Part shown: piece after piece, positions 1 to 64,000 of the stretch
Layout of the letters: every line of letters starts with the position of its first letter
How positions within the stretch are numbered: the first letter of the stretch is position 1
Notes under the pieces: generated by a model
Seen by the model: the letters and a program-made list of their open reading frames with translations, nothing else
Database searches by the model: none
Told to the model about the DNA's origin: nothing
Source of the DNA: Parabacteroides faecalis
GTDB taxonomy: Bacteria > Bacteroidota > Bacteroidia > Bacteroidales > Tannerellaceae
Assembly (NCBI RefSeq): GCF_022809355.1
Contig: NZ_JAKZMM010000019.1
Coordinates: 1-64,000, forward strand
Length of the DNA: 64,000 bases
Reading direction: 5' to 3'
Translations under genes and position numbers: made by a program

Positions 1-248
1 CTAATATAGAAAATATTTCCATTACTTCTTTGATTTTTATTATTATCCCTTTGACTCTCTAAAGATAAATACTTTTTAAAAGGTCTGGAAGTTTGTAATG
101 CGTCAGCCCTGTATAGGATTCAGATGTCCATCCGGCGAGGAGATACTTGGAACCGACAGGTGAATAACAGGAAGTGGTTGGTTTTAGGAATAAATGCTTA
201 TCTTTGTGAAAGCAGAAATCTTTTTTATGGAAATGTAGAACAAAGAGA
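1..248. other. Window edge and upstream region of the sigma factor gene
   Basis: No gene with a start codon can be supported here. The last 70 bases hold the sigma-factor promoter, listed separately. On the minus strand an open frame without a start codon ends in a TAG at about position 63, but it resembles nothing I recognise and overlaps the promoter, so it is not called. Confidence 0.5.
178..206 (+). promoter_or_regulatory. Bacteroidetes-type promoter of the ECF sigma gene
   Basis: TTG at 178-180, an 18-base spacer and TATCTTTG at 199-206 fit the known Bacteroides housekeeping promoter (TTTG near -33, TAnnTTTG near -7). Transcription would start near 213, giving a leader of about 35 bases. 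The match is by eye. Confidence 0.55.
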
Positions 249-821
249 ATGGACGTTCCTTATGATTTAAATAAGGTAAAGAAAGGAGATAAGAACGCAT
301 TCCGCTCTTTCTTCGGATATTTTTATCCCAAATTGATGGCATTGGCTTGTCGTTTTGTCGATTCGCAGGTAGCTGAAGATTTGGTACAGGATGTCTTTGC
401 GTCGTATTGGGAGAAAAAACATCTGATAGAAGCCGACGACATTCATTCCTTCTTGTTTAAATGGCTTCAGAATTCCTGCCTGAATCATATCAAACATCAA
501 ATGGTTGTGCAAGATTACGAAGAGCGGGTACGCATTGCCGAAGCCCGTTTGGAAGCAATGGGGAAATCTGAAGAACAGAGTGAGGTGTTGAAACATATCC
601 TTAGTCAGGATTTGAGAGAGTTGGTTGAAAAGTCTATTTCCAAATTGCCTCCCAAATGTGCAGAAGCTTTCCGCCTTTATTATTTTGCTGATTTGAGCCG
701 AAAGGAAATAGGGGAACGGTTGGACGTTTCCAATCGGACAGTAGAAGGGTACATCCGTCAGGCTTTACTTGTATTGCGGGATGAATTACGCCCGATCTTC
801 TTCTTGATTTTTATGTTATAG
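249..821 (+). CDS. ECF-type RNA polymerase sigma-70 factor of a polysaccharide utilisation locus
   Basis: This 190-residue protein has the two-domain layout of extracytoplasmic-function sigma factors. Region 2 lies at about residues 10-80 (the AEDLVQDVF segment is typical of region 2.2), and region 4 at about 130-180 with the helix-turn-helix stretch LSRKEIGERLDVSNRTVEGY. The FecR-type anti-sigma gene follows 86 bases downstream on the same strand, and then an STN-carrying SusC transporter. In Bacteroides such trios work by trans-envelope signalling: glycan binding at the transporter releases the sigma factor, which activates the SusC operon. The ATG at 249 lies about 35 bases below a good promoter. 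The hydrophobic C-terminal end (IFFLIFML) is unusual but leaves both domains intact. Family assignment is secure; the target promoter is inferred. Confidence 0.93.
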   Translation: MDVPYDLNKVKKGDKNAFRSFFGYFYPKLMALACRFVDSQVAEDLVQDVFASYWEKKHLIEADDIHSFLFKWLQNSCLNHIKHQMVVQDYEERVRIAEARLEAMGKSEEQSEVLKHILSQDLRELVEKSISKLPPKCAEAFRLYYFADLSRKEIGERLDVSNRTVEGYIRQALLVLRDELRPIFFLIFML

Positions 822-907
822 GACATAAATGCGAAAAAAACAGACTTTTTGTTGCGTAGTTTTTCCCTTTTGAATTGTCGTCTATACAAACAAACCCAAA
901 AAGGAAG
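822..907 (+). promoter_or_regulatory. Sigma/anti-sigma intergenic region with possible ECF-type promoter
   Basis: The 86 bases between the sigma and FecR genes contain a GTAG near 856-859, a T-rich run, and TTGTCGTCTATAC near 875-887. A GTC/CGTC core in the -10 element is typical of ECF promoters, so this may be an autoregulated start for fecR. I can only suggest this from the pattern. A TTG at 875 could extend the FecR frame, but the ATG at 908 is preferred. Confidence 0.3.
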
Positions 908-1870
908 ATGATGAACGAAGAAATATTGATCAAGTTTCTCGAACAATCCTGTTCGCCGCAGGAGTTGAAAGAGGTAGATGAATGGATTCAGGCAAGTCCC
1001 GAAAACCGGAATCAGCTCTTTGAACTCGAACGGGTGTGGAGTTTGAAGAACGAGTTGTATTATGCGCAGCCCCAGCGTATAGACAAGGCCTATCGCGCTT
1101 TTGAAAAGAAGCATTTCAAGAATCATTCTTCGTATTATCTGACATTCTTGAAGTATGCCGCTGTATTATTCTTAGGTATATTCGTGGGTATTCGTTCGTA
1201 TATAGTTTTCCATGAACAAGAAATAACGGAATATGTAAATCAAATCGAAGTACCGATCGGCGAAAGAGCCAGTCTGCGTTTGTCGGACGGAACGCTGGTC
1301 TGGCTGAATTCGGGAAGCCGTTTGGAATATCCAACCCATTTCGCAACCGATAATCGCCAGGTTCGTTTGGAAGGAGAAGCCTATTTTGAAGTGCAACGGG
1401 ACGAATCGCTCCCATTTATCGTACAGACCAATACCGTGGATGTAAAGGTACTGGGTACGAAATTCAATGTCTCTTCGTATGCAAAGGAAGAAACAAAAGT
1501 AACCTTGAAGGAAGGAAAAGTGCAAGTGGACTGTGACGCCGGAAAAGAATCCTATATCTTGCATCCCAACGAACAAATCGTTTATTCGGAAGGTAAAGGA
1601 GCAGAGTTACTGCAAGTCGATGCCAACCGTATTTCTTCCTGGACAACCGGAGACCTGAGTTTCGTAAACGAACCGTTGGAACATATCGTAAAAGTGCTGG
1701 AACGACGGTTTAATGTACAGATTGTGATTGAGGATCCTCGATTAGCTAGTAAGGAGTTTACCTGTACGGTGAAACATGTTACGTCAGTAGATCAGGTATT
1801 ATCGTTGTTGCAGAAGACGCAAGATTTGACATGTAAGAAAGACAAAAATCAAGTTTATATAATCCATTAA
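908..1870 (+). CDS. FecR-family anti-sigma factor
   Basis: This is an inner-membrane anti-sigma factor that should hold the upstream ECF sigma factor until signalled from the outer membrane. A cytoplasmic N-terminal part of about 80 residues (sigma-binding, with the WIQASPENRNQLFELE stretch) precedes one membrane span around residues 88-110. The periplasmic FecR domain covers about 120-225 (RLSDGTLVWLNSGSRLEYP, GEAYFEV and VLGTKFNV are characteristic). A DUF4974-type STN-like module is at the C-terminus. The start is taken at the ATG at 908, directly behind the purine-rich AAAGGAAG; an adjacent ATG at 911 is equally possible. The order sigma, fecR, susC is the standard Bacteroidetes arrangement. 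The length of about 320 residues is normal. Confidence 0.92.
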   Translation: MMNEEILIKFLEQSCSPQELKEVDEWIQASPENRNQLFELERVWSLKNELYYAQPQRIDKAYRAFEKKHFKNHSSYYLTFLKYAAVLFLGIFVGIRSYIVFHEQEITEYVNQIEVPIGERASLRLSDGTLVWLNSGSRLEYPTHFATDNRQVRLEGEAYFEVQRDESLPFIVQTNTVDVKVLGTKFNVSSYAKEETKVTLKEGKVQVDCDAGKESYILHPNEQIVYSEGKGAELLQVDANRISSWTTGDLSFVNEPLEHIVKVLERRFNVQIVIEDPRLASKEFTCTVKHVTSVDQVLSLLQKTQDLTCKKDKNQVYIIH

Positions 1871-1980
1871 ATTCAAATGCCTATGGGGAAGGATAAGAAA
1901 AGAGAGAATAGCTGATAACTTGTATTATTTAAAGAGAATGTATAGTTCTTAGATCTATTTACCAATTTAATATTTTACTT

Positions 1981-4900
1981 ATGGACATAAAAAGAATACA
2001 AAGGCCACAAGCAGGAAAGACGGCCGGTCTAAAAAAGGTACTTACAGTATCAGGGTGTATGTTTCTTTTGTTAACTTGGGAAAACACACCTGTTTGGGCA
2101 AACAACACAGATAGTTATTCACAGTTGGCTATGTTCACTTTTGATTTAAGGGAAGCAACTGTGCAGGATGTGTTGATGGAGATAGAAAATCAGAGTGATT
2201 TTTATTTTACGTATAGTAGTTCTCAGATAAAAACAGACAGACTAGTTTCGATCAATATCAAGAATAGGAAAATTACGGATGTATTGGATGAACTGTTTGC
2301 CGGTCAGAATATTGGTTATACCATTGAAGACAGGCATATTGTGTTATTCTCTACAACTGGGAAAAAAACGCTGAAGGTTGAGTCTGTTCAACAAAAAACA
2401 AAACAAATAAAAGGAACCGTTCGGGATGCAGCCGGTGAACCGGTTATCGGAGCCAATGTGGTTGATTTGACATCACCATCTAATGGAACCATTACGGATA
2501 TGGATGGTAATTTTACATTAAATGTTTCAGAGGATGCGAAATTACAGATCTCTTATATTGGTTTTGATTCGAAAGTGGTTTCTGTAAAGGGTCAGGATGC
2601 TTTGCAGATTGTGTTGGCAGAAGACTCCAAGGCTTTGGAAGAAGTCGTTGTTGTAGGTTATGGTACACAAAAGAAAGTAAACTTGACAGGTTCGGTTGCT
2701 TCTGTCAATTCGGATGAAATCAAAGACCGTGTACAGAATGATGTCTTGAGTTCTATCCAAGGAACAGTTCCTGGAGTAACGGTTGTTTCTCGTCCGGGAA
2801 AAGATGCTTCAATTAATTTCCGCGGTCGTGGTAATTTGGGAACTTCCGAACCGCTTTATGTAATTGATGGCGCTATTGCAGATGCAACCTTCTTTTCTAA
2901 TTTGGATCCGAACAGTATCGAAAGTATTTCATTTTTGAAGGATGCCGCTTCGTCGGCTATCTATGGATCTCGTGCTGCTTATGGTGTTGTGTTGGTGACG
3001 ACAAAGCAAGGAAAAGAAGGCCGGATGGATGTTTCGTATAGCGGTATGGTGGGTATGAAGGCTCCAACCTATAAACCGGATCTGGTAAATTCTTGGGAAT
3101 ATGCAGAACTATACAATGAAGCTCTTTATAATACGAATCCTGCAGCTGGTAAAAAACAAGGATTTACAGACGAGCAGATTGAATTATTCAGAAACGGTTC
3201 ACAACCGGATTTGTATCCGAATACCAATTGGGTGGATCTGCTGTTTGATGATTGGGCTGTCACGACCAAACATTCATTGAACTTCTCTGGAGGTACCAAG
3301 AAACTTCGTTATTTTGCAGGCTTGGGTTATATATATGATACGGAGAATGTACGAAATCGGGATACCCGAAGATATAATTTGAATTTGAATGTTTCATCGG
3401 ATGTAACAGACTGGTTGACATTCAGAGGTGGTGTGAAGTATATTCAGCGCAATAAAGATATTGACGGTGGAACACCTTCATTTGATAATATGCTGATTGT
3501 ACCAAGTACATTTGTGGCGCAACAATCCAATGGAGATTGGGGTTCTGTTGAATCAGGCCACGAAGCGAGTGGAACATTTGCCGGTGGAAACCCGTTGCGT
3601 GCCTACAGTACAAACGACTGGACAAAGAACCAGGTGGAAAATACCATGTATGAACTGGCGTTTGATTTGAAGCCGGTCAAAGGGCTTGTGATAACCGGAC
3701 AAGCTACTTATAAGTCTTATTCTTATAAGAATAAATATTATAATAGTTTGAAGGACGATGTTCCAAGTTTCCTGAATCCGGGTACTGTGATTGGTGGTAC
3801 GGGAAATACCATTAACTCAATGGAAGTAAATTGGCAGAGTAATAATTTCCTGACTTATACTGGAACGGCCAATTATAGCTGGACGAAGGGAATTCATTCT
3901 TTCTCTGTTTTGGCCGGTGTTTCTTACGAACATTATAAGGCAGAAACCTTGATGGCATCCAGACAGGATTTTCCGGCTGATTCGTTTGAGGATATGTCGG
4001 CTGGTGCAACTTCTGGATCCCTGTACAAGAATGATTCCAGCATGCAGGAATACAAGATGTTTTCTTATTTCGGCCGTGTGAATTATACGTTGATGGATCG
4101 GTATATGTTTGAAGCGAATTTCAGAGGTGATGCTTCTTCCCGTTTCCATGCTGATAACCGTTGGGGTTATTTCCCTTCTTTCTCTGCCGGATGGAGAATC
4201 AGTGAAGAAGCTTTCATGGAAAATACACGGGATGTAATAGACAATTTGAAGTTGAGAGCTTCGTATGGTACGTTGGGTAATATCAATAACGTAGGAAATT
4301 ATGATTATTTCCAGAATTATGGAGGTCGGAAAGTTTGGGGAACGGATGCTTATTATTCATTCAGCGACTCTCCGGCTAAAGTCATCGAAGAAACAAAACC
4401 AGCTAATCCAACCCTGACTTGGGAAAAAGTAGCATTGGCAGATATTGGTTTGGACTTTGATTTATGGAATGGAAAACTGAGTGGTACTGCTGATTATTAC
4501 GTTAAAAATACAAGTAATATTCTATTGCCTTACAATGTACCATTGGAAACAGGTATTTCTACAGCTCCTTCCCAGAATATTGCCAAGGTTCGTAATAAAG
4601 GATTTGAATTGGCACTGACACATCGTAATACGATTAATAAGTTCTCGTATGTGATAGGGGCTAATATAGCAACTAATACGAATAGAATTACAGATATGGC
4701 TACTTCAGATAATAAAATAGATAATGTTAGTGGTCATGGTGTTGCCAAGTATATATCAAAAGTTGGAGAATCAGTGGGATCATTCTATGGATTCAAGAGC
4801 GACGGCTTGTATACGCAAGAAGAAATTGATGCCGGACATTATTATACTTATGGTGGTGTTACACCGAATGCCGGCGATACCAAATTTGTTCCTCAGCGAG

Positions 4901-5454
4901 ATTTAAAGTGGGGTGAAGAGATTACAGACGATGATAGAACCATTATCGGATGTGAAGTACCAGACTTTACGTATGGAATCAATTTGTCGATGAATTATGC
5001 GAATTTTGAATTCTCCATTTTCGGCCAGGGTGTAAGTGGGGCAGATGTGGCTTTTGAAGTGTATCAGGTGCATCCGTTCTTCCACGGACAGGATAATCCG
5101 AGAGCCTATCATTTAGGACGTTGGACAGAAGAGAATCCAAATCCGAATGCCATTTATCCACGTATCTATACGGCAAGTAGCCCTCATACAACCTATAACC
5201 GGGCGTTTAATGAATATCATCTGTTTGATGCAGATTATTTCCGTATCAAGACTTTATCGTTTGGGTATAATGTACCGAAAAATGTGGTTACTCGTTTGGG
5301 CTTGTCTTCGTTGAAGGTGTATATTACAGGTGAAAATCTGTTTACCATCCGAGCAGATCATAAGATGAAAGACTTTGATCCGGAAGCGACAAGCAGTACA
5401 ATTCAGGCATTAGGAACCAAGTCATTGGCGTTTGGTGTGAATGTTTCATTTTAA
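1981..5454 (+). CDS. SusC/RagA-type TonB-dependent outer-membrane transporter with STN signalling domain
   Basis: This large outer-membrane beta-barrel imports oligosaccharides with energy from TonB. After a hydrophobic signal segment (about residues 18-38) comes an STN domain (about 48-125), which contacts the FecR anti-sigma factor in regulated transporters. A carboxypeptidase-regulatory-like domain (about 141-215, GTVRDAAGEPVIGANV) follows, then the TonB-box and plug start (EEVVVVGYGTQKKVNLTGSV), the plug to about 340 and the barrel, ending in an aromatic residue (NVSF). At 1157 residues it is longer than the other two SusC proteins in the window because of the STN domain. It lies 110 bases after fecR and directly before susD. 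The presence of STN next to sigma/FecR makes signal-dependent control the best reading; the glycan itself is unknown. Confidence 0.95.
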   Translation: MDIKRIQRPQAGKTAGLKKVLTVSGCMFLLLTWENTPVWANNTDSYSQLAMFTFDLREATVQDVLMEIENQSDFYFTYSSSQIKTDRLVSINIKNRKITDVLDELFAGQNIGYTIEDRHIVLFSTTGKKTLKVESVQQKTKQIKGTVRDAAGEPVIGANVVDLTSPSNGTITDMDGNFTLNVSEDAKLQISYIGFDSKVVSVKGQDALQIVLAEDSKALEEVVVVGYGTQKKVNLTGSVASVNSDEIKDRVQNDVLSSIQGTVPGVTVVSRPGKDASINFRGRGNLGTSEPLYVIDGAIADATFFSNLDPNSIESISFLKDAASSAIYGSRAAYGVVLVTTKQGKEGRMDVSYSGMVGMKAPTYKPDLVNSWEYAELYNEALYNTNPAAGKKQGFTDEQIELFRNGSQPDLYPNTNWVDLLFDDWAVTTKHSLNFSGGTKKLRYFAGLGYIYDTENVRNRDTRRYNLNLNVSSDVTDWLTFRGGVKYIQRNKDIDGGTPSFDNMLIVPSTFVAQQSNGDWGSVESGHEASGTFAGGNPLRAYSTNDWTKNQVENTMYELAFDLKPVKGLVITGQATYKSYSYKNKYYNSLKDDVPSFLNPGTVIGGTGNTINSMEVNWQSNNFLTYTGTANYSWTKGIHSFSVLAGVSYEHYKAETLMASRQDFPADSFEDMSAGATSGSLYKNDSSMQEYKMFSYFGRVNYTLMDRYMFEANFRGDASSRFHADNRWGYFPSFSAGWRISEEAFMENTRDVIDNLKLRASYGTLGNINNVGNYDYFQNYGGRKVWGTDAYYSFSDSPAKVIEETKPANPTLTWEKVALADIGLDFDLWNGKLSGTADYYVKNTSNILLPYNVPLETGISTAPSQNIAKVRNKGFELALTHRNTINKFSYVIGANIATNTNRITDMATSDNKIDNVSGHGVAKYISKVGESVGSFYGFKSDGLYTQEEIDAGHYYTYGGVTPNAGDTKFVPQRDLKWGEEITDDDRTIIGCEVPDFTYGINLSMNYANFEFSIFGQGVSGADVAFEVYQVHPFFHGQDNPRAYHLGRWTEENPNPNAIYPRIYTASSPHTTYNRAFNEYHLFDADYFRIKTLSFGYNVPKNVVTRLGLSSLKVYITGENLFTIRADHKMKDFDPEATSSTIQALGTKSLAFGVNVSF

Positions 5455-5473
5455 TTAGTAAGGAGTATTGTTT

Positions 5474-7237
5474 ATGAAGATGCAAGCAAAAAAAATAATC
5501 ATGTTATGCGCTTTGGCAGGAGCGTTTTCATCATGCGATATGGATGTGGTTCCACCAGCCGAGATTTCTGCCGAGAATTTCTGGAAAACAGAGAAAGATG
5601 CTTGGTATGCCTTGAATGGCTGTTACCAATCTATGCCCGCTTTGGATATCTGGGATGAAATGTGTACAGATAATGCCCATAGCCATAAACCTTGGGAAGG
5701 GAATATGGAAATGGTACAACAGAATGGTATTAATACGGCTTCTCCTTATGGTGATTATGACTTCAGTGCTATCCGTACAGCCAATACCTTTATATCGCGG
5801 GTTGAAACCTGTGATATGAGTGAAGATCTGAAAGAACGTATGAAGGCGGAAGCTCGCTTTTTCCGGGCATTTGCTTATCTGGAACTGACGCAATATTTCG
5901 GTAAGGTTGCTATTGTAACGGAAGAACTGCCGTATGATGCACCCAATGTTCCTAGAAATTCATTGGAAGAAGTGAGAAGCTTTATTTTGGATGAATTGGC
6001 TCAGGTGGCAGAAATTCTACCGGAAAGTTATAATGGTAGTTTCCTGTATGAATCAGGACGTGTGACTAAATATGCCGCTTTGGCTTTACGGGCAAGAGCA
6101 GCCTTGTATTTTGGAAACTATGCAGAAGCCGAGAAGTCTGCGAAAGCTGTTATGGACAGTGGTAAATACTCATTGTTCAAACTGACATCATTAAGTGCAG
6201 CTCAGGAACAGGAAGCTAAAGAAATGGATTTATATATTGATTTTGAATCATTGGGAATAGATAAGGATAAATTCATCAAAGGTATGTTCAGTTATGAGTC
6301 TTTATGGCAAGGTGCCAATGCCACTCCTGCCAATCCGGAATATGTATTGACGCATGAGTATATGGAAGATCCGTATGCTTATGATGATAGCCGTTATACT
6401 TATTTCTTGCCTTTGTCAATGTCTATTCATCATGGATACTCGTCTTTCGAACCGATGCAGGATTTGGTAGATGCATATTGGAGTATTGACGGAAAAACGA
6501 TTCCTGATAAAATTCCAGTAGAAACGCGTAAGGCTAATTACGAGAAAATATGGAATTTTGCAAAAGGGTTGAGCGCAGAAGAATATAAGGCTTTTGCTAC
6601 AAGTCCGGATTTGATGACGTATGATTACATGAAAGAATTCAAGAATCGGGATAGCCGTTTGTATGTAACATTGTTATTCCCGTTCAAAGGATGGCATGAA
6701 ACTGCTGCTGGCGAACTTTATTATAAGTGGGATCCGGATGTAGTTAATAAAAACGGTAATGAATCATGGACAGGATTCAGTTATAGAAAGATGGTTGCTT
6801 GGAATCCGTATAATTATAGCTTATATGGTTCGGCAGATGACTATCCGACTATACGTTATGCAGAAGTTCTTTTGACATATGCCGAAGCCCATTTAATGAC
6901 AACTGGTTATGATAATCAAGTACGGGCTGCTTTGAATCAGTTGCGTGATCGTTGTGGTATGCCTGATGTTCCTGAATCTTTGGGTAAACAAGAAGCAATT
7001 AACTTCTTGCGGAATGAACGTCGTATCGAGTTGGCAGTAGAAGGCCATCGTTTTGATGATGTTCGTCGTTATGGAAGCGATTATTGCAAAGAATATCTGA
7101 ATGGGCCTTCTACAGCACCAGATGGTTCTGTTGTAGTAAATAAGACATGGAATGACCGGTTGTTGTTGATGCCGATACCGACAACGGCAATTGATGTGAA
7201 CCCTTTGTTGAAGGATGATCAGAATCCAGGTTATTAA
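5474..7237 (+). CDS. SusD/RagB-family glycan-binding surface lipoprotein
   Basis: This is the cell-surface lid that forms a complex with the SusC barrel just upstream and captures the glycan. A lipoprotein signal peptide ends at Cys21 (AFSSCD), with acidic residues just after it that favour surface export. The rest fits SusD: an N-terminal SusD-like part, repeated TPR-like helices (LRARAALYFGNYAEAEKSAK), and a C-terminal RagB/SusD block with RYAEVLLTYAEAHL and FLRNERRIELAVEGHRFDDV. The coding frame extends upstream to a TTG at 5468, but the ATG at 5474 with AGGAG some ten bases before it is the sensible start. The gap to susC is only 19 bases, so the two are co-transcribed. Size is typical at 587 residues. 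Confidence 0.94.
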   Translation: MKMQAKKIIMLCALAGAFSSCDMDVVPPAEISAENFWKTEKDAWYALNGCYQSMPALDIWDEMCTDNAHSHKPWEGNMEMVQQNGINTASPYGDYDFSAIRTANTFISRVETCDMSEDLKERMKAEARFFRAFAYLELTQYFGKVAIVTEELPYDAPNVPRNSLEEVRSFILDELAQVAEILPESYNGSFLYESGRVTKYAALALRARAALYFGNYAEAEKSAKAVMDSGKYSLFKLTSLSAAQEQEAKEMDLYIDFESLGIDKDKFIKGMFSYESLWQGANATPANPEYVLTHEYMEDPYAYDDSRYTYFLPLSMSIHHGYSSFEPMQDLVDAYWSIDGKTIPDKIPVETRKANYEKIWNFAKGLSAEEYKAFATSPDLMTYDYMKEFKNRDSRLYVTLLFPFKGWHETAAGELYYKWDPDVVNKNGNESWTGFSYRKMVAWNPYNYSLYGSADDYPTIRYAEVLLTYAEAHLMTTGYDNQVRAALNQLRDRCGMPDVPESLGKQEAINFLRNERRIELAVEGHRFDDVRRYGSDYCKEYLNGPSTAPDGSVVVNKTWNDRLLLMPIPTTAIDVNPLLKDDQNPGY

Positions 7238-7254
7238 TTGAGATTATTATAGAG

Positions 7255-7278
7255 AGTGCCCGGATATCTTCGGGCACT
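7255..7278 (+). terminator. Hairpin downstream of susD
   Basis: Eight-base-pair stem AGTGCCCG/CGGGCACT with an eight-base loop just after the susD stop codon. It lacks a strong T-run, so it may stabilise the susCD message or reduce read-through rather than end transcription completely. Confidence 0.5.
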
Positions 7279-7318
7279 TGAATTGTTGATATGTTTGATA
7301 TTTACAAATTAGTGTGGC

Positions 7319-10312
7319 ATGAATAAATATGTGTGCGTGTGTATAGGAGCATTGAGTTGCCTGCTGGCCTGTTCGCCGAAACCGGCAACACTGGATGGTG
7401 ATAGCCAATATTTGCCATTTGCTCCGGATGGAATTCCTTTTGTAGTGGCTGATTCGATGTGGAAAGCTGATATGCAGGGAAATCATCGGGCTGTAGTGGA
7501 AGTAACAGGTGCTAAAGAACAGAAGGCGGTACAGGTGTATTTGCCTTGGAGAAGACCAGATTTGAGACCGGAAACGAAGAAGGTCGTGGTGGTGGATGCT
7601 CAATCGGGTTCGGAAGTAAAGAACGTAAGCGTGTCTGACTTTTCAGCAGAGTCGGCAACAGTAACTTTCGAACCGGTTTCGGGAGATGGAATCTATTATG
7701 TGTATTATTTGCCTTATAAATATCGGAAAGGATGGAATGATGCACGTTATGGCAAACCGTGGAACGATTATCTGCCTCCAGTTTATGAAACGGACGAAGC
7801 TTGGAAATCCGGCTTGACAGCGGCAGTTCCGAAGGCAAAAGTGTTGCGCTTTGAAAGTCGTTCGCGATTTGATGCTTTTACGCCGATGGGTTTGGCGGCT
7901 ACAGTACGGGAAATGGATAGTCTGAAACAGGTCTATCCGATGAATCCGGTACTTTTCCCCGAAGATAGGGCGTTCCCGATCCGTCTGGCCAATGAGTTAC
8001 CAGTACGTTGGGTAAAGAACGGATCTTCTGCCGGTTTCGAAGGTGTGGCTTTGCGGAATGAATATTATACTTGGCAGATTGGGGTCTGGGCCGCTCATGA
8101 TGCTGTGAAAAAGGTACATCTTGAGTTTTCGGATCTGACCAATGGCTCGTCTGTGATCCCGAAAGAGAATATGACATGCTTTAATCAGGAAGGTATAAAC
8201 TGGGACGGTAAACCAATTACTTTTACAGTGAATGTTCCGAAAGGAAAAGTACAGGCACTGTGGTGTGGGATACAAATTCCGGAGAATGCAAAGACAGGCG
8301 TTTATAAAGGGAATGTAACTCTTACTTGTGAACAAGAGGAATCCCAGACAATTCCAGTAGAAATCCGAGTAGAAAAGGATGTCTTGGCAGATAAAGGTGA
8401 TAATGATTTGTGGCGTTATGCCAGGTTGAGATGGCTGAATTCGACAATCGGAGAGGATAATAATCCGGTGAAACCTTATACAGCTATGCAGTTGGATGGG
8501 AAGACTGTGACAGCAACGGATAAGACGTTGCTTGTGGGTGATAACGGACTTCCGGCTTCTATTCAGATCAATGAAAAGGAAGTCTTGGCTTCGCCTTTCC
8601 GTTTTGTTGTTGTGACTAACAAAGGAGTTATTCCTTTTGAGGCGAATAATGTTTCCCTGAAGAAGGATGCCGGTGGTCTGGTCTCATGGACAGCATCTTC
8701 TACACAGGATGGTATTCGTTTTGAGAATCAGGCTTCGATGGAATATGATGGTTATGTACATTATGACCTGAAAGTTTCATCAGACCAGACTGTAGTCGTG
8801 AAAGATATTCGGTTGGAAACGAACTATACACCGTATGCTTCGGAATATTTTATGGGAACAGGATTCAGTGGAGGGGCTCGTCCAGTGTCTTATAAATGGG
8901 ATTGGAAAGGTCCGTGGGACAGCTACTGGATGGGAAATGCCAAAGCCGGATTGCATGTTGAGTATCGCGGAGGAAGTTATCATGGTCCGTTACTGAATGA
9001 CTATAAACCGGCTCCGCCAAGAGCCTGGGCGAATAATGGTAAGGGTACCATTCAGGTATCAGGATCGAAAGGTGGGCAGTCACTTGTTGTGGCAAGTACA
9101 GGCGTGGATACGTTGTCTGCCGAACCACGCAGTTACGAATTTGATCTGTTGATTACTCCACTGAAGCCGGTGAATTCAGCGAAACATTTCTCTGAACGTT
9201 ATTATCACGCACCTCATACCGGTTTTGACAAAGCCGCTGAAGAAGGGGCCAATATTGTGAATATTCATCATGCGCAGAAATTGAATCCGGTTATTAATTA
9301 TCCGTTTATCGTACAGGATTCACTGAAAGCCTTTATTAAGCATGAACATGAATTTGGACGAAAGGTCAAATTGTATTATACCATTCGGGAGCTGACTAAT
9401 TATACGACTGAAATTTATGCACTGAAGAGTCTGAATCATGAGATATTGGCAGAAGGTGTTGGGTACGGATTACCTTGGCATTGCGAACATCTGATTGACG
9501 ATTATCGTCCGGCTTGGTACACTGAGTTACCGAATGAAACATCCGATGCTGCGTTGGTATTGTCTGGTTTCTCTCGCTGGATCAATTATTATCTGGAAGG
9601 CCTGCGCTGGATGTTCGAGAATTATGACTTGGATGGTATTTACATGGATGATGTGTCGTTCGACCGTCCGGTGATGAAGCGGATGCGGAAGATCATGGAA
9701 CAGTATCATCCGGGAGCGCTGATTGATTTGCATTCCAATACGTGGTACTCCGTTGGCCCGGCCAACCAGTACACCGGTTTCTTCCCTTACGTAGATCGTT
9801 TATGGTTTGGCGAAAGCTTCCGTTATAATGAGATGCGTCCGGATGAATGGTTTGTTACCTTCTCAGGTATTCCGTTCGGACAGATGAGCGAAATGTTGCA
9901 GGATGGTGGTAATCGTTTCCTGGGAATGGTGTATGGTACAACAGCTCGTCATTCATATGGCAAGTATTCACCGGCTCCAGTCTGGGCGTTGTGGAAATCG
10001 TTCGGTATAGAAGAGGCGAAGATGCTCGGATACTGGGATGAGGCTTGTCCTGTACGGACTTCTGATCCTGAAGTGAAGGCTACAACTTATGTAAAACCTG
10101 ATCAGGTGTTGATTTCCATTGGTAATTTCGGAGTGAAAGACAAATCCGTTAAATTGACATTCGACTGGAAGGCTTTAGGATTTGATCCGGCACGAGTGAC
10201 ACTCGAAGCTCCTCAGGTAACCGATTTTCAGGATGCCCGTTCATTCCGTTTGGATGAATCTATTCCGGTGAAGACGAAAGAAGGCTGGTTACTTATCCTG
10301 AAGAAGAAATAA
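7319..10312 (+). CDS. GH123-like (DUF6067-type) glycoside hydrolase lipoprotein
   Basis: This 997-residue protein begins with a lipoprotein signal (LLAC, Cys18). It then shows a long beta-rich N-terminal half and a TIM-barrel-like C-terminal half. The stretch near residues 362-380 (LWRYARLRWLNSTIG) and the following GLPASIQ resemble the domain of Bacteroidetes proteins called DUF6067 or GH123-like N-terminal domain. Around residues 770-785 GIYMDDVSFDR has the look of a beta-strand end carrying acidic catalytic residues in clan-D-like barrels. A short beta-sandwich follows at the C-terminus. It sits directly after susCD and is probably read from the same or a nearby promoter; TATGTTTG at 7290-7297 is a possible -7 box without a good -33. 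True GH123 enzymes remove beta-linked N-acetylgalactosamine, but the substrate here cannot be assigned. Confidence 0.68.
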   Translation: MNKYVCVCIGALSCLLACSPKPATLDGDSQYLPFAPDGIPFVVADSMWKADMQGNHRAVVEVTGAKEQKAVQVYLPWRRPDLRPETKKVVVVDAQSGSEVKNVSVSDFSAESATVTFEPVSGDGIYYVYYLPYKYRKGWNDARYGKPWNDYLPPVYETDEAWKSGLTAAVPKAKVLRFESRSRFDAFTPMGLAATVREMDSLKQVYPMNPVLFPEDRAFPIRLANELPVRWVKNGSSAGFEGVALRNEYYTWQIGVWAAHDAVKKVHLEFSDLTNGSSVIPKENMTCFNQEGINWDGKPITFTVNVPKGKVQALWCGIQIPENAKTGVYKGNVTLTCEQEESQTIPVEIRVEKDVLADKGDNDLWRYARLRWLNSTIGEDNNPVKPYTAMQLDGKTVTATDKTLLVGDNGLPASIQINEKEVLASPFRFVVVTNKGVIPFEANNVSLKKDAGGLVSWTASSTQDGIRFENQASMEYDGYVHYDLKVSSDQTVVVKDIRLETNYTPYASEYFMGTGFSGGARPVSYKWDWKGPWDSYWMGNAKAGLHVEYRGGSYHGPLLNDYKPAPPRAWANNGKGTIQVSGSKGGQSLVVASTGVDTLSAEPRSYEFDLLITPLKPVNSAKHFSERYYHAPHTGFDKAAEEGANIVNIHHAQKLNPVINYPFIVQDSLKAFIKHEHEFGRKVKLYYTIRELTNYTTEIYALKSLNHEILAEGVGYGLPWHCEHLIDDYRPAWYTELPNETSDAALVLSGFSRWINYYLEGLRWMFENYDLDGIYMDDVSFDRPVMKRMRKIMEQYHPGALIDLHSNTWYSVGPANQYTGFFPYVDRLWFGESFRYNEMRPDEWFVTFSGIPFGQMSEMLQDGGNRFLGMVYGTTARHSYGKYSPAPVWALWKSFGIEEAKMLGYWDEACPVRTSDPEVKATTYVKPDQVLISIGNFGVKDKSVKLTFDWKALGFDPARVTLEAPQVTDFQDARSFRLDESIPVKTKEGWLLILKKK

Positions 10313-10345
10313 AAGGGGATAGAAATTGATCTGTAAATGATAAGT

Positions 10346-10384
10346 ATCGGCAGGTTTGTGTAACTCTACTACAAGCCTGCCGAT
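10346..10384 (+). terminator. Intrinsic terminator after the GH123-like gene
   Basis: A 14-base-pair stem (10346-10359 with 10371-10384, one G-T pair) followed by TTTT closes the sigma-to-glycosidase transcription unit before the separate GH127 promoter. Confidence 0.8.
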
Positions 10385-10457
10385 TTTATAATGTGACATT
10401 CCGTGTAAAATAAATTTCTCATATTTTTTCTCTGAAGATATAAATCACATAAGAATC

Positions 10458-10488
10458 TTGCATTTATACCAAAACCTTGTTACATTTG
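10458..10488 (+). promoter_or_regulatory. Promoter of the GH127 gene
   Basis: TTG at 10458-10460, a 20-base spacer and TACATTTG at 10481-10488 match the Bacteroides promoter very well. Together with the terminator at 10346-10384 this shows that the GH127 gene is an independent transcription unit. Confidence 0.7.
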
Positions 10489-10528
10489 CCAAAATGTGTT
10501 TGTAAGACACTTCTTAAATCCAAATAAT

Positions 10529-12946
10529 ATGAGATCCATGAAAAGATTCGTAATTACTGTTTTGACAGGATGCCTGATTGGAAACAGCCTATTGGCTCAG
10601 AAAGAGCAGCTGACACATGGGTATCCAATTGATCCTGTACCCTTTACTTCCGTGAAAGTTTCTGATTCCTTTTGGGGACAACGTTTGAAAGCCAGTCGTG
10701 AAGTGACTATTCCATTGGCCTTTAATAAGTGTGAGGAAACGGGGCGTTACCGTAACTTCGAGTTGGCGGCACATCCGAGTGATACGACGAAAGTGACGGG
10801 CTATTCGTTTGACGATACCGATGTGTATAAAACGATCGAAGGAGCCAGTTATTTGTTACAGACTTATCCTGATAAGCAACTGGCACATTATATGGACAGT
10901 GTATTAGATATTGTGGCGGCTGCGCAGGAACCCGACGGCTATCTGTATACAGCCCGTACGATGAATCCGAAGCATCCGCATGAATGGGCTGGTAGCAAGC
11001 GTTGGGAAAAGGTGGAAGAATTAAGTCACGAGTTTTATAATCTAGGACACATGGTAGAAGGAGCCATCGCGCATTATCAGGCTACGGGCAGTCGGAAATT
11101 CCTGGATATCGCCATCCGCTATGCTGATTGTGTCTGTCGTGAAATAGGAGACGGAGCAGATCAAGTGATTCGTGTACCCGGACATCAGATAGCCGAAATG
11201 GCATTGGCTAAGTTATATTTGGTAACCGGTGATCTGAAATACCTTGATCAGGCCAAATTCTTTCTGGATAAGCGCGGTTATACTTCCAGAAAAGACGAAT
11301 ACAGTCAGGCCCACAAACCGGTTATCGAGCAGGATGAGGCGGTTGGACATGCTGTCCGGGCGGCTTATATGTATGCCGGCATGGCCGATGTGGCGGCGTT
11401 GACGGGCGATACCTCATATGTACATGCGATTGATCGGATCTGGAATAACATTGTTTCGAAGAAACTCTATATTACGGGTGGTATTGGCGCGACCAATCAG
11501 GGAGAAGCTTTTGGTAAGAATTACGAATTACCCAATATGTCGGCTTACTGTGAGACTTGTGCTGCGATTGGTAATGTATATGTCAACTATCGGTTGTTCC
11601 TCTTGCATGGAGATACCAAATATTATGATGTGTTGGAACGAACTTTGTATAATGGTCTGATTTCGGGTGTCTCGCTCGATGGTGGCGGATTCTTCTATCC
11701 CAATCCACTGGAATCGATGGGCCAGCATCAGCGGCAGCCCTGGTTCGGCTGTGCTTGCTGTCCATCCAATATCTGCCGCTTTATTCCTTCATTGCCAGGC
11801 TATGTGTATGCGGTGAAGCATGATCAGGTTTATGTAAATCTGTTTATGGGCAACGAAGCCGAACTGAAAGTAGGAGGGAAGAAAGTTTCTTTACATCAGG
11901 AAACCCGTTATCCGTGGGACGGCCATGTGACACTGACGGTAGATAAGAACTCTGCCGGAGTGTTTGCGATGAAGATTCGTATTCCGGGTTGGGTGAGAAA
12001 TCAGGTTGTACCAAGTGATTTGTATACTTATTCCGACGGGAAACGCCCGGGTTATTCGGTCAAAGTAAATGGAGAAGAAGTCACTTCTGCCTTGGAACAA
12101 GGCTATTTTACCATCGAGCGGAAATGGAAGAAAGGTGACCGCGTAGAACTTCAGCTGGATATGGAAGTCCGTACCGTAAGGGCAAACGGGAAAGTGGAAG
12201 CAGATCGTGGTCGTGTGGCTGTTGAGCGCGGACCAATTGTCTATTGTGCGGAATGGCCTGACAACGACTTTAACGTCTTGAGCCTGCTGATGAATCAACA
12301 TCCGCAGTTTGAAGTCGTGGAAAAACCGGATTTATTGTATGGCTTGAATCAGATTAAAACATCGGTACAGACCTTGGAATATGATGAGCAAGGACGTTTG
12401 CTTGCTAAAGACCGGCAGTTAACACTGATACCGTATTATGCCTGGGCTCATCGTGGACCAGGAAACATGGCGGTCTGGTTGCCTTCTGAAGTCAGGGCAA
12501 CGCGTCCGGTAGCTATTCTCTCCTTGGCATCCAAGAGTCAAGTTTCAGCATCACATCCGGCTAAGTCTCTGACTTCTATTACAGATGGCTTGGTGCCGGC
12601 TGATGAAAATGACCGTACCATCCCGTATTATCACTGGTGGCCGAAAGAAGGTACGACCGAATGGATTGTTTATGAATTTCCTGAAAAGACAGAAGTCTCC
12701 AGTTCAACAGTTTATTGGTATGACGATGCTCCTTGGGGAGGTTGTCGTTTGCCTCGTTCGTGGAAGATTTATTACAAGAATGAAGCGGGTGAGTGGACGG
12801 CTGTTCCGGAAGCTGATGCGTATCCCATTTCTAAGGAAAATCCGAATACAGTTCATTTTGCTCCTGTGAAAACTTCAGCTGTCAAGTTGGAAGTTGTTTT
12901 ACCGGAAAAGAACGCTGCCGGGTTGTATGAATGGGAGATTCAGTGA
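10529..12946 (+). CDS. GH127 (DUF1680) family beta-L-arabinofuranosidase-type enzyme with C-terminal discoidin-like domain
   Basis: The protein matches the GH127/DUF1680 family, whose founding member HypBA1 removes beta-L-arabinofuranosyl groups using a zinc-bound cysteine nucleophile. All the key positions are present: the acid/base glutamate in GEAFG (Glu326), the zinc ligands in CETC (Glu342 and Cys344), and the CACC pair with the nucleophile cysteine (Cys410-Cys411). The 16-residue distance between the two glutamates equals that in HypBA1. A cleavable signal peptide (about residues 1-25, ending LLAQ) directs it to the periplasm. After the alpha/alpha barrel and beta-sandwich (to about 660) the last 130 residues look like a discoidin-type carbohydrate-binding domain. 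The frame opens at a GTG at 10496, but ATG at 10529 (or 10538) gives the signal peptide. Exact sugar specificity is inferred. Confidence 0.88.
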   Translation: MRSMKRFVITVLTGCLIGNSLLAQKEQLTHGYPIDPVPFTSVKVSDSFWGQRLKASREVTIPLAFNKCEETGRYRNFELAAHPSDTTKVTGYSFDDTDVYKTIEGASYLLQTYPDKQLAHYMDSVLDIVAAAQEPDGYLYTARTMNPKHPHEWAGSKRWEKVEELSHEFYNLGHMVEGAIAHYQATGSRKFLDIAIRYADCVCREIGDGADQVIRVPGHQIAEMALAKLYLVTGDLKYLDQAKFFLDKRGYTSRKDEYSQAHKPVIEQDEAVGHAVRAAYMYAGMADVAALTGDTSYVHAIDRIWNNIVSKKLYITGGIGATNQGEAFGKNYELPNMSAYCETCAAIGNVYVNYRLFLLHGDTKYYDVLERTLYNGLISGVSLDGGGFFYPNPLESMGQHQRQPWFGCACCPSNICRFIPSLPGYVYAVKHDQVYVNLFMGNEAELKVGGKKVSLHQETRYPWDGHVTLTVDKNSAGVFAMKIRIPGWVRNQVVPSDLYTYSDGKRPGYSVKVNGEEVTSALEQGYFTIERKWKKGDRVELQLDMEVRTVRANGKVEADRGRVAVERGPIVYCAEWPDNDFNVLSLLMNQHPQFEVVEKPDLLYGLNQIKTSVQTLEYDEQGRLLAKDRQLTLIPYYAWAHRGPGNMAVWLPSEVRATRPVAILSLASKSQVSASHPAKSLTSITDGLVPADENDRTIPYYHWWPKEGTTEWIVYEFPEKTEVSSSTVYWYDDAPWGGCRLPRSWKIYYKNEAGEWTAVPEADAYPISKENPNTVHFAPVKTSAVKLEVVLPEKNAAGLYEWEIQ

Positions 12947-13030
12947 TAAGGAGATGCGTGGAACGGATAGTTTGTTGATAATCCAAACTATAAAATACGA
13001 TTTCCGGTATCGAAGAATCAATAAATTTCG

Positions 13031-13169
13031 TACTTTTGTCGATTCGTAGAGACAGAGGTTTGATGGCCAGTCAGATTGCCTTTTGAAAGGCGTGCAACGG
13101 AAGACTGGCCTTCTGTTTGTAGATATTGACCTCTTGAATGAGTATGAATTAATAAACAAAATAAAAACA
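13031..13169 (+). promoter_or_regulatory. Structured leader of valS with nested hairpins
   Basis: TACTTTTG at 13031-13038 is a good -7 box, which puts the transcription start near 13045 and gives a leader of about 125 bases. It contains an eight-base-pair stem GGCCAGTC (13065-13072) with GACTGGCC (13103-13110), and inside it a second hairpin GCCTTT (13078-13083) with AAAGGC (13086-13091). No T-run follows, so it is not a terminator of the usual kind. It may be a control element for valS; T-box elements are not expected in this phylum. Confidence 0.45.
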
Positions 13170-15797
13170 ATGGAATTAGCAAGTAAGTATAACCCCGCTG
13201 ATGTGGAGGGAAAATGGTACCAGTATTGGCTGGACAACAAGCTTTTCAGTTCTAAACCCGACGGTCGTGAACCTTATACCGTCGTTATTCCGCCCCCCAA
13301 TGTGACGGGCGTGCTCCACATGGGTCACATGCTTAACAATACTATTCAGGATATTTTGGTACGTCGTGCCCGCATGATGGGTAAGAATGCCTGCTGGGTT
13401 CCGGGAACGGACCATGCTTCTATTGCAACCGAAGCCAAGGTGGTAAATAAACTGGCACAACAAGGTATCAAGAAAACGGATCTGACGCGTGAGGAATTCT
13501 TGAAACATGCTTGGGCCTGGACAGAAGAACACGGAGGCATTATCTTGAAGCAATTACGTAAGTTGGGTGCTTCCTGTGATTGGGATCGTACGGCGTTTAC
13601 CATGGATGAGGAACGAAGTAAGAGTGTCATCAAAGTCTTTGTTGATTTATATAACAAGGGTTTGATTTATCGGGGAGTTCGAATGGTGAATTGGGATCCG
13701 AAAGCCTTGACCGCCTTGAGTGATGAGGAAGTTATCTATAAAGAGGAACATAGCAAGTTGTATTACCTGCGTTATAAGGTAGAAGGTGATCCGGAAGGAC
13801 GTTATGCGGTCGTGGCTACGACTCGTCCGGAAACGATTATGGGTGATACGGCCATGTGTATCAATCCGAACGACCCGAAAAATCAGTGGTTGAAGGGAAA
13901 GAAAGTGATCGTTCCGTTAGTAAATCGGGTAATCCCGGTGATCGAAGACGATTATGTAGATATCGAATTTGGTACAGGTTGTTTGAAAGTGACTCCGGCA
14001 CATGATGTGAACGACTATATGTTGGGTGAAAAATATAATTTGCCAAGCATTGATATCTTTAACGATAATGGAACATTAAGCGAAGCTGCCGGTATGTATG
14101 TCGGTATGGATCGTTTCGATGTTCGTGAACAGATAGAGAAAGATCTGGCTGCTGCTGATTTATTGGAAAAGGTAGAGGCTTATACCAATAAAGTTGGTTT
14201 CTCTGAACGTACCAATGTGGCTATCGAACCGAAGTTGTCTATGCAATGGTTCCTGAAGATGCAGCATTTTGCTGATATGGCTTTACCTCCGGTAATGAAT
14301 GATGAGCTGAAATTCTATCCTCCGAAATATAAGAATACGTATCGTAACTGGTTGGAGAATATCAAAGACTGGTGTATTAGCCGTCAGTTATGGTGGGGAC
14401 ATCGGATTCCGGCTTACTTCTTGCCCGAAGGTGGTTATGTAGTGGCTGAAACACCTGAAGAAGCTTTGAAACTTGCACAGGAAAAGACCGGAAATACTTC
14501 TTTGAAGTTGGAAGATCTGCGTCAGGATGAAGATTGTCTGGATACATGGTTCTCTTCTTGGTTGTGGCCGATTTCATTGTTTGATGGTATCAACAATCCT
14601 GGAAATGAAGAGATCAAGTATTATTATCCGACTTCCGACTTGGTAACCGGACCGGATATTATCTTCTTCTGGGTAGCTCGTATGATCATGGCTGGTTATG
14701 AATATATGGGAGATATGCCTTTCAAGAATGTTTATTTCACCGGTATTGTGCGCGATAAGATTGGCCGAAAGATGTCTAAGTCGTTGGGTAACTCACCGGA
14801 TCCGCTGGAACTGATCGAGAAGTATGGTGCCGACGGTGTTCGCATGGGTATGATGTTGTCTGCTCCGGCTGGAAATGATATTCTGTTTGATGATGCTTTG
14901 TGTGAACAAGGACGTAACTTCAATAATAAGATCTGGAATGCCTTCCGTCTGGTTAAAGGCTGGAATGTGGCTGAAATCGAGCAACCGGAATATGCGAAAT
15001 TAGCTATTGACTGGTTTGATGCCATGTTATCAAAGACTGCTGCTGAAGTTAATGATCTGTTCAGTAAATATCGTTTGAGCGAAGCCTTGATGGCCGTTTA
15101 CAAATTGTTCTGGGATGAATTCTCTAGCTGGTATCTGGAAATGATTAAGCCGGCTTACGGTCAACCGATTGATCAGGTTACCTACGAAAAGACATTAGGT
15201 TTCTTTGATACTTTGTTGAAGTTGCTTCATCCGTTCATGCCGTTTATTACGGAAGAATTATGGCAGCATATTTATGAACGTAAGGATGGAGAAAGCATCA
15301 TGGTTCAGACATTGAAGGTCGCAGAAAACTATGATGAGGCAATTATCGCCAAGTTCGAAGTTGTTAAGGAAGTAATCGGTGGTATCCGTACAATTCGTTT
15401 GCAGAAGAACATTGCCCAGAAAGAGGCATTAAGTCTGGAAGTCGTTGGTGAAAATCCGGTAGCCGCATTTGATTCAGTGATTGCGAAACTGTGTAACTTG
15501 TCTGCTATTACAACAGTAAGTAATAAGGCCGACGGTGCTGCAGCCTTCATGGTGGGAACGACAGAATATGCGGTACCATTAGGAAACCTGATTAATGTGG
15601 AAGAAGAGCTGAAGAAACTGGAAGCTGACTTGAAATATCAGGAAGGATTCTTGCAAAGTGTGATGAAGAAACTTAGCAATGAAAAGTTCGTCAGCAAAGC
15701 TCCGGCTCAGGTAATTGAAATGGAACGTAAGAAACAAGCTGATGCTGAAACAAAGATTGCTGCTTTGAAAGAAAGTATCGCTGCATTGAAGAAATAA
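13170..15797 (+). CDS. valS: Valine--tRNA ligase
   Basis: This class I aminoacyl-tRNA synthetase charges tRNA-Val with valine. The HIGH-type signature is HMGH at residues 50-53 after PPPNVTG, and KMSKS is at 534-538. Between them lies the CP1 editing domain that clears mischarged threonine ([16 protein letters not shown]). An anticodon-binding domain follows, and the C-terminal 65 residues form the usual ValRS coiled coil rich in lysine and glutamate. The frame extends upstream to 13083, but ATG at 13170 gives the standard N-terminus ([20 protein letters not shown]) and the normal length of 875 residues. A structured leader precedes it and a strong terminator follows at 15820, so it is a single-gene unit. 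Confidence 0.98.
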
Positions 15798-15819
15798 TAC
15801 GTAGTCAATAGAATACAGA

Positions 15820-15861
15820 AAGGCTGCCAGTTGTCCGGATTCCGGTGTAGCTGGCAGCCTT
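15820..15861 (+). terminator. Intrinsic terminator of valS
   Basis: Eleven-base-pair perfect stem AAGGCTGCCAG/CTGGCAGCCTT followed by TTTTT. It also lies beyond the 3' end of the convergent ATPase gene. Confidence 0.85.
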
Positions 15862-15886
15862 TTTTATGGGGCAATATTTGTCTTTG

Positions 15887-17440
15887 CTATTTAGCCACGA
15901 TCCATTTTTCTATATTTCTTGTTTTACGGCTAAAGTTTATACCTATTTTGAAAAGTGTACGATTGTCAGTAGAAAAAGGAACTGCATAGTTGTTAGCTTC
16001 TATTTGAGCCAATGCTTCTTCTGCAGAACCTTCAAATTTGAATTCCATAATAAAAATATAGTTGGGAGTTTTTACAACCATATCTATTCTACCCTGTGAA
16101 GTATGATATTCTGCTTCTGTATAGAAACCCATTAATTTAAATATGATGAATAAAACATTTTGATAATGTAGTTCGTTATTCCTGATCAATTCGTATGGTG
16201 TATCTGCAAAAAAACTTTGTAGTCGGCTCATGAAAGCATCTATCATACCTAATCTTATTTCTTTAATGAAATTCAGAATATGGAAACTTGTATTTCTACC
16301 GTTTAAATTCATATAGGCCGGCATGAGGTAACTCATAAAACTTTGTTCTACTTCTTCATTCGGGAATCCGAGGTGGTAGATCTTGAATTCCGGATCGTAG
16401 CTTTTGATGGTGAAGTAACCACTTTGAAAGAACAAGGGGATTGGATTGTTATCGAGGTTTTCCAATCCTGTCAACTCTTCGGCTGTTGCTTCAGTCTTTT
16501 CTGTCAACTCGCTGAGCAGATAGTTGTTCTTTTGTAAGAGCTTCACCAGAATAGAAGGTGTCCCGGTAGAAAACCAATAGTTTTCGGGCATCATGCGGAA
16601 AAATACATTGAGCAAGCTGAAAGGATTGTATATTCCTTCTGTTCCTTGTACGAAATGATACCCGTCGTACTTCTTTTTCAGTAACTCGCAGGCTTCGCTG
16701 TAACTTATCTCTTGCTTGGAGGCAAACTGGCGGATGTCGGGTTCGAAGTTGGTAGCTAATTCAGTTTCACTGATACCGCAGAGTGTGGCATACTCTGGAT
16801 CCATAGTGATGTCATTCAGGTTATTCAGGTCACTGAAGATGCTTACTCGACTAAACCGCGTTACTCCTGTCAGGATGGCAAAACGGATATATTTGTCGCA
16901 AGATTTTAAGTTTCCGTAAAACGCTTTCAACATACTGCGGTATTGGGCTTGAAGATCTTCGTTACCAAGTGATTGGATTAATGGCTTGTCGTATTCATCG
17001 ATGAGGATGGCGACATTCTGCCCAGTTTTTTGGGCTGCACGGCGTATAACGCCTGCAAAACGCAAGGAAAGCGATTGTTCCGATGGATCATTCCCATAAA
17101 TCCTTTCCCATCGGGTGAGGTAATTGTTGAGTATTATTTCTAAATTTTCTCTCGAATTGTATTCCTGATTGTTCAGGTCTAGGTGTAACACCGGACTTAC
17201 GTTCCAGTCTTTTTCCAGTTTTTCCATAGCCAGATCCTTGAACAACTCTTTTTGTCCTTCAAAATAGGCTTCCAATGTAGAAATCATCAGACTTTTACCG
17301 AAACGACGCGGGCGGCCGAAAAAATAATACTTGCCTGCCTTTATCAATTTGTATAGCAAAGCTGTTTTATCTACATAAACATATCCGCCTTTACGTATTT
17401 CGCCAAAATTCTGTATGCCAATAGGGTATATTCTATTCAT
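15887..17440 (-). CDS. AAA-ATPase-like protein with C-terminal PD-(D/E)XK nuclease-like domain (DUF1703 type)
   Basis: This 517-residue protein belongs to a family very abundant in Bacteroidales. The N-terminal AAA-ATPase-like domain has a Walker A-type loop (GRPRRFGKS, about residues 42-50) and a Walker B-type strand (ILIDEYDKP, about 145-153). The C-terminal 90 residues form a PD-(D/E)XK nuclease-like fold, with GRIDMVV and FIMEFKF supplying the D...ExK residues. The function of the family is not established; a role in DNA processing or mobile-element biology is often suspected. It is alone on its strand, with a 347-base upstream gap containing a TAAATTTG box (17474-17481, minus strand). 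No neighbouring restriction or toxin genes point to a specific system. Confidence 0.85.
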   Translation of the reverse strand: MNRIYPIGIQNFGEIRKGGYVYVDKTALLYKLIKAGKYYFFGRPRRFGKSLMISTLEAYFEGQKELFKDLAMEKLEKDWNVSPVLHLDLNNQEYNSRENLEIILNNYLTRWERIYGNDPSEQSLSLRFAGVIRRAAQKTGQNVAILIDEYDKPLIQSLGNEDLQAQYRSMLKAFYGNLKSCDKYIRFAILTGVTRFSRVSIFSDLNNLNDITMDPEYATLCGISETELATNFEPDIRQFASKQEISYSEACELLKKKYDGYHFVQGTEGIYNPFSLLNVFFRMMPENYWFSTGTPSILVKLLQKNNYLLSELTEKTEATAEELTGLENLDNNPIPLFFQSGYFTIKSYDPEFKIYHLGFPNEEVEQSFMSYLMPAYMNLNGRNTSFHILNFIKEIRLGMIDAFMSRLQSFFADTPYELIRNNELHYQNVLFIIFKLMGFYTEAEYHTSQGRIDMVVKTPNYIFIMEFKFEGSAEEALAQIEANNYAVPFSTDNRTLFKIGINFSRKTRNIEKWIVAK

Positions 17441-17787
17441 AGTTGCCTATAGTTTGTTATACATCTATATTTGCAAATTTACAATTTTATCTGTGTCTTT
17501 GATATAAAGGGCTTAGATTTATAGCTGAGGAAAAAATATCTGTACTGTTGTGGCTTGGATACTTAGTTTAATATCATTATTGAAAAGAGTGGGCTCAATA
17601 AAAAATGATCTAATTTGATTGATATTTCCCGTTACCAGGATCGATGATTTTTAGAGGTGAGAAAAGATTGATTAATGTTTTTATTATCAGAAAGTTTTAT
17701 TTCAGAGAAATTGATTAAAAAAGAAAACCACCATTGATAAACATTATATATATCAATGGTGGAAAATTTTTTATGTGTCAAATTTTT
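17441..17787. other. Intergenic region between susD (minus) and the AAA-ATPase gene
   Basis: It holds the susD terminator (17728-17762) and, close to the ATPase start, the minus-strand box TAAATTTG at 17474-17481. The rest is AT-rich and shows no reading frame or repeat that I can support. Confidence 0.5.
17728..17762 (-). terminator. Intrinsic terminator of the minus-strand susC-susD operon
   Basis: Twelve-base-pair perfect stem (17728-17739 with 17751-17762). A T-rich run follows on the minus strand and another on the plus strand, so it can work in both directions. It lies 25 bases after the susD stop codon. Confidence 0.85.
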
Positions 17788-19266
17788 TTATTTTGGAAGA
17801 GTTCCTGCCCAATCATTTTGTTCGACTCCAAAACCAGCATTTATTTCTGAACTAGGTATTGGGAAAACAAAATCTGAGATCTTATAATTATTATAAGTAA
17901 AAGATATATTGGGCGCAGCATTTGCATAAACGCTAGCAGTTTCATCCCATCGTCTCAAATCATATAATCTAAAGCCTTCTTGGAATAATTCACGGGCACG
18001 TTCGTTCTTGATAAAGGTCAATAAATCATTTGCGTTATTAGGTAAATTACTTGTAGAAGAGAAATCTGAATTACGACGAGCAACAACAAGCAATGCGTCT
18101 TTTGCCGCATTTAAATCTGCATTTGTACTTTTAACATTAGCTTCAGCTATGATTAAAAACATTTCAGGTGCATTCACTAAGTAATTGGTTGCGTAGGCAG
18201 AATTTCCTGTCGCATGTTGTCCGTATTTTCCACCTTTAAATACTGGGACTGTTTCCGAAGAACTTTCATCCCAAGCTATGATAGATTGACGACAGTCTTT
18301 TTCTCCATATAAAGAGAGTAATTTAGGACTCGGGCTGTAATTATAGGTTGACCATAATGTTCCCGAAGAATTGGCCGACCAGTTATCCGTTTGAGTAATT
18401 GCTAACGACAATAAACTTTCAGTATTTGATTCATTCCCAATAAATAATGCCTTATAAGCATCAGACGTATAAGTTAAAGTAGAAATACCTTTTTCGTCTA
18501 GAGCCTTTTGTGCGTTTGCTTTCGCTTCATCCCAATTCTCTAAATAAAGATTTGTACGAGCTAATAAACCATATACGGCTGCTTTATTAAAATAAAGGAT
18601 AGATCCTCTATCACCGCCAGCTGCATCAAAATATTTATTAGCGTTGTTCAAATCCGATAAGATAGCATTATAACTCTCTCCAACAGTGGAGCGAGACACT
18701 TTTGCTAGGGCTTCAATCGGTTCTGTAACAACTACTATACCCGGATTGGAAGAGTAGTCTGTACCATTAACTTTTACCTGGTGACAAAAAATATTTGTTA
18801 ACATCAACTGCGCATATCCACGTAACGCATACGCTTCTGCAATGCAGCGGTTCAATTCTGCGTTTTCTTCCTCAGAAACAGTTTCTGTCAAAGCTTCACC
18901 TGCTTTAATAATACGAGAAGATCCATCAATCACTTTATAGCCATATTCCCAAATATTCTTCAAGTATGTATCAGTATCTATTACGGTAAAGGTGTAGATG
19001 GCATCAAAATGACCTGTTTTACCATTCCAGTAAGAAATATCTGTAGGAATATCGCCAATACTGATAGCATAGTTTCCTGCAAATGCATAGTAAAACAGGC
19101 TATAATAAGTACCATTCAGGGCTGTCGAAATATTGTTAACGTTGGTCAATGCTGTTTCTGTGTCAATTCCCTTATAATAATCTGTTTCAAGGAATTTATC
19201 ACCACAAGCCGTAAGGCTTGTCATTAGCGTTAAGCCTACAACTACTTTTAATATGTTCTTTTTCAT
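17788..19266 (-). CDS. SusD/RagB-family lipoprotein, partner of the minus-strand SusC
   Basis: This outer-surface nutrient-binding protein pairs with the SusC gene 31 bases upstream. The signal peptide ends in a lipobox with Cys21 (SLTACGDK). Family features include helical repeats in the first half (RGYAQLMLTNIFCHQ, LLARTNLYLENWDEAKANAQKAL) and the C-terminal RagB block FIKNERARELFQEGFRLYDLRRW. The frame opens at a TTG at 19272, but ATG at 19266 gives the proper signal peptide. At 492 residues it is somewhat short for the family. A strong terminator follows. No enzymes accompany this pair, so the substrate is unknown. Confidence 0.93.
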   Translation of the reverse strand: MKKNILKVVVGLTLMTSLTACGDKFLETDYYKGIDTETALTNVNNISTALNGTYYSLFYYAFAGNYAISIGDIPTDISYWNGKTGHFDAIYTFTVIDTDTYLKNIWEYGYKVIDGSSRIIKAGEALTETVSEEENAELNRCIAEAYALRGYAQLMLTNIFCHQVKVNGTDYSSNPGIVVVTEPIEALAKVSRSTVGESYNAILSDLNNANKYFDAAGGDRGSILYFNKAAVYGLLARTNLYLENWDEAKANAQKALDEKGISTLTYTSDAYKALFIGNESNTESLLSLAITQTDNWSANSSGTLWSTYNYSPSPKLLSLYGEKDCRQSIIAWDESSSETVPVFKGGKYGQHATGNSAYATNYLVNAPEMFLIIAEANVKSTNADLNAAKDALLVVARRNSDFSSTSNLPNNANDLLTFIKNERARELFQEGFRLYDLRRWDETASVYANAAPNISFTYNNYKISDFVFPIPSSEINAGFGVEQNDWAGTLPK

Positions 19267-19297
19267 AAACAATGTCTTTTTAATAATTCAGATTCGA

Positions 19298-22200
19298 TTA
19301 GAATGTTAATTGAATACCTCCAATGAATGTACATGTAGCTGGATATTGCCAAGCAATTACACCGTTCGCCGATGTTTCTGGATTATAACCAATAAAATCT
19401 CCAGCAGTAAATGTGTATAAGTTATCAACAGATACATACGCACGTAAGCGTTGGATAAATGCTTTTTGTGTTAATGACTTTGGCAATGTATATCCTAAAG
19501 TAATATTACTTATACGCAGATAGTTCCCATTATATAAGAAACGAGATGAAGTTTGAGATGCTTTGTAGGGGTCTCCGTAAATATATTGCGGGTATTTAGC
19601 ATCTTTATTTTCTGGAGTCCATGAATTTAATGCAACATCTTCTAATGGCGTACGGAATGCCATGCCAAAGCCTGTAAAAGAAGCTCCTGAATCATATACT
19701 TTCCCACCTAAACGATAATTGAAATTGATATTGAAATCAAAATCTTTCCATGTCAGGTTTGTACCGAAACCTCCTAATACTTTAGGATCTGCATTTCCTA
19801 CATAACGTTTAGAAGCTGCATTATAGTCAGATGTTGTTTCATCTCCATCTTCATTCAAATACCATAGAGGCTTACCTGTTTCACGATCTACTCCGGCATA
19901 TTCTTTCATGTAAAACTGTGAATACGGACGACCTTGTTCAATAATTTGGAATGTGTATTCTAATGGTTCATCCGTAGAAAGTTTGATAACACGATTTTTA
20001 TTCCAAGTCAAATTAGCAAAGATGTTCCAAGTGAAATCTTTCTGTTGCATCAAAGATGCATTTACAGAAAACTCTATACCGCGGTTTCTAATTTTACCAA
20101 TATTTTGATAAGTAGTAGCCAATCCGGTTGTCATTGATAATGGAACTTCGAACAGAGCATCAGATGTTTCTTCATTGTAAAAATCAAAGCCTAAATTGAT
20201 ACGATTGATTAAAGATAAATCAAAACCAACATCTAATTTCTTAGAGACTTCCCATGTTAGTTCTCTGTTTTCAATACTGGTGGGTCGCATTCCTGGTATT
20301 TGGTTATAATTATATCCTGCTGAATAAAATCCACGAGCTGCATACCAGTCTATTTCCTGATTACCAACAGTTCCGTAAGAAGCACGAAGGGTAGCATTGG
20401 TTAATGTAGAATTATCAGCCAAGAAATCTTCTCCTGTCAAACGCCATTTACCACCAACAGACCAGAAATTACCCCAACGTTTATCTGCACCAAATACAGA
20501 AGAACCGTCACGACGGAATGAAGCAGAAGCATAATATTTATCAGCATAAGAGTAATGGGCATCCATAAAGTATGATGCCAAACGAGCCTCTTGTTTATAA
20601 TATTCTGAACCTTGTTCAGTTCCTGCTGTTGTCAAATCGCGCATACCATTAGAAGCAAACGGGAAATCTGATTTAGCAAAATATTCATAGTGGTAACTTT
20701 TCTTTTGCATTTCTTGACCAACCATGACACCTATATTATGCTTTTCATTGAATGTATAGTTCCATCCTAAAATATTATTCCAAGTAACTACACTACTTTT
20801 TGAATTATATAATTGACCAAGTCCATTATAGTCCATACCTTGCGGATTATACTGAGCACTCCAATATTGGTATTGAGTTTGGTCATTTAAGTTCACTCCT
20901 AACGTCGTTTTTGCATAGATGCCTTTACCAAAATCAATCTGCAAATAGGGATTCAAGTTTATCACTTGCATTTTAGTCTCATTTAATTCACCGCAAGTTT
21001 CATCAGTTAAAGCAAGCGGGTTGTATAAATTGACATTAGCATAATCTCCATTTTCATCATAGTACGGATACATAGGGAGCATACTAGAAATTGCAGCAGT
21101 TATAGGACTACTCATACTTCCACTAGTAGATAATGAAAATCCATTCTGTGTTGAATAACTATAGGATGTATTGATACCAATTGTAGCCCAATTGAATTTA
21201 CTATCCAAATTCAAACGTCCAGAGAAACGCTCTAAGTCTGAACTTCTAACAAGTCCTTCTGTATTCAGATAACCTAAACTAGCATAATACCCAGTATTAC
21301 CTTGTTTTCCTTGCAGATTTAAATTATAGTCTTGGTAATAACCTTTTCGTGTAATAGCATCCATCCAGTCATAAGAAGACTTACGATCCCATCCAAAGTA
21401 ATCGTCAGCTAAATAATTGTAAGCAGATTCTATTGTATATCTATCTGGATTAGAGGCAGCTAAACCGTTAGCGAACAAATTCATTGACTGTTGGGCATTA
21501 GCGAAGTCCATATTGTTGTTTGCCATAGAGACAAAACCTTGCTTAATGTCCAGATTGATATTAAACTTGCCTTCTTTACCCTTTTTAGTTGTTACGATAA
21601 TTACACCATTTGCTGCACGTGATCCATAGATTGCTGTTGCTGCTGCATCTTTTAATACCGTAATATTTTCAATGTCTGAAGGATTTAATGTTGACATTGG
21701 GTCTAATTGGTTGTTTGATTCTGAATTCAAAGAATTTTTATCCGTATCCGAATCAATAGGCATTCCATCTATTACATAAAGAGGTTGTGTTCCTGAATTT
21801 AAAGATCCACGACCGCGAACATAAATAGATCCCCAAACGCCAGGCATGCTTGACGAATTATTCATTTGGACACCAGGAACAGAACCTTCTAGTGCTTTTA
21901 CAAAATTAGCATCAGTCTTTTTAGATAAAACATCTTCACCAATAATAGAAGCAGCTCCTGTAAAAGATGCTTTCTTTTGAACGCCGTATCCCGTTACCAC
22001 GACTTCATCCAGCGCTTGTGAATCAGATTCCAATACGGCATTGATGTTCGAAGCAACACCTACTTGTTTTGTTTTCATACCTACGTATGAAATTTCCAAC
22101 TGCTTTCCATTAGAAGGCACATCTAATGTGAAGTTACCGTCAAAATCAGTTACAGTACCGATTGTTGTTCCTTTTACGACTACTGATGCACCAATTACCG

Positions 22201-22309
22201 GTTCGCCATTCTCGTCAAGAACCTGACCGGTTACTTTGGTGTTTTGAGCCATTACCGCAGTCATACCCATCAGCAGGCAAGCCGCAGTCATAGTAAACCT
22301 TTTCATCAT
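19298..22309 (-). CDS. SusC/RagA-type TonB-dependent transporter (minus-strand member of the mirrored pair)
   Basis: This outer-membrane transporter of 1003 residues has a signal peptide ending at about residue 22 (VMAQ), and a carboxypeptidase-regulatory-like domain at 23-105. The TonB-box/plug start is LDEVVVTGYGVQKKASFTGA, then come the plug to about 235 and the barrel ending GGIQLTF. It has no STN domain, unlike the first SusC in the window. Its first 80 residues are almost identical to those of the divergent SusC starting at 25041, and the DNA identity reaches into the 5' untranslated region. After the TonB box the two proteins diverge strongly. A good promoter lies at 22448-22478. Two ATG codons stand side by side at 22309 and 22306. 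It forms an operon with the SusD gene downstream. Confidence 0.95.
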   Translation of the reverse strand: MMKRFTMTAACLLMGMTAVMAQNTKVTGQVLDENGEPVIGASVVVKGTTIGTVTDFDGNFTLDVPSNGKQLEISYVGMKTKQVGVASNINAVLESDSQALDEVVVTGYGVQKKASFTGAASIIGEDVLSKKTDANFVKALEGSVPGVQMNNSSSMPGVWGSIYVRGRGSLNSGTQPLYVIDGMPIDSDTDKNSLNSESNNQLDPMSTLNPSDIENITVLKDAAATAIYGSRAANGVIIVTTKKGKEGKFNINLDIKQGFVSMANNNMDFANAQQSMNLFANGLAASNPDRYTIESAYNYLADDYFGWDRKSSYDWMDAITRKGYYQDYNLNLQGKQGNTGYYASLGYLNTEGLVRSSDLERFSGRLNLDSKFNWATIGINTSYSYSTQNGFSLSTSGSMSSPITAAISSMLPMYPYYDENGDYANVNLYNPLALTDETCGELNETKMQVINLNPYLQIDFGKGIYAKTTLGVNLNDQTQYQYWSAQYNPQGMDYNGLGQLYNSKSSVVTWNNILGWNYTFNEKHNIGVMVGQEMQKKSYHYEYFAKSDFPFASNGMRDLTTAGTEQGSEYYKQEARLASYFMDAHYSYADKYYASASFRRDGSSVFGADKRWGNFWSVGGKWRLTGEDFLADNSTLTNATLRASYGTVGNQEIDWYAARGFYSAGYNYNQIPGMRPTSIENRELTWEVSKKLDVGFDLSLINRINLGFDFYNEETSDALFEVPLSMTTGLATTYQNIGKIRNRGIEFSVNASLMQQKDFTWNIFANLTWNKNRVIKLSTDEPLEYTFQIIEQGRPYSQFYMKEYAGVDRETGKPLWYLNEDGDETTSDYNAASKRYVGNADPKVLGGFGTNLTWKDFDFNINFNYRLGGKVYDSGASFTGFGMAFRTPLEDVALNSWTPENKDAKYPQYIYGDPYKASQTSSRFLYNGNYLRISNITLGYTLPKSLTQKAFIQRLRAYVSVDNLYTFTAGDFIGYNPETSANGVIAWQYPATCTFIGGIQLTF

Positions 22310-22379
22310 AAATACACTTATTTATTAAACATATAAATATTCATTCCAAACTTTCAAATAGACTTAGTCCAAAACGAAC
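21990..22379 (-). repeat. Left arm of the SusC inverted repeat
   Basis: The arm pairs in inverse orientation with 24973-25360. Perfectly matching blocks are 22292-22347 (56 bases, covering the 5' untranslated end and the start codon) and 22101-22210 (110 bases inside the coding region); sequence between and beyond them is similar with scattered changes. Similarity stops just upstream of the GTTCGTTTTG at 22379-22370. Confidence 0.9.
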
Positions 22380-22447
22380 TACCACAAACCTATTTTTCAC
22401 TCCTCTAATACTCATTCCACTTTTGTCTTTTTCAATATTAGAGGCTG

Positions 22448-22478
22448 CAAAATTACAACAAAAAATGTAAAAATGCAA
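22448..22478 (-). promoter_or_regulatory. Promoter of the minus-strand susC
   Basis: On the minus strand TTG (22478-22476), a 20-base spacer and TAATTTTG (22455-22448) match the Bacteroides consensus. Transcription would begin near 22442 with a leader of about 130 bases. The promoter lies inside the segment bounded by the inverted repeats and points outward. No equally good match is seen in front of the other susC at 25041. Confidence 0.6.
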
Positions 22479-22759
22479 CGAATCATAAATTTAACAATCT
22501 AATCATTTACGTATTATCACACGAGATATATCAAAAAGTCACAAAATAAAACATTGTACCCCGTTATTTATACTCAATGATGTAACAATATTGTTTTGTT
22601 TATTACATTTTAATGTATTTTTGTTCGCCATAAATTTATGTCTTTTTTTCATATACACAATCATTTATCCCCTAAATGTTTTTATTTTCTTATTCTTTTC
22701 GTTGGATTTTACGTTCTTTTGGCTTGATCCCAAAGGATAAAAAAGTCATGATCAGATCC

Positions 22760-22920
22760 GTTCTTTTGCCTTGATGCAAAAGAACCAAAAAATCAAGGCT
22801 TACACTCCAAAGGCTACAAATTCGCTTCGTGAAGCTAAAATCTCGGAAAACTCGCCTTGGGCTCAGACAACCGAGATTTCTTCACGCTTCACTCGGAATT
22901 TGCTTTACGCCTTTTCCGTT
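22760..22920. repeat. Palindrome-rich intergenic repeat element (REP/MITE-like)
   Basis: Nested inverted repeats are packed here: GTTCTTTTG (22760-22768) with CAAAAGAAC (22777-22785), GCCTTGAT (22768-22775) with ATCAAGGC (22792-22799), GCTTC/GAAGC at 22824-22835, and AAATCTCGG (22838-22846) with CCGAGATTT (22871-22879). The outer parts (AAAGGC.. near 22810 and ..GCCTTTT near 22915) also pair imperfectly, so the whole can fold into one long branched hairpin. The base composition differs from the AT-rich surroundings. It has the look of a dispersed non-coding repeat, but only one copy is in the window. Confidence 0.55.
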
Positions 22921-23022
22921 AGGCCAAATCGGTCGACATTAATAATAACTTTTCTTTATTTCATATAAAAATATACGTTCTTTTATAGAATAATAGTACT
23001 ATATATTGTCATATTTCATGTA

Positions 23023-23712
23023 TTACCCCTTTTCAAATGGCAAGCGTTCTACCGAGTTGAAATATTGTTTCAATAGCCATTCCTGAGCTTTAAGTTTGAT
23101 CATAGACTGGCGATAATCTTTGCTGGTGTGCCGGTCGTTTTGTGGTCGCCAGTGCTCAAAGAGCGCCATAGCGTTTAGCTTTTCTTCCAGACTGTTACGA
23201 ATAATCCCCCGACTTTGTAGTTCTTGGTATAGGATGCTGGCTAAAGGAATTTCTGAATCCGGTTGAGCTTTGTAGGCATGAAAGCGTCTGCTTATCAGAC
23301 GATTCATACATTCATCATTGTATTCTTGGCTCACAGAAGGCAAAGCTTTGACATTTTTTCTCTGTTCCATTTGTTTGATAACCCGATACCGAAAATCACT
23401 CATTTTATAGCCTTTCAACCATTTGCAAAAGGTTCTGTAATTCAATCCGACGTAATCGCCAAATTCTTCTTTGACTCCCAGCTCAAAACAGATGGAAAGT
23501 TCTTCTAGCCGTAAAAAACTATAACTTTCGTAGAGATCACTGGTCAGTTTGGCTGCCAGCAAAGTAAGTTCATGTGTCTTAGGTATTTTAAATCCCAACA
23601 ATACATACGTGTCAGACAGCAGATCAATCATTCTTTTCTGAACAAACTGATTTTCAAATTGTATAATTGGAGGCTGTCTCAATGCCATTTGTAAACGAAT
23701 ATCCAAAGCCAT
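23023..23712 (-). CDS. Protein of unknown function, overlapping and downstream of the DUF4373-type gene
   Basis: This is a 229-residue soluble protein that I do not recognise. It is mostly helical and basic, without a signal peptide or membrane span. The segment around residues 85-120 (NYRTFCKWLKGYKMSDFRYRVI) could be a small DNA-binding helical unit. It overlaps the upstream DUF4373-type gene by 59 bases in another frame, which suggests translational coupling and joint function. The frame extends to a TTG at 23721; ATG at 23712 is taken, and ATG at 23688 is another candidate. By position it could act with its partner in replication or DNA handling, in the way phage initiator/helicase-loader genes are paired, but nothing in the sequence proves this. 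Confidence 0.7.
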   Translation of the reverse strand: MALDIRLQMALRQPPIIQFENQFVQKRMIDLLSDTYVLLGFKIPKTHELTLLAAKLTSDLYESYSFLRLEELSICFELGVKEEFGDYVGLNYRTFCKWLKGYKMSDFRYRVIKQMEQRKNVKALPSVSQEYNDECMNRLISRRFHAYKAQPDSEIPLASILYQELQSRGIIRNSLEEKLNAMALFEHWRPQNDRHTSKDYRQSMIKLKAQEWLLKQYFNSVERLPFEKG

Positions 23713-24664
23713 TGTTTTCAAACATTTTTTGGGTTAATAATTTTGCTTCTGCCGCCACTTCCATCATCTCTTCGTATCTGGATTTTTGTGCTGCCGGCTT
23801 GTTGATCTTGACTTGTGGCATTGCAGCTGTTTTGGTACCGGCTAAAATCTGCACATCCGTTTCCCAATGATGATACCGCCACCAGGCGATGAACTTGGAT
23901 TGATAATCCTTCTTTGTTCTGACCGTATCTTCAAGTGCCCTCAACAGGTTGAAATCATCAAAGCAGGTCATGGCGTTATGAGCTTTTTCCAGCAATAACG
24001 ACCCCTTACCACTGATACGAATCAGCCGGGTACACCAGTTTTCATCATTCAGCAGATCCATTTTCCACTGATCCCATAGATCTTTTAATTCCGATTGATC
24101 ATTTTCGCGCGTGTGTGCGCTACTCTCTCTCTCAATTATAAATATACTTTCCTTTTCTTTACTATCCTTTACTTTACTTTGTGTACTTTCTGCGGTTTGA
24201 ATTGGCGTTTCAGCTGCGGAAATGCAGGTTTCATCTGTGTTAACCGATTTTTTTTCTGTAACTTCTTCTTTCGCTACTGTGATCGGAACGAGCAGATATT
24301 GTTGTTCTAATTTCTTTTCATTGAGGTAACGGCCTTTTGCTGCCATGTAGCGTTCTTGAATAGCTTTGGAAGTCAAGATGCCTTCTTCCCACAAGGCAGC
24401 ATCAAACAAACCAATTTCAACCATGTAGTCAAGCATGGATTTCACTTCGGTGTCTTCGATATCCAACTGGTCCGACAAATCGAACAAATAATCCTTGTCG
24501 ATTTGTACATAAAATGAACTTTCATAGATATCACACAAAAGCATAAAATAAAGAAGGACACCCGGCGTTTTAAGCTTTTTCATCAAACGCCGTATTTTGA
24601 TATCTTTCAATACATGGATGTCCATTGGGAAATAATCCAATCCTAATTTTACTGGGCGTGCCAT
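23654..24664 (-). CDS. DUF4373 (Lin1244/Lin1753-like) domain protein, possible replication-initiator-like factor
   Basis: The first 110 residues match the DUF4373 type (start MARPVKLGLDYFPMDIHVLKD, then a winged-helix-like region with LLYFMLLCDIYESSFYVQID). This domain occurs in phage and mobile-element proteins related to DnaD-like replication organisers. A low-complexity linker rich in Thr, Glu and Lys (about 135-185) leads to a C-terminal helical part with WKMDLLNDENWCTRLIRISGKG and a FIAWWRYHHWE stretch, similar in layout to DnaD-type proteins. Direct repeats with a 22-base period and a DnaA box lie just upstream. That suggests the protein could bind them as an initiator or autoregulator; this is inference. 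The following gene overlaps its 3' end. Confidence 0.75.
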   Translation of the reverse strand: MARPVKLGLDYFPMDIHVLKDIKIRRLMKKLKTPGVLLYFMLLCDIYESSFYVQIDKDYLFDLSDQLDIEDTEVKSMLDYMVEIGLFDAALWEEGILTSKAIQERYMAAKGRYLNEKKLEQQYLLVPITVAKEEVTEKKSVNTDETCISAAETPIQTAESTQSKVKDSKEKESIFIIERESSAHTRENDQSELKDLWDQWKMDLLNDENWCTRLIRISGKGSLLLEKAHNAMTCFDDFNLLRALEDTVRTKKDYQSKFIAWWRYHHWETDVQILAGTKTAAMPQVKINKPAAQKSRYEEMMEVAAEAKLLTQKMFENNGFGYSFTNGIETASNYTI

Positions 24665-24764
24665 AATAATTATCAGGACAAGTTTTTATGGGTTCGGCAA
24701 CAGCGCCTCTTCCTCTCTTGTCACGAAACAAAAATACGGTATCCCAAAATCGTAGTGTTGACGT

Positions 24765-24798
24765 GTGTCGCCCAATGTCGCTCAGTGTCGCCCAATGT
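24765..24798 (+). repeat. Two direct repeats with 20-base period
   Basis: GTGTCGCCCAATGT occurs at 24765-24778 and again, identical, at 24785-24798. The period of 20 bases is about two helical turns. The second copy runs straight into the DnaA box. Confidence 0.8.
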
Positions 24799-24804
24799 GG
24801 ATAA
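24796..24804 (-). promoter_or_regulatory. Consensus DnaA box
   Basis: TGTGGATAA on the plus strand is the exact complement of TTATCCACA, the consensus binding site of the initiator DnaA. One nine-base match can occur by chance about once in two windows of this size, so its weight comes from the adjoining repeats. Confidence 0.45.
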
Positions 24805-24837
24805 AAAGTCAAAAGCCGGCGTATTTTCTCTAAAAGG

Positions 24838-24889
24838 TAGGCATGAAAAGATAAAAACATAGGCATGAATTTATAGAAAGGTAGGCATG
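24838..24889 (+). repeat. Iteron-like array: three TAGGCATG repeats with 22-base period
   Basis: TAGGCATG starts at 24838, 24860 and 24882, exactly 22 bases apart. Copies 1 and 3 share the longer GGTAGGCATG and copies 1 and 2 share TAGGCATGAA. Such spacing on one face of the helix is typical of iterons bound by replication initiators in plasmids. They lie about 175-225 bases upstream of the DUF4373-type gene. Confidence 0.75.
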
Positions 24890-24972
24890 TTTTTCCATCC
24901 TTATTTTTAGATGTAGCGAATTTATTAAAGTATATCCTATCATTCGCTGTCCCTTCCCCGATTAAATATACT

Positions 24973-25360
24973 GTTCGTTTTGTACTACGTCTATTTAGAA
25001 AAGGAATGAATATTTATATGTTTAATAAATAAGTGTATTTATGATGAAAAGGTTTACTCTGACTGTAGCCAGCCTGTTGATGGGTATGACTGCGGTAATG
25101 GCTCAAAACACCAAGGTAACCGGTCAGGTTCTTGATGAAAATGGCGAACCGGTAATTGGTGCATCAGTAGTCGTAAAAGGAACAACAATCGGTACTGTAA
25201 CTGATTTTGACGGTAACTTCACATTAGATGTGCCTTCTAATGGAAAGCATTTGGAAATTTCATACGTAGGTATGAAAAAAGTAGAAGTTGGCGTTTCTTC
25301 TCGCGTAAAAGCTGTATTGGAATCTGATTCACAAGCGTTGGATGAAGTGATGGTAGTTGC
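24973..25360 (+). repeat. Right arm of the SusC inverted repeat
   Basis: This is the inverse copy of 21990-22379. Perfect blocks are 25003-25058 (56 bases across the start codon) and 25140-25249 (110 bases). Just upstream, the short variable stretch (24995-25002) differs from the left arm by a small deletion and substitutions, exactly where the left arm has an AAAGTTTG. Confidence 0.9.
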
Positions 25361-28214
25361 TTATGGTACTGCCAAGAAATCTGCTTTTACAGGTTCTGCT
25401 GCTACGATTAAAGATGAAAAGATTACTTCTCGTCAGACTTCTAACGTGACGAATGCTTTGGCTGGTCAGGTAGCCGGTGTACAGACAACTAGTAGCACAG
25501 GTCAGCCGGGTAAAGATGCAACGGTTCGTATCCGTGGTATCGGTTCTATTTCTGCCAGCAATACTCCGTTGTATGTAGTCGATGGTGTTCCTTATGATGG
25601 TGAGATCTCAGCTATCAGTACTTCTGATATTGAGTCTATGACAGTCTTGAAGGATGCTGCTTCAAATGCCTTGTATGGTGCACGTGGTGCCAATGGTGTT
25701 ATCTTGATTACGACCAAACGTGGTAAGACGGGTGATGCCCGCGTTACTTTCGATGCTAAGTGGGGTGTGAACAAACGTGGTGTTCCTTCATATGAAACAG
25801 TAACAGATCCGGGTAAGTTCTATGAAATGGCTTATTCTGCTATCTATAATGGTGACTTGAAGGGCTATGCAGCTGCAGGTGATTTGGTTAATGCCAATGC
25901 TTATGCCAATAAAGCAATGTTGTCAGCTTCATACCTAGGATATCAAGTATTTACTGTACCGAATGGGGAACAGTTGATCGGTATGGACGGCAAACTGAAT
26001 CCGAATGCAACATTAGGTTATTCAGACGGTACTTATTATTATACTCCGGATAATTGGAGCGATGAGTTGTTTGAAAACAATACACGTCAGGAATATAACT
26101 TGAGCGTGAGTGGCGCCAACGACAAGATGAACTATTATATGTCTGCCGGTTATCTGGATGATCAGGGTATCGTTCCGAACTCAGGTTTCCAGCGCTATTC
26201 AGCTCGTTTGAAAGCAGATTACCAGGTAAAACCTTGGTTGAAGATGGGAGGTAACATCTCATTTACACACTACGATAGCCGTGAGCAAGATTTGGAAAGT
26301 AGTACTTCGAATGCGAATGCTTTCTACGCAGCCAATATCATGGGAGCCATCTATCCGATGTATGTTCGTGATGCTGCCGGAAACATTATGACTGACAATC
26401 GTGGTTATTTGCGTTATGATTATGGCTCAGATACAAACTTTGAACGTAGAAATGTCGTTCCTAATGCGAATCCATTGGCAAGCTATATGCTGGATATGAT
26501 GAGATATTCTGGTGATGTAATCAGCGGTAAGTGGTTTGCAGATATCGATATCTGGGGTGGTATCAAAGCAAAGATCAATATTGGTGTGGATGCCAATAAT
26601 GTACGTTATACCAATATGACGAACCCATTCTATGGACAATATTCTGAAACAACTGGTGTGGGTGGTTTGATTTCTGTAGCTTCTGAGCGTACGTTCAGTA
26701 CCAACCAGCAATATTTGTTGACTTACAACAAGACATTCAATGATGTACATAATTTGGATGTATTGGCAGGTCATGAAAACTACAATTACAAATACCAGTA
26801 TTTGTATGGTTCACGTGAAAAAATCTACAATCCAGATGTTCCTGAATTGAACAATGGTATTTTGAACCAGAACAATGCTTCATATACAAACAACTATGCA
26901 ACAGAAGGTTGGTTGTTCCGTGTACAGTACGATTATGATGGCAAGTACTTCGGTTCTGCTTCTTATCGTCGTGATGCTTCTTCAGCCTTCCATCCGGATA
27001 ACCGTTGGGGTAACTTCTGGTCAATTGGTGGAGGTTGGTTGATGAACAAGGAAGCCTTCCTGGAAAACCAGAAATGGATTGATATGTTGAAATTTAAGAT
27101 CAGCTACGGTTTGCAGGGTAATGATAATTTATTGTATCAGAATGGTTACCGAAATTATTATCCGTATATGGATCAATATAATTTATCAAACAATAATGGA
27201 GATTTTGCAACTACTTTGTATTATAAAGGTAATCAGGATATTACCTGGGAAACTTCACACAGTTTCAATACCGGTTTCGACTTTACCTTCTGGGGTGGTA
27301 AGTTGAGCGGTGCTGTGGAATATTTCTCTCGTAAGACAACCGATATGCTTTACTTCAAACCAGTTGCTTCTTCTATGGGATACTCTCGTTTCCCGGAAAA
27401 TGTAGGATCTATGGTGAACCGTGGTGTTGAATTGGATTTGAATTCAAACATCATCAATACAAAAGATTTTACATGGGATATCAATTTCAACTTGACTCAC
27501 TTCAAGAACAAAGTATTGGAATTGGCTCCAGAGTTGAATGGACAGTTGATTGATGGTAGCCGCATTTACCGGGAAGGTGAATCTATGTATCAGTTGTATT
27601 TACCGAAGTATGCAGGTGTAAATCCGGAAACTGGTGAAAGCCAATGGGCTTTGACTGAACCGAATGCAGCAGGAGAGACTGTTACAACTTCTTATACAGA
27701 AGCTTCATCTAACCGCTTTGCTACAGGCGATATTCTGCCGAAGGTATATGGTGGTTTCGGTACTAGCTTGACATTCCATGGCTTTGATTTCTCAATTGCA
27801 TTTGCTTATCAATTAGGTGGACGTATTATGGATAACACTTATCAAAGTTTGATGGATATTAGTTCACAAGGTTCTGCATGGCACGTAGATATGTTGAATG
27901 CTTGGACTGCAGATAATAAGAATACTGATGTTCCGCGTTTGAACGTACAAGATACATTTACTGGATATTCTTCAGATCGTTGGTTGACAAGTTCTGATTA
28001 CTTGAGCTTACAGAACATTACTTTCGGTTATACATTACCGAAATCTTGGACACGCAAGTTACAGATCGACGGTATCCGTCTGTATTTCGTAGCTGATAAC
28101 GTAGCCTTGCTGACAGCTCGTAAAGGTTTAGATCCTCGTCAGAGCTATACTTCTGCGGACAATGTATATTCACCGATCCGTACGATTTCTGGCGGTATTT
28201 CATTGAATTTCTAA
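25041..28214 (+). CDS. SusC/RagA-type TonB-dependent transporter (plus-strand member of the mirrored pair)
   Basis: This is a 1057-residue outer-membrane transporter without STN domain. The signal peptide ends near residue 22 (VMAQ), and the carboxypeptidase-regulatory-like domain covers 23-105. The TonB-box/plug start LDEVMVVAYGTAKKSAFTGS marks the end of strong similarity to the divergent SusC at 19298-22309. The plug contains the usual VRIRGIGSI and TPLYVVDGVPYD motifs, and the barrel ends GGISLNF. The SusD gene follows 23 bases later. Since the signal peptide and N-terminal domain are shared with its mirror copy but the ligand-facing plug and barrel are not, recombination of the 5' ends could change which barrel is expressed. 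Confidence 0.95.
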   Translation: MMKRFTLTVASLLMGMTAVMAQNTKVTGQVLDENGEPVIGASVVVKGTTIGTVTDFDGNFTLDVPSNGKHLEISYVGMKKVEVGVSSRVKAVLESDSQALDEVMVVAYGTAKKSAFTGSAATIKDEKITSRQTSNVTNALAGQVAGVQTTSSTGQPGKDATVRIRGIGSISASNTPLYVVDGVPYDGEISAISTSDIESMTVLKDAASNALYGARGANGVILITTKRGKTGDARVTFDAKWGVNKRGVPSYETVTDPGKFYEMAYSAIYNGDLKGYAAAGDLVNANAYANKAMLSASYLGYQVFTVPNGEQLIGMDGKLNPNATLGYSDGTYYYTPDNWSDELFENNTRQEYNLSVSGANDKMNYYMSAGYLDDQGIVPNSGFQRYSARLKADYQVKPWLKMGGNISFTHYDSREQDLESSTSNANAFYAANIMGAIYPMYVRDAAGNIMTDNRGYLRYDYGSDTNFERRNVVPNANPLASYMLDMMRYSGDVISGKWFADIDIWGGIKAKINIGVDANNVRYTNMTNPFYGQYSETTGVGGLISVASERTFSTNQQYLLTYNKTFNDVHNLDVLAGHENYNYKYQYLYGSREKIYNPDVPELNNGILNQNNASYTNNYATEGWLFRVQYDYDGKYFGSASYRRDASSAFHPDNRWGNFWSIGGGWLMNKEAFLENQKWIDMLKFKISYGLQGNDNLLYQNGYRNYYPYMDQYNLSNNNGDFATTLYYKGNQDITWETSHSFNTGFDFTFWGGKLSGAVEYFSRKTTDMLYFKPVASSMGYSRFPENVGSMVNRGVELDLNSNIINTKDFTWDINFNLTHFKNKVLELAPELNGQLIDGSRIYREGESMYQLYLPKYAGVNPETGESQWALTEPNAAGETVTTSYTEASSNRFATGDILPKVYGGFGTSLTFHGFDFSIAFAYQLGGRIMDNTYQSLMDISSQGSAWHVDMLNAWTADNKNTDVPRLNVQDTFTGYSSDRWLTSSDYLSLQNITFGYTLPKSWTRKLQIDGIRLYFVADNVALLTARKGLDPRQSYTSADNVYSPIRTISGGISLNF

Positions 28215-28237
28215 TCTGTTAATTGTATTTAGAGTAT

Positions 28238-29818
28238 ATGAAAATGACAAATAAATATTTGATGTTCGTTAGTGCCGCTTTATTATTGGCTTCTTGCGAT
28301 TTGGATAAGCTTCCAGAAGGTCAGTATGTAGGTGGTGAACAAAATGAAGGCGTTATTGAACAACGTCCTAATATGACAGTCGCTGCTGTAAATGGTATGG
28401 CTGCCAAGTTAAATGCCTTTGCTACGGTTTCTACACCGGAAAATCCTGATCATAACGATTATGGCCTTGCTGCAGTCCATCAAGCTTTGGAACAAGGTGG
28501 ACAAGATATGCCTTGTACAACATCTGGTTATAATTGGTTTAATCGTTGTCAGAATTATGCAGACCGCCTTTATACTAGTTCTGAAGATGAATTGATTTGG
28601 AAAATATTCTATAATCACATGGATGCAGCAAATAAGGTTTTGTTGTTGACCGAAGGAACTGAAGATCCTGAAATGTTGATTTATAGAGGACAGGCTTTCG
28701 CTGCACGTGCTTATGATTATCTGAGTCTCGCTCAAGCTTATCAGTTTACTTATGCTGGACACGAGAATGCTTTGTGTGTACCTATTGTTACGGAAAACAT
28801 GACATTGGAAGAAAAACAGAACAATCCTCGTGCTACAGTTCAGCAGGTATATGATCAGATCATGAGCGATTTGAGTCAGGCTCTTGATTTATTAGCTGGT
28901 TATGATAATGGTTCTAACAAAGACAAGATTGATGAGTCTGTAGCTTATGGTTTGCGTGCCCGTGCTAATCTGTTGATGCAGAAATGGGCTGAAGCAGCCA
29001 GTGATGCAGAAAAGGCTATTGCCGGTGGTACTCCGCAGTCTTTGGCAGAAGTTTCTAAACCGACATTCAACTCTGCTTCTGCAAGTTCTTGGTTATGGGG
29101 TGTTTTGATTACTCCGGATAACGATGTTGTAACAACAGGTATTATCAACTGGCCGTCTCACTTGTGTTCATTGACTGGTAACGGTTATACCACATTGACG
29201 GATTCATTCCGTTATGTAAGTTCAGCTTTGTATGACCAGATTCCGGATACAGATATCCGTAAGCAATGGTTCATCTCTCCGGAAGGAACATCTACATTGG
29301 TTGACAATGAAACAGTAGATGGTACTCCGGTTATCGAATACTTCGGTTTGTCTCCTTACACCAACGTGAAGTTCGGTGCTTATCAGGATGTGATGGGTAA
29401 TACAACCAACTCACAAGACTGGCCTTTGATGCGTGTTGAAGAAATGTATCTGATCAAGGCTGAAGGTGAAGCTATGTCGGGTAACCTGACTAAGGCTAAA
29501 CAGACACTGGAAGACTTCGTGAAGACTTATCGTAACCCGTCATACGCTTGTACTGCTTCTTCTGCTCAGGAAATGCAGGACGAAATCTGGTTACAGCGTC
29601 GTATGGAATTGTGGGGTGAAGGTTTTGCCTTGTTCGATATCCTGCGTCTGAAGAAACCGATTATCCGTAAGAACACAAACTACGAAGCAATCGTTCAGTT
29701 CAATCTGGAACCGGAATCTCAGATCATGATTTATCGTATTCCGCAGTGCGAAATGGAAACTAACAAAGGTATCAAAGAAGAAGACAACAACCCGGCTGCT
29801 CCGCAACCGACTGTATAA
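28238..29818 (+). CDS. SusD/RagB-family lipoprotein, partner of the plus-strand SusC
   Basis: This is the surface glycan-binding partner of the SusC just upstream. The lipobox ends at Cys20 (LLASCDLDK), with acidic residues after the cysteine. The family architecture is complete: an N-terminal SusD-like region with helical repeats (YGLRARANLLMQKWAEAASDAEKAI) and a C-terminal block with RVEEMYLIKAEGEAM and WLQRRMELWGEGFALFDILRL. The frame opens at a TTG at 28223; ATG at 28238 is preferred, with another ATG at 28244. It is 526 residues long. There is no glycosidase in this unit, and the next gene is convergent with only 41 bases between and no obvious terminator hairpin. Confidence 0.94.
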   Translation: MKMTNKYLMFVSAALLLASCDLDKLPEGQYVGGEQNEGVIEQRPNMTVAAVNGMAAKLNAFATVSTPENPDHNDYGLAAVHQALEQGGQDMPCTTSGYNWFNRCQNYADRLYTSSEDELIWKIFYNHMDAANKVLLLTEGTEDPEMLIYRGQAFAARAYDYLSLAQAYQFTYAGHENALCVPIVTENMTLEEKQNNPRATVQQVYDQIMSDLSQALDLLAGYDNGSNKDKIDESVAYGLRARANLLMQKWAEAASDAEKAIAGGTPQSLAEVSKPTFNSASASSWLWGVLITPDNDVVTTGIINWPSHLCSLTGNGYTTLTDSFRYVSSALYDQIPDTDIRKQWFISPEGTSTLVDNETVDGTPVIEYFGLSPYTNVKFGAYQDVMGNTTNSQDWPLMRVEEMYLIKAEGEAMSGNLTKAKQTLEDFVKTYRNPSYACTASSAQEMQDEIWLQRRMELWGEGFALFDILRLKKPIIRKNTNYEAIVQFNLEPESQIMIYRIPQCEMETNKGIKEEDNNPAAPQPTV

Positions 29819-29859
29819 TGGATAAGTCTTATACATTCATTTATGATTCTCTTTATCTT

Positions 29860-30606
29860 CTATTTCAAGAACCCCTGATCTTTCAGCACCTGAAGAAGAA
29901 CTTCAGAGAAGTGTTCGTTGTTGGCTTTTGTATAGCGTAGGTCTGTGAAGACCTGAGCCAAGGTTTCTTTCTGGTTGATACGTACAAATTCTTGGTTGAC
30001 AGCCAACTCTTCTTTTTCCCGATAGAACTGATCGATGGATGTCTGTGTGTAATCGGTATATGTTTCCTGGTGCATGATGGCAGCCAAAGGTAAGCGTTCC
30101 GATTGTTCAGGCTGTGGTTCTGCCGGGTATCCCAACGTGATCGTAATAATGGGAACCACTAATTTCGGTAAGGAAAGAATCTTTATGATCTGGTCGGCAT
30201 TATAAGCTGTTGTTCCTAAGTAGCAAAGTCCAAGACCTTTCTCTTCGGCAGCTTCGGCAAAAGCTTCGGCAAAAAGCATGGCGTCGATGGTGGCAGCCAT
30301 GAACATTTGCAGATTGTCAAAACCAGCCTTTGCCTTCCGTTGTTCTGCCCAGTGGACAAACCGATTGACATCGGCACAAAAAGTCAGGACTACGGGAGCC
30401 TTTGTTACCATGGGCTGGTTGAAATGCGCCGGAGCCAGTTGAGCTTTCCGTTCCGGATCGCGGGTGACAACCACACTGTATAATTGCATGTTTCCTGTAT
30501 TGGAAGCACGTGAAGCAACTTCCAGCAATTCACATAATAATTCTTCAGGAACATCCTGTTCTGTGTATTGACGGATACTCCGTCTTTTCTTCATACATTC
30601 AATCAT
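29860..30606 (-). CDS. Nitroreductase-family FMN oxidoreductase
   Basis: This 248-residue protein belongs to the NfsA/FRP-like branch of the nitroreductase family, FMN-dependent enzymes using NAD(P)H to reduce nitro compounds, quinones or flavins. The N-terminal FMN-binding motif is RRSIRQYTEQDVPEELLCEL, followed by the SNTGNMQLYSVVVT segment. The middle part has DAMLFAEAFAEAAEEKGLGLCYLGT, and VPIITITLGYPAE marks the C-terminal FMN contact. The C-terminal extension (about 195-248) is family-typical. ATG at 30606 is used, with a second ATG at 30594. Its physiological substrate cannot be read from the sequence. A short 16-codon frame precedes it in the same transcript. Confidence 0.9.
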   Translation of the reverse strand: MIECMKKRRSIRQYTEQDVPEELLCELLEVASRASNTGNMQLYSVVVTRDPERKAQLAPAHFNQPMVTKAPVVLTFCADVNRFVHWAEQRKAKAGFDNLQMFMAATIDAMLFAEAFAEAAEEKGLGLCYLGTTAYNADQIIKILSLPKLVVPIITITLGYPAEPQPEQSERLPLAAIMHQETYTDYTQTSIDQFYREKEELAVNQEFVRINQKETLAQVFTDLRYTKANNEHFSEVLLQVLKDQGFLK

Positions 30607-30627
30607 AAATATAAGTATTTGAATTTA

Positions 30628-30678
30628 TTATTCGTGTAAATTACGAAGTTCTCGTTTCAGTTGGTGAACTTTTTCCAT
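30628..30678 (-). CDS. Possible 16-codon leader peptide before the nitroreductase gene
   Basis: An ATG at 30678 opens a frame of 16 codons (MEKVHQLKRELRNLHE) that stops 21 bases before the nitroreductase ATG. It lies between the promoter at 30721-30752 and the gene, so it should be transcribed. The peptide is highly charged and helical. It may be a real small protein, a translational leader or chance. Confidence 0.35.
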   Translation of the reverse strand: MEKVHQLKRELRNLHE

Positions 30679-30720
30679 GTTGTTTTTATTTATTGGAGTG
30701 AGACACTTTTTATTTCCTTA

Positions 30721-30752
30721 CAAACTTACATATAAAAATCCGACTGTTACAA
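30721..30752 (-). promoter_or_regulatory. Promoter of the nitroreductase gene
   Basis: On the minus strand TTG (30752-30750), a 21-base spacer and TAAGTTTG (30728-30721) fit the Bacteroides consensus. The start would be near 30715, with a leader of about 110 bases containing the 16-codon frame. Confidence 0.55.
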
Positions 30753-30803
30753 TCTATTTTCTTTTTATCTTTACCGCATTAATAATACTTAATCAAATAA
30801 AAC

Positions 30804-31961
30804 ATGAAAGAAGCACTTATTTCTAAGCCATCCAAACACATTGTCTGGCTTGACGTGGTTCGTCTGGTTGCCATGTTCACGGTTGTTTGTTGTCATAGCG
30901 CAGACCCTTTTAATTTCTATGCAGGTGATCCTACTGCAGATATTGCAAGTATCAAATATTGGGGAGCGATTTATGGATCCTTGCTCCGTCCGTGTGTGCC
31001 GTTGTTTGTTATGATTACTGGCGCATTGTTGCTTCCCGTAAAAGAGGAGAGTGGTCCCTTTTATAAGAAACGTATCAGTCGTGTGTTCTGGCCTTTCCTG
31101 GTGTGGTCAGTTCTCTATAATCTGTTTCCTTGGCTGACAGGCGTATTGGGATTTGAGCCGGATGTGATACTAACGTTCTTTCCTTATGCCGGAGAGGATG
31201 TTACTCGTCAGGCATTGACAGTTTCACTGGGATATATCGGTCAGATACCGATGAACTTTTCGGTCGTTGATGTACATATGTGGTATATTTATTTGCTGAT
31301 AGGACTTTATTTGTATATGCCGATCTTTTCGGCTTGGGTAGAAAAGGCTTCAGAGAAAGCCAAGCTGTGGTTTCTGTTAGGCTGGAGTGTCACATTGTTT
31401 GTTCCTTATTTAAGGGAATATGTCAATCCTTATATATGGGGAGCTTGTTCGTGGAATGAGTTTTATATGTTGTATTATTTTGCCGGATTCAATGGCTATT
31501 TGTTATTAGGCCATTATTTGCGTCACCATGACTGGAGTTTATCGAAGATTCTGTTGGCGGGAATACCGATGTTTGTGGTTGGTTTTGGAGTGACGTTTGC
31601 CGGTTTTAGGCATATTACATCTTTGCCTGAATTTACAGAAGAACAGCTGGAATTGTTCTTCTACTATTGTTCTCCGAATGTTGTAATGATGACGATTCCT
31701 ATATTTCTGTTGTGTAAGAAGGTTGAAATTCGTTCAGTATGGATACAGAAAGCTTTGGCCAACCTGACAGTCTGCGGTTTCGGTGTATATATGATTCATT
31801 ATTTCTTTACAGGACCCAGTGTCGCCTTGATGCGAACCTTACATGTTCCTATTTGCTTGCAGATACCGTTGGCTGCCGTCTTGGCTTTTGCAGTTTCCTG
31901 GGCTTTGGTTCTGTTGATCCGTCGTCTGACAGGGAAAACCGCGAAGTATTGGGTGGGATGA
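30804..31961 (+). CDS. Acyltransferase family 3 membrane protein
   Basis: This is a 385-residue integral membrane protein of the acyltransferase-3 type (OafA/WecH-like), which transfers acetyl or other acyl groups to surface sugars or small molecules. The N-terminal signature is HIVWLDVVRLVAMFTVVCCH, where the histidine at about residue 31 is the presumed active-site residue, and RPCVPLFVMITGALL forms the third conserved segment. About ten hydrophobic segments can be counted. The acceptor is unknown; nothing adjacent encodes polysaccharide synthesis. It is the first gene of a plus-strand stretch and is followed by a separate promoter for the TPR gene. Confidence 0.88.
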   Translation: MKEALISKPSKHIVWLDVVRLVAMFTVVCCHSADPFNFYAGDPTADIASIKYWGAIYGSLLRPCVPLFVMITGALLLPVKEESGPFYKKRISRVFWPFLVWSVLYNLFPWLTGVLGFEPDVILTFFPYAGEDVTRQALTVSLGYIGQIPMNFSVVDVHMWYIYLLIGLYLYMPIFSAWVEKASEKAKLWFLLGWSVTLFVPYLREYVNPYIWGACSWNEFYMLYYFAGFNGYLLLGHYLRHHDWSLSKILLAGIPMFVVGFGVTFAGFRHITSLPEFTEEQLELFFYYCSPNVVMMTIPIFLLCKKVEIRSVWIQKALANLTVCGFGVYMIHYFFTGPSVALMRTLHVPICLQIPLAAVLAFAVSWALVLLIRRLTGKTAKYWVG

Positions 31962-32043
31962 GTTTAGGCTTAGAGTAGATGAGGTTATAAGTCAGTGAAC
32001 TTAAAAACTCATCAACTTGCAAACTTACAAACCCAAAACATGT

Positions 32044-32051
32044 TATCTTTG
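32044..32051 (+). promoter_or_regulatory. Likely -7 box of the TPR-protein gene
   Basis: TATCTTTG lies 28 bases before the ATG at 32080. The only nearby TTG (32017-32019) is 24 bases away, longer than the usual spacer, so the call rests on the -7 box alone. Confidence 0.4.
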
Positions 32052-32079
32052 TGATAGATTTATTGTTTACTAGACGTTT

Positions 32080-34266
32080 ATGACGATACAGGATATAAAT
32101 AAGACATATAGCCGGATTATAGAATGGCTGGATCGGAAGGAATTAAAGAATGTGTTTGATGGCTTGCAAGGATTGATTGCTGGTTCGGGACATTATAATT
32201 TCCAGGATAAGTTAGATGAATTGCAGGAAACCTATAAATATATGCTGCGCTATCGGATGGATGGCATACAAGATCCGATGCAGGAACAGATTTACAGACA
32301 GATACAAGCCTCTGCCTATGAACTGGCGGATGCTGTGAAGCTGAAAGCGCTGGCTACAGATTCTCCTTTATATTATTATAGCCGCCGTCGTTCCTTGAAG
32401 CTTTCTTGTGCTATTCCTTTCCGGAATTTGCATCAGCAATTGGGTAGTGTGCAGGATATGAAAGCTGCTGATGCGGATATCCGTGTTAAACAGGAATTGG
32501 AAGCTGCCTGTCTGACTTTATTTAACAAGATCTGGATTTCTGATCCTTTATCTACAGAAGAAGTTTGTGAACTGCAAGCCGTTCTGCAAGATGAAGAGTT
32601 GCCGGAAAGTGTAGGTTGCCAGGTCGTTTCAGCCTTGTTGTTGGGGCTTGAAGAATATTTCGATAAAGAAAAGATGGGTCTTTTGTTTGATGCGGCTTCC
32701 AGCCGGAAACAGGAAATATCCGTCCGTGCCTTGATTGCGATACTGCTTATTCTGTATAAATATCGGAAGCGTATTTCGTTATATCCTTTCGTCAGCGATC
32801 GGATGTCGGCCTTGGCAGAAGCCTTGCCTTCGTTTACACAAATCATTCAGACCATTATCCTTCGTTTTATTCTGTCGCGTGAGACGGAGAAGATATCAAA
32901 GAAACTGTGGGATGAAATCTTGCCGGGAATGATGAAACTGAGTCCGACACTGGGAGAAAAGATCAATCTGAAGGATTTGAATCCCGAACAACTGGGTGAT
33001 GAGATGAATCCGGAATGGCAGGAATCTATTTTTGCCGACAAAGAATTAAGCCGGATGATGACAGAATTCAGTGAGCTGCAAATGGAAGGTGCCGATGTCT
33101 TGCATTCAACCTTTGTTCATTTGAAGAATTATCCGTTTTTCCGGGAAATCGGTAACTGGTTTTTACCGTTTACTGCCGGACACTCGGCTCTGGAATCAGG
33201 TTTTAAAACTAACAAGAGTGAATTGCGCTTGTTTGAACAAATGACGCAAACCTCGTTTATGTGCAATTCTGATCAGTATTCATTTTTCCTGAGTATGCTA
33301 CAATTGCCGGAAGCAGCCCGGAGTGCTATGATGGGACAATTCAATGAACAGACGGCAGAGATGATTCGTCAGAATCGGGAAGAGCTGTTGGAAAAACACT
33401 CGAAAGTAGAACAGATTGCCGGACGTTATATTCAAGATTTATATCGTTTCTATAAGCTTTTCCCAAGTCATCTTGATTTCGATGATATTTTTACCTATAC
33501 GCTGGATTTCCATAATTTATCGGAAGTCAGACCTTTCATCTCTGATGCAGTCAGCCTGACTGCCATTGCTGAATACTATTTGCGCAAGAACTATTTTCAG
33601 GATGCGTTGACCATCTTTGAAGAATTGATCAAGCAAGATTCCGAGAACGATATCTTATATCAGAAAGCCGGTTACTGTCGTCAGATGAATGGTGATTTGG
33701 AAGGTGCTTTGAAGGATTATTTACACGCAGATCTGTTGAATCCGAACAGTAAATGGATTATTCGTCGGATAGCGGTTTGTTATAAGACCTTGAAGCAACC
33801 CGAAAAGGCTTTGGCGTATTATCATCGTTATGAAGCCTTGAATCCTGATAACTTATCCGTTCAGATCAGTATCGGGCATTGCCATCTGGAGTTGAAGAAT
33901 TACAATGAAGCTTTGAAGTATTATTATAAGGTCGATTATCTGGATACGAGCAGTCATAAAGCCTGGCGACCGATTGCCTGGTGTTCGTTCCTGACCGGAA
34001 AGTATGATCAGGCCCGGAAATATTACAAGAAGATATTGGAAGCTCAACCCAATATGCAGGATTATCTGAATGCCGGACACACCGAATGGGTTTTGCAGAA
34101 TAATAAAGCGGCTTTGGACTTCTATAAACAGGCTGTAGAAAAGGAGAATGGAGACTGGTTCAAGTTTTATAATCAGTTTGAGCAGGACATTCCTGATTTG
34201 AAGAAAGCCGGTATTGAAGAAGACGAAATACCGCTGATGCTGGACCAGTTGCGATATATGCTATAA
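32080..34266 (+). CDS. Large TPR-repeat protein of unknown function
   Basis: This 728-residue protein has no signal peptide or membrane span. The first 500 residues are helical and match no family I recognise. Residues about 515-700 hold at least five tetratricopeptide repeats, for example DALTIFEELIKQDSENDILY, ALKDYLHADLLNPNSKWIIR, ALAYYHRYEALNPDNLSVQI and ALKYYYKVDYLDTSSHKAWR. TPR arrays mediate protein-protein contacts, so it is probably a cytoplasmic scaffold. No partner is evident next door; the gene stands alone and converges with the ExoX-C-like gene. Similar long TPR proteins are common in Bacteroidales without known function. Confidence 0.8.
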   Translation: MTIQDINKTYSRIIEWLDRKELKNVFDGLQGLIAGSGHYNFQDKLDELQETYKYMLRYRMDGIQDPMQEQIYRQIQASAYELADAVKLKALATDSPLYYYSRRRSLKLSCAIPFRNLHQQLGSVQDMKAADADIRVKQELEAACLTLFNKIWISDPLSTEEVCELQAVLQDEELPESVGCQVVSALLLGLEEYFDKEKMGLLFDAASSRKQEISVRALIAILLILYKYRKRISLYPFVSDRMSALAEALPSFTQIIQTIILRFILSRETEKISKKLWDEILPGMMKLSPTLGEKINLKDLNPEQLGDEMNPEWQESIFADKELSRMMTEFSELQMEGADVLHSTFVHLKNYPFFREIGNWFLPFTAGHSALESGFKTNKSELRLFEQMTQTSFMCNSDQYSFFLSMLQLPEAARSAMMGQFNEQTAEMIRQNREELLEKHSKVEQIAGRYIQDLYRFYKLFPSHLDFDDIFTYTLDFHNLSEVRPFISDAVSLTAIAEYYLRKNYFQDALTIFEELIKQDSENDILYQKAGYCRQMNGDLEGALKDYLHADLLNPNSKWIIRRIAVCYKTLKQPEKALAYYHRYEALNPDNLSVQISIGHCHLELKNYNEALKYYYKVDYLDTSSHKAWRPIAWCSFLTGKYDQARKYYKKILEAQPNMQDYLNAGHTEWVLQNNKAALDFYKQAVEKENGDWFKFYNQFEQDIPDLKKAGIEEDEIPLMLDQLRYML

Positions 34267-34345
34267 TGTATTAATGTTTTAAGCGGACATAATAGAGACG
34301 GGTATATTTGATACCACGATACTCAAATGTTTTGAATATGCGGGC

Positions 34346-35122
34346 CTAAGAGATATGCAGGATTTCTCCGGCCCGATAAGCATGTTCGAGAGCCGATAAC
34401 TGACCGGAAACCAGGCTGGGATAAAGTGCCGGAAAAATGATGATAACCCGGTTACCGTGTATATCTGTCGATCCGACGATCTGGTTTACATAAAACACAG
34501 GCTCATTTCCATTCACACCCGTTTTATAGGGATCGTCTTCCAACCGTACATGAGTTACCTTTAGGGTGAAGTCTTTGACGGTTTGTCCTTTTACACCCAG
34601 ATATTGAGAGGTCTCATTTACTTTCTTCTTTTGTTTGATCCGATCTAGATGTATGGAGACATAGACACGTGCCATTTGAACAAAGCGTTCTTGTTTCGGG
34701 ATGCGTGGCGTATATTTATTGGCAATCCAGATGACATACGCCGGGTCAATTTGTAGGATTTCATATAAATAATGGCCTCTGTATTTTCCAAACCCAATCA
34801 AGTCATCGCCTTTGGACGCCATATGCTTCTCATTGTATTCAACAATCAGCAGTTTACGTTTGGAACAAAAGAACATCGAGGTCGCCATCCGCAGCGATTC
34901 CTGAATCTGTTCGCTTAAATCCTGAATGAAGAGAATGGGATTTCTTTCGAGTTCCGGCGAATAGCACCAAAGAGAATATTTCGGTTTGTTATCGTGAGGA
35001 AGTACCAACAGATATACACCCGATACTTTATAAGACTCACGGCCTTCGTTATAATGTCGTAATTGTTCGTACAGTTTTACTTGTTCATCTGCCGACATTC
35101 CGGGTATGACGGGTCTTGCCAT
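34346..35122 (-). CDS. Protein with exodeoxyribonuclease X-like C-terminal-type motif, unknown function
   Basis: This is a 258-residue soluble protein. Around residues 110-135 (FGKYRGHYLYEILQIDPAYV and the following WIA) it carries the short module found at the C-terminus of ExoX-like nucleases and in small stand-alone proteins. No exonuclease catalytic domain is present, so nuclease activity cannot be claimed. The rest has alternating strands and helices that I do not recognise. The frame extends to 35149, but ATG at 35122 is clearly the start because AAGGAGGT stands a few bases upstream, a strong ribosome-binding site that is rare in this phylum. It lies just after the terminator of the LpxA-like gene, with no room for a long promoter, so it may be read from within the hairpin region or by read-through. 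Confidence 0.72.
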   Translation of the reverse strand: MARPVIPGMSADEQVKLYEQLRHYNEGRESYKVSGVYLLVLPHDNKPKYSLWCYSPELERNPILFIQDLSEQIQESLRMATSMFFCSKRKLLIVEYNEKHMASKGDDLIGFGKYRGHYLYEILQIDPAYVIWIANKYTPRIPKQERFVQMARVYVSIHLDRIKQKKKVNETSQYLGVKGQTVKDFTLKVTHVRLEDDPYKTGVNGNEPVFYVNQIVGSTDIHGNRVIIIFPALYPSLVSGQLSALEHAYRAGEILHIS

Positions 35123-35151
35123 AGAAACCTCCTTTTCTAATAAAAACAAAA

Positions 35152-35189
35152 AAGGCGACGTCTTGGTTCATTTTTCCAGACGTCGCCTT
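35152..35189 (-). terminator. Intrinsic terminator of the efflux/LpxA-like operon
   Basis: Twelve-base-pair perfect stem (AAGGCGACGTCT with AGACGTCGCCTT), followed on the minus strand by TTTTTT. It ends the long operon starting at 42069 and lies only 29 bases upstream of the ATG of the next minus-strand gene. Confidence 0.9.
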
Positions 35190-35215
35190 CAGTATGTAAT
35201 GGAATCTCTACCGTT

Positions 35216-35983
35216 TTATTCCCGGATGATTCCTAATTCGGATGCTTCTACAAATTGAATGATGTGTTCAATCTCTTCACTCATAGGAACCTGATCACGA
35301 ATCATCAATAACGCATCAAAGACACTACAGTTGCTTTGGAAAAGAATTCGATAGGCATGACCGATATGTTTGATGACCTTGGCGTCGAAACCTTCATGCG
35401 ATAAAACAACTGCGTTCACACCATAGTAACAAGTCGGTTCTTTAGCCGCTACGATATAAGGCGGAATATCTTTCCGGAAGCGGCATCCCGTCTGGATCAT
35501 AGCCCAAGTACCAATTCTACATCCTTGGCTGACGAGAATGTTTCCTCCGAAAATAGCGCAATCCTCAATTTGACAGTTGCCGGAGATTTTACTTCCGTAA
35601 CCGATCACACAGTGGTTACCAACTTTCGTATCATGAGAAATATGAACTCCTTCATGGATAAAGTTTCCATTTCCTATTTGAGTTTGACCATCGGCTGTTG
35701 CCCGGTTGATCACCACGTTTTCACGAATTACATTATTGTCACCGATGACCAGTAATGTATCGCCACCTTTGTATTTGAAATCCTGTGGCTCAGCACCCAA
35801 TACGGCATGTTGGAAGACACGATTTCCCTTTCCCATGCGAGTTCCGCTCAATACGCTGGCATAAGGCATAATTTCGCAGTTGTCGCCTATTTCTACGTTT
35901 TTATCTATGTATGCAAACGGATGAACAATAACATTGTTCCCTAATTTTGCACTTGCATCGACATAAGCTAAAGGACTAATCAT
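35216..35983 (-). CDS. LpxA-like acyl-carrier-protein--UDP-N-acetylglucosamine O-acyltransferase
   Basis: The protein is a left-handed beta-helix acyltransferase of 255 residues built from hexapeptide repeats (residues about 1-190), with the helical LpxA C-terminal domain (about 190-255). The family's catalytic histidine is preserved in HISHDTKVG (about residue 118). LpxA adds the first acyl chain to UDP-GlcNAc in lipid A synthesis. However, the usual Bacteroidetes lpxA sits beside the fused lpxC-fabZ gene. This copy instead closes an RND efflux operon, 20 bases after the outer-membrane factor gene, and has changed positions (RENVVINRATAD where E. coli LpxA has a histidine after TI). It may be a paralogue with another acyl acceptor or the only lpxA; the window cannot decide. 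Confidence 0.82.
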   Translation of the reverse strand: MISPLAYVDASAKLGNNVIVHPFAYIDKNVEIGDNCEIMPYASVLSGTRMGKGNRVFQHAVLGAEPQDFKYKGGDTLLVIGDNNVIRENVVINRATADGQTQIGNGNFIHEGVHISHDTKVGNHCVIGYGSKISGNCQIEDCAIFGGNILVSQGCRIGTWAMIQTGCRFRKDIPPYIVAAKEPTCYYGVNAVVLSHEGFDAKVIKHIGHAYRILFQSNCSVFDALLMIRDQVPMSEEIEHIIQFVEASELGIIRE

Positions 35984-36003
35984 AATTGTATCTTTTTAAA
36001 CGG

Positions 36004-37401
36004 TTATTCTCTTCCTCCACCTAATGCACTATACAGATTGATAACAGCTTGGATGCGCTGGATATTATCTGAAACTTCCGTTAACTGTGCACTTAACAGG
36101 CTTTGTTGTGATGTTAGTATTTCCAAATATGTAGCACTACCGCTTTGGAAAAGATCTTTTGTATAGACCACCGCTTTTTCCAACTGTTCGATGCGTGCTT
36201 TGTCTTCAATCAGCTTGTTGTTGCAGGCATCATACAAATGGAGAACGTCGCTTACTTCCTGACCTGCCGACAAAATCGTTTGCTGGTAATTCATTTTCGC
36301 GATTTCCTCTTCTGCTTTTGTAACCTTTAAGTTGGCAATCAGTTTACCATTATTAAAGATCGGCTGAGCTAACGATGCCAATGCCTGGAACATGAATTGA
36401 CCCGGATTGGAAACAGTGATTCCTGAACCGTTTGTCCATCCGGCTGTCGCTGTGATGTTCAGACCCGGATAAAAGGCTGCACGTGCTTGGTTGGTTGAAT
36501 AATAAGCACTGGCCAGATTCATTTCTGCAATCTTAACATCCGGACGGTTTGCCAGCAGCTGCAAGGGAACACCTGTTGTTAGGTCTTCAGGCATGATCTG
36601 TTCGTCCAATGTTCCTCGGTCGATTTGCTGAGGAGCTTTTGCCAATAAAACAGATAAAGAGTTTTCTGTTTCACGAATTTGTCTTCTTAAATCGATCAAA
36701 GATGCAGAAGTCTGATGATAAACGGCACGGGTTTGAGTTACAGCTGCCTCAGTTGTCATACCCGCTATTTTCATGGCTTCCATTACACGGACATTCTCAG
36801 CATAAATATCCACTGTTTTGGCAGTGATTTCTTCCTGCTGGTCCAACATGAGTAGCGTGTAATACGTATTGGCAATACCGCAAATCAATTGAGAACGTAC
36901 AGCCTGTTGTGCATACTGACTTTGCAAATAAGCTGTCTTCTGACTACGACTTGCATTTAATAATTTACCGAATAAATCTACTTGCCAGCTGGCTGCAACA
37001 GGAAGTGTATAGGCTTTAACAAAACTGCCACCGTCCATGGTAGTTGCAGTCCCTTGCGGAGCCAGATTGATGGAAGGCAAGAATGATAAGCGGGCAGATG
37101 TCAGCATGACACGTGCTTCTTCCACACGCAAGATAGCAGCTTGCATATCTACGTTATTGGCCAATCCTTCTTCAATCAGAGCTTGCAGTTTCGGGTCGGT
37201 AAACATCTCTTTCCAGGGAACATTACCCATATTGGTTGTATCCGTTACGGCCAATGTGTCTGTAAGAGAAATCGGATCCCGATAGATGCCGTCAGCGTTG
37301 ATATCCTCAGGACGATCATACGCTTTGTAAATGTGGCAACTGCTGAATAAAGCAGTTGCGCACATCATATAAAATATATTACTTGTTTTCATCCGAATCA
37401 T
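36004..37401 (-). CDS. OprM/TolC-type outer-membrane efflux lipoprotein
   Basis: This is the outer-membrane channel of a tripartite RND efflux pump. A lipoprotein signal (SSC, Cys22) is followed by the two repeated halves of the outer-membrane efflux family (about 60-250 and 265-460). Typical segments are VPWKEMFTDPKLQALIEEGL, AYYSTNQARAAFYPGLNITA and the C-terminal SGSATYLEILTSQQSLLSAQL. At 465 residues it has normal length. The ATG at 37401 overlaps the TGA of the pump gene (ATGA), evidence for translational coupling; another ATG lies at 37392. The LpxA-like gene follows closely. Confidence 0.93.
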   Translation of the reverse strand: MIRMKTSNIFYMMCATALFSSCHIYKAYDRPEDINADGIYRDPISLTDTLAVTDTTNMGNVPWKEMFTDPKLQALIEEGLANNVDMQAAILRVEEARVMLTSARLSFLPSINLAPQGTATTMDGGSFVKAYTLPVAASWQVDLFGKLLNASRSQKTAYLQSQYAQQAVRSQLICGIANTYYTLLMLDQQEEITAKTVDIYAENVRVMEAMKIAGMTTEAAVTQTRAVYHQTSASLIDLRRQIRETENSLSVLLAKAPQQIDRGTLDEQIMPEDLTTGVPLQLLANRPDVKIAEMNLASAYYSTNQARAAFYPGLNITATAGWTNGSGITVSNPGQFMFQALASLAQPIFNNGKLIANLKVTKAEEEIAKMNYQQTILSAGQEVSDVLHLYDACNNKLIEDKARIEQLEKAVVYTKDLFQSGSATYLEILTSQQSLLSAQLTEVSDNIQRIQAVINLYSALGGGRE

Positions 37402-40400
37402 TCTTTTGTTTGTGTATATTGTTCAATTTCGCTATTCATATCACTGTTGTCCAAATCATCCCATTCAAGAGGCTTGATTTTCTCTTGCAAGTACTGGAAT
37501 GCGACGAACAATACAGGAACAATAAAGATCTGGAATATCATACCAATTAACATACCACCGATGGCTGAAGCTCCCAGAGTACGGTTACCGTGAGCTCCTA
37601 CACCGAAGGCAAACATCAACGGAAGCAAACCGATAATCATAGCCAATGAAGTCATCAGGATAGGACGCAAACGGGCACCGGCTCCTAATACAGCCGCCCA
37701 AGATATACTCATACCCATTCGGCGTCGGTCGAGGGCGAACTCTACAATCAAGATCGCATTCTTAGCCAACAGACCCATCAACATGATTAATGCAATTTGC
37801 ATATAAATATCATTAGACATCGTTCCCAAGATCATCTTTAATGCCGGGATGCTACCCAGTGATCCCATTCCGTTGACGAATAAGAAGCTTCCTAACAAAC
37901 CGAACGGGATAGACAGCAATACGGCCAACGGCAAAATATAACTTTCGTATTGGGCACTCAGCAACAGATAAACGAATACGAAACAAAGTACGAAGATAAT
38001 GGCTGTGGTTCCACTACTTGTTTCGGCTTCTTCACGAGCCATACCACCTAATTCATAACCGAAACCTGCCGGCAAGTTTTGCTGGGCTACTTCAGCGATG
38101 GCCTGCAAAGCCTGACCTGATGTATAACCGGAAGCAGGAGCAACCATGACTTTAATAGATGTATACAGGTTGAAACGGCTGATCACATCCGGACCATATA
38201 CTTTCTTCATGGATACAAACTGAGAGATAGGAGCCATTTCTCCGCTGCTACCACGAACTTTGATGCTGTTCAGTGTTTCCATGTTTTTCGTTGCATCCGG
38301 TTCTGCCTGGATCATTACACGGTACATTTTACCGAAACTGTTGAAGTTAGAAGCATAAAGACCTCCGTAATAACCTTGCATTGTTGAAAGAATGTCGCTC
38401 GGACTGATTCCGGCTTTCTTACAAGCGGCTGCATCGATATCCAACATGTATTGCGGGAAGCTCGGGTTGAATGTCGTTTGTGCACGGCTAATTTCTGGAC
38501 GGGCATTCAAGGCTGAAATATAATCTGTAATGACATTAAAGAAACGTCCTAAGTCACCACCTGTCTTATCCTGCATGTTCAATTCAATATCACTGGAAGC
38601 TGAATAACCAGGAATCATAGGCGGAGCGAAGAACAATACCTGAGCGTCTTTAATGATCTTCTGGGAACGCATGAACAAAGATCCAACAACGATATCTGAG
38701 TTCTGCATCAATGAACGTTCTTCCCAGTTTTTCAGTTTGATGATGATAGATCCGTAAGAAGGACCTTGACCTCCGATAAATCCAAAACCAGAAATAACGG
38801 TTCGTGACTGAACGGCAGGTTCTGCAGCAATCAAGCTATCTACTTTGTTCAATACTTCCATAGCTCGTTCTTGTGACGTTCCAGGAGGCAAGGTTACTGC
38901 ACCCATGATCGTTCCTGTATCTTCATTAGGCACCATACCGGTCGGAGTCGTATTCATGAAGAAGATCAAAAGGGCAATAGCGGCAACTACCAGTCCGAAT
39001 GAAAGAACTGATTTCTGGATGAAGAACAATACGTTTTTCTTGTATCGGTTCAGAATCGATTCATACGTTGAGTTGAATGCCTTCTTGAATTTATCGGTCG
39101 TCATACCCAACAGTGCCAAAACACTAATGATGACGAAGATGACGCACAGTACCGGGTGTTCGCTAAAGCTGAACATACCAGATATCATACCAATAATAGC
39201 AATGAATGTAAAGATCAATGTGATACTCGGGTGGAGCAGTTTTCCGATCGCATCCGTATAACGGCGAAGCAAGATGGTCCGGGATGCTTTCATCGCTGTG
39301 CCCACACGTTCTTTCAGGCTGGTCTCATCTCCATGAGGTTTCAGCAAGATTGCACAAAGGGCAGGTGACAATGTCAAGGCATTCAAAGCAGAGAATCCGA
39401 TTGAGATAGCCATGGTCAAACCGAACTGACGGTAGAATGTTCCGGCTGTACCTTCCATGAAACTTACAGGAATAAATACAGACATCATGACCAAAGTGAT
39501 AGAAACGATGGCTCCACCTAATTCGTTCATGGCGTCGATGGAAGCTTGCTTAACCGACTTATATCCTTGGTCGAGTTTCGCATGGACTCCTTCGACGACG
39601 ACGATGGCATCATCGACCACAATCGCAATGGCTAGCACCATCGCAGACAATGTCAACAAGTTCAAACTGAAACCGATCAATTTCAATACGAAGAAGGTAC
39701 CGACCAAAGCAACCGGGATGGCAATTGCCGGGATCAAGGTAGAACGCATATCTTGCAAGAAGATATAAACCACGATAAATACCAGGATAAATGCTTCGAT
39801 CAAAGTCTTGATAACTTCGTGGATAGAAGCAAACAAGAAGTCATTGGCATTTTGTGCGATGTTAATACCCAGTCCTTCTGGCAAAGATTTCTCAGCCTCT
39901 GCCAAAACTTTTTCCAAGTCAGATATGGTTTGGGTTGCATTGGTTCCTGCCATCTGATAAACGATACAAGAAACGGCTTTATGACCGTTTACCGTATTAT
40001 TAAATGTATAAGCCAAACGACCTAATTCCAAATCAGCAATATCGCCTAAGCGGAGCACTTCACCGTCGGGCAAGGCTTTAATAACAATGTCGGCAAACTC
40101 ACCGGGCTTTTGCAGACGACCTTTATAACGGATGGTGTATTGGAAAGACTGGTTTCCGCGTTCACCGAACTGACCAGGAGCTGCTTCGATGTTCTGTTCA
40201 GACAACGCTGCTGCAATGTCGTTGGGCACTAATTTGTATTGAGCCATGATATCCGGCTTCAACCAAATACGCATTGAATAGTCCTGACCTAACACGTTGG
40301 CATCACCTACACCATTTACACGTTTGATTTCCGGAATCAAGTTGATGTTGGCGTAGTTTTCGATAAACTCAATGTTGTATTTGTCTTCCTTGTCGTACAA

Positions 40401-40826
40401 TGAGAATACCATCAACATAGAAGTCTGTCTTTTCTGTGTTGTCACACCGACTTTTGTTACTTCGGCAGGCAACAGACCTTGTGCCATGGATACACGGTTC
40501 TGTACGTTTACGGCTGCCATATCCGGATCAGTACCCTGATTGAAGTAAACACTGATATCAGCCGAACCGGTGTTTGAAGCCGTTGATGTGATATACATCA
40601 TGTTTTCCACACCATTGATCTGGTCTTCAAGTGGGGCAATGACAGAATTCAATACGGCAGTCGCATTGGCTCCCGTATAAGTCGCTCTAACCGATACGGT
40701 AGGAGGGGCGATGTCCGGATATTGGGTAATAGGTAAGGTCGTAAGACCAATAACACCCAGGATGACTATCAAAATAGAGATTACGGTTGATAGCACCGGA
40801 CGGTTTATAAATCTATCTAATTTCAT
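37398..40826 (-). CDS. RND multidrug efflux pump inner-membrane transporter (AcrB/MexB type) with enlarged central region
   Basis: This is the proton-driven pump of the efflux system. It has RND hallmarks: the first helix with TQYPDIAPPTVSV behind it, the proton-relay Asp pair in TM4 (AIVVDDAIVVVEG), and the late motif GARLRPILMTSLAMI. At 1142 residues it is about 90 longer than AcrB. The excess sits between TM6 and TM7 (about residues 495-632), where two additional hydrophobic stretches occur (about 530-555, TLIFTFIAIIGMISGMF, and 559-580, LCVIFVIISVLALLGM). Twelve helices plus this pair would give fourteen. Adaptor and channel genes flank it. Substrates are probably amphiphilic compounds such as bile salts or antibiotics, by family knowledge only. 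Confidence 0.95.
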   Translation of the reverse strand: MKLDRFINRPVLSTVISILIVILGVIGLTTLPITQYPDIAPPTVSVRATYTGANATAVLNSVIAPLEDQINGVENMMYITSTASNTGSADISVYFNQGTDPDMAAVNVQNRVSMAQGLLPAEVTKVGVTTQKRQTSMLMVFSLYDKEDKYNIEFIENYANINLIPEIKRVNGVGDANVLGQDYSMRIWLKPDIMAQYKLVPNDIAAALSEQNIEAAPGQFGERGNQSFQYTIRYKGRLQKPGEFADIVIKALPDGEVLRLGDIADLELGRLAYTFNNTVNGHKAVSCIVYQMAGTNATQTISDLEKVLAEAEKSLPEGLGINIAQNANDFLFASIHEVIKTLIEAFILVFIVVYIFLQDMRSTLIPAIAIPVALVGTFFVLKLIGFSLNLLTLSAMVLAIAIVVDDAIVVVEGVHAKLDQGYKSVKQASIDAMNELGGAIVSITLVMMSVFIPVSFMEGTAGTFYRQFGLTMAISIGFSALNALTLSPALCAILLKPHGDETSLKERVGTAMKASRTILLRRYTDAIGKLLHPSITLIFTFIAIIGMISGMFSFSEHPVLCVIFVIISVLALLGMTTDKFKKAFNSTYESILNRYKKNVLFFIQKSVLSFGLVVAAIALLIFFMNTTPTGMVPNEDTGTIMGAVTLPPGTSQERAMEVLNKVDSLIAAEPAVQSRTVISGFGFIGGQGPSYGSIIIKLKNWEERSLMQNSDIVVGSLFMRSQKIIKDAQVLFFAPPMIPGYSASSDIELNMQDKTGGDLGRFFNVITDYISALNARPEISRAQTTFNPSFPQYMLDIDAAACKKAGISPSDILSTMQGYYGGLYASNFNSFGKMYRVMIQAEPDATKNMETLNSIKVRGSSGEMAPISQFVSMKKVYGPDVISRFNLYTSIKVMVAPASGYTSGQALQAIAEVAQQNLPAGFGYELGGMAREEAETSSGTTAIIFVLCFVFVYLLLSAQYESYILPLAVLLSIPFGLLGSFLFVNGMGSLGSIPALKMILGTMSNDIYMQIALIMLMGLLAKNAILIVEFALDRRRMGMSISWAAVLGAGARLRPILMTSLAMIIGLLPLMFAFGVGAHGNRTLGASAIGGMLIGMIFQIFIVPVLFVAFQYLQEKIKPLEWDDLDNSDMNSEIEQYTQTKE

Positions 40827-40860
40827 TTTATATCTGATTTAATTGTCTATCCTATAAAAA

Positions 40861-42069
40861 TTAATTGAAAGCGGTTGCCAAGTTACCATCACGCTGATCT
40901 TTCAGGTGCTGTTGGTATTTCGCTTCTTGTTGTGCTTGTGTTATAGGGGTGATCTTTTGCCCGTTGTGCAATTGTTGTACACCTTCAACCACGATCTTGT
41001 CAGAAGCATTCAATCCGCTGGTTACAATGTAATTCTGACCATCATTCAAATCAGAGATCTGTACTTCTGTATATTTCAGTGTGCTGTCGGGTTGCAATAC
41101 ATAAACGAACTTCTTGTCCTGGATTTCAACCGTAGAAGATTGCGGAATCAGGATGATGTTATCCATTGCGTACGGGAAAATAACATTTCCTGTACCTCCA
41201 CTACGCAAGATGTTATTCTTGTTCGGGAAGATTGCACGCATACTTACAGAACCGGTTGTCTGATCGATTACACCACTGACAGCATCAATCTTTCCTTCAT
41301 CATTGTAGAAGCTTCCGTCGGCCAGCTGTAATTTGACTGCCGGCATTTTCTCCAGTTCTTCTTTTAAAGAAGTTCCTGTTTTTGTCAGTTGCAGCAGGTC
41401 TTTTTCTGTCATGGAGAAATAAACATACATGTCGTTGATTTCAGAAACCGTTGTCAGCGGTTCAGCAATAGAGGGACTTACCAAACTACCGATACGATAG
41501 GGGAATGTACCGATTACACCATTCGAAGGACTGGTAACGGTACAGAAATCCAAGTTTTGTTTGGCACTTACTTCCGATGCTTTTGCTTGGGCCAATGCAG
41601 CCTTGGCCGATAACAGATTGTTGACAGCTGTTTCGTATTCAAACGAACTGATGATTTGCTTTTCAAACAGCATATGTTTATTCTTTTCTGTCAGCGTCAA
41701 TGTTCGTAAGTTCGCTTCGGCTGTTTCAACAGCTGCTTTTGCCTGATTATAGGCTGCCTGGTATTGAGTTGGATCTATTTGAAACAAAGCTTGTCCTTTC
41801 CGGACAGTTGCACCTTCATCTACACAAAGTTTGACAATAAAACCGGAAACCTGCGGACGGATTTCGATATCCTGTGTTCCTTTGATTGTCGCTGGGTAAG
41901 ATTTCGTCTGGTTACTAGAAGTCGTTGTTACTGTAGCAACAGCATATTCGTCGTCTCCCATCTTCATTCCACTTTGGCTGTTTCCACAAGAAAACAAAAT
42001 AAACCCAGTAGCACATATTGCCATGTACTTACCCTGAGTTACCATAAACTTCAAAAAATGTTTCTTCAT
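40861..42069 (-). CDS. RND efflux periplasmic adaptor (membrane fusion protein, AcrA/MexA type)
   Basis: This lipoprotein adaptor links the pump to the outer-membrane channel. The lipobox ends at Cys28 (LFSCGNS). A first barrel-lipoyl part follows (IEIRPQVSGFIVKLCVDEGA, GQALFQIDPTQY), then a helical hairpin (about 95-165), the second lipoyl half (TVTSPSNGVIGTFPYRIGS), the beta-barrel and the membrane-proximal domain (TSGLNASDKIVVEGVQQLHN). With 402 residues it is normal. It is the first gene of the operon adaptor-pump-channel-LpxA-like, with 34 bases before the pump gene. No regulator gene is adjacent. Confidence 0.94.
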   Translation of the reverse strand: MKKHFLKFMVTQGKYMAICATGFILFSCGNSQSGMKMGDDEYAVATVTTTSSNQTKSYPATIKGTQDIEIRPQVSGFIVKLCVDEGATVRKGQALFQIDPTQYQAAYNQAKAAVETAEANLRTLTLTEKNKHMLFEKQIISSFEYETAVNNLLSAKAALAQAKASEVSAKQNLDFCTVTSPSNGVIGTFPYRIGSLVSPSIAEPLTTVSEINDMYVYFSMTEKDLLQLTKTGTSLKEELEKMPAVKLQLADGSFYNDEGKIDAVSGVIDQTTGSVSMRAIFPNKNNILRSGGTGNVIFPYAMDNIILIPQSSTVEIQDKKFVYVLQPDSTLKYTEVQISDLNDGQNYIVTSGLNASDKIVVEGVQQLHNGQKITPITQAQQEAKYQQHLKDQRDGNLATAFN

Positions 42070-42176
42070 ATAATTGTTAAATTTGAAAATTATTCTTGAA
42101 TTAACTATTGCGCTTATTTTTCGCTCCCTTTAGGAATGCTGCTTTGTCATTTCCTTTTTTACTCTTATTTTAGTCA

Positions 42177-42184
42177 CAAAGGTA
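42177..42184 (-). promoter_or_regulatory. Likely -7 box of the efflux operon
   Basis: TACCTTTG on the minus strand matches the consensus. A TT-containing -33 about 22 bases upstream is weak. The implied leader is about 105 bases. Confidence 0.45.
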
Positions 42185-42427
42185 ATTTATTTCTATAAAA
42201 CGGGGGAATTACATAGTTTTATTTTAACCATATTTGTGTGCATATTATATCATTTTCTCAAACGAAAGATATCGTTTTGGTACAAAATGAATATTGATTG
42301 TTCCGTATAGAAATTGTGCCATATAGCTTTTTAAGGAAAGAAAAAGAAGGGAGATGTATTCCGTATGGTCTGTTCTGCTTGGATTGAGGTTTGAATCTGG
42401 TTAGAAACTAATTTTTTGACAGCTGTC

Positions 42428-42487
42428 GTAAAGCTTTACTATATATGTGATAAAGCTTTTTGACATATATGGAAAAGCTTTACCACA
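42428..42487. repeat. Three AAAGCTTT palindromes with 22-base period
   Basis: AAAGCTTT lies at 42430-42437, 42452-42459 and 42474-42481, exactly 22 bases apart. The first is part of the 12-base palindrome GTAAAGCTTTAC (42428-42439). The flanks are related too: copy 2 on the plus strand and copy 3 on the minus strand share ATGTGRTAAAGCTTTT. This looks like an operator array for a dimeric regulator bound on one face of the DNA. Confidence 0.7.
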
Positions 42488-42682
42488 TTTGTCAAAAATA
42501 TGAATGGAAGTGAAGTTTGTATCACAACCTGCCTAGTTTGTATGTCTTTGTCTTGAAATGAAGGTGGAAGATGGTTGATTTGTCTGCGGAAATGTTCTCT
42601 TTTTCGGTAGTGAAAAAGGGATGCTTTAAAATCAAAATGGAGAATAAAATCACTTTTTACGTAATATTTTTATGGCAAACAC

Positions 42683-42712
42683 TTGCTTTTCCATAATTAT
42701 TGCTTACTTTTG
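42683..42712 (+). promoter_or_regulatory. Promoter of the membrane-protein gene at 42739
   Basis: TTG (42683-42685), a 19-base spacer and TACTTTTG (42705-42712) fit the consensus closely. The leader would be about 20 bases. Confidence 0.65.
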
Positions 42713-42738
42713 ACCTAGTAACTTAAATTAAAATCATC

Positions 42739-43374
42739 ATGAATACCACGATTGTTATTTCGGAAGTACTGAGTACTAGTTGGAAAAACGTAAAGTCTCA
42801 AATTTGGATTTTGGCTGGTTTGTTTATCGGCTTGTGTTTGATTGCCTTTACAGTTAGTTTGTTGATGATGCCTTTGTCGGCTTCAATGGGAGGCGGATTG
42901 CTTACAACGCTGATCAGTGCCCTTATCTCCAGTATTTTTGCCTTGGGATATATCAAGAATATGTTTCAGACAATGGATGGTGATGAGCCTCAGTTTTCGG
43001 CTTATATGTCGCACCCTTCCAAGATTGTTAATTACTTGATAGCTGATTTGCTTTTCAGTTTGCTGCTTATAGTGGGTCTTATTTGCTTTATTATTCCGGG
43101 AATATATTTGTACCTTCGTTTTCAATTCTTCGCACAGTTCATCGTAGATGAAAATGCCGGAATCCTTGAATCTTTGAAGAAAAGCTGGAATCTGACGGAA
43201 GGACATGAATTGTCTTTGTTCCTGCTTATGCTGGCCCAATTGCTTATCCTCATTATCGGAGTTGTTTTATTCCTTGTCGGATTGCTGGTAGCTTATCCTT
43301 TGGTCATTATGAGTCAATGCTATGTTTACCGTTTGTTGAACCGGCAGGCATACGTTGAACCGAATGATTTGTAG
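42739..43374 (+). CDS. Multi-pass membrane protein of unknown function
   Basis: This 211-residue protein has about five membrane segments (near residues 20-42, 50-72, 90-118, 155-185 and the C-terminal part). The layout, with GLICFIIPGIYLYLRFQFFAQF and ESLKKSWNLTEGHELSLF, resembles the loosely defined DUF975/glycerophosphodiester-phosphodiesterase membrane-domain group of bacterial proteins of unknown role. It has its own promoter and is followed by an independent promoter for the peptidase gene, so there is no operon to suggest a function. Translation from ATG at 42739 gives a short cytoplasmic N-terminus (TTIVISEVLSTSWKNV). Confidence 0.75.
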   Translation: MNTTIVISEVLSTSWKNVKSQIWILAGLFIGLCLIAFTVSLLMMPLSASMGGGLLTTLISALISSIFALGYIKNMFQTMDGDEPQFSAYMSHPSKIVNYLIADLLFSLLLIVGLICFIIPGIYLYLRFQFFAQFIVDENAGILESLKKSWNLTEGHELSLFLLMLAQLLILIIGVVLFLVGLLVAYPLVIMSQCYVYRLLNRQAYVEPNDL

Positions 43375-43400
43375 CAGAAAGACATATAACATTTTTTGTA

Positions 43401-43431
43401 TTGCAGTTAGTTTCTTTTTCTACTACCTTTG
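43401..43431 (+). promoter_or_regulatory. Promoter of the M23 peptidase gene
   Basis: TTG at 43401-43403, a 20-base spacer and TACCTTTG at 43424-43431 form one of the best promoter matches in the window. The ATG at 43450 is only about a dozen bases beyond the predicted start. Confidence 0.7.
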
Positions 43432-43449
43432 TTCGAAATTTTTTTAAGA

Positions 43450-44268
43450 ATGAAATTTCGGATCAAAAAGTATGTTTATAGCGGAATGTTCTTGGCTGTG
43501 CTCTTGCTAAGTCATTCGGCCCAGGATGTATATGGTAAGAAAAAGAATCTTCCTCCTGTTTTACCACCGGCAAAGCCTTCTTTCCCTGCGACAGAGATAA
43601 CGATCCCTATGGTTGAGTTTCCTAAATATCCGGAAACAGGAAAGTTGGAATTACTGGCTTCTCCCCGTAAGATGATCACGACCGATTTTACCAGTCGGGA
43701 GATCAATCATATTGGAGTGGGAGATGCAGCCCGTTTTCAGGATTCGGATACGGAAATTATCGACTTGTCGTTGATACAGGAAGGCGATTATGCATTCCCT
43801 TTGCCGGGAGCAAAAGTGATATCTCCTTATGGCGGCAGGCGTCGTCATCATTCCGGATATGATATCAAGACGTGTCCGAATGATACGATTGTGGCTGCAT
43901 TCGATGGTGTTGTGCGGCTTTCTAAACCGTATGCGGCCTATGGAAATGTGATTGTTATTCGTCATTATAATGGCTTGGAGACCGTATATAGCCATAACTC
44001 CAAGAATCTGGTCAAGCCGGGCGATGAAGTAAAAGCCGGAATGCCTATTGCTTTAACCGGACATACAGGTCGGGCAACAACGGCCCATTTGCATTTTGAA
44101 GTTCGCTTTAATGGCGTTCATTTTAATCCTAATTATGTCTTCAGCTTTTCGCGTCGTAAATTGAAACGGGAATGCCTGATTTGCCGAAAGAAGGGGAATC
44201 ATATTTCCGTGAAACCGGTCAAAGCCCTGCCTCTTTATCTGATTGATGACAAAGAACAATCGAAATAA
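43450..44268 (+). CDS. M23-family peptidoglycan metallopeptidase
   Basis: This is a secreted zinc endopeptidase of the LytM/M23 type, which cuts peptide cross-links of peptidoglycan during growth or division. A signal peptide (about residues 1-30) precedes a proline-rich linker. The M23 domain (about 120-225) shows the zinc ligands in HHSGYD and in HLHFEV, and the conserved TVYSHN between them. So the active site appears complete, unlike regulatory EnvC-type members. The frame extends to a TTG at 43429, but ATG at 43450 gives the signal peptide and fits the promoter. The C-terminal 45 residues are basic and contain a CLICRK pair of cysteines of unknown meaning. The length is 272 residues. Confidence 0.92.
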   Translation: MKFRIKKYVYSGMFLAVLLLSHSAQDVYGKKKNLPPVLPPAKPSFPATEITIPMVEFPKYPETGKLELLASPRKMITTDFTSREINHIGVGDAARFQDSDTEIIDLSLIQEGDYAFPLPGAKVISPYGGRRRHHSGYDIKTCPNDTIVAAFDGVVRLSKPYAAYGNVIVIRHYNGLETVYSHNSKNLVKPGDEVKAGMPIALTGHTGRATTAHLHFEVRFNGVHFNPNYVFSFSRRKLKRECLICRKKGNHISVKPVKALPLYLIDDKEQSK

Positions 44269-44317
44269 TAAGCCATGAACTGGGAATTCTGTATCAAGAT
44301 AGAAAAGAAAAGTCTAT

Positions 44318-44390
44318 AAAAAAGAAAAGGTTGTCATCACGACAACCAATCTTCATTGCTAACCTTAAATCTAATACCATGAAAAACACA
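44318..44390 (-). ncRNA. Candidate small RNA with own promoter and intrinsic terminator
   Basis: On the minus strand TATATTTG (44401-44394) is a good -7 box. About 40 bases later comes the stem GGTTGTC/GACAACC (44347-44341 with 44335-44329, five-base loop), followed directly by TTTTCTTTTTT (44328-44318), a complete intrinsic terminator. The predicted RNA is about 70 bases. It includes a short frame from an ATG at 44379 (MVLDLRLAMKIGCRDD and onward) that runs through the hairpin. On the plus strand the hairpin has no T-run, so the minus orientation is preferred. The -33 region is weak. Conservation was not tested. Confidence 0.5.
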
Positions 44391-44624
44391 GTGCAAATAT
44401 AGAGGTTTTATGTTATTCAGCATAATTTTGCGGCATAAAATCACTGCATTTAACTTGATTTATTATTTGGAAACGCTTTTAAGCTAAAAAGGACTCTTTG
44501 AAGCAGGAAAAATGCTCCAATGAAGTCTGTTACAAAGCCCTATGAGCTTGCGAAACCTTCCTTTTGACTGATTACAGACAAATGCTCCAAAGGACAGAAG
44601 GCTCTTCGATAATTGAATTTTTTG

Positions 44625-44632
44625 TATATTTG
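44625..44632 (+). promoter_or_regulatory. Likely -7 box of lepA
   Basis: TATATTTG lies 33 bases before the lepA ATG. The -33 element is only partial. Confidence 0.4.
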
Positions 44633-44665
44633 CAAACAGAAATGATTTAAGATACAAAGGACTAA

Positions 44666-46453
44666 ATGAAGAATATCCGCAATTTTTGTATTATTGCTCA
44701 TATTGACCATGGGAAAAGTACCCTGGCAGACCGTTTGTTGGAATATACGAATACGGTAGAAGGCAGAGATATGCAAGATCAGGTATTGGATGATATGGAC
44801 TTGGAACGTGAACGAGGTATTACGATCAAGAGCCATGCTATCCAGATGAATTATACCTACAAAGGCGAAAGTTATATATTGAATCTGATTGATACGCCGG
44901 GGCACGTTGACTTTTCGTATGAAGTATCACGTTCGATTGCGGCTTGCGAAGGAGCATTGCTGATTGTGGATGCATCGCAAGGAGTTCAGGCGCAGACAAT
45001 ATCCAATCTTTACATGGCAATTGAGAATGATCTGGAGATTATTCCGGTTTTGAATAAGATTGATTTGCCGAGTGCCATGCCGGAAGAAGTTGAAGATGAA
45101 ATCATCGACTTGTTGGGTTGTGACCGGAGTGATATTCTGCGTGCCAGTGGAAAGACGGGAGAAGGTGTGGAAGATGTATTGAACGCAATTGTAGAACGTG
45201 TTCCTGCTCCTAAAGGTGATCCGGAAGCTCCGTTGCAATGCTTGATTTTCGACTCTGTATTCAATTCTTTCCGGGGAATCATTGCTTATTTCAAGGTAGA
45301 AAATGGGGTGATCCGCAAAGGTGATCACGTGAAGTTCATTGCCACCGGTAAGGAATATGATGCTGATGAGGTGGGAGTTTTGAAGTTGGAGATGTCTCCT
45401 CGGGATGAAGTTCGTACAGGCGATGTAGGTTATATTATTTCCGGTATTAAAACGTCTAAGGAAGTTCGGGTGGGAGATACGATTACCCATGTAGCCCGTC
45501 CGGCATCGGAAGCCATCGCCGGTTTTGAGGAAGTAAAGCCGATGGTCTTTGCCGGAGTTTATCCGATCGAGACGGAAGACTTCGAAAATTTGCGCGCTTC
45601 ATTGGAAAAGTTACAGTTGAACGATGCGTCTTTGACTTTCCAGCCGGAAAGTTCTGCGGCCTTGGGATTTGGTTTCCGTTGCGGTTTCTTGGGATTGTTG
45701 CACATGGAGATTGTTCAGGAACGTTTGGATCGTGAGTTTAATATGAATGTGATCACGACGGTTCCGAACGTATCATATCTGGTATATGATAAGAAAGGAA
45801 ACTGTAAGGAAGTACATAATCCGAGCGGTTTGCCCGATCCGACGTTGATTGATCATATTGAAGAACCTTATATTCGGGCGTCTGTCATAACGAACACAAC
45901 TTATATCGGACCGATTATGACTTTGTGTTTGGGCAAACGGGGTATTCTGGTGAAGCAGAATTATATTTCAGGTGACCGTGTTGAGATTATCTATGATTTG
46001 CCTTTAGGAGAAATCGTTATCGACTTCTACGACAAGCTGAAGAGTATTTCGAAAGGATATGCTTCCTTCGATTATCATTTGCATGATTACCGTCCGAGTA
46101 AGTTGGTGAAGTTGGATATTCTGTTGAACGGAGAACCGGTGGATGCGCTTTCAACACTGACTCATATCGACAACAGTGTTACCTTTGGTCGCCGGATGTG
46201 TGAGAAGCTGAAGGAACTAATCCCGCGGCAACAGTTTGAAATTGCTATTCAGGCAGCTATTGGGGCAAAGATCATTGCGCGTGAAACCATCAAGGCTGTA
46301 CGAAAAGATGTGACAGCCAAGTGTTATGGTGGTGACGTTTCGCGTAAGCGTAAGCTGTTGGAAAAGCAGAAAGAAGGAAAGAAGCGAATGAAACAGATCG
46401 GAACCGTAGAAGTTCCACAGAAAGCGTTCCTGGCTGTATTGAAACTGGATTAA
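44666..46453 (+). CDS. lepA: Elongation factor 4 (translation GTPase LepA)
   Basis: LepA is a ribosome-bound GTPase that helps in translation and ribosome assembly under stress. The GTP-binding domain has AHIDHGKST (residues 11-19), RGITIKSH (switch I), DTPGH and NKIDLPSA. Domains II, III and V follow as in EF-G, and the LepA-specific C-terminal domain is present ([20 protein letters not shown] and [20 protein letters not shown]). The length of 595 residues is standard and ATG at 44666 gives the canonical [19 protein letters not shown]. It is a single-gene unit closed by a strong terminator at 46476. Confidence 0.98.
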
Positions 46454-46475
46454 GTAACAAACGGTTATAAAGGAA

Positions 46476-46521
46476 AAGATCACAAAGTGTAGAGATTTAT
46501 TCTCAGGCACTTTGTGATCTT
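46476..46521 (+). terminator. Intrinsic terminator of lepA
   Basis: Fourteen-base-pair perfect stem AAGATCACAAAGTG/CACTTTGTGATCTT followed by TTTG and TTTT. It separates the convergent lepA and 5'-nucleotidase-like genes. Confidence 0.88.
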
Positions 46522-46548
46522 TTTGTTTTAGAGAAGGTTCGTTATTGC

Positions 46549-48270
46549 TTATTCAAACAATAGCTTAGCGTCTCTTTCGGCAGCCTTTTGAGTCCATGCC
46601 TCCGGAATCATCTTCCATTGGTTGAGTGGCTGCGGAGACAAAGTTTTCTTATCTTTGATATACTGGATCATGTAGTAGCGAAGATCTTTTTCTGTTGCAT
46701 TGACAATCCGGTCTTTTAACTGATCTTGTGGGATACCCGCCCCTTTAGTCAACAGTTCGCCGCCACCGTTACCACGATATGAGTTGAGAGCCACACGATA
46801 AGTCTTGTTAAGATCAAATGGTTCTCCATTAGCCAGGCTCTGGATCGTTATCTTTTGTCCGGCAGGTTTTGTTACATCGACAGTATAGATGATTCCGGCA
46901 GCCGAATCAAAGTTGAAGCTAGGATTCGTAAAGGTATACCCATTGCCGTCTTTCCGTTCTGTCAATAAAAGGAGATGATCGTCGGCTGATTGCATTTGGT
47001 TTGTCCAGATGGCATAAGATTCTTCGAGAAAGCCTTTGATCTCTTTTCCGGTCAGCTCCATGGTATAGAGCATGTTCTCATACTTATATAAGTTGAACAT
47101 ATCACTGATCCGAATGTCTCCTTCCTTGATTTCGGCATCAAACGAAAGTGGAGCGGCAAAAGAGATGTCGGCTCCGGTCAGATCGAGTTGCAGGGAATGA
47201 ATGAAATCAATAAACGCTGACGGACCGAAATAGGCAGGGCGGGTAGAGATAGTCTCGGTAAAAGTACCGACTTTCTCTGAAACGAAGGTCTTGACTGCCT
47301 GATATTGGGGAGTAAACTGAGTCATGAATTCTTGACTTGGCTGTAGTTTATCCATGTCTGTCAGTGTTCCTTGAATACTTTTTCGTACGACTTTATCTCC
47401 GTCGACTGTTAGACTGATTTCTATATCACCGACTGTTCTTCCGTTATTCGCCGGATTGATCAGCAAGACGGAATCACCTTGGGCATTTGCTATCTTTCCG
47501 CAGAAACGGCGATGGTCATGTCCCATCATAATGATATCGAAGCCCGGAATGCATTCAGCTATTTCAGCAGAAGCGTCTTCCCGATATTTCCCGGCAACCG
47601 TACGAGCTTCTTTCCCGGCATGGAAGAGTCCGATAACTACATCCGGCTTTTCTTTTTCCTGAATGATCGGAATCCATTTGCGGGCTGTCTGTTCCATATC
47701 GGCAAAAGAAAGACCTTTCCACAATGTTTCGGGTAACCAAGTCGGAATAGCCGGTGTGATCATACCTAAAACAGCTATTTTGATACCATCACGTTCAATA
47801 ATTTCATACGGCTTTAAATACGGTTGTCCGTCGGAAGTACGGATAATATTCGCTCCTAAAACCGGGAAATTACATTGCTTGATCCAGCGGTCGTAAACTG
47901 AATGTCCGGCTTCTACGTCATGATTTCCCATATTCCCGACAACGAATCCCATGTAATTCATCATGGCAGCTGTAATATGCGTTGAAACCGTATCCATGAA
48001 GTTGTAATAATAGGCAGAAGGTTGTCCTTGCAGAATATCCCCATTGTCCATCAGCAACAAATTATCTCCGTAAGTCTGACGTTCTTGCTGTACATAGGTA
48101 TATACGCGGGCAAAACTACCGTTCCAGTCTTGTTGCGTGATAAAATTGTAAGGGAAAAAGTTGCCATGTATGTCGCTTGTTTCAATCAGCTTAAGCTTGA
48201 CTTCGCGCGTAGTGGCAGAGAGGCTTAGGAAAGCCCACAATAAAAGAAAAATACTTGAAATTCGTTTCAT
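46549..48270 (-). CDS. Periplasmic 5'-nucleotidase / 2',3'-cyclic-nucleotide phosphodiesterase-type metallophosphatase
   Basis: This is a secreted two-domain enzyme of the UshA/CpdB group. After a signal peptide (about residues 1-21) comes the calcineurin-like metallophosphatase domain with the metal motifs SDIHGNFFP, NGDILQG, GNMGNHDVE and GHDHR. The C-terminal 5'-nucleotidase substrate domain (about 330-540) has NSYRGNGGGELL. It would dephosphorylate nucleotides or cyclic nucleotides in the periplasm for nucleoside uptake. The frame extends to 48330, but ATG at 48270 gives the signal peptide and a normal 573 residues. The gene stands after the terminator of the serC operon on the same strand. 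Confidence 0.9.
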   Translation of the reverse strand: MKRISSIFLLLWAFLSLSATTREVKLKLIETSDIHGNFFPYNFITQQDWNGSFARVYTYVQQERQTYGDNLLLMDNGDILQGQPSAYYYNFMDTVSTHITAAMMNYMGFVVGNMGNHDVEAGHSVYDRWIKQCNFPVLGANIIRTSDGQPYLKPYEIIERDGIKIAVLGMITPAIPTWLPETLWKGLSFADMEQTARKWIPIIQEKEKPDVVIGLFHAGKEARTVAGKYREDASAEIAECIPGFDIIMMGHDHRRFCGKIANAQGDSVLLINPANNGRTVGDIEISLTVDGDKVVRKSIQGTLTDMDKLQPSQEFMTQFTPQYQAVKTFVSEKVGTFTETISTRPAYFGPSAFIDFIHSLQLDLTGADISFAAPLSFDAEIKEGDIRISDMFNLYKYENMLYTMELTGKEIKGFLEESYAIWTNQMQSADDHLLLLTERKDGNGYTFTNPSFNFDSAAGIIYTVDVTKPAGQKITIQSLANGEPFDLNKTYRVALNSYRGNGGGELLTKGAGIPQDQLKDRIVNATEKDLRYYMIQYIKDKKTLSPQPLNQWKMIPEAWTQKAAERDAKLLFE

Positions 48271-48317
48271 AAAACGGGTATTAAAGATCTGTATTGATAA
48301 AACGGTACAAAAATAAC

Positions 48318-48380
48318 ACAGACCAGACAAACTTCCTTGTTCGGATATGTGAAAATCTGATGAAAGTTTGGCTGGTCTGT
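48318..48380 (-). terminator. Terminator of the serC-serA-DUF1015 operon
   Basis: A 17-base-pair stem with one mismatch (48318-48334 with 48364-48380) lies 80 bases past the DUF1015 stop codon. A further short palindrome, AGTCGGG/CCCGACT at 48411-48427, lies between. Confidence 0.7.
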
Positions 48381-48459
48381 ATCTTTATGACCTTATTTCC
48401 GAATTATATCAGTCGGGATTCCCGACTATGAGGAAAATATTCCATTCGGATATTTGAGT

Positions 48460-49707
48460 TTATTCCAATTTATGAATGACTAAACCTGAACGAAGCTTCG
48501 GTTCGAACCATGTTGTTTTCGGCGGCATGATATTACCCGTGTCGGCAATGTCCATTAATTGTTTCATTGTAACGGGATAAAGAGCCAATGCCATTTTCAT
48601 TTCTCCGCTGTCAACTCTTTTCTTCAATTCGCCTAAGCCACGGATACCTCCGACGAAGTCTATTCGTTTATCTGAACGCAGGTCCTTGATGTTCAAGATT
48701 TCATTCAGGATCAGATTTGAAGAAATCGTAACATCCAGTACTCCGATCGGATCACTGTCGTCGTATGTGCCCGGTTTGGCTGTCAGTGAATACCAGTTTC
48801 CATCCAAGTACAAAGAGAAATTATGCAGACAAGCCGGCTTGTAAATATCAACCCCTTTGCATTCTACGGTAAAGTTCTTCTTCAGTTTTTCCAAGAAGGC
48901 TTCAGGTGTCAGTCCGTTCAGGTCTTTCACTACCCGATTATAGTCGATGATTGTCAACTGGTCATCCGGGAAACAGACTGCCATGAAATAATTGTACTCT
49001 TCATCTCCGCGATGATTCGGATTCTGCTGGGCTTTCTCGGCGCCAACCAAAGCTGCTGCAGCTGAACGATGATGACCGTCGGCAATATACAGTGCAGGAA
49101 TCTGGGCGAACAATTCCGTAATCCGGCGAATATCCTCTTCCTGATCAATTACCCAGAAAGTATGTCCGAAACCATCACCCGGAGCAATGAAGTCGTATTC
49201 CGGCTTTTTGGCTGTATACTTGGCAATGATTTTGTTGAGCTCGTCGTTATGTGGATAGGCAAAGAATACCGGTTCGATGTTAGCATTATTAACGCGCACA
49301 TGTTTCATTCGGTCTTCTTCTTTATCGCGACGGGTCAATTCATGCTTTTTAATCACACCATTCATGTAATCAGGTACATAAGCACATACGACAAGTCCGT
49401 ATTGAATCTTCCCGTTCATGGTCTGGGCATAAACGTAATAACATTCTTTCGGATCTTGTACCAGCCAGCCTTTTTCCTGGAACATATTGAAGTTCTCGGC
49501 AGCTTTCTTATATACTTCAGGCGCATGTTCATCAGTGCCGACCGGAAAGTCTATTTCCGGTCGGATAATATGATACAGAGATTTTTCATTACCTTTGGCT
49601 TCTTCGCGTGCTTCATCCGAATTCAGCACATCGTATGGCCGTGAAGCAACCTGTTCCACCAAGTCTTTCGGTGGACGAATTCCTTTAAATGGTTTTATCG
49701 TAGCCAT
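48460..49707 (-). CDS. DUF1015 family protein
   Basis: This 415-residue protein is of the DUF1015 family, widespread in bacteria and of unproven function. Typical features are the start FKGIRPPKDLVEQVASRPYDVLNSDEA, the central ADGHHRSAAA motif (about residue 208) and a C-terminal LRSDKRIDFVGGIRGL. The His-rich ADGHHR looks like a catalytic or metal site; a kinase-like role in serine metabolism has been proposed for related proteins because of repeated linkage to serA/serC. Here it is the third gene, only 3 bases after serA, which strengthens such a link. No signal peptide or membrane span is present. Confidence 0.9.
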   Translation of the reverse strand: MATIKPFKGIRPPKDLVEQVASRPYDVLNSDEAREEAKGNEKSLYHIIRPEIDFPVGTDEHAPEVYKKAAENFNMFQEKGWLVQDPKECYYVYAQTMNGKIQYGLVVCAYVPDYMNGVIKKHELTRRDKEEDRMKHVRVNNANIEPVFFAYPHNDELNKIIAKYTAKKPEYDFIAPGDGFGHTFWVIDQEEDIRRITELFAQIPALYIADGHHRSAAAALVGAEKAQQNPNHRGDEEYNYFMAVCFPDDQLTIIDYNRVVKDLNGLTPEAFLEKLKKNFTVECKGVDIYKPACLHNFSLYLDGNWYSLTAKPGTYDDSDPIGVLDVTISSNLILNEILNIKDLRSDKRIDFVGGIRGLGELKKRVDSGEMKMALALYPVTMKQLMDIADTGNIMPPKTTWFEPKLRSGLVIHKLE

Positions 49708-49710
49708 ACC

Positions 49711-50634
49711 TTATTTATTTACTCTGAATTTCTCAATACCTTCTTTCAAGAAACCTTCGATCTGATGAGCAGCAGCAATACCGGCATTGATATTGGCTTC
49801 GGCAGTCTGTGCACCCATCTTTTTCGGTGTAGAGAAATAACGGCCGGCAAATTTAGCTGTGAATTCATCATTAGCTGCTGGCATGATATCCGTTAAGTAC
49901 TTTAAGTCAGTACGTTCTTCCATCAATTGGATTAATTCGGCTTCATTGATGACTTCTTTGCGGGCAGTATTCACTAAAATACCACCTTTCGGCATTTTAC
50001 CGACCAAAGCCGCATTGATTGAGTTCTTGGTTTCTGCAGTAGCCGGAATGTGGAGCGATACAATGTTGCATGTTTCATACAGAGCCTCGGCTGAATCAAC
50101 TGCTTTTACACCAGCTTCTTCAATGACTTCTTTCGGACAGAATGCATCGTATGCATATACTTCCATACCAAAACCTTGTGCAATGCGGGCAACATTTCTA
50201 CCCACGTTTCCGAATGCATGGATACCCAGTTTCTTTCCTTTCAATTCAGTTCCAGAAGTTCCGTTGTAGAAATTACGTACAGCCATGACCATCATACCAA
50301 AGGCCAGTTCGGCTACCGCATTTGAATTCTGTCCTGGAGTATTCATGACGCATACTTGATGGGCAGTAGCAGCATCCAGATCAACATTATCATATCCGGC
50401 GCCGGCACGTACCACGATTTTCAGTTGCTGGGCAGCATCCAAAACTTCTTTATCGACTTTGTCACTGCGGATAATTAATGCATCAACATCTTTTACGGCA
50501 TCAAGTAATTGAGCTTTCTCGGTATATTTTTCTAATAATACCAATTCGTCTCCCGCTTGTTCTACTACTTCGCGGATACCTTTCACTGCTATCGCTGCAA
50601 AAGGCTTTTCGGTTGCTACTAATATCTTAGCCAT
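49711..50634 (-). CDS. serA: D-3-phosphoglycerate dehydrogenase, short Lys-type (type IIIK-like)
   Basis: The enzyme oxidises 3-phosphoglycerate to 3-phosphohydroxypyruvate, the first step of serine synthesis. The NAD-binding motif is GIHAFGNVGRNVARIA (about residues 137-152), and conserved RAGAGYDNVD, NTARKEVI and the acidic TDIMPAANDEF region follow. At 307 residues it has no ACT or intervening domain. Where most PGDHs have a catalytic His (TPHIGA), this one reads TPKKMGAQT. That is the Lys variant known from the short Entamoeba-type enzymes. The frame opens at a TTG at 50640; ATG at 50634 is preferred, two bases after the serC stop. Confidence 0.94.
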   Translation of the reverse strand: MAKILVATEKPFAAIAVKGIREVVEQAGDELVLLEKYTEKAQLLDAVKDVDALIIRSDKVDKEVLDAAQQLKIVVRAGAGYDNVDLDAATAHQVCVMNTPGQNSNAVAELAFGMMVMAVRNFYNGTSGTELKGKKLGIHAFGNVGRNVARIAQGFGMEVYAYDAFCPKEVIEEAGVKAVDSAEALYETCNIVSLHIPATAETKNSINAALVGKMPKGGILVNTARKEVINEAELIQLMEERTDLKYLTDIMPAANDEFTAKFAGRYFSTPKKMGAQTAEANINAGIAAAHQIEGFLKEGIEKFRVNK

Positions 50635-50636
50635 AA

Positions 50637-51704
50637 TCAATGCAGTTTTTCAAATTCTTTCATTGCGTCAATCAATACTTCTACGCTGCTCTTCGGCATT
50701 GCGTTATATAAAGATGCGCGGAAACCACCGACAGAACGGTGTCCTTTAATACCAACAATACCTTTGGAAGCGGCAAAGGTGTTAAATTCGGCTTCCAACT
50801 CCTTGTATTCGTCATTCATAACGAAGCATACATTCATGATAGAACGATCTTCCGGCACAACGGTTCCGCGGAATAGTTTGTTGCGGTCTATTTCATCATA
50901 AAGGATAGCTGCATTTTCTTTGTCTTTCTTTTCCATAGCAGCAATACCACCTTGTGCTTTATACCATTTCAAAGTCTGTAATGCAGAATAAATAGGTAAT
51001 ACAGGAGGTGTATTGAACATAGATTCCTTATCAATATGTGTCTTATAATTCAGCATGGTAGGAATCGGACGATCTACATGACCCAATGCATCTGTACGGA
51101 CGATAACCAATGTAACGCCGGCAGGAGCCAAGTTCTTTTGTGCACCGGCATAAATCAGATCATATTTAGAGGCATCGATCGGACGAGAGAAGATATCAGA
51201 AGACATATCTGCTACCAAGCGAGCTTTGACATCCAGATCTTCACGAATTTCAGTTCCATAAATCGTATTGTTGGTTGTAATATGAAAATAATCAACATCT
51301 TCAGGTACAGTATATCCCTTTGGAATATATGTATAGTTTTTATCTTTTGAAGATGCCACTACATCAACTTCACCAAATAATTTGGCTTCTTTAATAGCCT
51401 TTGAAGCCCAAGTTCCCGTATCTAGGTAAGCAGCCTTCTTACTTAACAAGTTATAAGGAACCATACAGAATTGCATACTGGCGCCACCGCCTAAGAATAC
51501 TACTTCATAACCGGCTGGTAAATCAAGTAATTCCTTGATCAACGCTCGCGTTTCATCCATAACGGCTACAAATTCTTTACTACGATGAGATATTTCTAGA
51601 ATAGACAATCCCATACCTGCGAAGTTTTCTATCGCTTCAGCTGTGTTTTTGATAGTAAAATCGCTTAAAATCGACGGTCCTGCATAAAAATTGTGCTTCT
51701 TCAT
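50637..51704 (-). CDS. serC: Phosphoserine aminotransferase
   Basis: This PLP enzyme converts 3-phosphohydroxypyruvate plus glutamate to phosphoserine, the second step of serine synthesis. Family hallmarks are the start [20 protein letters not shown], the GGGASMQF phosphate-binding region, and the PLP lysine in [13 protein letters not shown] (about residue 195). The end [20 protein letters not shown] is characteristic of the SerC fold. It is the first gene of serC-serA-DUF1015. The frame opens at a TTG at 51710, but ATG at 51704 is the natural start, giving 355 residues. The promoter at 51760-51790 lies just upstream. Confidence 0.97.
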
Positions 51705-51759
51705 ATGCAATTATATTTAGTTAATGTAACAATTTGTCACTTTCATAATTGAAAGTCGT

Positions 51760-51790
51760 CTAAAGTAGAAATTTTTTTGGAAGTAACAAA
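51760..51790 (-). promoter_or_regulatory. Promoter of serC
   Basis: On the minus strand TTTG (51790-51787), a 19-base spacer and TACTTTAG (51767-51760, one mismatch to TAnnTTTG). The leader would be about 50 bases. Confidence 0.5.
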
Positions 51791-51868
51791 ACTTTTTCGG
51801 GAAAAATATAAGGATAGTTTTTCAGTGTTTCAATTTGTAAGTAACAAAACGTCCTGTGTTTCATATTG

Positions 51869-51932
51869 ACAAAACTAACGAGAATTATTTTTGATTTTCG
51901 TATGTTTTGAAAATAAAACTCGTTAGTTTTGT
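51869..51932 (-). terminator. Long hairpin downstream of rarA
   Basis: Fourteen-base-pair perfect stem ACAAAACTAACGAG (51869-51882) with CTCGTTAGTTTTGT (51919-51932) and a 36-base AT-rich loop. It sits 35 bases past the rarA stop codon, so it is the probable terminator despite the large loop. Confidence 0.6.
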
Positions 51933-51966
51933 TGGGAGATATTTATAGGGATAGGAGAAAACTGTT

Positions 51967-53241
51967 TTATTTGTCAAAACGACTTCCCCATAACTTCTTC
52001 ATTTGTTCGGTTAATTTGTATTCCGCCGGATTTTCTTGCCCATGCCAGATACGTTGATTTAGTATTTCTTGAGGTAGATAATCTTGTTTGATGAAGTGAT
52101 TTTCGTAATCATGGGCATATTTGTATTCCTTTCCGTAATTTAATTCAGCCATCAGTTGCGTAGGAGCATTCCGCAGATGAAGAGGTACGGGTAAGTTACC
52201 GGTTCGGTTTACCAGTTCCAGCGCATCATTAATTGCCTTATACGCTGAGTTACTTTTAGGACTACATGCTAAATAGATGGTTGTTTCGGCCAACGGAATC
52301 CGTCCTTCGGGCCAGCCTATTTTTTGTACCGTATCAAAACAAGCATTAGCCAGCAGGAGTGCATTCGGATTGGCTAAACCTATATCTTCGGCAGCTGAAA
52401 TACACAAACGGCGTGCGATGAATTTGGGATCTTCTCCTCCTGCCACCATACGTGCCAGCCAATAGATAGCACCATCGGGATCGCTGCCACGGATAGATTT
52501 GATAAAAGCCGAAATGATATCGTAGTGCATTTCTCCTCCTTTATCGTATGCTGCCGGATTTTCTTGCAGTCGGTCAGTAACCTTTTGGTCGGTTATCACA
52601 ATGTCGTTACTTTCTTCGGCAGAGATAACCAGTTCCAATATATTTAATAGTTTGCGGGCATCGCCACCGGAATAACGGAGCAGAGCATCTGTCTCTTTTA
52701 GTTGAATATGCTTTTCCTTTAATATTATATCTTCTGTGATGGCTCGATGTAATAACTGGAGAAGATCGTCTTTCCCTAATGATTTCAGCACATAGACTTG
52801 GCATCGGGACAGTAAAGGCCGGATGACTTCGAAGGAAGGATTCTCGGTTGTGGCTCCGATTAGTGTAACAACACCCGTCTCGACCGCATTTAATAAAGAA
52901 TCTTGCTGTGATTTACTGAATCGATGAATTTCATCAATGAACAGAATAGGAGATACCGTATTGAAGAAACGATTACCTTTCGCTTTTTCAATGACGTCGC
53001 GGACATCTTTGACACCTGAATTGATGGCACTCAATGTATAAAAAGGAGTTTCCAATTTTTGGGATATGATTTGGGCTAATGTCGTTTTTCCCACTCCCGG
53101 AGGTCCCCATAAGATGAAAGAAGGCACTCTTCCTGCATCTATCATTTTACGTAAAACGGCACCCGATCCGACCAAATGTTTTTGTCCGATGTATTCATCC
53201 AGTGTCTTTGGACGTAATCTCTCTGCTAACGGCTGATTCAT
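51967..53241 (-). CDS. rarA: Replication-associated recombination ATPase RarA (MgsA)
   Basis: RarA is a AAA+ ATPase that acts at stalled replication forks and is related to clamp-loader subunits and eukaryotic WRNIP1. Walker A is GPPGVGKTT (residues 46-54) and Walker B LFIDEIHRF (about 100-108). The sensor/arginine-finger region (GATTENPSFEVIRPLLSRC) follows, and the C-terminal tetramerisation domain (KSIRGSDPDGAIYWLARMV, ICISAAEDIGLANP-like, YLPQEI) is present. The 424 residues are normal. It is a single-gene unit with a hairpin after it, separated by 230 bases from the sigma-factor gene upstream. Confidence 0.97.
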   Translation of the reverse strand: MNQPLAERLRPKTLDEYIGQKHLVGSGAVLRKMIDAGRVPSFILWGPPGVGKTTLAQIISQKLETPFYTLSAINSGVKDVRDVIEKAKGNRFFNTVSPILFIDEIHRFSKSQQDSLLNAVETGVVTLIGATTENPSFEVIRPLLSRCQVYVLKSLGKDDLLQLLHRAITEDIILKEKHIQLKETDALLRYSGGDARKLLNILELVISAEESNDIVITDQKVTDRLQENPAAYDKGGEMHYDIISAFIKSIRGSDPDGAIYWLARMVAGGEDPKFIARRLCISAAEDIGLANPNALLLANACFDTVQKIGWPEGRIPLAETTIYLACSPKSNSAYKAINDALELVNRTGNLPVPLHLRNAPTQLMAELNYGKEYKYAHDYENHFIKQDYLPQEILNQRIWHGQENPAEYKLTEQMKKLWGSRFDK

Positions 53242-53345
53242 TCTCTTTTTTACTTTGTCAACGTATCGAATAAACAGAATCTAATCTGGAAAAACAAATG
53301 TACGAAAAGTTTTGGACAGTTGATTTGGGAAGTGGCTAAAAAACA

Positions 53346-53386
53346 ATCAGCGCATGATGTCAGGATAAATAACATCATGCGCTGAT
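53346..53386 (-). terminator. Intrinsic terminator of the ECF sigma factor gene at 53471
   Basis: Fifteen-base-pair perfect stem (53346-53360 with 53372-53386), followed on the minus strand by a TTTTTT run. It lies in the 229-base gap that otherwise holds nothing recognisable. Confidence 0.88.
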
Positions 53387-53470
53387 CTAATAAATGTTCG
53401 TATCTGAAACTTGTCCGAATATTACTGTTTCTATTTCTTAGAAGCGACGAACAAAGGTTTCATTTTTTTG

Positions 53471-53974
53471 TCAACGATAATCTTTCAACGTCTTCTGTAA
53501 TTCTTGACGGGCAAAGAAAATTCGGCTTTTGACTGTACCAAGCGGGAGACCTAGCTTTTCAGCTATTTCATTATACTTATATCCACTTACATACATAGAG
53601 AACGGAATCTTTAAATCCTTATTCAGATTCTCGATTGCTTTCGATATTTCTTGTATCTGGTAAGAACCTTCCGGAGAATCAAAGCCCGATTCATTCGTTA
53701 TATCTAAGTTGTATAAGTCCACACCTTGGTCAACAACCGTTTGTGTTCTGACGATTTTATGGTAGTTGTTGATAAAGATATTACGCATAATCGTCAACAC
53801 CCATCCTTTGAAGTTTACATTGTCGATGAACTTTTCCTGATTATCCAACACTTTCAACGTCGTGTCTTGCATCAGGTCTTGTGCATCTTCCCGATTGGCG
53901 GTAAGCATCAGAGCGAAGTTCATCATATTCTCCTGCATACCTAATAAATTCTTTTTAAATTGCAACGCGTTCAT
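53471..53974 (-). CDS. ECF-type RNA polymerase sigma factor (stress/envelope type)
   Basis: This 167-residue ECF sigma factor has region 2 at about residues 12-80 (NREDAQDLMQDTTLKVLDN and the WVLTIMRNIFINNYHK segment), and region 4 at about 110-165 (YKYNEIAEKLGLPLGTVKSR as helix-turn-helix). Unlike the sigma factor at 249-821 it has no FecR or transporter neighbour, so its signal and anti-sigma factor are not visible. The frame extends to 53986, but ATG at 53974 is the start. A minus-strand TATATTTG (54047-54040) gives a promoter and a leader of about 60 bases with the small hairpin ATGTTTTC/GAAAACAT (54017-54038). Confidence 0.93.
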   Translation of the reverse strand: MNALQFKKNLLGMQENMMNFALMLTANREDAQDLMQDTTLKVLDNQEKFIDNVNFKGWVLTIMRNIFINNYHKIVRTQTVVDQGVDLYNLDITNESGFDSPEGSYQIQEISKAIENLNKDLKIPFSMYVSGYKYNEIAEKLGLPLGTVKSRIFFARQELQKTLKDYR

Positions 53975-54016
53975 GTTCGATATCAAATTAAGTTAGACAT
54001 TTGCGTTAATACATAC

Positions 54017-54047
54017 ATGTTTTCCTTTTAGAAAACATACAAATATA
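54017..54047 (-). promoter_or_regulatory. -7 box and leader hairpin of the ECF sigma gene
   Basis: TATATTTG on the minus strand (54047-54040) is followed immediately by the eight-base-pair hairpin ATGTTTTC/GAAAACAT (54017-54024 with 54031-54038) at the 5' end of the transcript. Confidence 0.5.
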
Positions 54048-54148
54048 GAAAAAAGATTTGGTAAAAATGCAGGTTTAATTGATTTTAATGCATAATCTTG
54101 GATACTAAAAAGTTATGGTGCAGAACTTTTAGTTATAGTGATTTTTGT

Positions 54149-54817
54149 CTATTGGGCAAAGTCTTTATTATCAAATATATATCCATTCCTGATCCGATAG
54201 AGGATTTGTTTGTCGATAACCGTGTATTCAAGGATATGCATGCTGATTAAGTCACTTAAGATTTGTTTGGCCGTGAAAAGTTTGATATGAGCTTTCCGGC
54301 TGAATTGACTCAGACTGATGACGGGTTGTTGTTCCAGACAAGCAAATAATAACTTGACTGGTTTATTTAGTTTAAGCAGTGTTCCTTGTGCTGACTGGCT
54401 TTTCTGCCAGGCTTGGATTAATACATCGTTAGCTAATATATTTTCGTCGGCAACCCGGATGTAAGCTTTGAATTTACCATCTTTGTCAGGTGCCAAATAA
54501 GGGCGGTTATTTCCGGGAGCAATATAGATTTCCAGTACGCATTTCCCTTGTACATCCCATCGGGTAGCAGTAAAGTCTACCTGTGGTTTGGTGTACATTT
54601 GGGATGCTGCTTCTATCATATAATATTCTTCCTCACTTTTTATTCCGGATATGTTGCCATTATCTTTTACGCCAATCAGTAATCTTCCACCATCGGTATT
54701 GGCAAACGCGCTCAAGGTACGGGCAATCTTTTTACTGTCACTCACTTCAAACTTAAAGTCCTGCTGTTGATGCTCTCCTTGATCAATAAGTAATTGTAGA
54801 GGATGTTTCTTTATCAT
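54149..54817 (-). CDS. AlbA_2 (Schlafen-like) DNA-binding domain protein
   Basis: The N-terminal 120 residues form an AlbA_2 domain, formerly called divergent AAA-4, with the markers EHQQQDFKFEVSDSKKIART, ALSAFANTDGGRLLIGVKDN-like sequence and NNRPYLAPDKDG. Such domains bind nucleic acids and are related to Schlafen RNases. The C-terminal part (about 140-222) looks like a winged helix (ISLSQFSRKAHIKLFTAKQI), giving a regulator-like layout. At 222 residues it is a compact member. It is divergent from the antiporter gene with only 70 bases between, so it may regulate that gene; this is inference from position. Confidence 0.85.
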   Translation of the reverse strand: MIKKHPLQLLIDQGEHQQQDFKFEVSDSKKIARTLSAFANTDGGRLLIGVKDNGNISGIKSEEEYYMIEAASQMYTKPQVDFTATRWDVQGKCVLEIYIAPGNNRPYLAPDKDGKFKAYIRVADENILANDVLIQAWQKSQSAQGTLLKLNKPVKLLFACLEQQPVISLSQFSRKAHIKLFTAKQILSDLISMHILEYTVIDKQILYRIRNGYIFDNKDFAQ

Positions 54818-54857
54818 TTTGGCTTATTTTTTAGGCTGCAAAAATAAAATAAATACA

Positions 54858-54865
54858 TAACTTTG
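54858..54865 (+). promoter_or_regulatory. Likely -7 box of the antiporter gene
   Basis: TAACTTTG lies 22 bases before the ATG at 54888 within the 70-base divergent gap. The -33 is weak. Confidence 0.4.
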
Positions 54866-54887
54866 TCAAAGAAAAAATTTAAAAGCC

Positions 54888-57161
54888 ATGTCAGGTGTAT
54901 CTGCATTGATTTCAGATCTGGCCGTTATTTTGATCTGTGCCAGTTTGGTAACTATTTTATTTAAGTGGTTAAAACAGCCTGTTGTTTTAGGGTATATCGT
55001 TGCCGGAATGCTCGCTGGTCCCGCGTGTGATTTTACTCCAACTGTAACTGATTCGGAAAGTATAAAGGTTTGGGCGGATATTGGCGTTGTCTTTTTATTG
55101 TTTACGTTGGGACTTGATTTTAGCTTCAAGAAGTTAATGAAAGTAGGTGGAACGGCCATAACGGGGGCCATAACGGTTGTGGTTGGTATGATGCTGGTTG
55201 GTTATGCTACCGGTTTGGCATTAGGCTGGGGACATATGAATGCTTTATTCTTGGGAGGCATGCTGTCTATGTCATCAACGACGATCATCTTTAAAGCTTT
55301 TGATGATATGGGACTTCGGAACCAACGGTTTGCAGGAGTAGTATTGGGTATATTGGTTGTTGAGGATTTATTTGCAGTATTAATGATGGTCTTACTTTCT
55401 ACTTTGGCTGTGAGTAAACAAGTAGAAGGTATGGAACTGTTGAACAGTGTTATTAAATTGACTGTATTCTTGCTTTTCTGTTTTGTAATCGGTATTTATT
55501 TAATTCCTTCATTCCTGAGTAAATGCCGGAAGTACCTGAATGATGAAACATTGTTGGTCGTTAGTATCGGTCTGTGTTTATTTATGGTATTGATTGCAAC
55601 GAAAGCCGGTTTCTCTTCGGCCTTAGGTGCTTTTATTATGGGATCTATTCTAGCAGAGACAGTAGAGGCCGAACATATTGAACGCTTGGTAAAGCCAGTC
55701 AAGGACCTTTTTGGGGCAATATTCTTTGTATCTGTTGGTATGCTGATTGATCCTGATTTGCTTTGGGAATACAAATTTCCTATTCTGATACTAACGGTGA
55801 TTGTGATGGTCGGACAGATTTGTTTTGGAACGTTTGGTGTTCTTCTTTCAGGTCAGCCTTTAAAGATCGCTGTTCAGGCAGGTTTCTCTTTGGCGCAGAT
55901 AGGTGAGTTTGCATTTATTTTGGCTTCATTAGGTTTGACATTGAAAGTAACAGATCATTTCCTTTATCCAATAGTAGTGGCAGTTTCTGTCATAACAACA
56001 TTCTTTACACCTTATATGATACGTATGGCAGAACCTGTGTATAAGCGATTGGATGTATGGATTCCCGATCGATGGAAACAAATGTTGTTGAAATATTCTT
56101 CCGGTTCGACGACGATTCATCAAAAGAGCGATTGGCATCGACTGTTGAAATCTCTGCTTCGTATTGTCGCAACTTATACGTCTGTTTCCGTTGTATTGAT
56201 TTTTACATGGCTGCAATATATTTCTCCACTGATTCTTTCCTATTTACCAGGATTACCTGGAAGTCTACTGTCTTTATTCCTGATTTTGGCTATTATTTCG
56301 CCGATGTTGCGAGCTATTATCATGAAGAAGAATCATTCTGAAGAATTCCAGAAGTTATGGAGAGACAGTAAATACAATCAAGGTTCACTTGTTTCGCTGA
56401 TAGTTCTTCGTATTATTCTTTGTATAACGTTGGTCATGATTCCGGTTGCTCGGTTATTAAATGTTGCAGCCGGTTATATGTGGGTTGTGGCTTCAATTGT
56501 TATTGTGGCAATTATTTTCTCAAGAAAGCTGAAACGTCAATCTATTTTGATGGAGCGTCGTTTTTTCAGTAATCTGACAGCTAGGGAACTGGAAGAAGAA
56601 AAGAAGGCAACGATCAATCATCGTTTCGCAAATCACATGCTGGAACGTGATTTGCATTTAGCTGATTTTGAAGTACGCCAGAATTCTCCTACTGTAGGTA
56701 AAACATTGAAAGAACTGAATTTTCGTAAAATATGTAATGTGAACGTTGTTACGATTGTTCGAGGAAACATACGGATTAATATACCAGGCGGTGATGAGCG
56801 TCTGTATCCGTTTGATAAAATAATTGTAGTAGGTTCAGATGATGACTTGGTGCATTTCAGAACTTATATAGATGAGAAATATCAGGCATACAATAAGAAC
56901 TTATCAGGATCGAAAGAAGTGAATATAGAGCAGTTCCAGATTCAGAAAGGTTCTAAGCTGATAGGACGTTCAATACAAGAGTCTGGTATTCGGGATAAAG
57001 CAGCTTGTCTGGTGATTGGTATTGAGCGTGGAGAGACATCTTTAAAGAATCCGGTGCCTACTACGGTATTTGAGGAAGGTGATATCGTATGGGTTGTAGG
57101 AGAACATGAAAAGATTGTTCATCTGAGTGATGGAGAAGTTTTACAATTTAATGAAGAATAA
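54888..57161 (+). CDS. KefB/CPA2-type monovalent cation:proton antiporter with two RCK_C domains
   Basis: This 757-residue inner-membrane protein carries a CPA2 exchanger domain of about 12 helices (residues 1-390; LFTLGLDFSFKKLMK, STTIIFKAFDD, ILVVEDLFAVLMM). Additional membrane segments follow at about 425-550. The cytoplasmic tail holds two TrkA-C/RCK_C-type modules (about 595-660, ending GSDDDLVHF, and about 680-750, ending WVVGEHEKIVHL). The NAD-binding RCK_N domain seen in many Kef proteins is missing, so regulation by NAD(H) or glutathione adducts is unlikely to be the same. It probably exchanges K+ or Na+ for protons. The kdsB gene starts 7 bases later, so they form an operon. Confidence 0.92.
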   Translation: MSGVSALISDLAVILICASLVTILFKWLKQPVVLGYIVAGMLAGPACDFTPTVTDSESIKVWADIGVVFLLFTLGLDFSFKKLMKVGGTAITGAITVVVGMMLVGYATGLALGWGHMNALFLGGMLSMSSTTIIFKAFDDMGLRNQRFAGVVLGILVVEDLFAVLMMVLLSTLAVSKQVEGMELLNSVIKLTVFLLFCFVIGIYLIPSFLSKCRKYLNDETLLVVSIGLCLFMVLIATKAGFSSALGAFIMGSILAETVEAEHIERLVKPVKDLFGAIFFVSVGMLIDPDLLWEYKFPILILTVIVMVGQICFGTFGVLLSGQPLKIAVQAGFSLAQIGEFAFILASLGLTLKVTDHFLYPIVVAVSVITTFFTPYMIRMAEPVYKRLDVWIPDRWKQMLLKYSSGSTTIHQKSDWHRLLKSLLRIVATYTSVSVVLIFTWLQYISPLILSYLPGLPGSLLSLFLILAIISPMLRAIIMKKNHSEEFQKLWRDSKYNQGSLVSLIVLRIILCITLVMIPVARLLNVAAGYMWVVASIVIVAIIFSRKLKRQSILMERRFFSNLTARELEEEKKATINHRFANHMLERDLHLADFEVRQNSPTVGKTLKELNFRKICNVNVVTIVRGNIRINIPGGDERLYPFDKIIVVGSDDDLVHFRTYIDEKYQAYNKNLSGSKEVNIEQFQIQKGSKLIGRSIQESGIRDKAACLVIGIERGETSLKNPVPTTVFEEGDIVWVVGEHEKIVHLSDGEVLQFNEE

Positions 57162-57168
57162 GTAAGTT

Positions 57169-57924
57169 ATGAAATTTATAGGAATAATTCCGGCACGGTA
57201 TGCTTCGACTCGTTTCCCGGGAAAACCGCTGGCGGATATGGATGGGAAGCCTATGATACAACGCGTGTATGAGCAAGTGATTCAAGCAGTGGATGAGGTA
57301 TGTGTGGCAACCGATGATGAACGAATAGAAGCGGCTGTAAAAGCTTTTGGAGGAAAAGTAGTAATGACTTCAGACAAGCATCGGAGTGGAACTGACCGAT
57401 GTTTCGAAGCTTATCAGAAAATTGGTAAGGGATTTGATGTCGTAATTAATATTCAAGGTGATGAGCCTTTCATTCATCCGGAACAGATAGAGACGATCAA
57501 AAGTTGCTTTACCGATGAACAAGTCCAGATCGCCACATTGGTGAAACCCTTTTTGCCGGATGACGATTTTGAATCAACATTGTTCAATCCTAATTCCCCC
57601 AAGGTTGTAGTGAATAAGAAAATGGAAGCTATGTATTTCAGCCGTTCGATAATTCCTTATATCCGGGGAAAACAATATACGGAATGGTTACCAAGTCATA
57701 CCTTTTATAAACATATTGGCATGTATGCTTATCGGGCAGATGTTTTGGCAGAAATAACAGCATTGCCACAGTCAACATTGGAATTGGCTGAAAGCTTGGA
57801 ACAGCTTCGTTGGTTGGAGAATGGATATAAGATAAAGGTTGGAATCACACGACAAGAAACAATCGGTATTGATACACCAGAGGATTTATTGAAAGCTCTG
57901 GAAGTTCTTCGGAATCGTAAGTAA
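57169..57924 (+). CDS. kdsB: 3-deoxy-manno-octulosonate cytidylyltransferase
   Basis: KdsB activates Kdo as CMP-Kdo for the inner core of lipopolysaccharide. The nucleotide-binding start is [19 protein letters not shown], followed by [23 protein letters not shown] and the metal-binding [16 protein letters not shown]. The C-terminal [17 protein letters not shown] and IDTPEDL are also typical. At 251 residues it has normal length. It follows the antiporter gene by 7 bases and is closed by a terminator at 57944-57991. Linkage of kdsB with an antiporter is not a known functional pairing. Confidence 0.97.
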
Positions 57925-57943
57925 TTGCTTGTCTCAGAAAAAT

Positions 57944-57991
57944 AAAGCATGTGTTGTAGTGACTGAATGTCATAACTACAATACATGCTTT
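57944..57991 (+). terminator. Intrinsic terminator of kdsB
   Basis: A 17-base-pair stem (57944-57960 with 57975-57991, one G-T pair) followed by a T-rich run. Confidence 0.85.
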
Positions 57992-58121
57992 TATTTTATT
58001 TAATTTGTTGCCACCTTTTTATTAACATACGAAATACATGGATTTTTCTGGGATTAATTAAATTTGCCATGACCTTTTAGTGCTTTATTAAAATCAAAAT
58101 CAAATTAACGCTATTTACAAG

Positions 58122-59195
58122 ATGAAAGAAAGAATTAAAGTAGGCATCATTGGCTTTGGCCGAATGGGAGGATTTTATCTGACGGAAATGTTGAAGAATC
58201 CAAAGTGGGAAGTTGCTTATATTTGTGATGTTGATCCAGAGGCAAGAGCTTATGCACGTAAATTTTCTCCACTATCTAAAGTAGTGGAAGATGAGGATGT
58301 TGTTTTTGCAGATCCGGATGTGCAAGTCGTGGGTTTGTTTACCTTGGCCAATAATCGTTTGGAGCAGATTCAGAAAGCTGTTCGTACCGGGAAACACATT
58401 ATTTCGGAGAAACCTGTAGCTGATACCATAGACCGGGAGTGGGAAGCCGTACGCTTGATAGAGAATTCAAGTCAGTTGGCAACAGTAAATCTTTACCTGA
58501 GAAACTCTTGGTATCACAATGCCATTAAACGGTTTATAGAAAGTGGTGAGATCGGAGAACTGGCTATTGTTCGTATATGTCATATGACTCCAGGATTAGC
58601 TCCGGGAGAAGGACATGAATATGAAGGACCTGCTTTTCATGATTGTGGTATGCACTATGTAGATATAGCTCGTTGGTATGCCGGATGCGCATTCAAGACT
58701 TGGCATGCTCAAGCTATTCGGATGTGGAATTACAAAGATCCGTGGTGGCTTCAATGTCATGGAACATTCGAAAATGGAGTTGTGTTTGATATTACGCAAG
58801 GATTTGTTTACGGACAGTTATCGAAAGATCAAACACATAATTCGTATGTGGACATAATCGGAACAAAGGGTATAGCGCGTATGACCCATGATTTCAAAAC
58901 TGCAGTAGTTGAGTTACGAGGAGTTAATCGTACAGAACGGATAGAAAAACCGTATGGTGGGAAGAATATAGATGTCTTGTGTGATTTATTTGCTGATTCA
59001 ATAGCGGATAACAAGCTGCATCCACAACTCGCCATTGCCCGTGATTCGGCAGTTGCCTCTGAATATGCCTGGAGATTTTTGGAAGATGCCCGTCAGCACG
59101 AACTGCCTGCAATCGGTAATTTAGAAACTTTGGAAGAGATTCGTGAAAGACGCAGACATATGACGAACGGATATGGTTTATTGCATCATCGTTAA
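58122..59195 (+). CDS. Gfo/Idh/MocA-family NAD(P)-dependent oxidoreductase
   Basis: This is a 357-residue sugar- or inositol-type dehydrogenase. The Rossmann motif is VGIIGFGRMGGFYL (residues 7-20), and EKPVADTI (about 96) carries the conserved catalytic Lys. The C-terminal half has the HDCGMHYVDIARWYAG segment, with the histidine and aspartate that usually bind the substrate. The substrate is unknown; the family includes inositol, glucose and rhizopine dehydrogenases. It is a single gene with a TAAATTTG box at 58059-58066 and a bidirectional terminator behind it. It lies between kdsB and yidC without a metabolic partner. Confidence 0.9.
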   Translation: MKERIKVGIIGFGRMGGFYLTEMLKNPKWEVAYICDVDPEARAYARKFSPLSKVVEDEDVVFADPDVQVVGLFTLANNRLEQIQKAVRTGKHIISEKPVADTIDREWEAVRLIENSSQLATVNLYLRNSWYHNAIKRFIESGEIGELAIVRICHMTPGLAPGEGHEYEGPAFHDCGMHYVDIARWYAGCAFKTWHAQAIRMWNYKDPWWLQCHGTFENGVVFDITQGFVYGQLSKDQTHNSYVDIIGTKGIARMTHDFKTAVVELRGVNRTERIEKPYGGKNIDVLCDLFADSIADNKLHPQLAIARDSAVASEYAWRFLEDARQHELPAIGNLETLEEIRERRRHMTNGYGLLHHR

Positions 59196-59268
59196 TCGCT
59201 ATGTCCTCTTTTCTACGAAAGTATATTAGGAAAGTATAATACAGAACTATTCGTTGGAATTCTATACG

Positions 59269-59316
59269 AAAAAAGGTATGCCCAAAAGAATGAATTAATT
59301 CAGGCATACCTTTTTT
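59269..59316. terminator. Bidirectional intrinsic terminator between the oxidoreductase gene and yidC
   Basis: Fourteen-base-pair perfect stem whose arms begin and end in AAAAAA/TTTTTT (59269-59282 with 59303-59316), between two convergent genes. Confidence 0.9.
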
Positions 59317-59350
59317 ATTTTATTAGCAGGGAAAAACGCTTAACCTTCTT

Positions 59351-61282
59351 TTATCTGTGACGGTTGTTTTTCTGCTGCTCACGTTGTTCGCGTTGCTGCT
59401 TCAATTGATCTTGCTGCCGCTTTAATTGTTCCTGCTGCATTCGCTGAGCTTCTTCCAATCGTTTCATAAAGCCTGATTTCTTCATCGGCTTACGTTTGTT
59501 AGCTTCCAGTTTAGCCAATAATTTTTCTTCATCAATAGTATAGCGGAAGAACAGTGTCTGCGCAATTGTAATCAATGTAGAAATGAAATAATAATAGGTC
59601 AAACCAGATGCATAGCTATTGAATATAAACAAGAACATCAAAGGCATCAGGTACATCATTGTTTTCATACCCGGCATTTGTTGCTGTCCGGTATTCGTCA
59701 TTTCCATATTGTATTTAGTATATACAATATTGGTAATGGTCATTAAGAGACAGAACAAACTGATATGATTTCCAAAGTAAGTTGAAATCAATGGTATCTG
59801 TGCATCCCAACTAATAATTGCATCGTAGGTTGACAGGTCGTGTGCCCACAAGAAACTTTCATGACGCAATTCAATAGCCGACGGGAAGAACATGAACAAT
59901 GCAATTAAGATAGGCATTTGCAACAACATCGGAATACATCCGCTCATCGGACTGGCTCCTGCGCGACTGTATAATTCCATAATTTGACGTTGACGTTCCA
60001 TGGCCTGATCTTGATTCGGATACTTGGCATTGATCTCTTCTACTTGCGGACGAAGTACACGCATCTTTGCTGATGACATGTAGGATTTGTACGTTAGTGG
60101 GAAAAGAATTAATTTAACAATGACAGTCAGTAAGAAGATCAACCAACCGTAATTGTCGATAAATCCACCCAAGAAATTGAATAGAGGGATAATGAAGTAT
60201 TGGTTCACCCAACGGAAAATACCCCAACCCAGCGGAACAAGTTTTTCCAGACGTAATTCCTGACCATCTTCCAATGTATCGTTATAATCGTTTAATAACG
60301 AATATTTGTTCGGTAAGAAGAAATATTGAAAATCTGTTGTTTGAGTACCGTTCAAATCAAAGGAAACAGTAGCTGTCGTATGGAAGTTCTTCATGTATTC
60401 ACCATTTTCATACATTCTGGAATCCATTTTGACTTCTTTGAATCCTTCTTTGGCAACCAATACTGTTGAGAAGAACATATCCTTGTAACCGATCCATTGC
60501 AAGGTTTCATTGACATTCTTGCTGTCGTTACCCGTTTCGCTTAGGTTTTCTACGTCGTCATTCTCTACCTTATAATATAAGCCCACGTAACGGTTTTCGA
60601 ACTTCCGGCCTTTTTCCTGCTGACGGATGTCTTGTGTCCAAGTCATTCCTAATGTTTCAGTCGAAGGAGAAAGCATTCCATTCAAACCGGTTCCCTTGAT
60701 AGAAAAATCCATTCTGTAATCATTGGGTTGCAGTGTATAGGTAAAATCTAAATAACTGCCTTCGTTCATCTGTAAACGCATCACCGCAGCATTTGCATTG
60801 TCTCCTTTGATAGGAGTAAAATACATATCTTTGGTGTTTACCCGTTGATTGGCAGCTGTTACTAAAGCAAGATCGAATACGGATTCGTTTTTATCAAACA
60901 AGACCAAAGGTTCGCCTTTGTAGTTGTCGTATTCTTTTAGTGTAGCCGATATGACTCGTCCACCTTTCGTACTTAGTTTAACTGCTACTTTCTCATTTTC
61001 GAGTGTAATGAATTCTTCCGTACCGGTCATTGCTTTGGCAAAAGAACCGAAACTATCGGCTAGACGAGCTTCTTTAACAGAATCTGGAAGATTGTTAAAG
61101 CTTGCCATAGGATCCGCTTTTTGCTTTTCTATGGCCACTTGCTTAGCCTGTTCAATCTGAGCAATAGAGTCCTGATAACGGCGTTGAGCTTCAATTTGTT
61201 CTGGAGTAGGTCGGTTCAGCCAACTAAAACCAAACAAAACGATACCAATCAGAACAAACCCGATGATTGTGTTTTTATCCAT
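59351..61282 (-). CDS. yidC: Membrane protein insertase YidC
   Basis: YidC inserts and folds inner-membrane proteins alone or with the Sec translocon. The N-terminal helix (IIGFVLIGIVLFGFSWL) is followed by a coiled linker and a large periplasmic beta domain (about 80-340). The conserved five-helix core begins near 365 (YGWLIFLLTVIVKLILFPLTYKSYMSSAKM), where Arg and charged cytoplasmic loops occur, and PLMFLFIFNSYASGLTYYYF lies near 540. The C-terminal 65 residues are extremely rich in Lys, Arg and Gln, suiting contact with the ribosome. The 643 residues are normal for Bacteroidetes. It is 6 bases downstream of pyrG and co-transcribed with it. Confidence 0.97.
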   Translation of the reverse strand: MDKNTIIGFVLIGIVLFGFSWLNRPTPEQIEAQRRYQDSIAQIEQAKQVAIEKQKADPMASFNNLPDSVKEARLADSFGSFAKAMTGTEEFITLENEKVAVKLSTKGGRVISATLKEYDNYKGEPLVLFDKNESVFDLALVTAANQRVNTKDMYFTPIKGDNANAAVMRLQMNEGSYLDFTYTLQPNDYRMDFSIKGTGLNGMLSPSTETLGMTWTQDIRQQEKGRKFENRYVGLYYKVENDDVENLSETGNDSKNVNETLQWIGYKDMFFSTVLVAKEGFKEVKMDSRMYENGEYMKNFHTTATVSFDLNGTQTTDFQYFFLPNKYSLLNDYNDTLEDGQELRLEKLVPLGWGIFRWVNQYFIIPLFNFLGGFIDNYGWLIFLLTVIVKLILFPLTYKSYMSSAKMRVLRPQVEEINAKYPNQDQAMERQRQIMELYSRAGASPMSGCIPMLLQMPILIALFMFFPSAIELRHESFLWAHDLSTYDAIISWDAQIPLISTYFGNHISLFCLLMTITNIVYTKYNMEMTNTGQQQMPGMKTMMYLMPLMFLFIFNSYASGLTYYYFISTLITIAQTLFFRYTIDEEKLLAKLEANKRKPMKKSGFMKRLEEAQRMQQEQLKRQQDQLKQQREQREQQKNNRHR

Positions 61283-61288
61283 TTAAAA

Positions 61289-62911
<1,623 letters not shown>

Positions 62912-62926
62912 TTAGTTCTCTTTTAA

Positions 62927-62941
62927 TGATAATCGTTATCG
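62927..62941. promoter_or_regulatory. Fur-box-like palindrome in the pyrG leader
   Basis: TGATAATCGTTATCG matches the 7-1-7 Fur pattern TGATAAT-n-ATTATCA at 12 of 14 positions. It lies 28 bases before the pyrG start codon and downstream of the predicted transcription start. Confidence 0.3.
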
Positions 62942-63035
62942 TTTTGCAATCAATTTCTTTCATTTCCTTTCATAGCTCTTCTTTACAGAGCATCCGTCTG
63001 GTATTTCTGGAAGAAATTTGTCTGCATTAAAAAGG

Positions 63036-63066
63036 CAAAGTTAGCTATTTTATCCTGTTCTCACAA
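63036..63066 (-). promoter_or_regulatory. Promoter of pyrG-yidC
   Basis: On the minus strand TTG (63066-63064), a 20-base spacer and TAACTTTG (63043-63036) match the consensus well. Confidence 0.65.
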
Positions 63067-63158
63067 AAAGAAGTAAATAAAAAGCTGGTTTTATACATTC
63101 CTTAATGTTTGTTGCTTTAAATCTTGCCTGGAGTACTGGGTAATTCCTATAATTTACC

Positions 63159-63166
63159 TAACTTTG
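63159..63166 (+). promoter_or_regulatory. Likely -7 box of the DUF3078 gene
   Basis: TAACTTTG lies 41 bases before the ATG at 63208. No clear TTG is found at the right distance upstream. Confidence 0.4.
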
Positions 63167-63207
63167 CAAATTAGACAGGCTTAATAGTGATTTTGATAAA
63201 ATTGAAG

Positions 63208-64000
63208 ATGAAAAGAATTGTTATTATATTTTTATTTTGGTGTTTAGGTTGGACTGGGTGTTTGTTTGCCCAGGATACAGTCACATTTGTTCCTGTTGTA
63301 AATACCTCGGAGGTTGATTCGGGGAGTTTGCAAGATACGGTCATGACTATTGATGAACGGGATTTGCCAGATTTAAGAAGCCGTTTGGAAGAATTGAATG
63401 TAGATTATCAATCACCTATTCCTTTGAATGAACGTTTACGTAAGTTGTTGACAAAAGATGAATTACGAATGTCGCCGGAAGCGACTTGGCTGATAGCAAG
63501 TTTTTATGATCGTTCCAATCAGTTTGGTCCGGATGTGACGTTTCGGGATACGATAATTGTGAATCCTTTGTTCTTGCCCATCTTGTTTAAAGGAAATTAT
63601 CTGCCGAAGAATTTGGTCTTTTATGATACAAAGGCTTTGGATCCCAAATATAAGCCTGCACCTCTGATGCCTAATGATACCATAGCGGCATTTAAGGATT
63701 ATTTTATGGCTCAGGCAAGTGCTGATAGTGCGCATCGGTATGTAGAAACGCATTATCCGATGTATTTCCGTTATACACAGGCTTCTTTACCGCAAGATGC
63801 TGTAAAGGCTAAAGTTATCAAAAAAGAAATAACGGAAGATTTTCCTTTGGTCGTTACTAAAGACGTTACGTTTGATGACGTTACAGCGCCTACGAAGTTT
63901 ATCCCCGAGCGGCGCTATTGGACTTCTCATTTTGAAAGTTCTTTGCAAGTAGCGCAGAACTATATTTCTCCCAACTGGCATAAAGGTGGTACCAGTTCGT
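63208..64000 (+). CDS. DUF3078 family protein, 5' part (runs off the window)
   Basis: The frame from ATG at 63208 is open to the end of the window, 264 codons. A signal peptide (about residues 1-22, ending LFAQD) points to the periplasm or outer membrane. The last visible residues, NYISPNWHKGGTSS, are characteristic of the start of the DUF3078 domain found in Bacteroidetes, which is thought to be an outer-membrane beta-barrel protein of unknown function. The first 240 residues are a less conserved region with many aspartates and threonines. The C-terminal barrel would lie beyond the window. Confidence 0.8.
   Translation, partial: MKRIVIIFLFWCLGWTGCLFAQDTVTFVPVVNTSEVDSGSLQDTVMTIDERDLPDLRSRLEELNVDYQSPIPLNERLRKLLTKDELRMSPEATWLIASFYDRSNQFGPDVTFRDTIIVNPLFLPILFKGNYLPKNLVFYDTKALDPKYKPAPLMPNDTIAAFKDYFMAQASADSAHRYVETHYPMYFRYTQASLPQDAVKAKVIKKEITEDFPLVVTKDVTFDDVTAPTKFIPERRYWTSHFESSLQVAQNYISPNWHKGGTSS

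Follow-up and report, generated by a model that had tools for sequence, protein, structure and literature searches.

Two complete, divergent susC-susD operons with mirrored 5′ ends raise the question of whether the DNA between them inverts and so determines which operon is transcribed. They lie in the window analyzed here, a 64,000-nt stretch (positions 1-64,000) of contig NZ_JAKZMM010000019.1 (C19) of the gut bacterium Parabacteroides faecalis (GCF_022809355.1). The minus-strand operon comprises susC P0001 (19298-22309; TIGR04056, 862 bits, full length; Pfam Plug and CarbopepD_reg_2) and a susD (17788-19272; Pfam SusD_RagB and SusD-like_3). The plus-strand operon comprises susC P0002 (25041-28214; TIGR04056, 826 bits, full length) and a susD (28223-29818; Pfam SusD-like_3 and SusD_RagB). 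The intervening segment carries two minus-strand genes, P0003, which encodes a Lin1244_N/DUF7833 protein (23654-24664; PF14297 and PF25200), and orfB (P0004; 23023-23721), an ORF for which neither Pfam nor NCBIfam gives a match at E ≤ 0.001. If the segment is invertible, this module would be a passenger that widened it from about 0.6 to about 2.6 kb. The genome contains five copies of the P0003 family at E ≤ 1e-40, P0003 included. Short direct repeats detected by Tandem Repeats Finder upstream of P0003 (24766-24889; TGTCGCCCAA in 3.3 copies and a 22-nt unit with TAGGCATG in 2.6 copies) are not found in the stretches around the four other copies, one of which begins 331 nt from a contig end. 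A relative of P0004 (35%) sits after a P0003-like gene in another genome, G034.

The initial annotation described the two susC starts as nearly identical in inverted orientation. The gap-free perfect blocks on which this description was based, 110 nt (22101-22210/25140-25249) and 56 nt (22292-22347/25003-25058), were reproduced, and further perfect blocks of 37, 28, 24, and 20 nt are found in the arms. The left arm (21941-22347), which includes part of the leader and the first ~370 coding nt of the minus-strand susC, is 88% complementary over 407 nt to the right arm (25003-25409), with 2655 nt between them. Homology fades by about codon 120 on the gene side and is at chance level beyond ~22380/24972 on the segment side. 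An additional 24-nt arm that had been missed (22356-22379/24973-24996; 92%) contains the larger part of the probable crossover site. Within their first 240 coding nt, the paired susC genes are 95% alike in the window and 97% alike in G026, with 75-76% likeness between the two genomes, while nucleotides 600-1500 differ within each genome (48% in the window and 64% in G026). Because the arms are alike within a genome and unlike between these two genomes, they evolve in concert, and the long coding arms look homogenized within each genome, presumably by gene conversion. In G002 and G003, the coding arms reach a likeness of only 68% and 72%, respectively, which drops after ~20 codons. Thus, not every locus of this kind has the mirrored arms.

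The predicted promoter (22448-22479, minus strand) consists of GTTG (22476-22479), a 20-nt spacing, and the -7 element TAATTTTG (22448-22455). It is located 139 nt from the minus-strand ATG and, if inverted, would be ~137 nt from the plus-strand ATG. Inverted repeats flank it, as in an inverton. The pattern KTTG-N19/20-TANTTTTG, which was fixed after looking at the sequences, occurs once in the window spacer, facing the minus-strand susC, and each of the six divergent pairs examined has exactly one spacer promoter of this pattern. No matching promoter faces P0002. The earlier claim that the segment's promoter faces the minus-strand gene only is borne out for promoters of this post hoc type. 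Looser scoring yields four 9/10 matches facing the minus-strand gene and none facing the plus-strand gene within 700 nt, but such matches arise in 0.16-0.44 of shuffles, and so the loose score alone proves nothing.

Related genomes provide the most direct evidence of inversion. The initial annotation had named a single orientation in all relatives as an argument against a switch; among the available relatives, orientation differs in three comparisons. The congeners G004 and G005 share a divergent susC pair with collinear flanks (99.31% over 3779 bp and 99.57% over 3680 bp), whereas the 575-bp spacer (99.65%), promoter included, is inverted between them. Both breakpoints lie within a 17-bp site, AGTTCATACAGAACTAC, which is located in the untranslated leader, 74-83 nt ahead of the ATGs. 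From this site to the ATG, the leader sequences of the two arms are not the same. Alignment of these near-identical loci, with both breakpoints inside the site, establishes that a homologous kind of element flips. G002 and G003 represent a second, older inversion. Their minus-side susC proteins are 94% identical, and past the leaders, spacer homology is seen only when one of the two sequences is inverted (342 bp, 74%, E 2.6e-27). In the third comparison, the G026 promoter is directed at the orthologue of P0002 and the window promoter at the other gene; a 54-bp stretch around the window promoter aligns with the promoter region of G026 in reverse orientation (80%, E 1.5e-5). The two susC genes of the G002 pair are of the same kinds as those of the window (47% to P0002 and 45% to P0001), and there the promoter faces the P0002-like gene, opposite to the window.

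Candidate crossover sites were scored over the 12 arm positions of the 17-bp consensus TAGTTC-N5-GAACTA. The left candidate, TAGTTC-GTTTT-GGACTA (22365-22381, minus strand), scores 11/12, lies 72 nt upstream of the minus-strand ATG (Markov-shuffle P 0.0003 for a 150-nt leader), and matches the G004/G005 breakpoint site in class and place. Its candidate partner, CTGTTC-GTTTT-GTACTA (24971-24987, plus strand), 70 nt upstream of the plus-strand ATG, is weaker (9/12; P 0.09 alone). Both share the N5 core GTTTT in mirrored register. G003 has a 12/12 site at each end of its segment, whereas G002, G004, and G005 have one at a single end. At least 11/12 positions match in 11 of the 40 susC leaders scored, 8 of the 11 being in counted pairs. 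The G026 sites reach only 8/12, which is not above background, and the motif shows no enrichment across the genome (9 occurrences at ≤1 mismatch versus 27 for a reversed-pattern control). By analogy with G004 and G005, the weaker site pair of the window would be used in the same way.

We consider it likely (probability of about 0.8) that the 2.6-kb segment between the divergent operons is an invertible promoter element. Site-specific recombination between the inverted leader sites would flip the segment with its single outward promoter, leading to transcription of either the minus-strand or the plus-strand SusCD transporter. Because segments of this kind are found in both orientations among relatives, a cell is probably able to express either of the two transporters. 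The central part of the initial proposal is retained: inversion would carry a single promoter from one susC gene to the other and leave both reading frames intact. Its choice of the long susC repeats and RecA for the crossover is not supported. If the promoter does serve either one operon or the other, each cell would show one of two transporters. In addition, the G004/G005 pair supplies an exact, testable crossover site.

Which enzyme would act on these sites bears on whether the switch still operates. The whole genome has 37 tyrosine (PF00589) and 3 serine (PF00239) recombinase matches. None is on contig C19, consistent with the earlier observation that the window lacks a recombinase, and the rest of the contig (64001-77135) has no P0005-type match at E ≤ 1e-5. 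A P0005-type tyrosine recombinase is found in the same stretch as the susC pair in four of the five other pair genomes (G002-G005). We infer that a member of this family acts, or acted, on the window sites from elsewhere in the genome. However, its nearest homologue here is split at a catalytic box between contigs C40 and C53. No intact P0005-type recombinase is present among the 35 matches in this genome; the top two are only fragments of the gene (55% and 50%), and the remainder are at 22-43%, values above 37% spanning only 55-63 residues. The homologue is also broken in G026. Because of this split, the promoter may currently be locked in its orientation toward the minus-strand operon, or the switch may be served by another recombinase.

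The most serious alternative, to which we give somewhat less than even odds, agrees with an invertible element on the past and differs on the present. The promoter would have been invertible formerly and would now be fixed, with the sites and arms as relics, the invertase gene split by an inserted element, and only the minus-strand SusCD expressed. The gene neighborhoods argue for such an insertion. In G015, an intact P0005-type copy has AA_kinase and ABC ATPase genes on one side and a phosphorylase-superfamily gene on the other; here, the former adjoin the C40 piece and the latter the C53 piece. In addition, the C53 piece has two integrases next to it, and there is a ParA-like gene ~2.5 kb away from the C40 piece. 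The 9/12 score of the right site points in the same direction. However, arms that are still 95% identical over 240 coding nt indicate recent exchange or conversion. An intact recombinase among the 36 PF00589 matches besides the C53 piece, some of which are fragments, could substitute for the split enzyme, and the element might leave the gene again.

One end sequence abuts truncated recombinase genes in all six places where it was found in the genus (the search pattern was taken from two of the six), a distribution suggestive of elements with a preference for inserting into recombinase genes. A catalogued self-splicing intron was rejected as the identity of the foreign sequence. An Rfam search of seven loci (E ≤ 0.1) returned no intron, only four tRNAs together with BTnc005 and snoTBR5, both below gathering scores. 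The missing C-terminal part was not found downstream of four truncated recombinases (~15.7, 5.4, 2.2, and 0.7 kb past the break), a weak test because the stretches are short and the queries failed to match even the N-terminal part in G032. The split invertase points to a way for mobile elements to freeze phase variation. It is conceivable, though improbable, that the two-state switch is under a second, mobile layer of control. An integrative element residing in the catalytic region of the invertase gene would lock the promoter, which would be freed once the element left. Titles and abstract openings of the literature matches contain no case of an element in an invertase gene locking phase variation.

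RecA-mediated recombination between the 407-nt arms, as the initial annotation suggested, is a distinctly less probable explanation, despite the perfect 110-nt block and a contig without a recombinase. The G004/G005 exchange occurred inside the 17-bp leader site. In these two congeners, likeness of the arms over 240 coding nt is only 86%, and the leaders between site and ATG differ. The 400-nt arms are therefore probably not the crossover. Moreover, the G002 and G003 spacers are mutually inverted even though arm likeness ends so early. Least probable is an inverted duplication without a switch, in which gene conversion, or selection on the signal peptide and leader, maintains the similarity of the 5′ ends; concerted arm evolution needs gene conversion only, but neither the inverted G004/G005 spacers with breakpoints at the site nor the inverted G002/G003 homology is explained.

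The proposed switch would fall within an established class, the SusC/SusD inversion systems of Bacteroidales. Among the literature matches listed, drawn mostly from outside the subscription literature, no title or abstract opening mentions a SusC promoter common to two divergent operons, and none of those listed for the site motif strings is on the subject by title. In Bacteroides fragilis, the invertase Tsr0667 is described as acting on distant regions, including three SusC/SusD clusters and nine others (PMC4747536). That system switches SusC/SusD outer-membrane pairs by site-specific inversion, as the window element is proposed to do. However, Tsr0667 is described as carrying out shufflon-type multiple inversion (PMC4747536), whereas two complete operons here would have one flipping promoter in common. 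A susC shufflon with headless cassettes in Parabacteroides often has a P0005-type recombinase of the same family nearby, and its site, AGTTCYGCAAAGACTCTGGT, begins with an AGTTC arm, as does the window-type site. Unlike the window site, that of the shufflon is within susC, near codon 66, and recombination there would exchange gene bodies. The shufflon site occurs at ≤1 mismatch in 13 of 38 genomes and has no copy at that threshold in this one; with both susC genes complete, the window is not such a shufflon. The window promoter, of the -7 TAnnTTTG type and placed between inverted repeats, also resembles the invertons described for Bacteroidales surface loci, such as the Mpi-controlled capsule promoters (PMC4747536, PMC12632263, PMC11892184). 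Invertons are described mostly as ON/OFF switches (PMC10939037), whereas each of the two states here would serve a different operon.

The divergent susC genes P0001 (minus strand, 19298-22309) and P0002 (plus strand, 25041-28214) have mirrored 5′ ends, as claimed in the initial annotation: the arms (21941-22347 and 25003-25409) are 88% identical over 407 nt, and include uninterrupted matches of 110 and 56 nt. Within this draft genome (4.3 Mb in 104 contigs; the contig in question, C19, is 77,135 bases), the left arm matches the right at 523 bits and the next-best place at 72.5 bits, so the likeness exceeds the usual conservation of the SusC N-terminus. Within one genome, both susC genes of the pair agree across their first 240 coding nt, at 95% in the window, 97% in the relative G026, and 86% in G004 and G005; between the window and G026, this stretch differs by 24-25%. 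Over nt 600-1500, the two genes within one genome are 46-68% alike. By sequence comparison, the susC arms of a genome appear to evolve in concert. The coding arms of G002 and G003 are merely 68% and 72% alike; thus, the short site and single promoter, not the long arms, are the constant parts.

A search with the arm across 38 Parabacteroides genomes, this one included, gave some match in 36 (E ≤ 0.001). The pairs compared were those whose divergent susC starts are no more than about 3 kb apart on a single contig of the fetched stretches (window, G026, G002, G003, G004, and G005); G010, whose starts lie 9.9 kb apart with another susC body between, was aligned but not counted, and a further downstream susC copy was excluded from the G002 spacer. 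Between G004 and G005, both operons are collinear at 99.3-99.6% and the spacer between them is inverted, with breakpoints inside GTAGTTCTGTATGAACT, 74-83 nt upstream of both ATGs. G002 and G003 encode minus-side SusC proteins that are 94% identical and differ in their plus-side genes; past the leaders, their spacers show homology only with one inverted (E 2.6e-27). Judged from these alignments, the two comparisons represent two separate inversion events. Past the leaders, only the promoter stretch of the window spacer aligns with relatives (G026; 54 bp, 80%, E 1.5e-5), inverted relative to the common P0002-type susC. Separately, two susC 5′ ends of G002 (L042, 8659-9759 and 10235-13261) form a direct repeat with a common leader; the first is cut short at about 367 aa and is possibly a spare copy. 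A P0002-like susC body (90% identity) also occurs in a different genus, in Phocaeicola barnesiae (L152), without its first 74 residues and at a contig edge.

The candidate crossover sites of the window, TAGTTCGTTTTGGACTA (22365-22381) and CTGTTCGTTTTGTACTA (24971-24987), precede their ATGs by 72 and 70 nt and carry an identical five-base core. Chance hardly accounts for the left site (P 0.0003); the right is unremarkable taken alone (P 0.09). Among 40 susC leaders (six with BLAST starts rather than start codons as start positions), 11 score at least 11/12, 7 score 9-10, including the right window site, and 22 score 7-8. Three of the 11 fall outside the counted pairs (susC at L044 19424, L051 5885, and L053 264). 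Both G026 sites score 8 and are therefore placed by pair alignment alone. The motif is not enriched genome-wide in this genome, with nine places at ≤1 mismatch vs 27 for the control. A second inverted pair of the same class (AGTTC-GGGAT-GAACT) lies on contig C17 (69894-69910 and about 70478-70494; L194 9895 and 10479), 584 bp apart. It encloses a full-score promoter, TTTG-20-TATGTTTG, pointing away from a DUF3868 gene whose start lies about 330 bp outside the pair. This element is a candidate invertible promoter in its OFF orientation.

Each of the six spacers contains exactly one match to KTTG-N19/20-TANTTTTG, a pattern written after the sequences were seen. By contig strand, the promoter is directed at the minus gene in the window and G002 and at the plus gene in G026, G003, G004, and G005, the G005 contig running opposite to that of G004. 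The single window match (22448-22479) bears out the promoter proposed to face the minus-strand susC. It lies 139 nt from the minus-strand ATG and, if inverted, would lie at almost the same distance, about 137 nt, from the plus-strand one. The -33 element of this promoter type is TTTG. The -7 consensus is quoted as TAnnTTTG (PMC4747536).

The earlier statement that the window lacks a recombinase holds for all of C19. P0005 is a tyrosine recombinase that has an arm-binding, a SAM-like, and a catalytic domain. In G002-G005, a recombinase of this type shares the fetched stretch with the divergent pair, and one also occurs in at least nine stretches with susC shufflons. No P0005 match at E ≤ 1e-50 occurs in 12 of the 38 genomes. 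In this genome, the nearest homologues are incomplete: one piece on C40 (residues 105-247) and one on C53 (residues 225-389), the latter being the sole match at that threshold. Both break at the box around FSCYTGLRFSD, a catalytic box. G015 has one intact gene, flanked by a phosphorylase-superfamily gene on one side and an ABC ATPase and an AA_kinase gene (which we take to be argB) on the other; here, the C40 piece is accompanied by the ABC ATPase and AA_kinase genes and the C53 piece by the phosphorylase gene. The C53 piece also has two integrases as neighbors, and about 2.5 kb separates the C40 piece from a ParA-like gene. This arrangement is most simply read as the insertion of an integrative element into the invertase gene, and a rearrangement would give the same picture in a draft assembly. 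G026 has this gene too, next to the corresponding ABC ATPase; it is interrupted at the HVARH box, with about 420 nt left to a contig end. Unbroken copies are present in G015 and G033, on contigs other than those with their susC arms.

Conserved end sequence GGTAAYGATTTRGAAACCASCGGRCTTCTC directly follows truncated recombinase SAM-like-domain genes at all six places found in the 38 genomes (L204-L209: G001, C40 and C41 of this genome, G017, G026, and G032; ≤3 mismatches, reversed control 0, two of the six having supplied the pattern). The break follows [AR]RH codons in five and lies at the first catalytic box in one. In the susC shufflons of L089-L108 (e.g., G001, G004, G006, G008, G011-G014, G018, G020, G025, and G037), headless susC bodies start at AGTTCYGCAAAGACTCTGGT or close variants, around codon 66, and adjoin complete susC genes, with a P0005-type recombinase in many of the stretches. 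Three contigs of G001 stop right at this site.

A recombinase probably brings both leader sites together and flips the segment between them, and the promoter would then probably drive one SusCD operon or the other. Reading frames would be unchanged, as each site precedes its start codon. The module of P0003 (Lin1244_N/DUF7833, 23654-24664, minus strand) and P0004 (orfB, 23023-23721, minus strand) would be carried along. In G034, a comparable pair of genes lies ahead of a susC. The Lin1244_N/DUF7833 gene that accompanies orfB within 23023-24889 is one of five copies in this genome; among the stretches examined around them, only the window copy has direct repeats TGTCGCCCAA and TAGGCATG.

In titles and abstract openings searched, a range that excludes key older work, no description of an either/or two-operon layout was found. 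In Bacteroides fragilis, Tsr0667 is described as inverting nine further regions in addition to three SusC/SusD clusters (PMC4747536), invertible loci named elsewhere include SusCD (PMC12632263; PMC10939037), and inverton groups have been linked to invertase groups (PMC11892184). The window locus belongs to this known kind of SusC/SusD inversion system and has two complete operons in an either/or arrangement.
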